Below are positions 1 to 32,069 of a stretch of 32,069 bases of DNA, piece after piece; within the stretch, counting starts at the first letter, position 1, and every line of letters starts with the position of its first letter. This DNA comes from Cyclobacteriaceae bacterium (GTDB lineage: Bacteria > Bacteroidota > Bacteroidia > Cytophagales > Cyclobacteriaceae), in the NCBI GenBank assembly GCA_029858965.1, contig JAOUDZ010000042.1:1-32069 (forward strand), given 5' to 3'. The position numbers and the translations under genes are program-made. Below the pieces are notes generated by a model, which saw only the letters and a program-made list of their open reading frames with translations, had not been told where the DNA came from and did not search any database.

Positions 1-1322
1 CCGGTGTTAGGATTAGGAAGGGCACCAGGTGAGGCAGGTCCTGCACCATTTTCACCTTGTCCAAATTCATATTGATAATCCGTAAAATCCAATGGCGTTT
101 CATCGGTATAGTTCATATTATAAGTGACGCCTATACCTTTGGTCGTTCCTCTTGATTTGGTTGTAATCATAATTACACCATCCTTGGCGCGCGAGCCGTA
201 CAGCGCCGCAGCAGCAGCGCCCTTTAATACCTGCATACTCTCTACGTCGTCAGGGTTGATACTTGAAAGTCCATCGCCCCCATCCGTAGCAGCTCCCCCG
301 CCTCGGGTACCGATAGAAGTGTCATCAGCGTTGTTACCCAGCTTGGTACCAAAATTGGTATTGTCGATTGGAACTCCATTGATAACGATCAGCGGATTGT
401 TTTGTCCGGATATTGAAGACTGACCGCGTATCCGAATTTTAGAACTCCCACCAGGTCCCGTGCCGAGGGAAGAAATATTTAAACCGGCCACTTTACCTTG
501 CAGGGTATTCATGAGGTTCGGGCTTCTGTTAATAGTAAGTTGATCTGAATTCACTTTTGATGTTGCATATCCCAAACTCCTGGCACTTCTTTGAATCCCA
601 AGCGCGGTTACGACCACTTCTTCCAATGCCTGCACGTCTGGAGCCATTGTTAGATCTATGACAGACCGACCTGCCAATGCAATTTCTTGTGTTGTATAGC
701 CAACAAAGGAGAATACCAGTGTAGCATTGTCGTCTTCAACATTCAGGGTATACTTGCCATTCGTATCTGTCGTTGTACCAATTGAAGTACCTTTGATAAC
801 CACATTGACGCCTGGAAAGGTCTGACCATTTTCATCTCTTACGGTACCAGTCACCTCAACTGCCAATGGAAGTTCGATGGCCTCCAATGACGCAAACGTT
901 GGTTCCAATAGGCTTGAAAAATCCATCGCTGTGTTCAGCAACATAGGGGCAGCAGAAATCGCTGCACTCTGGGGTGCTTTTGCCAATTTGGATTGTTTTC
1001 TGTGAATCACATAGAAGCGATCCCCAGCTTTTTCATAATACAAATCTGTATCCTTCAACAGACTATCCAATGCCTGCTCAGGGACACTATATGTTCCAGG
1101 CGAAAAGTACACCTGTTTGTTTTCAATCCATTCATCTTTGTAGGCGATCGAAATCTGAAAGGATCTTTCAACTTCAGCTAATGCCTGCTTTAATGGATTC
1201 GAATTGCCTTGTTTTCTGGCCTGTATGGGCTTGTGCGCAGCCGCATACACCTCAGTTCCCTGAGGCATTGCGCGAAGCTGCATAAGTAACAGCGCCGCAA
1301 ATAGTAAGTAGTATTTTTTCAT
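1..1322 (-). CDS. SusC/RagA-family TonB-dependent receptor with STN signalling domain (3' part outside window)
   Basis: This is the N-terminal ~440 residues of an outer-membrane SusC-like receptor, read from ATG at 1322 and running off the window edge. In order I see a signal peptide (residues 1-29, MKKYYLLFAALL start), a secretin/TonB short N-terminal (STN) domain at about 45-108, a CarboxypepD-regulatory-like beta-sandwich at about 155-230, a TonB box (LEEVVVTALGI, ~233-243) and a plug domain containing RIRGQSSISGQN and the LYGSRAKDGVI motif. SusC proteins import oligomeric nutrients with a SusD lipoprotein, which would lie beyond the left edge. The STN domain marks a transducing receptor that talks to a FecR anti-sigma factor, and the FecR and sigma genes lie immediately upstream on the same strand. 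The substrate cannot be told. The family call is firm. Confidence 0.95.
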   Translation of the reverse strand, partial: MKKYYLLFAALLLMQLRAMPQGTEVYAAAHKPIQARKQGNSNPLKQALAEVERSFQISIAYKDEWIENKQVYFSPGTYSVPEQALDSLLKDTDLYYEKAGDRFYVIHRKQSKLAKAPQSAAISAAPMLLNTAMDFSSLLEPTFASLEAIELPLAVEVTGTVRDENGQTFPGVNVVIKGTSIGTTTDTNGKYTLNVEDDNATLVFSFVGYTTQEIALAGRSVIDLTMAPDVQALEEVVVTALGIQRSARSLGYATSKVNSDQLTINRSPNLMNTLQGKVAGLNISSLGTGPGGSSKIRIRGQSSISGQNNPLIVINGVPIDNTNFGTKLGNNADDTSIGTRGGGAATDGGDGLSSINPDDVESMQVLKGAAAAALYGSRAKDGVIMITTKSRGTTKGIGVTYNMNYTDETPLDFTDYQYEFGQGENGAGPASPGALPNPNT

Positions 1323-1411
1323 GGGTTATGGGTTTTAGTTAGTTATGTTTATATGCAAAAAAATCAATATATTTTCGTCTGCGGATTCCGGTCCACCATC
1401 AGAATCAATGC

Positions 1412-2410
1412 TCATTCCTCTTTGATCTCTATATTGTTATCAACTCTGGTTATTTTCAATTGAAAAGCCTTGCTCAGCTGCCGCAATAAGCTATTCGCGT
1501 CACCCAAAGGCATTGACCCCGAAACTGTTTGTTCCAGCAGCGATTTGTTCTCCACGACCACATCCAAGCCATAATTATTTTCCAACATGTTTATCATCTC
1601 GCGTAAACTTGTGTGGTTTAGAATAATTCTATTGTCAGTCCATGCAGAATAAAGCCTGGGATCAACTGCTGTCTTGTTATAGTGCAGCGCCTTGTATTCA
1701 ACCATTTCTCCAGGCTTCATCACAATCGTCTCTGGTGCTTCTGCTGTTGGCAGGTTGAGTCTTATCTGTCCTGAATTCAAAACCACCTTTGTTCCATTTG
1801 TTCTGTTGTAAACGTTAAAAGTGGTTCCCAGTACCTCTACAGTTACACCCTCCTTTGTATGGACCTTAAACAATTGATTGTCATGTTTATGAACCACGGA
1901 GAAGAAGGCCTCGCCATCGAGATAAATATCCCTTTCCGGGTCATTTTTCCAATCAGACTGTAAGGTTAATTTGGAATTTGCATTCAAGACAACGGTAGAC
2001 CCATCGGGCAATACAAATGTTCTGGTTTCGCCAAAAGCAGTATGGTATACTTTCCAAGGCTGTCGTGCTCCAAAAAAATACATAAGGCCTACAAGGCAAA
2101 TGAGGAGTACACCGGCAGCAGCCTTGTACCATATATCCCTTACACCAGGCTTGACATTCCGGGGTGCGACTTCCAATTGGTGAATTCTATTCCAGAGCTG
2201 TGTAATTTCATCCTCAGCAAGCGCATAATCCGAAAATCGAACGCCTTGTAATATCTGAAGGGCCTCCGCTACCACATCTTGCTTCTCAGGATGATCCATT
2301 AGCCATGACTTCCAAAAAATAGCGGCACTTTCGTCATGTGCATTAAATACCCATGCCTGGAAAAATTCATCCTTTGCAAAATCGCCCGCTGTGAAATCAG
2401 AATAATTCAT
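1412..2410 (-). CDS. FecR-family anti-sigma factor with C-terminal DUF4974
   Basis: Inner-membrane FecR-like regulator of 332 residues, the usual size for Bacteroidota. The cytoplasmic N-terminal part (about 1-93) precedes a single membrane segment at about 94-114 (AAAGVLLICLVGLMYFFGA). Next comes the periplasmic FecR domain (about 118-215; motifs LPDGSTVVLNANS, RDIYLDGEAFF, VLGTTFNVYN), and a DUF4974-type C-terminal domain from about 255 that resembles an STN fold (INMLENNYGLDVVV). In this family the periplasmic part receives the signal from the STN domain of the receptor and the cytoplasmic part holds or activates the ECF sigma factor. The gene lies between the sigma gene (155 bp upstream) and the SusC gene (89 bp downstream), the canonical order. 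Confidence 0.95.
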   Translation of the reverse strand: MNYSDFTAGDFAKDEFFQAWVFNAHDESAAIFWKSWLMDHPEKQDVVAEALQILQGVRFSDYALAEDEITQLWNRIHQLEVAPRNVKPGVRDIWYKAAAGVLLICLVGLMYFFGARQPWKVYHTAFGETRTFVLPDGSTVVLNANSKLTLQSDWKNDPERDIYLDGEAFFSVVHKHDNQLFKVHTKEGVTVEVLGTTFNVYNRTNGTKVVLNSGQIRLNLPTAEAPETIVMKPGEMVEYKALHYNKTAVDPRLYSAWTDNRIILNHTSLREMINMLENNYGLDVVVENKSLLEQTVSGSMPLGDANSLLRQLSKAFQLKITRVDNNIEIKEE

Positions 2411-2565
2411 CTAAAATGGTTAGGGAATACCGCGTTTGTCTATAAAGAGACACGGTATAGTAATTTCTCACCATTTTATTTTGACTATTTTACTAGTATG
2501 AGGGTAATCTTTGAAAGCAGGGCAGTTTGGCTTAGCGATAAGCTTCTATTCAATCCGCGTAATGA

Positions 2566-3180
2566 TTACTTAACCATATGGCTTCTCAGGCAATCAATAG
2601 CCTTCGAAATAAGATTATAGACGGAATCAACCTGCAATTCCATAATGGAGGCGATATCTGAATAATTCAGATTGTTGTAGAATTTTAGAAAAAGTGCCTC
2701 CCGTTGCCGTTTCGTTAGTGCACTTATGCAATATTTTAATCTGGCCACACGCTCCGCATCTTGCTCGTCCTGTTCGGTAGTGTACTCCACCGGGACCATA
2801 ATTTCGAAAAGAGCTTCATCTTTAAAATCAAGGGCGATTGAAAAGCGCTTCCGCCAGCTTAGTTTTTTCACGAGGAGTCTTCGAAATGATTTAAAAAGAT
2901 AAGCATTTACCGCATATACATCAGATAGACTCCTTCGCTTGTCCCAAAGCGTAGTAAAAATTTCCTGCAAACAGTCCTTAACCAGGTCACTGTCATGACA
3001 GTTATGCATTCCGTAGTTATAAAGAAGTCTTGTGTAACGCCTATACAGAATAGAAAAAGACAACTCATTGTCCTCCATTATACTCTGCCACAAATACTTG
3101 TCATTAGGGACATGACCTCTAAACTCCAGCTTAGATGACAAAATTTTCTCAGAAACTTCAGACCGGCTTTTCGCGAGCAT
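2566..3180 (-). CDS. ECF RNA polymerase sigma factor (FecI-like, sigma-70 family)
   Basis: A 204-residue extracytoplasmic-function sigma factor. Region 2 lies at about 38-108 (FSILYRRYTRLLYNYG, then VKDCLQEIFTTLWDKR) and region 4 at about 143-200 (LTKRQREALFLKFYNNLNYSDIA, a helix-turn-helix). An N-terminal extension of ~30 residues precedes region 2. Start is ATG at 3180 with a purine-rich AAGGGAA directly before it. It is first in the sigma-FecR-SusC set, so it most likely directs transcription of the receptor locus when the receptor is loaded. A near-palindrome sits about 25 bases upstream of the start (see 3204-3223). Confidence 0.93.
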   Translation of the reverse strand: MLAKSRSEVSEKILSSKLEFRGHVPNDKYLWQSIMEDNELSFSILYRRYTRLLYNYGMHNCHDSDLVKDCLQEIFTTLWDKRRSLSDVYAVNAYLFKSFRRLLVKKLSWRKRFSIALDFKDEALFEIMVPVEYTTEQDEQDAERVARLKYCISALTKRQREALFLKFYNNLNYSDIASIMELQVDSVYNLISKAIDCLRSHMVK

Positions 3181-3203
3181 TTCCCTTAGGATATAATGTT
3201 GTG

Positions 3204-3223
3204 CTAATTTGATATTAAATTAG
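3204..3223. promoter_or_regulatory. AT-rich near-palindrome upstream of the ECF sigma gene
   Basis: The 20 bases are an inverted repeat with 7-base perfect arms (CTAATTT / AAATTAG) and only one mismatched pair in the whole element. It sits about 25 bases upstream of the sigma gene start, in its leader or promoter. This could be an operator for a dimeric regulator. It is AT-rich, so chance is a real alternative. Confidence 0.25.
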
Positions 3224-3410
3224 ACAGAAAACGTTTGCATCCGACAAAAGGGCATTAAATTATTTTCATCGTTCAGTTGGCAAGCTATGCCTATAAAGCA
3301 TAAGATACCGTGTGCGTGCTTCACCCTCAATTCGCAGAAAAAGGATTCTGCTTCTGGATTTGATTGTACTTAGTCTTTCTCTAAATTACTACTGCTAAAT
3401 TCAGACTATT

Positions 3411-3875
3411 ATGGCTTCACCCACTCCATCGGTTATTCATGCGCTGAGATGCACAGCAGTAGAACTTAACCGTCGTTCAGACTACCAATGGGGACATATG
3501 GGTTCTTGTAACTGTGGATTCCTGGCACAGCAGGTATCCCATCTTCCGAAAAACGAGATTCATAACTATGCAATGCAGCGATACGGAGATTGGAACGAAC
3601 AATTGAATGATTATTGCCCAACCAGTGGCTATGCAATGGACGATCTCATTACACGTTTAGTGGACTTCGGCTTTGATATTGACGATCTGAAGCATCTGGA
3701 ATGGCTGTCCGACCGGAATGTTCTACGCATGATACCCAATGACGCGCAGCACCTGAAATACAACGTAAAGACTGATGTTATTCGTTATTTAAACGCTTGG
3801 GCTAATGTACTGGAAGTCACGCTTTTGGAAAAAATAACGCTTCCTATCCACGAAAGTGTTCAAATGGAAGTCTGA
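3411..3875 (+). CDS. conserved-looking hypothetical protein, 154 aa
   Basis: I do not recognise a named domain. The protein starts at ATG 3411, has no signal peptide or membrane segment, and has a Cys-containing stretch near residues 33-36 (SCNCGF) and a third Cys at about 69 in YCPTSG. The rest is mostly helical, with an acidic middle (VDFGFDIDDLKHLEWLSDRN). Normal codon use and composition argue for a real gene. The three Cys could bind a metal, but that is a guess. It converges on the acetyltransferase gene and the two coding ends overlap by 32 bases. Confidence 0.8.
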   Translation: MASPTPSVIHALRCTAVELNRRSDYQWGHMGSCNCGFLAQQVSHLPKNEIHNYAMQRYGDWNEQLNDYCPTSGYAMDDLITRLVDFGFDIDDLKHLEWLSDRNVLRMIPNDAQHLKYNVKTDVIRYLNAWANVLEVTLLEKITLPIHESVQMEV

Positions 3876-4401
3876 AGTGAATACAATCCTTCGCCAAATC
3901 ATCCTGATTCACAAACTTAAACCACTTGACTAATCTGGCCTCTTCTATAAGCCCGCTCTTCAGCAGTACTTTTTCCGAGGCAACATTTTCAACATCCACA
4001 AAGGTCTGTATCCGGTACACACCATGCTGATGGATGAGCAGGCTCATCATAGATTTACATACCTCCGTTGCATAGCCATTACCCCACTGCGTGGGACTGA
4101 ATATATAACCAAATTGAATTTTTCCATCTTCATTGATCAGGCCGACGCTGCCAATTAGCCTGGCGCTTTCGATTAACCGAATGGAATATGCATATTCCTT
4201 ACCGCTCCGCCAGGCTGCCAGCGCATGCCGCAAATATGCGTTGGTATCATCAAGCGACTTATGGGTAGGCCATGAAACGAACCTGGTTGCTTCAGGCTTG
4301 CTGGCATACGCATAAAATATTTCCTCAGCGTCTTCGTACCTTAGCCGTTGAACAGTCAGACGATTCGTAAAGAATTGCTCCGGTAAGTTTAGTCGAATCA
4401 T
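3844..4401 (-). CDS. GNAT-family N-acetyltransferase (RimJ/RimL type)
   Basis: A 185-residue acetyl-CoA-dependent transferase. The start resembles RimJ/RimL-type GNATs (LTVQRLRYEDAEEIFYAYASKPEATRFVSW). The acetyl-CoA binding region lies around 95-130 (GSVGLINEDGKIQFGYIFSPTQWGNGYATEV), and the typical late motif VDVENVASEKVLLKSGL follows. The length is normal for the family. Substrates range from ribosomal protein N-termini to small molecules and cannot be assigned here. Start is ATG 4401, divergent from the small gene at 4419 with only 17 bases between the starts. The 3' end overlaps the convergent gene by 32 bases. Confidence 0.9.
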   Translation of the reverse strand: MIRLNLPEQFFTNRLTVQRLRYEDAEEIFYAYASKPEATRFVSWPTHKSLDDTNAYLRHALAAWRSGKEYAYSIRLIESARLIGSVGLINEDGKIQFGYIFSPTQWGNGYATEVCKSMMSLLIHQHGVYRIQTFVDVENVASEKVLLKSGLIEEARLVKWFKFVNQDDLAKDCIHFRLPFEHFRG

Positions 4402-4418
4402 TCTTTAAAAGGCATTAT

Positions 4419-4658
4419 ATGGCACAAGAGCACAATATCGTACACCAGTATTTCAAGCGAGAATTTGACGAAACCACCATTCTTGTCAAGGTTAACCCCA
4501 TTCAATTCAAAGGCACAGAAATAACAATATTACAAGATGGAAAAATTCAGCGTCGCGAGCTCGAATTTGATGAAGGAATCCTGGAAGATTTACACGCTGA
4601 TGGATTTAAAGCAGCAAGTGCACTGGAATTTAATATATACCTCTCCGGATTACGATAG
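4419..4658 (+). CDS. small hypothetical protein, 79 aa
   Basis: Not recognised as a named family. It encodes a compact, charged, cytoplasmic protein (MAQEHNIVHQYFKREFDETT...) with an alternating beta-like pattern (ITILQDGKIQRRELEFDEGI) and no signal peptide or Cys. It starts at ATG 4419, only 17 bases from the divergent acetyltransferase start, and is followed by the SRP RNA gene on the same strand. Codon use resembles the neighbouring genes, which supports real coding. Function unknown. Confidence 0.75.
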   Translation: MAQEHNIVHQYFKREFDETTILVKVNPIQFKGTEITILQDGKIQRRELEFDEGILEDLHADGFKAASALEFNIYLSGLR

Positions 4659-4757
4659 AAATCCAAGGCATGTGCCACCCGGGCTAATGCGCAAAGAAAA
4701 AGCGCAAAGATTTCATTTTTTGCAGAATTCCGATTACAAATTGTCAATTGTCAGGTG

Positions 4758-4765
4758 TATCTTTG
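4758..4765 (+). promoter_or_regulatory. Bacteroidota-type -7 promoter element of the SRP RNA gene
   Basis: TATCTTTG is an exact match to the TAnnTTTG -7 box of Bacteroidota housekeeping promoters. It ends five bases before the predicted 5' end of the SRP RNA. Two TTG triplets lie upstream (4741-4743 and 4748-4750), but neither has ideal -33 spacing. Confidence 0.55.
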
Positions 4766-4769
4766 CACC

Positions 4770-4862
4770 GGCAAATCGGCACGACCAGCTCCTGCTGAAC
4801 TCCCCCAGGACCGGAAGGTAGCAAGGGTAGGCGGTCGTAGCGGTGCGATGTTCGGTTTGCCA
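4770..4862 (+). ncRNA. ffs: bacterial small signal recognition particle RNA (4.5S-type)
   Basis: The region carries the strongly conserved SRP domain IV signature, with CAGGACCGGAAGGTAGCAAG at 4806-4825 containing the GGAA tetraloop and the asymmetric AGCA internal loop. The ends pair to close the long hairpin (GGCAAA at 4770-4775 with TTTGCC at 4856-4861), with further pairing of GCACGACC against GGTCGT/GTGC inside. This RNA binds Ffh and targets nascent membrane proteins. The U-run at 4863-4871 ends transcription. Boundaries are inferred from the pairing and may be off by a few bases. Confidence 0.92.
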
Positions 4863-4871
4863 TTTTTTTTT
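4853..4871 (+). terminator. terminal U-tract of the SRP RNA
   Basis: Nine consecutive T follow the 3' strand of the closing SRP RNA stem, so the RNA hairpin plus the U-run acts as an intrinsic terminator. From here to 5086 I see no further gene. Confidence 0.6.
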
Positions 4872-5086
4872 ATTTTCAAGCTTTAACCTTTTGCCCGACT
4901 TTCCAGCTGGTTTGCTTTTCCACCAATTGATTTAACCCGTTTCCATTTTAACCTAAGCATGAACGGAATGAAACGATACACATGGCCAAATGCGCCAGAT
5001 CGAAGACATGAAAATTGCAGCAATCTCTGTGAGCGGTGCTATACTGCCAAAAAAAATATATACACAAAACATAACAACCTAGACAT

Positions 5087-5743
5087 ATGAAATTCTTCAT
5101 CGACACAGCAAACCTCAATGAAATTAAAGAAGCTTACGATTTGGGCGTGCTGGACGGCGTAACCACAAATCCGTCCTTGATGGCCAAAGAAGGCATCCAG
5201 GGTCACGATAATATCAGAGCGCACTATAAGGCAATCTGCGACATTGTAGATGGAAATGTGAGTGCTGAAGTAATCGCAACGGACCTTGATGGCATGCTGA
5301 AGGAGGGCCGTGAGCTCGCCAAAATCGATGACAAAATCGTAGTCAAGGTTCCCATGATTAAGGATGGTGTGATAGCGATCAAAAAGTTTTCCGGAGAAGG
5401 CATCAGAACAAATTGTACGCTTGTCTTTTCGGCCGGTCAGGCTATTCTTGCAGCGAAAGCCGGTGCAAGCTATGTTTCTCCTTTTATCGGACGCCTGGAC
5501 GATGTTGGACAGAATGGCCTGGAGCTCATCGCCCAACTTGTAACCATTTACAATAACTATGGATTTGAAACGGAGATTCTCGCTGCATCCATTCGTCATG
5601 CGATTCACTTGCTGCAATGCGCAGAGCTTGGCGCAGATGTAGTTACTTGCCCGCTAAGCGTAATAACGGGGCTACTCAAACATCCCCTGACCGACAACGG
5701 TTTGGCGAAATTTCTTGCAGACTACAAAAAGTTGAATGGATAG
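5087..5743 (+). CDS. transaldolase, small FSA/TalC (MipB) subfamily
   Basis: A 218-residue (beta/alpha)8 class I aldolase. It opens with [16 protein letters not shown] and contains DGVTTNPSL near 23-31. The Schiff-base lysine is K87 in VVKVPM, and the [14 protein letters not shown] phosphate-site motif lies around 145-157. The length matches the short transaldolase-like subfamily (about 215 aa) rather than the ~320-aa TalB type. The likely role is interconversion of sedoheptulose-7-phosphate and glyceraldehyde-3-phosphate in the non-oxidative pentose phosphate pathway. Some relatives are fructose-6-phosphate aldolases, and sequence alone does not separate the two. No strong ribosome-binding site precedes the ATG, as is common in this phylum. 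Confidence 0.93.
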
Positions 5744-5819
5744 CAGTGTTACATTATTCTCGTTCTAAGATTTAGGACACGATAAGTTGTAGGGGTCTCA
5801 ACACATAAATTATCTGACT

Positions 5820-6527
5820 ATGTTCTCAACGGATCCGGTGGTTTGTATAAAGGAAGCCAGTATTTTTCAGGACCATAATACGATTCTGGGGGATATCAGC
5901 TTTGATATTCAAAAGGGCGAGTTCGTTTATCTTGTAGGTCGCACGGGTTCCGGAAAATCGTCTTTATTGAAAACGCTGTATGTTGATCTCCCCTTGCGCC
6001 TGGGCAACATTACCGTGGCAGGCTTTGACATTCGTGGTATAAAGAATAAGGACGTCCCATCATTACGCAGAAAACTTGGAATAATATTTCAGGACTTTCA
6101 GCTTTTCAACGATCGCACGGTTACCGAAAATCTGATGTTTGTGATGAAAGCAACTGGATGGCACGATAACATAAAGATGAGGGCCCGGATTTCAGAGGTA
6201 CTTATGCAAGTAGGCCTTGGGTCAGTAGAAAAGAAGATGCCACATCAACTTTCAGGAGGCGAACAGCAACGGGTTGTGATTGCCAGGGCTTTGCTAAATG
6301 AGCCACAAATTCTCATGGCTGATGAGCCTACGGGAAACCTCGATCCGGAAGTTTCTCATGGTATTTTAAAAATCTTCCAGCAAATTAATAACAGCGGTAC
6401 CGCAGTACTCATGGCCACGCACAGTTATGGTTTGATTAAGAAATTTCCCGCGCGAATTCTGAAGTGCGAAGATGGAAAGGTTATCGACTCCGCAGAGTCA
6501 CCTTTTGACCTCACCATGGAATATTAA
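5820..6527 (+). CDS. ftsE: FtsE-like ABC transporter ATP-binding protein
   Basis: A 235-residue ABC ATPase with Walker A GRTGSGKSS (40-48), Q-loop IIFQDFQLF (~88-96), signature LSGGEQQR (~144-151), Walker B ILMADEPTG (~164-172) and switch His in MATHSYG. The FQDFQLFNDRTVTENL segment and total length match FtsE, the cytoplasmic partner of FtsX, which controls cell-wall hydrolases at the division septum. No ftsX gene lies in this window, so FtsE is encoded apart from its partner. Lipoprotein-export ATPases of the LolD/MacB group are close relatives and are the main alternative. Confidence 0.85.
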   Translation: MFSTDPVVCIKEASIFQDHNTILGDISFDIQKGEFVYLVGRTGSGKSSLLKTLYVDLPLRLGNITVAGFDIRGIKNKDVPSLRRKLGIIFQDFQLFNDRTVTENLMFVMKATGWHDNIKMRARISEVLMQVGLGSVEKKMPHQLSGGEQQRVVIARALLNEPQILMADEPTGNLDPEVSHGILKIFQQINNSGTAVLMATHSYGLIKKFPARILKCEDGKVIDSAESPFDLTMEY

Positions 6528-6722
6528 GTATCTTCTTGCGTAACGCCAGCGCAGGCGATCTTCACCATAGTTCTTCCTATGTTGCATGGCTCGCTTCGGC
6601 ATAATAAAATGTCCCCGAGGAAAACCCCAAAAGATTTCTACTTTTGTCTGGATGAGGACACTTTGTATTAACTTTTAGAATCTATTTGCTGTTATTAATT
6701 GTAAACAGTTAAAATATAGGCG

Positions 6723-7211
6723 ATGAGAACTAATTTAATCATGATATTGGCGTTGGGGCTGATTCTTCCTGCCTGCTCACAAGGCCAGAAGGCAGCCAAG
6801 AAAACGGAAGTTCCCATATTTATGATAACAAAAACGGAGGGAGAATGGAAAAGTCAATTGACACCCCTGCAATACAACGTACTGCGCGAAAAGGGTACAG
6901 AACGCGCTTTTACTGGTGAGTATTGGAACAATCATGAAAAGGGAACCTATTATTGTGCCGCATGCCAACTGGCGCTTTTCGATGCTGACACCAAATTTGA
7001 GTCTGGTACAGGATGGCCGAGTTTTTTCAAGCCTATTGACGAATCTGCAATAGCCATCATAAAGGACACGAGCTATAACATGGTACGCGAAGAAGTTGTC
7101 TGCAGTCGTTGCGGAGGACATCTAGGGCATGTCTTTAACGATGGCCCGGCCCCAACTGGACTGCGATATTGTCTTAATTCTGCGGCCCTGGGATTCGAAA
7201 AGAAAAAATAG
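6723..7211 (+). CDS. msrB: peptide-methionine (R)-S-oxide reductase, lipoprotein form
   Basis: A 162-residue MsrB preceded by a lipoprotein signal ([18 protein letters not shown], lipobox Cys18), so it probably acts in the periplasm on oxidised methionines of envelope proteins. The structural zinc is held by C78/C81 (YYCAAC) and C127/C130 (CSRC). The active site is [12 protein letters not shown] followed by RYCLNSAAL, with catalytic C150. SGTGWPSFF (94-102) is also family-typical. All catalytic residues are intact. The gene stands 195 bp after ftsE in the same direction, and I see nothing in that gap. Confidence 0.96.
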
Positions 7212-7287
7212 ATATCACTGCACAGAACTGCTGCTGGTTTTTTATTCCCGACAAATCTGTACCTTTTAAGGATAAATACACCTTATT

Positions 7288-8142
7288 ATGTGTCGATTGC
7301 TGGCCTACATGGGTTCGCCCATCATAATTGACAAGCTGCTTTATCAGCCAAAAAACTCACTTGTCAATCAAAGCATCAGTGCAAAGGAAATTGAAGAACC
7401 TTTGAATGGTGATGGCTTTGGCATCGGCTGGTATGCTCCCGAAGTGAATGACGAACCCGTGGCTTTTGTTTCCGTGAATCCCGCATGGAGCAATAGAAAC
7501 CTGCGCAATCTCGCACCTAAAGTGAGAACGCCATGCTTCGTGGCACACGTCAGGGCAGCCAGCGTTGGAGAAGTTTCCGAATCCAATTGCCATCCATTCC
7601 AATACAAGAATTTATTGATGATGCACAATGGTGGAATCGAGAACTTTTCTGCCATTAAGCGCAAGCTGCGCGAACACCTGACAGATCACCTTTATAATTG
7701 GATAAAAGGCCAAACAGATTCGGAACACATTTTTGCTTATCTCATTAGCTACCTTCAAAATATGGGGCAAGGCGTAAACGCAGAATCTTTGATGGAAGCA
7801 TTCGAAAATACTTTTTCAAGCCTTAAAATCTTGATGCATGAAAACGGAATCAACGAACCCGCCTATCTGAATATGGTCGTAACGGATGGATCGCTTATTG
7901 TCGGAACCCGCTATGTAACATCACCAACCGAGGAGCCCCTTACCCTATACCACTCTGAGGGTAGCAAATACGTTGTAGAAGATGGAATCACACAGCTCGT
8001 TGCCCAGGAAAACGATGATAACGCCGTGCTAGTAGTTTCAGAGAAACTAACGGATGACAAAGACTGGACGCTCATCCCGGCAAACCATTTCGTGATTGTG
8101 GATGATTCTCTCAAGGTAAGGATAAGACCGATTAGGGCGTAA
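7288..8142 (+). CDS. class II glutamine amidotransferase (YafJ/EgtC-like)
   Basis: A 284-residue N-terminal-nucleophile hydrolase. The sequence opens MCRLLAYMG, so removal of Met1 exposes the nucleophile Cys2. Further family motifs are NGDGFGIGWY (~40-49), FVAHVRAAS (~89-97), NCHPFQYKNLLMMHNGGIENF and GQTDSEHIFAYL. Only the glutaminase domain is present, with no synthase domain, as in YafJ or EgtC. EgtC acts in ergothioneine synthesis, but no egtB or egtD is nearby, so the acceptor is unknown. A TACCTTTT sequence about 35 bases upstream of the start resembles a -7 box. It converges on the helicase gene with 19 bases between the ends. Confidence 0.9.
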   Translation: MCRLLAYMGSPIIIDKLLYQPKNSLVNQSISAKEIEEPLNGDGFGIGWYAPEVNDEPVAFVSVNPAWSNRNLRNLAPKVRTPCFVAHVRAASVGEVSESNCHPFQYKNLLMMHNGGIENFSAIKRKLREHLTDHLYNWIKGQTDSEHIFAYLISYLQNMGQGVNAESLMEAFENTFSSLKILMHENGINEPAYLNMVVTDGSLIVGTRYVTSPTEEPLTLYHSEGSKYVVEDGITQLVAQENDDNAVLVVSEKLTDDKDWTLIPANHFVIVDDSLKVRIRPIRA

Positions 8143-8161
8143 CCCCACCATATCCATTTTG

Positions 8162-9991
8162 TTATTCCCTGTTGATTCGCAACTGGTCAATCATTTCAAC
8201 GGCCTTTTTCGTGTGATCCTTTTGAAGTTCAAAATATGTAATCAAGCCCTTCAATTCCCTGACATATCCTTTAACCTTCATCTTGCCTTTCATTTCGTTT
8301 TCATGATCTGCCAATGGGCTCAGAAAGGAAGTATCCAATTGATTTGTAAAGTATTGTGAAGCAGATGCTACTCTCCCGCGTAAAAAATTGTGTCCTTCAG
8401 CAGTGGATGCCTCGTAAAACAAGTTTTTAAGCTGTTCCTGAAATTTTTGTGCCAGGTGATGTTGCTCATTGGCAGACTTAAGCAGGGTCTGGGCAAGCTC
8501 TTCTGCAAGCTTTTTGTCTTGAAATTTCCGCTTCGCAAGTTTGTGCAGAAAGTTCTCTAACTCATCAATAGCGTTTGACCAATCAAAAAAGGCCAGCAAA
8601 CCGTTCAGATAGTACTGTTTGCGTTCCTCCGCCAAAATTGGCCGCAACTCATCGGGTGACGACTCTTCCTCAGCAAAGCGAATAACGCGCTCGTCCGTCA
8701 TGATACTGCTTCTGAAAATCCGGGAGCACAACACAATACCCTGAAGCGAAGTACAGCGACTCAGCGCAACGTACACCTGGCCAGGCGCAAATGCTTTTCC
8801 GGCATCGATGATCACGCGCTCAAAGGTAAGTCCCTGACTTTTATGAATCGTGATTGCCCATGCGAGCCTTATGCCATATTGCGTGAAGGTGCCAAGGATC
8901 TCTTCCTCTATCTGTTTTGAATTTGGATTTAATGTGTAGCGAATGTTGACCCAGGTATCACGCTGTACCACCAACTCTCCTTCTTCGTTTGGAAATACAA
9001 CCGTTATTTGTTCCTCTTCTATTCGTATTACCGTTCCTATTTTTCCGTTATAATAACGCTTCACTTTCTCCAGGTCATTCTTGATGAACATTACCTGGGC
9101 ACCCACCTTCAGGTTCAACACCTTATCGGTGGGAAAATTTCTTTCCGGAAAATCTCCCTCAACCTCACCTTCAAATTGAAATAATACACTGCCCAGCGCT
9201 GCCAACTCACGCGCATTGATTGCATCTGCTTTGTGGTTGTGCGTAGTAATGGTAATATAATTTTCATTCCCTGGAGGCTTAAAGCCCGTTGCATACCGTT
9301 TATTCAATATGACCAGGTCCTCTTCCTGCACTTCATTATTCCGGATGTTGTTGAGCAGTGCAATGAAATGCTCATCCGTTTGCCGGTAGATCTTCTTTAA
9401 TTCAATGTATAACGGACGTGATTGATTCAGCACGTGCGCATGGAAGAAAAAAGGACCTTCATAATAGTGCTGAAGAATCTCCCATTGGTCGTCAGGAACG
9501 ACAGGGGGTAATTGAAACAGGTCGCCGATGAACAATACCTGAACGCCACCAAAAGGTACAAACGGTTTCCTGCGAAGGTGGCGAAGGATGGTGTCGATGG
9601 CGTCAAGTATATCGCACCGTACCATGGATACTTCATCAATGATCAACAATTCCAATTCGCGAAACAGACTGCGTTTCTCTCGTTCGAACTTCAGGTTTTT
9701 CAACAGCGAATACTTATCGCTCATATCTGAGGATTGCTCAAATCCTTTCTGGACTTCCGGGATGAAGGGTGTAAAAGGCAGTTGAAAAAGTGAGTGAATG
9801 GTAGACCCACCCGCGTGAATTGCTGCTACGCCGGTCGGTGCAACAACAACTGCCTTCTTGGTCGTAGTGGCTTTGATGTGTTTCAGAAAGGTGGTCTTTC
9901 CGGTACCTGCTTTCCCTGTCAGGAAGATAGGACGCGAAGTTTGCCGGATGAATTCTTCCGCAAGATCGAAAGTTACATTATCAGTAGCCAC
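8162..9991 (-). CDS. Pif1/RecD-like superfamily 1 DNA helicase
   Basis: A 609-residue ATP-dependent helicase. Walker A is GKAGTGKTT (26-34), followed by APTGVAAIHAGGSTIHSLF (motif Ia), LLIIDEVSM (Walker B, ~115), GDLFQLPPV (motif III), KIYRQTDEHF, and the late motifs IHKSQGLTFERVIID and YVALSRCTSLQGIVL. This is the Pif1-type 5'-to-3' helicase layout. After the helicase core (about 1-430), roughly 170 residues form a charged, probably coiled-coil tail without a recognised domain. The start is GTG at 9991, since no in-frame ATG exists nearby and Walker A lies close to the N-terminus. It is the last gene of a minus-strand run, 153 bp after the SGNH hydrolase. Confidence 0.92.
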   Translation of the reverse strand: MATDNVTFDLAEEFIRQTSRPIFLTGKAGTGKTTFLKHIKATTTKKAVVVAPTGVAAIHAGGSTIHSLFQLPFTPFIPEVQKGFEQSSDMSDKYSLLKNLKFEREKRSLFRELELLIIDEVSMVRCDILDAIDTILRHLRRKPFVPFGGVQVLFIGDLFQLPPVVPDDQWEILQHYYEGPFFFHAHVLNQSRPLYIELKKIYRQTDEHFIALLNNIRNNEVQEEDLVILNKRYATGFKPPGNENYITITTHNHKADAINARELAALGSVLFQFEGEVEGDFPERNFPTDKVLNLKVGAQVMFIKNDLEKVKRYYNGKIGTVIRIEEEQITVVFPNEEGELVVQRDTWVNIRYTLNPNSKQIEEEILGTFTQYGIRLAWAITIHKSQGLTFERVIIDAGKAFAPGQVYVALSRCTSLQGIVLCSRIFRSSIMTDERVIRFAEEESSPDELRPILAEERKQYYLNGLLAFFDWSNAIDELENFLHKLAKRKFQDKKLAEELAQTLLKSANEQHHLAQKFQEQLKNLFYEASTAEGHNFLRGRVASASQYFTNQLDTSFLSPLADHENEMKGKMKVKGYVRELKGLITYFELQKDHTKKAVEMIDQLRINRE

Positions 9992-10144
9992 AACAAATTG
10001 AAAAACTCATGGGCTAAGATAGCCCTTTTCCGCAGTTGTAGCCGCCCATGAACGATACACATATTTTAATGTTGCGCCCGGCAGCTGCCAGTCTGTTTGA
10101 ATCTCCTAATAACAACCTTCGGGATAGACTCTTCAATACACCCG

Positions 10145-10807
10145 CTATTTAAGTAAGGGTGCAATGGCTTTGCCCCAAATGTCGTAGCCCTGTTTATTCA
10201 TGTGCAGGCCATCAGCCAAGAAAATATCTTGAAATACTATTCCATTTTTATCAAGCATGGGTGTCCACAAATCAGCAACTGTAACACCATATTGTTTCTT
10301 CGACCAAAGAACCAGTGCTTTGTTGTACGCCTCGTACTTTTCCTTCAAATGCCATCGGGCTTTACTAGGCTTGGGCGTAATAAACACAATATCGGTCTTG
10401 CTTCCGAGTCTACTCCGAATCAGTTGTACCAGGCTGTCCGATGCATGAATTATTTCTATTGTTGTCTTTCCCGCACTAATGTCATTGTCACCTTCATAAA
10501 TAAAAATCTGTATTGGACTGTACTGCACTATGAGTTTGTCAATATAATAAACTAAATCCGATGTTTGTGATCCCCCAAAGCCTGTATTCAGAATATTATG
10601 TCCCGGAAAATAAGATTGAATATCTTTCCACATCCGAATAGTAGAACTGCCTGTAAAGAGGATGATATCCTTTTGATTTGCTGGCTTGACGGCAGTAATC
10701 TCCTCGACTTCCTTTTCGAATCGCAACGGATCCTGGGCCAGCAGCAAAGGTGCGCAAACCAGCTGGAATATGATCCAGAGACCGGTAATGGTAAAGTTCC
10801 TTTTCAT
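10145..10807 (-). CDS. secreted SGNH/GDSL-type esterase
   Basis: A 220-residue protein with a signal peptide (about 1-24, ending LLLAQ). The SGNH blocks are complete: FTGSSTIRMW with the catalytic Ser, NTGFGGSQTSD with the oxyanion Gly, YEGDNDIS with the Asn, and DGLHMNKQGYD with the Asp-x-x-His pair. This family removes acyl or acetyl esters from carbohydrates or lipids, and the substrate is not evident here. The gene follows cysM on the same strand after 102 bp and precedes the helicase. It resembles the SGNH gene at 13663-14337 in fold but differs clearly in sequence, so the two are not a recent duplication. Confidence 0.92.
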   Translation of the reverse strand: MKRNFTITGLWIIFQLVCAPLLLAQDPLRFEKEVEEITAVKPANQKDIILFTGSSTIRMWKDIQSYFPGHNILNTGFGGSQTSDLVYYIDKLIVQYSPIQIFIYEGDNDISAGKTTIEIIHASDSLVQLIRSRLGSKTDIVFITPKPSKARWHLKEKYEAYNKALVLWSKKQYGVTVADLWTPMLDKNGIVFQDIFLADGLHMNKQGYDIWGKAIAPLLK

Positions 10808-10909
10808 GTTTATATAATTCAGTGGGCCTAATATAGTATGTTGTGCTCACCATTCAATTCCAGCACTTCCGCGCAACTGAAAGATTGGTAGTGGGTATAT
10901 GGTTGGACA

Positions 10910-11788
10910 TTAGGCAAAAAGATCTGAACTGAGGTAGCGGTCTCCCCTGTCGCATACGATAAAGACGATCACGCCAGCATCAATTTCATCTGCTATTTTC
11001 AAGGCAGCACACAACGCCCCTCCACTGCTCATTCCTGCCAGAATGCCTTCTTCCCGCGCCAGCCGCTTTGTAAACGTGCGCGCATCTTCTTCGCTTATAT
11101 CTATCGTTCGGTCAACGCGCTTCGCCTCAAAGATCTTTGGTAAGAATTCCGGTGACCATCGCCGGATACCTGGAATAGAAGAACCTTCGGTAGGCTGCGT
11201 GCCAACGATTTGAATCTGTGGATTTTGCTCTTTCAGAAATCTCGAAACACCCATAATCGTACCGGTCGTTCCCATTGCGGAAACAAAGTGTGTCACCTTT
11301 CCTTTCGTCTCGCGCCAAATCTCCGGACCGGTAGTTTTATAGTGCATCGCATAGTTGTCAGGGTTAGCAAACTGATCCAGCATATAGTACCCCTGCTTAA
11401 CCGACATCTCCTCGGCCACTTCACGGGAGTATTCAATGGTGCGCGCTGAAGGGGTTAAAATTACTTTGGCGCCGTAAGCCTCCATAGCCAGAACGCGTTC
11501 CCGGGTGGAATTGTCAGGCATTATGAGTGTCATCTCCAATCCCATTATCCGCGCGATCATGGCCAGGGCAATACCGGTGTTTCCGCTTGTCGCTTCCACC
11601 AATTTATCTCCCTTCTTAATAACCCCTCGGTCAAGCGCAGCTGAAATCATCCCATAGGCTGCCCGATCTTTCACGCTACCACCGGGGTTATTACCTTCCA
11701 GCTTGCCGTAAAGGGTTACGCCTTTTTTGGTAGGGATATGCTGCAGTTCTACAAGCGGGGTATTGCCAATTAATTCCGATAGTTTCAT
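10910..11788 (-). CDS. cysM: cysteine synthase B (O-acetylserine sulfhydrylase, CysM type)
   Basis: A PLP enzyme that makes cysteine from O-acetylserine and sulfide (CysM types also accept thiosulfate). From ATG 11788 it has 292 residues. PLP-binding K40 sits in GGSVKDRAA, followed by the TSGNTGIALA substrate loop, the GTTGTIMGVSRF phosphate loop and the SSGGA motif. The segment TEGSSIPGIRRW is characteristic of CysM rather than CysK. The frame is open further upstream to 11848, but 11788 is preferred because the family starts MKLSELIGNTPL and a clear AAGGAGATAT ribosome-binding site lies just before it. It is downstream of cysE, 144 bp away, with a 20-bp palindrome between them. Confidence 0.95.
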   Translation of the reverse strand: MKLSELIGNTPLVELQHIPTKKGVTLYGKLEGNNPGGSVKDRAAYGMISAALDRGVIKKGDKLVEATSGNTGIALAMIARIMGLEMTLIMPDNSTRERVLAMEAYGAKVILTPSARTIEYSREVAEEMSVKQGYYMLDQFANPDNYAMHYKTTGPEIWRETKGKVTHFVSAMGTTGTIMGVSRFLKEQNPQIQIVGTQPTEGSSIPGIRRWSPEFLPKIFEAKRVDRTIDISEEDARTFTKRLAREEGILAGMSSGGALCAALKIADEIDAGVIVFIVCDRGDRYLSSDLFA

Positions 11789-11868
11789 GTTTATATCTCC
11801 TTGTCCTTTACCCAACCGTAATTTATTTCTCACCAGCTTTCTATCCATTGAGCAGGAGCGCGGACTTA

Positions 11869-11888
11869 GGACGCATAATTATGCGTCC
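11869..11888. promoter_or_regulatory. perfect 20-bp palindrome between cysE and cysM
   Basis: GGACGCATAATTATGCGTCC is a perfect, loop-less inverted repeat of 10+10 bases. It lies 44 bases after the cysE stop and 80 bases before the cysM start. The perfect dyad symmetry without a spacer fits an operator for a homodimeric regulator. A terminator is less likely because no T-run follows on either strand. Which protein binds it is unknown. Confidence 0.45.
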
Positions 11889-11932
11889 CAACAAATTTGC
11901 CTACGAACTTTGAAGCTGCTCTAAAAGAGGTA

Positions 11933-12772
11933 CTATTGGTGTCCCTCCTTAAAAATTACAAGGTCAATTTCGTTCGTATTTCCATTGTACATCCTTGCCT
12001 GGTAATATATTTTTGAATTGGCCGGAATACTGCTCGTCAGCCATACATTTCCACCAACCACACTGCCGCGTCCAATGACAGTTTCTCCGCCTAAAATCGT
12101 TGCTCCTGCATATACTATCACATGATCTTCTAATGTTGGATGCCGTTTTTTCTCTGCATCCTCTTTATTTACGCTTAGCGCTCCAAGGGTTACGCCCTGG
12201 TATATCTTAACATGGTTGCCGATCACGGATGTCTCCCCGATCACCACGCCTGTTCCGTGGTCGATGCAAAAATGATCTCCGATTTTGGCAGCCGGATGAA
12301 TGTCAATACCCGTCTTGCTATGCGCATGTTCCGTAATAATTCTGGGAATACCCTGAACGCCTAAGCTATGCAACGCATGGGCAATCCGATACGCGGCTAT
12401 CGCATAGAATCCCGGATAGGTGCGCACCACTTCATTTCTACTCTTGGCAGCCGGATCCCCTTCATACATTGCGGCGATGTCTTTTTCAAGCTTATCACAA
12501 ATGAATGGAAGTTCCTTGAAAAAATTGTCCCTCAGCTGGGCAGGATTTCCAGTTCCTTTTGTAGGATTATGGCGCAGAATCCGTTCCAATTCCTTCTCTA
12601 ATCGCTCCATGTACTGCTCAAATTCTGTCTCAGACAAAGATCCTAATTGAGCGAAGTCGGCGAATAGCGCCCCCAATAATTCCACGTAAAAAGCGGAGAC
12701 TTCTGTCGGGGCCGGACAGGTAGGGCATGTCTGGTGTGATTGGTATAGTCGATGAAGAAAATTCTTATCCAT
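11933..12772 (-). CDS. cysE: serine O-acetyltransferase (CysE/EpsC type)
   Basis: A 279-residue enzyme that transfers acetyl from acetyl-CoA to L-serine, making the O-acetylserine used by CysM next door. The N-terminal helical domain (about 1-150) is followed by left-handed hexapeptide repeats: GIDIHPAAKIGDHFCIDHGT, VVIGETSVIGNHVKIYQGVT, then HPTLEDHVIVYAGATILGG. The catalytic His lie in IDHGTGVVIGE and KKRHPTLED. The longer N-terminal domain resembles EpsC-type rather than E. coli CysE. The C-terminus ends EGHQ without the terminal Ile that anchors CysE to CysK, so a stable synthase complex is not predicted. Start is ATG 12772 with AAGGATT before it. Confidence 0.93.
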   Translation of the reverse strand: MDKNFLHRLYQSHQTCPTCPAPTEVSAFYVELLGALFADFAQLGSLSETEFEQYMERLEKELERILRHNPTKGTGNPAQLRDNFFKELPFICDKLEKDIAAMYEGDPAAKSRNEVVRTYPGFYAIAAYRIAHALHSLGVQGIPRIITEHAHSKTGIDIHPAAKIGDHFCIDHGTGVVIGETSVIGNHVKIYQGVTLGALSVNKEDAEKKRHPTLEDHVIVYAGATILGGETVIGRGSVVGGNVWLTSSIPANSKIYYQARMYNGNTNEIDLVIFKEGHQ

Positions 12773-12897
12773 AATCCTTAAATATATTATTTCAGCTTTA
12801 GGTTCATCAAATCCATAATAAACTCATTTTTTCTTTTGTTGGCTTCAGGATTATGATCTCCAAATGCAACGGCCGGCCCAATCCCTGCCGGGCTGGG

Positions 12898-13650
12898 CTA
12901 AAATAGCATGAATGTGGCAGCAACCAATGTCATAATGATAATAAACCATCGATAGGTTTTTTCTGATAACTTCTTGATGATAAAGACGCCCAGGTAGGCT
13001 CCGAGTATGATCATCGGAAGGGTAATCAGATCAAGCAGCAACGTATTCAGGGTGACTGTATGCCAGACGAATACATGGAAGGGTACCTTAAACCAATTGG
13101 TTGCCATGAAGAACCATGCCGTGGTTCCAATAAAAGCGTTTTTTGGCAACCGCATGGAAAGGAGGTACACTGCCATAACGGTACCCGCCAGATTACCCAC
13201 CATGGATGTAAATCCGCCTAATATACCCGACGTAATGCCAAATCCCTTATTCTGCGGAACCGCTTCTTTATGTCCTCGCTCTAACCATATCATCACAATC
13301 ACACTCACGACGATAATGATGGCCATAATGACTTTGAAGATAGCGTCATCAATATAGCTGCCCACAACAGTGCCCAGGACTACACCCAGGGCCGACCATG
13401 GAAATAGCAGCTTCAAGTGATGCCATGAGGCGTGACGGTGATAATACCACACGCCCAAAACATCGGCCATTACCAATATAGGTAAGAGAATACCACTCGA
13501 AATTTGTCCGCCAAAAATGTTAGCCAATACCGGAACAGCCAACATACCCGCACCGTGGACACCCGTTTTTGCCATGCCTATCAGCATTGCGGCCAACAAT
13601 ACGAGCGAAAATTCAAGGTAAGTAAAATGGTGGGAGAAGATATCGATCAA
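12898..13650 (-). CDS. sulfite exporter TauE/SafE family membrane protein
   Basis: A 250-residue polytopic membrane protein with about seven to eight hydrophobic segments. The repeated family signatures are visible: GMAKTGVHGAGMLAVPVL near 25-42 and GITSGILGGFTSMVGNLAGT near 138-157. Family members move sulfite, sulfoacetate or other sulfur anions, and the downstream cysE and cysM genes make a sulfur-related substrate plausible. The start is TTG at 13650. It has a GGAG ribosome-binding site, lies 12 bases after the stop of the SGNH gene, and any later ATG would cut away the first membrane helix. The frame stays open for 35 codons past its TAG stop (see findings). Confidence 0.92.
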   Translation of the reverse strand: MIDIFSHHFTYLEFSLVLLAAMLIGMAKTGVHGAGMLAVPVLANIFGGQISSGILLPILVMADVLGVWYYHRHASWHHLKLLFPWSALGVVLGTVVGSYIDDAIFKVIMAIIIVVSVIVMIWLERGHKEAVPQNKGFGITSGILGGFTSMVGNLAGTVMAVYLLSMRLPKNAFIGTTAWFFMATNWFKVPFHVFVWHTVTLNTLLLDLITLPMIILGAYLGVFIIKKLSEKTYRWFIIIMTLVAATFMLF

Positions 13651-13662
13651 GGAATCTCCGGG

Positions 13663-14337
13663 CTAAAGTGACTTTATCGTTTTCCACATCTTTTCAGCAA
13701 CAAATTCGTTTCCCTTTTCATTCAGGTGTACTCTATCCGTTGTAAGAATACCAGACTCCTTGTTCTCTGTATTAAACTGTTTGTTGTATTCCAAAAAATC
13801 CTTACGCAAATCAATGAGCTTTAGGTTGTTCACCTTAGCCAGCCCGCGAATGATATTGCTGTAGCTGTTCAAATCGCCATCCAGTTCATTGCTAAAGTCC
13901 GTACGCTCCCCAATGGCGGCAGGGGTACAGAGCACTACGGTGATGTTCTTAGCTTGTAGTTTGGCAATCAGCGCAGCATAGAATCTCTCAAATTTATCGG
14001 CATCCGTTCCTGTTCCATAAGAACGTTTGTGCCACACATCATTGACGCCAACAAAGATGATAACGATATCCGGATTCTTGCTCAGGACATCATCCTCAAG
14101 TCGAAGATAAAGATCATATACTTTGTTGCCGCCAATACCGGCACCGATGAATTCATACTGATCACCCACATTATCCTTCATGGCAAGGTCACCGATTTTA
14201 ACGATGTACCCTCCTGGTTTTGCACCCGCTGCGGTTATGGAATCACCAAAAAAAATAATCTTCTTTTTTTGCATTGTCATAAATGCAGTCAAACCAACCA
14301 ATACTGCGCCAAGCATGTACCATCTTAATCGATTCAT
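13663..14337 (-). CDS. SGNH/GDSL-type esterase, membrane-anchored or secreted
   Basis: A 224-residue hydrolase with an N-terminal hydrophobic segment (about 5-22, LRWYMLGAVLVGLTAFM). The catalytic blocks are IIFFGDSITAAG (Ser in GDS), GAGIGGNKVYDL, IIFVGVNDVWH (Asn) and DRVHLNEKGNEFV (Asp and His). The family hydrolyses acyl esters, and the substrate is unknown. Start is ATG 14337. The stop lies 12 bases before the TTG start of the TauE-like permease, so the two are co-transcribed and probably translationally coupled, which puts this enzyme at the head of the sulfur/cysteine gene run. Confidence 0.92.
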   Translation of the reverse strand: MNRLRWYMLGAVLVGLTAFMTMQKKKIIFFGDSITAAGAKPGGYIVKIGDLAMKDNVGDQYEFIGAGIGGNKVYDLYLRLEDDVLSKNPDIVIIFVGVNDVWHKRSYGTGTDADKFERFYAALIAKLQAKNITVVLCTPAAIGERTDFSNELDGDLNSYSNIIRGLAKVNNLKLIDLRKDFLEYNKQFNTENKESGILTTDRVHLNEKGNEFVAEKMWKTIKSL

Positions 14338-14646
14338 TTCTATATAATTTTAGTGAAATCAAAATCCAGACGAGCTCAGGTTCACTATAGCCCTCAATGT
14401 TATCCGCCTTCCGCACCAAGACACTATTAAGGAGTGTCCACTAAAGCCTTGTAATATAAATAAAGTCCTGGAAACCAAAGCAACGCGCAGGTCAATGGCT
14501 GATGTTTAATTGACAACCGGTGATGCGGACGGACTTACCATGCAGGGACACATGCCCATTAATCAATAACCTAAAAAAGCAGGCTTATCCCCTGCGGTGG
14601 GACGAACCTGCTATTAATGGCCCGATTGGCTGCCTGGACTGAAAGC
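14338..14646. other. intergenic region, 309 bp
   Basis: No gene is visible. The right part holds the terminator of the beta-barrel gene (14573-14612). The left part should contain the promoter of the SGNH-TauE-cysE-cysM run, but I cannot point to a convincing -7/-33 pair. Confidence 0.5.
14573..14612 (-). terminator. intrinsic terminator after the outer-membrane barrel gene
   Basis: Read on the minus strand, AGCAGG pairs with CCTGCT across a 28-base loop and is followed directly by a run of T (AGCCTGCTTTTTTAGG). It lies 34 bases beyond the stop of the gene ending at 14647. The stem is only six pairs plus possible wobble pairs, so moderate strength. Confidence 0.55.
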
Positions 14647-15303
14647 TTAAAACTTTCCGAACTTGAGCGTGGCGTTGTACGAAATATCACTCAGCGCATT
14701 GTCACTTAAACCCGGGGCATCGCTACCAAAGGCTGCACGATATGAAATACCAGGGCTGAAACGCATCCACTTCAATAAATTGATTTCCACCTGAACACCC
14801 GGTTCAGCAACGAAAAACCAATTCTCATCATAATCATTGTCTCCATTATTGTAATCAAGGTTGTGCCAGCCGTAGCGCTCGTATTGAAGCGTAAAACCTG
14901 CGCCGGAGAATAAATTGAAGGCAAAGTGAAATGTCTTATTGGAACCAAAAACATATTCCGTAACCAGACCCACCTGACCATATTCATAACTCATGTTTCG
15001 AAGAGGATCGACACTATACTCCAGGGGGACCGGAATATTGTTGGTCGTCGCACCCGCTCCAATACCGAGCAGAAATTTATGATTTATGTACCAACCACCA
15101 TAAACCTCCACCAGATTGGCATAATCCCCTCCGATGTTGGTAAATTTATTATTCAGGGCACCATATCCTCCGGAAGCCTTGCTCCCGCTGAATACGGTTT
15201 GGACGTGATTGCTTTCCTGCGCACACACACTGGTAGCGATTAGGAAAAACACGATTAATACGGATAATTTAGATTTCGCTTTCATGGCTTTTGTTCGTTT
15301 CAT
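14647..15303 (-). CDS. outer-membrane beta-barrel protein, unknown function
   Basis: About 218 residues with a signal peptide (KLSVLIVFFLIATSVCAQ). The body consists of alternating hydrophobic and polar strands with many aromatic residues (VEVYGGWYINHKFLLGIGAG; VGLVTEYVFGSNKTFHFAF) and ends in a strand closing with Phe (NATLKFGKF), typical of an OmpA/OprF-like small barrel. No peptidoglycan-binding domain is present. The frame opens further upstream to 15363, but 15303 (MKRTKAMKAKS) or 15285 (MKAKSKLS) gives a normal signal peptide, and I chose 15303. Function cannot be assigned. Confidence 0.85.
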   Translation of the reverse strand: MKRTKAMKAKSKLSVLIVFFLIATSVCAQESNHVQTVFSGSKASGGYGALNNKFTNIGGDYANLVEVYGGWYINHKFLLGIGAGATTNNIPVPLEYSVDPLRNMSYEYGQVGLVTEYVFGSNKTFHFAFNLFSGAGFTLQYERYGWHNLDYNNGDNDYDENWFFVAEPGVQVEINLLKWMRFSPGISYRAAFGSDAPGLSDNALSDISYNATLKFGKF

Positions 15304-15667
15304 GCCCCCAAGACAACCGGGAAAAGACTTACCCCTATCTTGGGGAAAATAAATTTTATTCACCTACCTGATCTGTATTTATGTACGGTTTATACTAAAA
15401 AAGGATCATGTATTTCAAGAAAAAAATGGGAGTGATTTGCTGAATTTTGCGTGTCCAGATCAGGAAAAATTTATGTATTCCTGATTGGCCAATACCCTTT
15501 AAGAAATTAATACTATGTTGGACGATCTTAGTCGTGATTTGAACGTATACGCAGATGTCAGGCTATAAAGAGGGGTACAGCCGAATTGAATTCTGGCAGA
15601 ATCCTTACATATTTGCCTTTAGGCGAGGCCACGGCGTGCGCTAGTCTATAATATTGCTAAAAATCAT
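15304..15667. other. divergent intergenic region, 364 bp
   Basis: The region separates the divergent barrel and M16 peptidase genes and must hold promoters for both. I see no convincing gene: the longest ATG frame is 17 codons (15513-15566). No strong hairpin or clear TAnnTTTG box is evident. Confidence 0.5.
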
Positions 15668-17035
15668 ATGCATATGAAGAAAATCTACTCCCTGATTTCG
15701 CTTTTATTAATCGCCACAATTGGAGTTTCGCAGCAACTTCCTTCCAACTTCTATCTGACAAAACTAGAAAACGGTCTGGAGGTATTGGTGATTGAAGACA
15801 AGACTGTCCCCCTCATTACGGTAGAAATTTGTGTTAAGAATGGTTCGTATACGGAAGAACCCGACTACAATGGCCTGTCCCACCTTTACGAGCATATGTT
15901 TTTTAAGGCGAACAAGGATATACCCTCGCAGGAGGCCTTCATCAACCGTATAAACGAGCTGGGAATTCGGTTTAATGGCACGACATCAAATGAACGGGTA
16001 AATTATTATTTCACGCTAAACAAGAAATTTCTTTCCGAGGGACTTTCCTTCATGAATTCAGCCATCCGTTATCCATTATTCGACGAACAAGAAATGAAAA
16101 ACGAAAATCCTGTTGTCGATGGGGAGTTTCAACGGAACGAATCAAATCCCACCTTTTGGCTTTCCAAGGATATGCAGAAGCAATTATGGGGTGATCTCTT
16201 TAGTAGAAAAAATACGATCGGCGATCACAATATAATCCTGACCGCCACCACAAAGAAAATGCAGACCATCCAGCAGAAATATTATTATCCAAATAATTCC
16301 ATTCTGGTTATTGCAGGTGATGTTGACCATGGCCAGGCGTTTCAAAAGGCCAGGGAAGTTTTCGGAAGCTGGGCACCATCAGATTTTGACCCTTTTGTGA
16401 AGTATCCAATACCAGAATTCAAGCCACTTGAGAAATCAACGTTTTTCATTACAGAAAACGCGAATACCCGGAATCCTTTTGTTATGATCGGATTCCATGG
16501 GCCGGATACGCGCCATGATATCAAGGCCACCTATGCAGCTGACGTTTTCTCCTTTCTGCTTAAACAAAAGTCATCAAAATTTCAGCAGGACCTGATCGAT
16601 AGCGGGTTGGCATATGCCGCAAATGTAACTTACCAGACCTGTAAATACACCGGTCCTATCTTAATCACTGCCATACCTCAACCGGACAAAATCAGAGAAG
16701 TTATCGAGAAAATAGAAGCGGAAATAGACCTGTGGGACAGCGATAGCTATTTTACAGACGAACAACTGGAAACGGCAAAGACCTTACTGGCTGTTGATGA
16801 TGCGCATGGAAGAGAAAAGACCTCCGAATTTATTCATACCGTTACCTATTGGTGGGCTTCCGCCACAATTGATTATTACACTTCATATGTTGACAACTTA
16901 AACAGAGTAAACCGCGAAGATATTGTCCGATATATCCGAACGTATATTAAGGGAAAACCCAAAGCGATCGGTGTTCTTACTACCCCTGACAACAGGGCGA
17001 CCCTTGAAGCCAATTTAAAAACCCTCATGAAATAA
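15668..17035 (+). CDS. M16-family zinc metallopeptidase, catalytic subunit
   Basis: A 455-residue insulinase/pitrilysin-type peptidase with a signal peptide (KKIYSLISLLLIATIGVSQ). The inverted zinc motif HxxEH is intact (H72-L-Y-E75-H76), and the third ligand is E153, 77 residues after the second His, the family spacing. The R/Y pair expected in the partner-type C-terminal domain is not obvious. Together with the next gene it forms a two-subunit periplasmic protease, a common arrangement. The ATG at 15674 is an equally good start. The stop is 5 bases before the next gene, so both are one operon. Confidence 0.94.
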   Translation: MHMKKIYSLISLLLIATIGVSQQLPSNFYLTKLENGLEVLVIEDKTVPLITVEICVKNGSYTEEPDYNGLSHLYEHMFFKANKDIPSQEAFINRINELGIRFNGTTSNERVNYYFTLNKKFLSEGLSFMNSAIRYPLFDEQEMKNENPVVDGEFQRNESNPTFWLSKDMQKQLWGDLFSRKNTIGDHNIILTATTKKMQTIQQKYYYPNNSILVIAGDVDHGQAFQKAREVFGSWAPSDFDPFVKYPIPEFKPLEKSTFFITENANTRNPFVMIGFHGPDTRHDIKATYAADVFSFLLKQKSSKFQQDLIDSGLAYAANVTYQTCKYTGPILITAIPQPDKIREVIEKIEAEIDLWDSDSYFTDEQLETAKTLLAVDDAHGREKTSEFIHTVTYWWASATIDYYTSYVDNLNRVNREDIVRYIRTYIKGKPKAIGVLTTPDNRATLEANLKTLMK

Positions 17036-17040
17036 TCTTT

Positions 17041-18387
17041 ATGAAAAGCTCCATACTCAAAATAGCCTTCCTGGCAATTATCCCGTTTTCATTTGGCTTT
17101 ACCCTGCACGCGCAAGACGGAATACCAAGCGAATTCTCTGTGGATGGTATGAAGGTTATCCTCAAACCTTCCATTAAAGAAATTATCAGTGTCCGACTAT
17201 TTATCAAGGGAGGAACGGCTAACTATCCGAAAGCGTTGGAGGGGGTTGAAGCGCTTGCTTTGGAAATGGTTACGGAAGGCGGAACGAAAAACCAAACCAG
17301 AACAGAATTTGCCAGTGCCCTGGAGAAGATCGGAACGTCACTTGCATCAAGCAGCTCACTAGACTACAGTGAGATAAGCTTGTCGTGCGTTAAATCTTTT
17401 TGGGATCCATCCTGGAAACTGTTTGCAGAAGCCATTACAAGTCCCCGATTCGATGAAAAGGAATTTTCGATTATCAAAGGAAGGGTAATTTCCCAGGCAA
17501 AGCAAGCAGAATCAAATCCCGATCAATATCTGCAAAACAGAGCGTTACAAAATGCCTTCGGCAGCCGAAACTATTCCAAGATTCCTGCAGGAACAGTCCA
17601 AAGCCTTGAAAATATTTCATTGCAACAAGTTGTTGCGCATTACAATACCATCCTGGGCAAACAAAACATATTTCTGGTAGTGGTAGGCAATGTTACAGAA
17701 ACAGACATAAAACAAAAAGTGGCAGCCGCCTTTGCAACGCTTGGCCCGGGTAAAATAGCAAAACCTGAGCCCTCAGTGGAATTTACCCCGGCTGTCAATA
17801 TTGAAGATCGTGATATTGCAACCAATTACATCCGGGGGACAATGAATGCACCCGGTGTAAATGAAAAAGATGGAGTACCCATGATGCTGGCGATGAACAT
17901 ACTGCGTTTCCGTTTCTTTGTTGAACTTCGAACCAAGCGAAGTTTGTCGTATGCCCCCGGCGCTTTCTATGCCACTGCCGCAATCAAGAACCCGTATGCG
18001 GTATATTATATTTCCACGACTGATCCGAAGCAAAGCCTTCAGGTCATGATTGATGAAATCAACAAAGTAAAGAATGAGGGTTTTAGCGAAAAAGAACTAA
18101 AAGATATGAAAGAAACCTATCTCACCAATCATTTCCTTGGCCTGGAGACGAATGATTCACAGACCATGTCACTTGGATTGGCTGAAGTAGCCGGAGATTG
18201 GCGCAACACGGAAAGTTTTATGACAAAGGTGGATCATGCAACCATTAAGGATATCAACGATGCATTTAACAAGTATTCTTCCTCCATCAATTGGACCTAT
18301 CTTGGAAAGGAAGATGCTGTCAGCGATGCGGATTTTAAGCAGCCTCAAATGCTTCCGGCTGCGGAAAAAGTGTTACCGAATAAATGA
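17041..18387 (+). CDS. M16-family peptidase, non-catalytic partner subunit
   Basis: A 448-residue M16-fold protein with a signal peptide (to about HAQ24). At the place of the zinc motif the residues are A71-L-A-L-E75 rather than HxxEH, so metal cannot be bound and the subunit is inactive alone. The C-terminal domain keeps the substrate-binding motif in FVELRTKRSLSYAPGAFYA (Arg and Tyr), which in two-subunit M16 enzymes completes the active chamber of the catalytic partner. It follows the catalytic subunit after 5 bases. Substrates are probably peptides or signal sequences in the periplasm, which is inference. Confidence 0.92.
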   Translation: MKSSILKIAFLAIIPFSFGFTLHAQDGIPSEFSVDGMKVILKPSIKEIISVRLFIKGGTANYPKALEGVEALALEMVTEGGTKNQTRTEFASALEKIGTSLASSSSLDYSEISLSCVKSFWDPSWKLFAEAITSPRFDEKEFSIIKGRVISQAKQAESNPDQYLQNRALQNAFGSRNYSKIPAGTVQSLENISLQQVVAHYNTILGKQNIFLVVVGNVTETDIKQKVAAAFATLGPGKIAKPEPSVEFTPAVNIEDRDIATNYIRGTMNAPGVNEKDGVPMMLAMNILRFRFFVELRTKRSLSYAPGAFYATAAIKNPYAVYYISTTDPKQSLQVMIDEINKVKNEGFSEKELKDMKETYLTNHFLGLETNDSQTMSLGLAEVAGDWRNTESFMTKVDHATIKDINDAFNKYSSSINWTYLGKEDAVSDADFKQPQMLPAAEKVLPNK

Positions 18388-18428
18388 CGATTGACTACCC
18401 TGTCGGTGGTATGGCAAAAATATACTCA

Positions 18429-18454
18429 ATTCCCTTATCCCTGGAGTAAGGAAT
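18429..18454. terminator. possible bidirectional terminator hairpin
   Basis: ATTCCCTTA and TAAGGAAT pair with one bulged base around a 9-base loop, between the convergent M16 and HAD genes. There is no T-run, so this is only a candidate. Confidence 0.3.
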
Positions 18455-18497
18455 ATTCCAAGTCGAATCATAGCATTACGATACGAAGGAAAGGGAG

Positions 18498-19337
18498 TTA
18501 GCAGATTGTTCCGTCGGCCATATATTTTTCCAGCACAACTGCAACACCGTCAGCTTTGCTGGATAATGTAATTTCTTTGGCTACAGCTTTAACCTCAGGT
18601 ATTGCATTTTCCACTGCAATACCCCATCCCACGTCGCGGATCATTTCGATGTCATTATAGTTATCACCAAAAGCTATTACTTCTGAAATATTACCATAGG
18701 ATTTTTTCTCCATTACCATTTCAAGCGCCGTAGCTTTTGAAATAGCTTTTGGCGCAATTTCCAAATAGGTTGACTTGGAGCGATATAGGTGAATTACGTT
18801 GAAAAACCTGGCATGCAATGCAGTGTACATTTGATCTAACTCGGTAATGGTCCCCATACACATTACCTTGTGAGGTCCTAAATGAGCACTGCGCCATTTA
18901 TCCATAACCTCGTGGAGCGGCCTGATTACAGGCGATACCTTTGTTATCCTCGCTTCCCGCTCAGTCCATTGGTCGTGTGCAGCAGCATACCATTCATTTT
19001 CCATAAACAAGCTAACATGTATACTTGTCCTGGCAGCCAAATCCAGAATAGCATTGCAGACCGAAAGCGGCATTTTTACCGAATCTAAAATACAGGGTGC
19101 TTGTGAGCCGTTCTCAAAGTAGATGATGTAGCCTCCGTTAAAACAGATTATCGGATGATCCGTAATGCCCAGGTCACGTTGCAGGTGTCGCATAGCTTCT
19201 GGCATTCGGGAAGATGCCAGAATTACGGGGACTTTATCTTTGATGTCCCGGATGGCAGCAATCGTCCGCAGAGAGAGTACTCTGTTCGCGTCTAGCAAAG
19301 TCCCGTCAATATCAGTACAAACAGCACGGATTCTCAT
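18498..19337 (-). CDS. HAD-superfamily phosphatase, Cof subfamily
   Basis: A 279-residue cytoplasmic phosphatase. HAD motif I is TDIDGTLLD with nucleophile D9 and acid/base D11. Motif II is ILASSRMP and motif IV is FGDNYNDIEMI. The cap domain in the middle (about 85-190) is the large C2B type of Cof/YidA proteins, which dephosphorylate sugar phosphates and similar small molecules. The substrate is not predictable. Start is ATG 19337, divergent from the SDR gene with 172 bp between them. Confidence 0.93.
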   Translation of the reverse strand: MRIRAVCTDIDGTLLDANRVLSLRTIAAIRDIKDKVPVILASSRMPEAMRHLQRDLGITDHPIICFNGGYIIYFENGSQAPCILDSVKMPLSVCNAILDLAARTSIHVSLFMENEWYAAAHDQWTEREARITKVSPVIRPLHEVMDKWRSAHLGPHKVMCMGTITELDQMYTALHARFFNVIHLYRSKSTYLEIAPKAISKATALEMVMEKKSYGNISEVIAFGDNYNDIEMIRDVGWGIAVENAIPEVKAVAKEITLSSKADGVAVVLEKYMADGTIC

Positions 19338-19509
19338 ATTAATATTTCTGCGTTTTGTTCAAAAATACAAAATGTAGCAATCCGGTTATTTCTTTGTGAG
19401 GATCATATTGATCGGAAATTTTTGCTGTCATTCCGGAAACCTGGATTAATATTATCCATTATAACAACAGAATGATGGATTAATGATCTTTCTCTTGTAG
19501 TTTTAAACC

Positions 19510-20526
19510 ATGCGTACGCTCGAAGAATTGGACCAAAGACTTTATACTTTAACCGATGACTTTATCAATGATGTCAGAAAACTGACTGGCGACATCCTGA
19601 TCCTGGGAGCAGGTGGCAAAATGGGCCCAAGTCTTGCCATGCTTGCCAAATTGGCGGTCGAAGCAGCCGGCGTCAAAAAGAGAATTGTTGCCGTTTCGCG
19701 TTTCAGCGATAGAAAAGCTCAGCGTGAACTGGAGGGTAAAGGAATCGAAATCATCTCAGCGGATCTGATGGATGACGATGCCCTGCAGGGTCTGCCTGAA
19801 GTTGAAAATGTAATATACATGGCAGGAACGAAATTCGGGACAACGGGCAATGAGCATTTGACATGGGCCATGAACGCGTACCTGCCCGGAAGAGTCGCAA
19901 CAAAATTCAGGGATTCGAAGATCGTTGTCTTTTCAACGGGAAACGTTTACCCTTTGACATCTACAGAGACAAAAGGACCTTCCGAAACGAGTCCCGTTGG
20001 CCCGGTTGGTGAATATGCACAATCTTGTCTGGGCAGGGAACGCATATTCGAGCATTTCTCACACGTGAACAATACACCGGTCTTGATTTACCGGCTCAAT
20101 TATGCCATCGATTTGCGCTATGGGGTATTGCTTGAAATTGCAAAGGCAGTAAAGAACATGAAGCCGATCAATCTTTCAATGGGGTATGTGAATGTTATTT
20201 GGCAGGGCGATGCCAATCAAATTGCAATAAGATGTTTAGGGTTGTGCACATCACCACCAGCAATACTCAACGTCACTGGTAGCGAATGCATTTCTGTACG
20301 GTGGATAGCAAATGAATTTGCGAAATTGTTTGGCATTGATCCTGTATTCGAAAACGAAGAACAACCAACGGCATTACTAAGCAATGCTGCAAGGATGGAA
20401 GAAATATTTACCTTCAAGAAGGTTTCCGTAACCGATATGATTTTGATGACAGCCGAGTGGCTGCAGCACGGAGGACCGCTGCTGGACAAACCAACTCACT
20501 TCCAGGAGCGTACGGGTAAGTTCTAA
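19510..20526 (+). CDS. NAD-dependent epimerase/dehydratase (extended SDR) with atypical active site
   Basis: A 338-residue Rossmann protein. NAD-binding glycines are in GAGGKMG (33-39), ISADLMDDD follows as the adenine-contact region, and VFSTGNVYPL carries the SDR Ser/Thr. The catalytic Tyr is Y169 in EYAQSCLGRER, but the Lys expected four residues later is C173. The enzyme therefore lacks the canonical YxxxK pair, with Arg176 nearby as a possible substitute. It begins a three-gene set with a DHDPS-like aldolase (13 bases away from its preferred start) and an exported oxidoreductase, suggesting catabolism of a sugar or sugar acid. The substrate is unknown. Confidence 0.88.
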   Translation: MRTLEELDQRLYTLTDDFINDVRKLTGDILILGAGGKMGPSLAMLAKLAVEAAGVKKRIVAVSRFSDRKAQRELEGKGIEIISADLMDDDALQGLPEVENVIYMAGTKFGTTGNEHLTWAMNAYLPGRVATKFRDSKIVVFSTGNVYPLTSTETKGPSETSPVGPVGEYAQSCLGRERIFEHFSHVNNTPVLIYRLNYAIDLRYGVLLEIAKAVKNMKPINLSMGYVNVIWQGDANQIAIRCLGLCTSPPAILNVTGSECISVRWIANEFAKLFGIDPVFENEEQPTALLSNAARMEEIFTFKKVSVTDMILMTAEWLQHGGPLLDKPTHFQERTGKF

Positions 20527-20539
20527 TGTGTATGCAAAC

Positions 20540-21595
20540 ATGAAAGATTCATTACCATCAGCCGTCAAAACATTACTACTGGAGGGTACTGTAATACCAG
20601 CCCACCCATTGGCATTGGATAAAAACAGAAAGCTGGACGAAAAGCATCAGCGCGCACTTACACGATATTATATCAGCGCGGGTGCGGGAGGGATTGCCGT
20701 CGGTGTTCACACTACGCAATTTGAAATACGCCTGCCACAGCACAACCTGTATAAGGCTGTACTTTCGATGGCTGCTGAAGAGGTGGAGAAAGCAAAACTC
20801 AAAAGACCATTTATCAAAATAGCTGGAATTACCGGACCAACCGCGCAGGCGGTAAAGGAAGCAACGCTCGCGCGTGAATTGAATTACGATATCGGATTGC
20901 TTAGCAATGGAGGACTTTCGGGCCAATCTGAAAATGAATTAATCCAACGCTTGCAGAAGGTGTCAGAAATCATCCCTGTTTTTGGTTTTTATTTGCAACC
21001 TGCTGTTGGTGGAAGGGTATTAAGCTTTGATTTCTGGTGTAAAGTTGCGGCCAACAAAAATGTTCATGCCATTAAAGTTGCAGCCTTTAACCGGTACCAG
21101 ACTATCGATGTTGTCCGTGCAGTTTGTCAATCGGAAAGGGCACATCAGATTGCACTCTATACAGGCAATGATGATAATATTGTTGGTGACCTGCTTACAC
21201 CCTATCACTTTGAACACAATGGCCAGGTAATAGAAAAAAGATTTGTAGGTGGATTGCTTGGGCATTGGGCATTTTGGACGAAAAATGCGGTTGCGTTGCT
21301 GGATGAAATCAAATCAATTGCGCCGCAAGATGTGCAAGCGATGCTTGCCAAAGGAATAGAAATCACTGATGTAAATGCTGCTGTATTTGACCCTGCTCAC
21401 AACTACAAAGGTTGTATAAGCGGGATCAATGAGATTCTGCGAAGACAAGGGCTGCTTCAAAACAACTTGTGCCTGAGTGAGCATGAATCTCTTTCTCCTG
21501 GTCAGGCTGATGAAATCGACAGGATTTATCGTAACTATGAAAACCTGCACGACGACCGGTTTGTCAGGGATCATTTGAGGGACTGGCTGTCATAA
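20540..21595 (+). CDS. dihydrodipicolinate synthase (DapA) family aldolase/lyase
   Basis: About 351 residues with a (beta/alpha)8 fold, longer than DapA (~295). The Schiff-base lysine is in HAIKVAAF (K179 from this start), and the catalytic Tyr is probably the one in FGFYLQPAVGG (Y151). A GxAVGVHTTQF segment replaces the DapA GTTGE loop, so the substrate differs from aspartate semialdehyde. Relatives cleave 2-keto-3-deoxy sugar acids. The start at ATG 20540 is preferred over an in-frame GTG at 20528, and neither has a clear ribosome-binding site. It lies between the SDR and Gfo/Idh genes in one transcription unit. Confidence 0.87.
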   Translation: MKDSLPSAVKTLLLEGTVIPAHPLALDKNRKLDEKHQRALTRYYISAGAGGIAVGVHTTQFEIRLPQHNLYKAVLSMAAEEVEKAKLKRPFIKIAGITGPTAQAVKEATLARELNYDIGLLSNGGLSGQSENELIQRLQKVSEIIPVFGFYLQPAVGGRVLSFDFWCKVAANKNVHAIKVAAFNRYQTIDVVRAVCQSERAHQIALYTGNDDNIVGDLLTPYHFEHNGQVIEKRFVGGLLGHWAFWTKNAVALLDEIKSIAPQDVQAMLAKGIEITDVNAAVFDPAHNYKGCISGINEILRRQGLLQNNLCLSEHESLSPGQADEIDRIYRNYENLHDDRFVRDHLRDWLS

Positions 21596-21617
21596 TGCAA
21601 AGTTAAATCGATTTATT

Positions 21618-22637
21618 ATGTTTAACAGAAGAGAATTTATCAGGCACTCCTTAATCGCCGGCGCTGCGTCAGGACTAGCCATTAATAACGCCCTCGCTAC
21701 CGAAATGAGTGCGAAGGAAATTCAAATAGGACTCATTGGATTGGATACTTCCCATAGTCCTGCTTACACCAAATTTATCAACGACCCTAAGAATCCGGCC
21801 ATGCAAGGCTTCAAGGTGGCTTTTGCCTATCCATATGGTAGTACTAAAATTGAATCAAGCGCCAGCCGGATACCGCAGTATACCCAGGAGATCAAGGCGC
21901 TGGGTGTGCAGGTTGTCGACACGCTGAATGCACTAGTTGAAGCATCTGACGTGGTCATGCTGATGACCAATGATGGAAATCTCCACCTGGAACAAATTCT
22001 TCCTGTACTTAAGGCAAGAAAAAATGTATACGTAGACAAGCCTGTTGCCGCCCATTTGGGCGATGTCATAAAGATTTACGACGCTGTAAAGCAAGCCGGT
22101 GTCTCCATGTTCTCTTCTTCCCCATTGCGGTATATTGATGGCGCACAACAGGTGCGGTATCATGACGCAGTTGGCAGCGTAATCGGAGCGGACGCATATA
22201 GTCCGCAAAAAACGGAGCCATCCCACACTGATCTTTATTGGTACGGCATCCATGGTGTGGAGATCCTTTTCACGATGATGGGTCCGGGCTGCGCGTTTGT
22301 AAAGCGAACAACCGAAAAAGAACAAGACATCGTTGTTGGAAAATGGACAGACGGCAGGATTGGAACGTATAAAGGCGACTTACAAGGCAGGCAGTTTTAT
22401 GGCGGAACGGCTTATGGAACAAAAGGCGTTTTGTCGGTGGGGCCATTTGCCGGGTATCAAAGCCTGGCGGAGGTTATTATTCAATTTTTCAGAGATGGAA
22501 AAGCGCCAGTAGATGAAAAAGAAACAATGGAGATTTACACGTTCATGGAAGCCGCTGACGAAAGTAAGAAGCAGGGAGGTGAATGGGTAAGCATGCAAAA
22601 AATTTATAATCAGGCGGCAGCGGCTTCAAAGAAATAG
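21618..22637 (+). CDS. Gfo/Idh/MocA-family oxidoreductase, Tat-exported
   Basis: A 339-residue NAD(P)-dependent dehydrogenase-like protein. The N-terminus is a twin-arginine signal (NRREFIRHSLIAGAASGLA), so it is exported folded with its cofactor. The Rossmann segment IQIGLIGLDTSH (35-46) and the family motif VYVDKPVA (with the conserved Lys) are present. The C-terminal beta-sheet domain follows from about 160. Exported members of this family are frequent in Bacteroidota and act on sugars or sugar derivatives. It is 22 bases after the aldolase gene and is the last gene before a strong hairpin. Confidence 0.9.
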   Translation: MFNRREFIRHSLIAGAASGLAINNALATEMSAKEIQIGLIGLDTSHSPAYTKFINDPKNPAMQGFKVAFAYPYGSTKIESSASRIPQYTQEIKALGVQVVDTLNALVEASDVVMLMTNDGNLHLEQILPVLKARKNVYVDKPVAAHLGDVIKIYDAVKQAGVSMFSSSPLRYIDGAQQVRYHDAVGSVIGADAYSPQKTEPSHTDLYWYGIHGVEILFTMMGPGCAFVKRTTEKEQDIVVGKWTDGRIGTYKGDLQGRQFYGGTAYGTKGVLSVGPFAGYQSLAEVIIQFFRDGKAPVDEKETMEIYTFMEAADESKKQGGEWVSMQKIYNQAAAASKK

Positions 22638-22667
22638 CAGGATAGGCTAGCGGTTAATGGGACGGTG

Positions 22668-22698
22668 TTGTAACCAGGTTGTTTGAACCTGGTTACAA
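22668..22698. terminator. strong bidirectional hairpin between convergent genes
   Basis: TTGTAACCAGGTT and AACCTGGTTACAA form a perfect 13-bp stem around the 5-base loop GTTTG. It sits exactly between the ends of the oxidoreductase (22637) and the DDAH-like gene (22713), so it can end transcription from both sides. A run of T is missing, but the placement and stem perfection make the call reasonable. Confidence 0.65.
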
Positions 22699-22712
22699 TT
22701 CGTTTGACAACA

Positions 22713-23591
22713 TTAAACTTGCCTCCACATTGGTCGTGTAAGGCAGGTTGGTCCTCCGCCGCCCTTTATACTGATTTCTTCGCCCTCATATTCAAGCACC
22801 GTGCACCCTGCCTTTTCAAGGGCATGCCTTGTTTTTGTATTTCCAGACAGCATGATACATTTCCTTGGCGCCACCGAAAGTACATTAGCAGCCATGGTAT
22901 CAAATTCCTCCTTCGGAACTTCAACAAACCTATATCCACGTTCCAGGAGTTCATTTCTAAAAACAATTGGCATGAGGGGAGAATACACTACCACCAGGTC
23001 ATGATCAACAGGACTTAATATCGACATGAGGTGAAATACATCTGCAGGGCCTCTATAATGGGGTAACGGAACGGTGACTACCGTAATTCCCAGTGGGCTC
23101 AACAATCCTTTTAGTTGATCAATACCCGCCGCGTTAGAACGATAACTATACCCTACCGCAAGTGTTTGTTCGTCCAGCCAGACAACATCACCGCCCTCAA
23201 TTGTTCCCGGCGATTGTATACTCCCTAGAATCCTGAAACCCAGTTTTTCAAATACTTTCTTTTGTGCCGATGGTTCATTTGCGCGCGCCGGTTTACCCAT
23301 GTTACAAATAATCATCCCGTGATCAGTTACGAGCGATGCATCGCGGCAATAGAGTGAATCCAGCGAGACGGAAGCATCCTGCGGAAAATAACTAAGGCCT
23401 ACACCGCAACTGCGCAGCACAGCTTCAAAGTTACCATACTCTTCTTTCGCTATCTCAATATCTGGTCTGCCCAGGTAGTTGAGTGCCTCCCATTCTTTGG
23501 AAATTTTTTCATTATCCACAAAGGCATCGTCTACGCGCTTAATAAAAACTGAATCTATTTTCCCTACTTCGGATTGACAAGTCAATTTCAT
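22713..23591 (-). CDS. dimethylarginine dimethylaminohydrolase (DDAH)/amidinotransferase family
   Basis: A 292-residue guanidino-modifying enzyme. The catalytic triad is visible: acidic residue in EGGDVVWLDE, His in GPADVFHLMSIL, and the Cys in GGPTCLTRPMW close to the C-terminus. The region LAVGYSYRSNAAGIDQL matches the arginine-contact segment of this family. Members convert methylarginine to citrulline and methylamine or act as arginine deiminase-like hydrolases. Start is ATG 23591 with GGGAG before it, 25 bases after the deacetylase, so it shares a transcript with the deacetylase and GH9 genes. The functional link to polysaccharide breakdown is unclear. Confidence 0.9.
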   Translation of the reverse strand: MKLTCQSEVGKIDSVFIKRVDDAFVDNEKISKEWEALNYLGRPDIEIAKEEYGNFEAVLRSCGVGLSYFPQDASVSLDSLYCRDASLVTDHGMIICNMGKPARANEPSAQKKVFEKLGFRILGSIQSPGTIEGGDVVWLDEQTLAVGYSYRSNAAGIDQLKGLLSPLGITVVTVPLPHYRGPADVFHLMSILSPVDHDLVVVYSPLMPIVFRNELLERGYRFVEVPKEEFDTMAANVLSVAPRKCIMLSGNTKTRHALEKAGCTVLEYEGEEISIKGGGGPTCLTRPMWRQV

Positions 23592-23616
23592 ATTCTCCCA
23601 TTTTGGTTCGAATGCT

Positions 23617-24270
23617 TCATTCAGAAAGAAGATTCTCTACAGTGACAAACTCATAATTCAATGATTTCAGATAGTCCAGCAATTCTGGCAATTTCCAATA
23701 AAATTTATCTTTTCTTCCTGGGTCGGTACCGATGTGCAGTAAAAGTATAAACCCATTAAGGTTATCTGATGTACGCTTGATGGATTGGAAAATCATCTCG
23801 CTACTCCGATAATTCTTCATGTCCGGTGTGGTGTAGTCGGCGTTGCTGAGTGTTCCCGGTGAGAAATTGATAAGTTGAAATCCCATCGCTTTGGTCCAGG
23901 CAGCAATCTCGTCATTATACCACTCGTACGGCGGCATAAAGAAATGTGCCTGATCTTCAGCAATACCGAATCTTTGCATGACGTCATAGTTGGCTGACAG
24001 ATCACGCTCAAATTTCTGTCTTGTTATCAAAGTACTATCGCGGTTGGTCCAATCGCAGTATAATAGATGCTTGTCGGAGTGAGCCCCAAGGTAATGGCTT
24101 CCTTGCTTGAGTTTTCTGATAAGTGGTTCAAAAGCAGCGTTACGATAGAAATTTCCGGTAAGGAAAAATGAAGCCTTGATGTGCGCTGTGTCAAGGGTAT
24201 TCGCAATAAAATCTCCGCCATCCGCAAACGTATCGCCAGTAAAGACTAGCGCAATTTCTTTTTTTGACAA
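23617..24270 (-). CDS. polysaccharide deacetylase (NodB-type), probably the C-terminal part of a GH9 fusion
   Basis: Carbohydrate esterase family 4-like domain of at least 217 residues. Motif 1 is VFTGDTFADGG (the first catalytic Asp region), motif 2 the zinc-binding GAHSDKHLLYCDW (His-Ser-Asp-Lys-His), motif 3 FMPPYEWYN and motif 5 GFILLLHIGTD. It removes acetyl groups from cell-wall or plant polysaccharides. The only start is TTG 24270. However, the frame is open to 24324, and its 13 codons between the GH9 slip site and the TTG read ALTYDHGAIIRGD, which looks like the natural N-terminal edge of this family. There is no signal peptide from TTG. The gene may be expressed as a frameshift fusion with GH9 (see 24309-24315). 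Confidence 0.85.
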   Translation of the reverse strand: MSKKEIALVFTGDTFADGGDFIANTLDTAHIKASFFLTGNFYRNAAFEPLIRKLKQGSHYLGAHSDKHLLYCDWTNRDSTLITRQKFERDLSANYDVMQRFGIAEDQAHFFMPPYEWYNDEIAAWTKAMGFQLINFSPGTLSNADYTTPDMKNYRSSEMIFQSIKRTSDNLNGFILLLHIGTDPGRKDKFYWKLPELLDYLKSLNYEFVTVENLLSE

Positions 24271-24302
24271 ATCCCCTCTGATGATAGCCCCGTGATCATA
24301 CG

Positions 24303-26093
24303 TCAGGGCTTTTTTTTTTGCGTTTTATATTCACTTTCCTTTGCTGCCAAAAGATATATCAAATTGGCCGTGCCATCCATCGTGGGTTCGTTGGTAACGT
24401 AGTCACCATAATCATCGTGGTAAACAACATAGTCACTTTGAAAATCGGCATACTCATCGCCGTGGACAATACGCACACCAAGTTGCTTTTTGTAAATACT
24501 GCCGTACACAGGTCCATCAACGAGGGCTCCCAAAGTTTGATAACCGCGTAAGACATTAAAGGAAGAATGGGGGTCATCCGGAAAATCACCATGCTCCGGA
24601 AGCCCAACAATCATACTTGTCCCCCAGGGGTTGCATCCAAGTAGCCAATCAAAAGTGGACTGCTCCAACTCCGCATAGGTTTGGTCACCGCTAAGTAGTT
24701 TGTACCAAAAACACTGTATCGCAAAAGCGGATTGCAGATTATTGCTGCACCAGATGAAGGGAACGCCATGATAAAAAGCGTTGTCTCTGGCTAACTTCCA
24801 GACCGAGTCAATACCTTTTTTGTAGAATTCTATTGTTTCTGACCGAACGTCCCCTTCTGAAGCCATTGCGAGTTCATAGTGGCCAACATTAATAAAAGGG
24901 TACCACTGATAGTGGCTTGCCGTATCTTTTCCTAACCATGGCGTTTGTTGCTCCTGCCTGGCATACGCAGAAGCGGATGTCAGGTAGGTCTTGTCCTTCG
25001 TAATATTGTAAAGCTGTGTCGCGGCAAGTTCCATATCATCTACCCAGTTGTCTTCTTCATAGAAATAAGGTGAGAGATAACATGCAGTTTGCGTTTTCCC
25101 AGGCTTTTTCTGCCCATAAGCGTACGCTGAAAATGCCCTGGTTTCCAACACGTTTGCATAGGCCTGTTCATCCTTTTTGAATAACTGGAAGCCCAATGCA
25201 AAAGCACTGGAGAATTTCCCCGCCGTGGAGGCAGTACCCGCTGTCCTGTTCTTATATTTCCCCAGGCCCTGAACATTACCCGTGAGAAAGTAAATCGGTC
25301 GCTCGAGGTTCTTTCCATAACTTGCTGTGTCCTGGTTGGGCAGCCGGAAGCCGATATGGTCACGGTCATCCGCCAATTGATTGAACATCCAGTCGGATCT
25401 AGGATGCATTTTCAGCAGCCAATCCAGACCCCATTTTGCCTCATCCAGAACATCAGCAACACCATTGCTCCCTTTCAATCCATTGGCCTGATGCTTGTCC
25501 TGAAATACGCCTGAAAAATCGCGGTAAGCGGCCAGCAAATGGTAGGTGGCATTTGCTGATGTCATAGCGTACTGCAAATAATCCGTTGCATCATGCCAGC
25601 CACCGCTGACATCCAAATGTGTACTGTCGGGCATGGGCCCATCCATTGTATAACCATCCTGCGTATGACAGGAGTCCATTAAATAAGGGTTATACCCACT
25701 CCGCTGTTGGCGTAGGTACTGTAAGCTGAAATCAGCGGTGCCATTAAATACTTCCTCACTTATTTCAAATTGAGGTGAAGTTGCACTCGCGGCCCGCAAA
25801 AAATACCTGCCAGGCTTTTGGTATGCCGTGAAATTCAAGCGATAAGATTCTGCAAAAGGACCAAAAGCACCAAATGGACTTCCTGCCTCACTTTCGAAAA
25901 CAACTTTGCCACTCGTTGCATCAACGAGTTCAAATGACGCTAGGGACCCCTGTTGCTTGCTACACCAAACAGCTACTTTGATGCCCATCGGTTTATAGCC
26001 AAGTAAGTTAATCCGAATCCACGTCTGAGATTCCCCGTGCACGGCAGTAAACCAAATGCACAAAAAGGATAAGAAAAGCCTTGTTTTGGTCAT
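24303..26093 (-). CDS. secreted glycoside hydrolase family 9 (endoglucanase-like)
   Basis: A 596-residue inverting beta-glucanase. It has a signal peptide (about 1-22), an N-terminal Ig-like CelD_N domain (IRINLLGYKP to about 115) and a GH9 (alpha/alpha)6 catalytic domain. The catalytic region is SGGWHDATDYLQY (aspartates), then GCNPWGTSMIVGLP, DPHSSFN, and the acid Glu in YVTNEPTMDGTAN. The domain ends at about 585 with NLIYLLAAKES, followed by a short Lys-rich tail that ends in TGA at 24303. Substrate could be cellulose, xyloglucan or another beta-glucan. It is the first gene of a set with a deacetylase and a DDAH-like enzyme. The tail runs through an A10 tract with a slippery heptamer. Confidence 0.93.
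   Translation of the reverse strand: MTKTRLFLSFLCIWFTAVHGESQTWIRINLLGYKPMGIKVAVWCSKQQGSLASFELVDATSGKVVFESEAGSPFGAFGPFAESYRLNFTAYQKPGRYFLRAASATSPQFEISEEVFNGTADFSLQYLRQQRSGYNPYLMDSCHTQDGYTMDGPMPDSTHLDVSGGWHDATDYLQYAMTSANATYHLLAAYRDFSGVFQDKHQANGLKGSNGVADVLDEAKWGLDWLLKMHPRSDWMFNQLADDRDHIGFRLPNQDTASYGKNLERPIYFLTGNVQGLGKYKNRTAGTASTAGKFSSAFALGFQLFKKDEQAYANVLETRAFSAYAYGQKKPGKTQTACYLSPYFYEEDNWVDDMELAATQLYNITKDKTYLTSASAYARQEQQTPWLGKDTASHYQWYPFINVGHYELAMASEGDVRSETIEFYKKGIDSVWKLARDNAFYHGVPFIWCSNNLQSAFAIQCFWYKLLSGDQTYAELEQSTFDWLLGCNPWGTSMIVGLPEHGDFPDDPHSSFNVLRGYQTLGALVDGPVYGSIYKKQLGVRIVHGDEYADFQSDYVVYHDDYGDYVTNEPTMDGTANLIYLLAAKESEYKTQKKKP
24309..24315 (-). other. candidate programmed -1 frameshift site (A_AAA_AAG) at the GH9/deacetylase junction
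   Basis: On the minus strand an A10 run (24319-24310) followed by G holds the heptamer A_AAA_AAG in the GH9 reading phase, two codons before the GH9 stop. A -1 slip enters exactly the frame of the deacetylase and would yield one protein of about 825 residues. A weak 5-bp stem (AGCCC/GGGCT) follows. Transcript slippage or a one-base sequencing loss in the A-run are equally able to explain it. Confidence 0.5.
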
Positions 26094-26446
26094 ATTGCCA
26101 TGTCAAATTGACTCAAAGTATTAGTTTAATCATGATTGCCAAAATGATCCCTGTAATGCGATGACTGTCAAGAGGTACCAGCTCAATCTTACTGATCATT
26201 TTACTGAAATTCCTGTACGGGTAAGTTACGGAAATTAGCCTGAAATTCTGCGGCAATTTTTAAGGCGATATGGTTACCTACTAACCTGGAAATTCATTCA
26301 ACTTTTGAAACTAGGGTTTACAACTATTGTCGACCAACAGAAAGGAAGTTATCAACCGAAAATATTTTGGTTAACTTTAGATACCAACCTAATACTTTGT
26401 GTTACTTTTAATTTAAAATTACATCAAAAGATGAGATCGGATTCAC
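26094..26446. other. divergent intergenic region, 353 bp
   Basis: It separates GH9 (minus) from the SDR-JAMM-UBL-E1 operon (plus) and should contain both promoters. A sequence near the operon, ATACTTTG (about 26393-26400) with a TTTTGG about 30 bases earlier, loosely resembles a Bacteroidota promoter (-7 TAnnTTTG). I see no gene or strong hairpin. Confidence 0.3.
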
Positions 26447-27871
26447 ATGATTGATGATGTATATCGCAAAATTTGGGAGTTGTCCCCGAAAGTACGGGCA
26501 GAAGAATCGTATTTGGAATTAACCAAATTAACGAGAGAGTTAATTGGCTTATATGACTTGCAAGGTAGGCTAAGTTATGATCCATTTAGTCCAACAAGAC
26601 TGAGAAGTCTGAGCCTTCCTTTTGGGAAGATAAACGATTTATTGACGGATCGGACTTGCCTGGTAACCGGTGGGTTAGGATGTGTTGGCTCAACGTTGGT
26701 GAACGAACTTTTAAAATTCGATCTAAAAAACCTCATCATTTTAGATAAGCAAGAGCAGGTATCATCGGGGGCTAATGTAACCTATTCCCCTGTAGACAAG
26801 CCGGGTTCTAAGGTAACCTATGTCACTGCTGACGTACAGGATTTGCAGTCAGTTCAAGGTATCTTTAAGAAATATCGCCCCGATTATGTTTTTCACACCG
26901 CTGCCCAGCGCGATCCAGGATTGGCCGAATTAAAGATTTTTGATACTGTGAGTACAAACGTCATTGGCACGCTTAATATAGTTAAGGCATGTGAATCTTC
27001 AGGTTCGGTAAAACAATGTATCTTCTCTTCAACCGGCAAAGCTAGCAGGTATCTGACGGAAGAGATTTATGCCGGCACCAAGAAGATGTGTGAATATATC
27101 CTTGATGTATATTCCCGAAGAGGTAATGTAAGGTATGGCATGGTTAGGTTTACGCATATCCTCGATAACAGCTTGATGAATATGCAATTAAAGGAAGAGA
27201 GTGAAAGGGATGATTTTATTGCAGTGCATTGCCCCGGCAAATTTGTTACGGCCCAAAATGTCAAGGAAGCTGCTTTTCTTTTAATTAATTCCCTGGTTTA
27301 TTCGGAAGACAAAGTATGCAATTTTCTTATCGTTAAAAATTTGGAATGGCCAGTAGAGAGTCTGGAGATGGCCTTGTATTATATCAAAAACTCAGGCAGA
27401 GCAATACCGGTTATCTTCAGGGGGAATCCCATAGGTTATACGGAGAAGTTTTTCAGAGGTCAGATGAACTGGGCAAGGCCTCAGGATCTTAATTTACTGA
27501 TCAATGTGTATGAAGAGAAGTATAGGAGGCATAACGCGGAAGATGACATTATCATTTCTCATATTTCTCCCGTGAATGAAAAGGTCCTGGGAAGTGTACT
27601 ACAGAAAATAGCAAATTCAACTGGAGATTTGGAGATGAAAGATGCCCTCGTAAGCGGACTGCATGAAATCGTCAGAGATTCGTTAAAATATGTAGACAAA
27701 GAAGACACGGTTAATATTCTAAAATGGGGATTGCATGAAAAATTCCTTGAAATTGAAAAAGCCAAAGCATCTGATTACGGGGCAATTATTCCGCTTATGT
27801 TCGAATCGCTAAGGGGTACACCATACTACGAGCAAGTTGAGAATTTATCCTATGAAAAGGCAACACAATGA
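26447..27871 (+). CDS. FlaA1/CapD-like NAD-dependent nucleotide-sugar epimerase/dehydratase, soluble
   Basis: A 474-residue SDR of the polysaccharide-biosynthesis type. The NAD site is TGGLGCVGS (74-82), followed by ILDKQEQ, YVTADVQDL, HTAAQRDPGL and SSTGKAS. The catalytic pair is Y208/K212 (YAGTK), so unlike some FlaA1/PglF enzymes the Tyr is kept, and the usual STDKA Asp is replaced by Gly. About 65 residues before the Rossmann fold and 90 after it are helical and unassigned. No membrane segments are seen, unlike PglF or WbpM. The family makes 4-keto-6-deoxy or epimerised UDP-sugars. It is 41 bases upstream of the JAMM gene and heads an otherwise sulfur-carrier operon. Confidence 0.88.
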   Translation: MIDDVYRKIWELSPKVRAEESYLELTKLTRELIGLYDLQGRLSYDPFSPTRLRSLSLPFGKINDLLTDRTCLVTGGLGCVGSTLVNELLKFDLKNLIILDKQEQVSSGANVTYSPVDKPGSKVTYVTADVQDLQSVQGIFKKYRPDYVFHTAAQRDPGLAELKIFDTVSTNVIGTLNIVKACESSGSVKQCIFSSTGKASRYLTEEIYAGTKKMCEYILDVYSRRGNVRYGMVRFTHILDNSLMNMQLKEESERDDFIAVHCPGKFVTAQNVKEAAFLLINSLVYSEDKVCNFLIVKNLEWPVESLEMALYYIKNSGRAIPVIFRGNPIGYTEKFFRGQMNWARPQDLNLLINVYEEKYRRHNAEDDIIISHISPVNEKVLGSVLQKIANSTGDLEMKDALVSGLHEIVRDSLKYVDKEDTVNILKWGLHEKFLEIEKAKASDYGAIIPLMFESLRGTPYYEQVENLSYEKATQ

Positions 27872-27912
27872 ATTAGCCAAAGTTCTACTGGAACAATTAA
27901 TATTCAGTTAAA

Positions 27913-28323
27913 ATGCTACGCATAAATAGTGCTCTTTTGGAGGAAATTATTGCAAATGTTGAACACTTCTCTGATGAATGCTGTGGATTCCTTTTTGGTC
28001 ATGATATGTACGGAGATCGTACCCTTACAAAAACCATGGTCGCAAAAAATGTAACACAAGGCGAAAGACACCGAGAATTTGAAATTGCACCATTAGACTA
28101 CCTGAAGGCCGAAAGATTTGCAGAACAAAACAACCTTGCGCTAGTGGGCATATATCACTCTCACCCAAATTGTCCCGCTATACCCTCAGAGCGTGACAGG
28201 TTGTGTGCACAACCGTATTTATCATACATTATCGTCTCCGTTATGAATAATAAGTTTGCAGATATTCGTTCCTGGAGATTAAACGCTGACTTTCAATTTG
28301 AAGAAGAAAAAATTAATAATTAA
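27913..28323 (+). CDS. JAMM/MPN-type metalloprotease (M67 family), predicted UBL-processing enzyme
   Basis: A 136-residue zinc isopeptidase/endopeptidase. The JAMM site is complete: E22 in DECCGFLFG, then H82-S-H84-P in YHSHP, S92 and D95 in SERD. Homologues such as Mec of mycobacteria and QbsD trim ubiquitin-like sulfur carriers or release amino acids from them. The gene is single-domain, without signal peptide, and is followed 24 bases later by the ThiS/MoaD-like gene, whose product has a tail after its GG. That makes this protease the likely maturation enzyme. A role in cleaving carrier conjugates (deubiquitinase-like or Mec-like) is also possible. Confidence 0.93.
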   Translation: MLRINSALLEEIIANVEHFSDECCGFLFGHDMYGDRTLTKTMVAKNVTQGERHREFEIAPLDYLKAERFAEQNNLALVGIYHSHPNCPAIPSERDRLCAQPYLSYIIVSVMNNKFADIRSWRLNADFQFEEEKINN

Positions 28324-28347
28324 AGAATTTGTTAATCTCTAAAATAA

Positions 28348-28638
28348 ATGGCAACTGTATTCATTCCAACCCCGTTACGCAAATTCACAAACAATACCGC
28401 GAAGGTTGAAGCCGAGGGAAACAATGTTTCGGAGGTGGTTAAGGCACTAACGAATAGCTACCCGGAACTCAAAAGGCACCTGGTCAATGCAGATGGAAGA
28501 ATACCATCGTTTATCAACATATTTGTTGGTGACGATGATATCCGCAGCCTTCAGCAGGAACAAACACCCGTTAAAGAAAACAGCCAAATCAGCATCGTCC
28601 CTGCTATTGCTGGGGGCAAGCCAGTTAGTAAATTGTAG
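28348..28638 (+). CDS. ThiS/MoaD-family ubiquitin-like sulfur carrier with C-terminal tail
   Basis: A 96-residue beta-grasp protein. The start MATVFIPTPLRKF and the end SIVPAIAGG match the MoaD/ThiS/CysO group. The diglycine is at 89-90 and is followed by six residues (KPVSKL), so it is a pro-form: the tail must be cut before the C-terminal Gly can be adenylated and turned into a thiocarboxylate. The protease needed is encoded just upstream and the activating enzyme 3 bases downstream. Which acceptor receives the sulfur is unknown. A CysO-like role in cysteine synthesis is one option, but the CysM in this window is of the OAS/sulfide type and is located 17 kb away. Confidence 0.95.
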   Translation: MATVFIPTPLRKFTNNTAKVEAEGNNVSEVVKALTNSYPELKRHLVNADGRIPSFINIFVGDDDIRSLQQEQTPVKENSQISIVPAIAGGKPVSKL

Positions 28639-28641
28639 TCT

Positions 28642-29802
28642 ATGAATCACGAGCATATTCAGTTCTCCAGGGAAGAACTATCCCGCTATAACCGTCACAT
28701 CATTATTCCGGAGTTTGGACTGGAAGCACAGCAAAAATTAAAAGCCGCTAAGGTGCTTGTAGTAGGCTCCGGAGGATTGGGCAGCCCGGTTTTACTATAC
28801 CTCACAGCGGCCGGCGTCGGAACTATTGGTATAGTAGATTTTGATGTTGTCGACGATAGCAACCTCCAGCGCCAGGTTCTTTTTGGTGTAACAGAAGTAG
28901 GGCAGCCTAAAGTTGAAGCCGCAAAGCGAAGACTTCAATCACTAAATCCTCACATTAAGCTTAACATATACAACACGCAACTCACGTCAAAAAACGCATT
29001 GTCCCTTATTCAGGAATATGACGTGGTTGCAGATGGTACTGACAATTTCCCAACGCGATATTTGGTCAACGATGCCTGCGTTTTGCTGGGCAAGACCAAC
29101 GTGTACGCTTCTATATTTCAATTTGAAGGCCAGCTTTCGGTTTTCAATTATCGTCACAGCAATGGCGCCTTTGGACCCAACTACCGCGACTTGTACGCTA
29201 CCCCTCCCCCGGCCGGCCTCGTACCAAGTTGCGCCGAAGGCGGTGTGCTTGGTGTCTTGCCGGGCATCCTGGGAAGTTTACAGGCATTGGAGGTTATCAA
29301 AGTTATTACGGGTGTGGGAGAAGTGATGAGTGGTCGCTTTTATAGTTTCGATGCACTGACTTTTGAATCGCGAACGTTTAACATTAGACGCAACCCCGCC
29401 AACCCGCTGAATGGCGATAATCCAACGCTTAAAGAGCTCATTGACTACGAGCAATTTTGCGGAGTAAGAGCCGTGGAGAAAAGAATCAAGGAAATAGACG
29501 CCATAGAGTTCAACGATTGGCAGCAACGTGGCGAAGACTTCCAGCTTATTGATGTCCGTGAACCACACGAATATGAAATCGTAAATATTGGAGCCCTACT
29601 TATTCCCCTGGGAACGGTTCTGGCAAATGTAGACAGGATTGACCGGAACAGGAAAGTTGTCGTACAGTGTAAAACAGGAAACCGGAGTGGCAAGGCCATT
29701 CGGGAATTAGAAGAGAAGTTTGGCTTCGAGAACCTCTACAATCTCAAAGGAGGGATTCTAGGTTATATTGATGATATCAAACCGGAACTTACAAAGTATT
29801 AA
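28642..29802 (+). CDS. MoeZ-type adenylyltransferase (E1-like ThiF domain) fused to rhodanese
   Basis: A 386-residue sulfur-carrier activating enzyme. The E1/ThiF domain (about 10-250) has GSGGLG (42-47) for ATP, FDVVDDSNLQRQ, ADGTDNFPTRYLVND and the conserved Cys197 in VPSCAEGGVLG. The C-terminal rhodanese domain (about 285-384) has active-site C343 in the CKTGNRS loop, which supplies sulfur as persulfide. The four zinc Cys of MoeB/MOCS3 are missing (NYRDLYATPPP and NPANPLNG instead of CxxC), as in mycobacterial MoeZ. It adenylates the carrier encoded 3 bases upstream and then sulfurates it. It is the last gene of the operon. Confidence 0.95.
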   Translation: MNHEHIQFSREELSRYNRHIIIPEFGLEAQQKLKAAKVLVVGSGGLGSPVLLYLTAAGVGTIGIVDFDVVDDSNLQRQVLFGVTEVGQPKVEAAKRRLQSLNPHIKLNIYNTQLTSKNALSLIQEYDVVADGTDNFPTRYLVNDACVLLGKTNVYASIFQFEGQLSVFNYRHSNGAFGPNYRDLYATPPPAGLVPSCAEGGVLGVLPGILGSLQALEVIKVITGVGEVMSGRFYSFDALTFESRTFNIRRNPANPLNGDNPTLKELIDYEQFCGVRAVEKRIKEIDAIEFNDWQQRGEDFQLIDVREPHEYEIVNIGALLIPLGTVLANVDRIDRNRKVVVQCKTGNRSGKAIRELEEKFGFENLYNLKGGILGYIDDIKPELTKY

Positions 29803-29824
29803 GGTTGGCAACACCTCGAATCGC

Positions 29825-30985
29825 TTACGGACCGTTCTTGTTCCAATATATTTTTAAATTGTGGGAAGACCTTCCCGCCGCAATAATATCTTTCTTGCCA
29901 TCCCCATTAAGATCGGCAAGTTGCAGGTCTTCACATGCCATGCCATTGTTATCGATCCAGTAATCTTTCCAGGAACTACCCTCAGCATCTAGCGCTACAA
30001 ACAGTTTTATACCCACTTTTTTCTCCTGATTCGGTTCCCGCCAGCCAACAACAATCTGGTCAGTTCCCAAGGCGAGCAGATCAGAAATACCCAATGCATG
30101 ACCCTGATTAAGCTCGGAGGTTATTACCACTCGGGATCCTCCATCATTGAGATTATACCTTGTGAGCAGATTGCCATGCATGGGTTCTATACCTGCCAAG
30201 AATTTCTGTTCTCCACTATTCCCGCCTGCTCGTATTTCTCCAAAACTATTTCCATGCACGAACCAGGCTCCCGCTGAATTGGATAACCATTTACCGCCCT
30301 CAAAGTATAATATCTTTATGCCTTCTTTGCCTCCAATGTAAAGCAACTCCCGTTTTCCATCTTCGACCAATTCCATATTATGGGTAAGGTGCATAGATGC
30401 GTCAATAGTCCAATGCTTCCAGTTTTCTCTGATATCCTTTGGCATTTCATAGGCAATTATGTTTACTCCCAGCCCTTCTCCGCCCTTATTACCCCTGCCA
30501 TGAAGTGGCAGCACCACTAATTGATATTCATCCTTTCCTATTTTTACCCAGCGCATTCTGTGAATTGCTGGTTCGTGATGAAGCGCAATGGGTGTCCATT
30601 TCTGCGTTGGATCATTTGGCCTTATTAAGTAGTGCACAGAACCTGATTTTGAGGTATCCGAGGTTTCAGAAGGGTTCCATTGTGCACCTACGGCTACCTC
30701 AACAATACCATCTCCGTCTATATCCCGGGCAGCAATGCACACATTATCCGATTCTGTAAGATTTTCTACCATTACAAATCGCTTCCAGTCTCCATTTCGA
30801 TACCAGACAAATTGCTTTTTGTCGGCCAGCAGGATATCCGGTTTCCGGTCACCATCAACGTCGCCGATTGCCAAACCGTAACCGATAGCAACATTATCAT
30901 CAAGCACTTGCATTTCGAATTTTGGAGAATCGTATGCGCTGAAAAAGAAATGAATAGCAAGCAGGAAAAGGAATGAGGTTGACAT
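29825..30985 (-). CDS. secreted FG-GAP/VCBS-repeat beta-propeller protein
   Basis: About 386 residues with a signal peptide (MSTSFLFLLAIHFFF). Three or more FG-GAP-type repeats carry calcium-binding loops (DVDGDRKPD, DIDGDGIVE, DLNGDGKKD) within a propeller-like sequence; these repeats occur in integrin-like and periplasmic binding proteins of this phylum. No catalytic residues are recognised. The start ATG 30985 is preferred over a TTG frame opening at 31018, because it gives a clean signal peptide and has AGGTG before it. It converges on the MoeZ-type gene with 22 bases between the ends. Function unknown. Confidence 0.85.
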   Translation of the reverse strand: MSTSFLFLLAIHFFFSAYDSPKFEMQVLDDNVAIGYGLAIGDVDGDRKPDILLADKKQFVWYRNGDWKRFVMVENLTESDNVCIAARDIDGDGIVEVAVGAQWNPSETSDTSKSGSVHYLIRPNDPTQKWTPIALHHEPAIHRMRWVKIGKDEYQLVVLPLHGRGNKGGEGLGVNIIAYEMPKDIRENWKHWTIDASMHLTHNMELVEDGKRELLYIGGKEGIKILYFEGGKWLSNSAGAWFVHGNSFGEIRAGGNSGEQKFLAGIEPMHGNLLTRYNLNDGGSRVVITSELNQGHALGISDLLALGTDQIVVGWREPNQEKKVGIKLFVALDAEGSSWKDYWIDNNGMACEDLQLADLNGDGKKDIIAAGRSSHNLKIYWNKNGP

Positions 30986-31266
30986 GGCACCTGGTTTTGT
31001 TGAGGCTAATTTACTCAAATCCGGCGAAAAGAATCAGCACCATACTGCCCCGCCAAGGTGAATATATGTATACTCATTTTGACCCATTTTAGCCCAAAAC
31101 AGCATCATTACTGAAATTTGTAAACTGTATGGTAGGAGTTTCGTTTCTTAAACGGTTTTACTACTAACCATATAGATGTGGCTAGCAACGGAAGCCCGGT
31201 AAATCGTTTCGTTGTTGAAAGATTTGAATACACTAATTAACAAACCTGTTATTGACCTGCAAAATT

Positions 31267-32061
31267 ATGAAACCTAAAATTCTTTTTGTTCTGAGTGGTC
31301 TTATCGCCTGCAGCCTCTGGATCGGTGGGTGCAACAATGATGGCCCTGCACTGGAAGGTGTACAGCTTAACATGAAAGCTGTAACAAGCCTTTTCACGAT
31401 CCCGTCTGGTCGGATACAAGAATCAGACCTGGTATTTGAGCAAGTATTTATAGGTGTCACCAAAGTGGAATTTGAAACCTCCGAAGAGGATGACCACGAA
31501 AATATGGACGGTAACAGTAGTGGGGACGATGGCGACGACGATGGAAATGACGATGGTGACGATGATGGAAACCATGATGCGGACGATGATAATAAAGCGG
31601 AATTCAAAGGTCCATTTGTGGTCGACCTGATTGCGGGCACCAGCACACCCGAATTCGGATTTGGCGATGTGTCGCCTGGCCATTATGATGAAATCGAAAT
31701 TAAGCTGGGACCTGTTTTGGACAATCAGAACTCCGTATTTATCGTTTTTACTTACAAGCCTGACGGGGTCAATACTACTACAGTGGAGTTTTCAACGCAG
31801 AAGAAAATTGAGCTTGAGATAGATGAGCCAGGTGGCTACGAGCTCGATGCCAATACCTTGACCAATATTCTCGTGTTAGTGGATCTTGATGCGCTTTTTG
31901 TGGATATTGACCTAAGCGCAGCAGATGCAGACCAGGATGGCGTGATCAGGATCAATGACACTTCGAATTCGAAAATCACAGAAAAGATTTTGTCGATGTT
32001 TGACAAATCCTGCCATGCAGGCGAGGATAATGACCATAACGACGAATTTGATGAAGATTAA
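31267..32061 (+). CDS. Asp-rich lipoprotein resembling DUF4382 family
   Basis: A 264-residue protein. The signal peptide ends in a lipobox (LSGLIACSLWIGGC), so it is anchored by a lipid. A region that resembles the DUF4382 start (VFEQVFIGVTKVEFE) is interrupted by a low-complexity Asp/Gly/Asn stretch at about 31516-31590 and then resumes with ...VDLIAGTSTPEFGFGDVSPGHY. A calcium-loop-like DADQDGVIRIND and an acidic tail (DNDHNDEFDED) follow. The composition suggests calcium or cation binding on the cell surface. Start 31267 (ATG) is chosen over a TTG at 31252 because the signal peptide begins there. The family match is from memory of motifs and moderate in strength. Confidence 0.75.
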   Translation: MKPKILFVLSGLIACSLWIGGCNNDGPALEGVQLNMKAVTSLFTIPSGRIQESDLVFEQVFIGVTKVEFETSEEDDHENMDGNSSGDDGDDDGNDDGDDDGNHDADDDNKAEFKGPFVVDLIAGTSTPEFGFGDVSPGHYDEIEIKLGPVLDNQNSVFIVFTYKPDGVNTTTVEFSTQKKIELEIDEPGGYELDANTLTNILVLVDLDALFVDIDLSAADADQDGVIRINDTSNSKITEKILSMFDKSCHAGEDNDHNDEFDED

Positions 32062-32069
32062 TATTTGAT

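Follow-up and report, generated by a model that had tools for sequence, protein, structure and literature searches.

Why should an SDR of the nucleotide-sugar type stand at the head of an operon that otherwise encodes a JAMM peptidase, a sulfur carrier (UBL) and an E1-rhodanese fusion? The question is raised by a window of 32,069 nucleotides, the whole stretch of DNA that was analysed, from Cyclobacteriaceae bacterium GCA_029858965.1 (contig JAOUDZ010000042.1, positions 1 to 32,069). The existence and exact positions of the four genes were confirmed (Table 1), and Pfam assigns them to Polysacc_synt_2 (SDR, 1.3e-27), Prok-JAB (JAMM, 6.2e-21), ThiS (UBL, 1e-11) and ThiF plus Rhodanese (E1, 2.1e-77 and 3.5e-11). 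Spacings of 41, 24 and 3 bp, given in an earlier note on this DNA, were obtained again on recomputation, and a scan of positions 26100-30000 returned 13 promoters against 8.8 expected and 4 terminators against 3.2, which is uninformative.

Table 1. Positions of the operon genes, the carrier cap and the separate cysteine synthesis genes in the window
Feature	Position	Strand	Remarks
FlaA1/CapD/PglF-like extended SDR	26447..27871	+	474 aa; ORF list, Pfam, HMMER alignments
JAMM/Prok-JAB peptidase	27913..28323	+	136 aa; ORF list, Pfam
ThiS/MoaD/CysO-like sulfur carrier (UBL)	28348..28638	+	96 aa, ending PAIAGG-KPVSKL
Six-codon cap KPVSKL after the UBL GG	28618..28635	+	From sequence; expected JAMM cut site, judged from QbsD (available part of PMC6006322)
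MoeZ-like E1 adenylyltransferase-rhodanese fusion	28642..29802	+	386 aa; ORF list, Pfam
cysM	10910-11848	-	Ordinary cysteine synthesis; outside the operon
cysE-like	11933-12772	-	Beside cysM; whole pair 10910..12772

Neighbourhood searches brought together 18 SDR loci, those of the source genome, 15 other genomes of its family, Pedobacter and Algoriphagus, which were compared with 37 other Bacteroidota loci having the same JAMM-UBL-E1 set. UBL and E1 lie directly downstream of the SDR in all 18 loci, with JAMM between in 16, and they adjoin in every one of the 15 family loci, which were found by SDR profile alone. With UBL and E1 alongside in 18 loci the SDR is no accidental neighbour, in agreement with the earlier note. 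CysM was found within 3 kb in 27 of the 37 loci of the comparison sample and within 8 kb in none of the 18 SDR loci, whereas an SDR of this type is present at all of the latter and none of the former; this argues that the SDR takes the slot of CysM, the sulfur supply apparently being the same and the acceptor enzyme different. The gene order in Bacteroidota cysM operons is the same, the window arrangement being that of a cysM operon with cysM replaced, and there is no PLP cysteine synthase in the window operon. The earlier note would have given up the sugar reading had the SDR been a mere neighbour here and the other genes cysM partners elsewhere; the latter half proved correct, yet within its own lineage the SDR is a constant partner of these genes, and it does not keep company with cysM. 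The tree of E1 sequences has two rows of CysM type in among those of SDR type, and a single SDR clade was rejected (p-AU 0.022), which suggests that the partner changed more than once.

The SDR has the fold, the S-T-x-K and YxxxK motifs and the glycine motif in common with the UDP-GlcNAc 4,6-dehydratases PglF, FlaA1 and CapD, but it differs from them in having Gly for the catalytic Asp and extra N- and C-terminal parts. HMMER alignments place STGKA of the SDR against STDKA of PglF and WlaL; the Gly, already singled out as unusual in the earlier note, is invariant in 18/18 family members (43-62% identical to the window SDR), and the Lys and the YxxxK Tyr are retained. The Asp in PglF and FlaA1 is the general acid for the loss of water, and an ordinary 4,6-dehydratase was rejected because this residue is absent in all 18 members; a different reaction is another thing that its loss could mean. 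All Pfam matches lie inside residues 68-239 and the C-terminal ~110 residues gave no match as a profile against PDB (best E 0.87), so that the flanking parts are unassigned, as had been remarked before. A model of the structure, built from a three-row alignment, was weak (mean pLDDT of 57.8) and adds little beyond the sequence, although Foldseek with this model ranked PglF first. The SDR scored below the NCBIfam equivalog cut-off for PseB (56.8 vs 407.75 bits) and only 24 bits for UDPsulfquin_syn (cut-off 575), and ~650-aa proteins of the phylum sample are 27-30% identical to the window SDR.

The SDR was rejected as plasmid or phage cargo, a plasmid search at 1e-30 being without a match. At 1e-12 the search gave 20 records, each of which covered less than 80% of the query; the ten of them that were listed were 25-29% identical to the SDR and 6/10 were annotated as nucleoside-diphosphate sugar epimerase/dehydratase. 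A scan of viral contigs found 10 loci, eight of them short matches, and the best two relatives (L010 and L011) had 31% identity and the same STGKA motif, with no JAMM, UBL or E1 in the flanks examined. The L011 SDR, used as a query in phages and plasmids, matched nothing at 1e-20.

The sulfur-handling genes keep their catalytic residues. JAMM residues E22, H82, H84, S92 and D95 are invariant in 17/17 members and the gene is the sole PF14464 match at E<=0.001 in the source genome, while E1 residues C197 and C343 (CKTGNRS in the window) are invariant in 18/18, the E1 falling short of the NCBIfam MoeZ equivalog cut-off. The window UBL carries the six-residue tail KPVSKL behind its GG, and in 16 of the 18 SDR loci the UBL is capped, either by a tail or by fusion to E1, the latter in 12/18. 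In G889, the only SDR genome that lacks a dedicated JAMM, the UBL ends in an uncapped GG. Since most UBLs are capped and the sole JAMM-less genome has none to uncap, the JAMM probably uncaps the carrier, the no-JAMM case being one genome; at one locus (L149) the UBL is uncapped yet JAMM is present. Caps are not confined to loci of the SDR type, for UBL-E1 fusion also occurs in 16/37 non-SDR loci. QbsD-type systems, according to the available part of PMC6006322, likewise combine a capped carrier with a JAMM protease.

A candidate for the acceptor came from a gene set starting from CDP-glucose, consisting of RfbF, an epimerase-like SDR (SDR350), RmlC and a DXR-like protein (DRL), the last being used as marker. 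DRL is present in 14/16 SDR-containing family genomes vs 30/374 without the SDR (Fisher 7e-13, kinship ignored), and by genus a DRL of at least 64% identity is found in 7/7 SDR genera vs 2/77 (p 8e-9, kinship ignored). RmlC-DRL adjoins the SDR operon in nine of 18 loci from five genera, on the same strand in two and divergent in seven, so that the sugar link proposed in the earlier note is supported both by co-occurrence and by adjacency. At one locus (L080) RfbF and RmlC are above the NCBIfam equivalog cut-offs, in G874 the JAMM gene itself is beside RmlC-DRL, and in G889 about 27 kb of one contig separates the set from the SDR. The whole set is also present in Pedobacter, and in the source genome, where it is on another contig beside exopolysaccharide genes. 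One SDR genome (G856) is without DRL but has RmlC and SDR350 nearby; another (G792) has no DRL genome-wide, and the roughly 46 kb surrounding its operon contain nothing that matches the set. The sugar made by the set evidently exists without the SDR operon, because 30 SDR-lacking genomes have DRL, four of them (G740, G782, G937 and G1075) having close DRLs and the whole set. The presence of DRL is not in itself a sign of the set, because at two more distant DRL loci (L202 and L203, 52-54% identical) the same profiles detected no RfbF, RmlC or SDR350.

Sequence comparison thus makes a sugar the likely sulfur acceptor. The reading slightly favoured is that the operon is a module dedicated to sulfur delivery, with the nucleotide-sugar-type SDR and not CysM as its end-user, the likeliest acceptor being a CDP-sugar for extracellular polysaccharide. 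It is rather unlikely that SDR and UBL-COSH instead make another NDP-thiosugar or a small thiol, with the CDP-sugar set merely sharing islands. Such an acceptor would agree with the lack of adjacency of the set in the window, Pedobacter and five other loci (L147, L148, L156, L158 and L160) and with its absence from the flanks examined in Algoriphagus, with the best-matching solved SDRs being UDP-GlcNAc enzymes and with the bare STGKA relatives on viral contigs; against it are the strength of the SDR-DRL co-occurrence, the adjacency in five genera and two orientations, and the JAMM adjoining the set in G874.

Other explanations would leave the sugar aside. That a CysM encoded elsewhere lets the module serve cysteine or another branch of primary sulfur metabolism, the SDR being a passenger or regulator, is improbable: the UBL's best PDB matches are the CysO-like 4n6e and 3dwg (the latter being CysO) and in most of the other Bacteroidota loci compared CysM is the partner of the module, but the SDR is fixed at its own loci, and the window cysM beside cysE passes the ordinary CysM cut-offs with scores far below carrier-linked CysMs. 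By profile score there is no carrier-type CysM among the eight PALP genes of the source genome (best 281 bits vs 392-589). Protein conjugation of the SAMP or urmylation kind, in which E1 would activate UBL for attachment to proteins (the SDR among them) and JAMM would take it off again, seems very improbable given the rhodanese domain with its invariant cysteine, the slot exchange with a metabolic enzyme and an operon without E2, even though SAMP systems are not known to need an E2 and the best NCBIfam matches are desampylase for JAMM (61.6 bits, cut-off 130) and SAMP1 for UBL (50.3 bits, cut-off 60), both below cut-off. A defence-type ubiquitin system was rejected, PADLOC models matching at domain level only. 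Sharing of E1 and UBL among several pathways (Moco, tRNA or thiamine), the co-location with the SDR being regulatory, has a parallel in mycobacterial MoeZ, which the available part of PMC3227635 describes as common to the Moco and cysteine pathways; it is hardly to be credited here, as the source genome has a second E1 (contig C189) and another ThiS/MoaD-like gene among Moco-like genes read by eye (contig C159), and the UBL is so often fused to its E1.

With UBL, JAB peptidase and E1-rhodanese in one operon the locus belongs, on domain content, to the known JAB-UBL-E1 class (Iyer 2006, types 4a-4e), the SDR variant being new; it fits none of the subtypes described in the available text of PMC1779556, which has 0 matches for epimerase, dehydrogenase or sugar. 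The CysM-CysO-Mec-MoeZ cysteine pathway of Mycobacterium (types 4c/4d) has the CysO-type UBL, JAMM and MoeZ-like E1-rhodanese in common with it, but the window operon has an NAD(P)-type SDR for CysM. Thioquinolobactin/PDTC (Qbs/Pdt, type 4a) and thioplatensimycin (PtmS) synthesis share the capped carrier, JAMM and E1(-rhodanese), as far as the available parts of PMC6006322 and PMC1779556 go, and the window has both the cap and intact JAMM residues; in place of the CoA transferase/AMP-acid ligase of Qbs/Pdt there is a sugar-type enzyme, no CaiB-like CoA transferase or AMP-acid ligase being found by Pfam scan in the operon and five neighbouring genes. A protein thiocarboxylate is also the presumed sugar sulfur donor in BE-7585A 2-thiosugar synthesis (BexX; available part of PMC4784017), where the carriers are borrowed, whereas in the window operon carrier and E1 are encoded next to the SDR, the candidate acceptor enzyme. 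The actinobacterial thiosugar analogy of the earlier note therefore holds for the sulfur supply but not for the acceptor enzyme, as the same Pfam scan found no ThiG/BexX-like enzyme in the operon or those five genes. In its idea the proposal resembles UDP-sulfoquinovose synthase SQD1, likewise an SDR, which joins a sulfur nucleophile to a sugar at the 4-keto stage, but SQD1 uses sulfite and is not known to need a carrier protein.

The operon is conserved, its catalytic residues are intact and its relation to the CysM slot and association with CDP-sugar genes are plain; from these we infer transfer of sulfur to a CDP-sugar-derived product. By analogy with the known systems, JAMM would cut the cap (or the fused E1) from UBL, exposing GG, and E1 would adenylate the UBL glycine, the rhodanese domain giving persulfide sulfur to form UBL-thiocarboxylate. 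The later steps, the acceptor and the product are hypothetical: the SDR with NAD(P) might oxidise a sugar nucleotide at C4, the retained K198 taking a neighbouring proton and UBL-thiocarboxylate acting as sulfur nucleophile, with the missing Asp leaving space by the reacting carbon for the GG tail of the carrier, after which thioester hydrolysis would give free UBL and a thiosugar nucleotide. The likeliest acceptor would be a CDP-activated sugar from RfbF/SDR350/RmlC/DRL destined for extracellular polysaccharide. More tentatively, and with some doubt, the system may be a carrier-dependent route to an exopolysaccharide thiosugar, in which SDR350, RmlC and DRL rework CDP-glucose and the STGKA SDR with UBL-thiocarboxylate makes a CDP-thiosugar, a cysteine module with its acceptor enzyme swapped.

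A search of titles and abstract openings in the open-licence literature, in which 'ThiS' was partly matched as 'this', found no description of an SDR-JAMM-UBL-E1 operon. The pairing of this sulfur kit with a sugar-modifying enzyme suggests an undescribed route to a sulfur-containing sugar in some Bacteroidota. The fused UBL-E1 proteins make the uncapping role of JAMM directly testable. If the proposal is true the SDR would have a new chemistry, the CysO-type sulfur module would be portable, its sulfur receiver being changed through one gene in a fixed slot, and sulfur-containing sugars would be expected in Bacteroidota polysaccharides.

All four ORFs of the operon described in the earlier note, with their common strand, position and domains, were borne out by ORF calls and Pfam, and the gene spacings of 41, 24 and 3 bp were obtained again on recomputing. 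The first protein, whose best Pfam match covers residues 72-239, is an extended, nucleotide-sugar-type SDR. The replacement of Asp by Gly claimed for it was also found in HMMER alignments with WlaL/PglF, which align its STGKA with the dehydratase STDKA. The Asp of PglF-type SDRs is the general acid in dehydration. D396 and K397 appear as a mutated pair in PDB titles of PglF variants. Residues S195, T196, G197, K198, Y208 and K212 and the glycine motif of the SDR were invariant in 18/18 members, as were E22, H82, H84, S92 and D95 of the JAMM protein in 17/17, counting the G874 copy that adjoins RmlC; G89-G90 of the carrier (UBL) and C197 and C343 of the E1 were kept in 18/18. Nothing in these conserved residues suggests that any of the four proteins is inactive. 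The SDR retains the means for a 4-keto intermediate and for proton uptake but is missing the acid for water loss.

Attempts to find relatives with the SDR alone in genome contigs gave two, from Pedobacter sp. MR2016-24 and Algoriphagus aestuariicola (55% and 53% identity over the best segment), which together with the window SDR formed profile A1. Across the order this profile matched 146/390 genomes at 1e-20, with full-length matches only in the window's own genome and one other (G639); the remainder scored at most 100 bits and were confined to the Rossmann part. Within the family 16/390 genomes, the own included, matched at E<=1e-60. A single-sequence search of 395 genomes of the phylum returned only the own copy at full length, with three other matches at 1e-20 in ORFs of ~650 aa (27-30% identity). 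A neighbourhood check found UBL and E1 directly downstream of the SDR in 18/18 loci, with JAMM in between in 16, the exceptions being L156 (genome G889) and L158 (G874). Flanks beyond the module were mostly unlike, except for CDP-sugar genes and gene runs common to pairs of loci. SDRs with the STGKA motif also occur on two viral contigs, near a gene that by eye is GT2 glycosyltransferase-like, and the sulfur module is absent from the flanks read; this SDR type thus occurs apart from the module.

Coordinates of the operon and of related features in other contigs and genomes
Feature	Sequence	Positions	Strand	Remark
SDR, JAMM, UBL, E1	window	26447-29802	+	
cysE-like + cysM, ordinary kind	window	10910-12772	-	~14 kb from carrier operon
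cysM of this pair	window	10910-11848		281 bits, carrier-linked CysM profile
Second E1 + PLP enzyme	L192, own contig C189	3290-5688		rhodanese-like end by eye; no UBL in piece
Divergent second UBL + ~360-aa protein	L119, own contig C28	652-2031		directly adjacent genes
Divergent UBL + ~360-aa protein	L118, genome G320	7829-9213		same pair, other genus
E1 adjoining CDP-sugar set	L196, genome G937	6908-10172		
Two DRL copies around a 398-aa gene	L199, genome G839	6837-10898		opposite orientation
STGKA SDR	L010, viral contig	5016-6143		375 aa
STGKA SDR	L011, viral contig	4965-6239		424 aa

The usual partner of JAMM-UBL-E1 is a different one. A UBL profile matched 50/395 genomes of the phylum sample at 1e-8, and one locus was taken from each of 37 strong-match genomes (11 genomes were left out; the weak-UBL loci of G320 and own contig C28 were taken in besides). 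CysM-type genes, called with a profile from five genes that Pfam assigns to PALP, lay less than 3 kb away (centre to centre) in 27/37 loci, farther off in the same piece in four, and were absent from the piece in six. By gene content the SDR occupies the CysM slot, since no SDR was found at 1e-40 in any of these 37 loci and no CysM within 8 kb in the 18 SDR loci, where sequence extends that far. The earlier note had allowed for the SDR being a chance neighbour and the rest of the operon occurring with cysM elsewhere; the latter holds, but the SDR is a fixed partner within its own lineage. Among the eight PALP genes of the own genome, the closest to the carrier-linked profile is the cysM adjoining cysE in the window, which passes ordinary CysM cut-offs; the carrier-linked CysMs of 31 loci score 392-589 bits (five of them being profile sources). 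At L105 and L110 (G338, G079) CysM adjoins two different JAMM-like genes with a fused UBL-E1 a few genes off, so that the cysteine operon is found there in rearranged form. The own genome holds one further E1, adjoining a PLP enzyme that is gamma-synthase-like by eye, and no further JAB at E<=0.001. The protein beside the divergent UBL is beta-propeller-like by eye, with no JAMM or E1 in the pieces read.

A tree built from 57 E1s placed the CysM-type rows L081 and L082 among SDR-type rows with weak local support, and a single SDR clade was rejected (p-AU 0.022, two rows removed first). These results point to repeated partner exchange, although transfer of the E1 alone would give the same pattern.

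Clustering of neighbours revealed four recurring genes, the CDP-sugar set: RfbF, a glucose-1-phosphate cytidylyltransferase (435 bits at L080 against a cut-off of 300); an SDR of ~350 aa that resembles epimerases; RmlC (176 bits against a cut-off of 156); and a DRL-type oxidoreductase, which matches Pfam DRL_cat and has 3upy as its closest PDB entry. The 350-aa SDR carries SSCS(M/I/V)YG in the 11 copies compared, a motif typical of epimerases and not of 4,6-dehydratases. RmlC-DRL adjoins the SDR operon in 9/18 loci from five genera, just upstream on the same strand at L080 and L149 and divergently at L150 (DRL broken), L152-L155, L157 and L159. At L151 (G856) RmlC and the 350-aa SDR are still nearby, with an integrase-type gene in between. 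Elsewhere the set is more distant: on a separate contig in Pedobacter (C18, operon on C15), starting on the SDR's contig in G889 with DRL ~27 kb away, and on own contig C212 beside a bacterial sugar transferase and a GNVR/AAA_31 protein that is Wzc-like by its domains. G874 has its JAMM gene outside the operon, adjoining RmlC-DRL. An own gene similar in size to the 398-aa gene of G839 adjoins DRL and is a FAD-dependent oxidoreductase by Pfam.

At 1e-60 DRL was present in 44/390 family genomes, 14 of them SDR-positive, and of the 18 genomes in a subgroup of close DRLs (64% identity or more to the L080 copy; the match in G979 spans only 262 residues) 14 had the SDR. Fisher tests of DRL-SDR co-occurrence gave p 7e-13 and 2e-20 with kinship ignored; counted by genus, close DRLs occur in 7/7 SDR genera vs 2/77 others (p 8e-9). 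The four SDR-negative genomes of the subgroup hold the whole set, which means that the SDR operon is not required for the sugar to exist. One of them, G937, still has an E1 next to the set; SDR, JAMM and UBL are absent from the piece, and neither JAB nor SDR (1e-60) is present in the genome. SDR-positive G792 has no DRL at 1e-60, nor the set in stretches around its operon.

Carriers are mostly capped: of the 18 UBLs, 12 form one protein with the E1, four continue beyond GG as a short tail (KPVSKL in the window) and two end at GG (L149, L156). Genome G889 (L156) is without a dedicated JAMM, PF14464 matching weakly and only in two ORFs of more than 460 aa; these lie ~5 kb apart on contig C100 (L221, L222; 466-469 aa). 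Thus in the sole peptidase-lacking genome there is nothing on the carrier to trim. L149 has a JAMM despite its uncapped carrier, and fusion also occurs in 16/37 non-SDR loci, which makes capping a trait of the module at large rather than of the SDR type. The need of a capped carrier for a protease is established for QbsD (PMC6006322), and cleavage of fused carriers was anticipated by Iyer et al. (PMC1779556).

By analogy with MoeZ and CysO, as described in PMC3227635, JAMM and E1 would act as far as a UBL-thiocarboxylate, from which sulfur would hypothetically pass onto the SDR's substrate. Since DRL is related to DXR-II/DLO oxidoreductases (PMC3847144), one may reasonably suppose a CDP-sugar that is rearranged or branched. 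The text of PMC1779556 describes JAB-UBL-E1 operons that also hold genes for siderophores, cysteine synthase, ClpS or sulfur metabolism and contains no match for epimerase, dehydrogenase or sugar; titles and abstract openings of open-licence literature yielded no SDR version. The SDR operon is a new subtype within this known operon class, with a plausible candidate product, and the thiosugar idea of the earlier note is strengthened by the comparative evidence.
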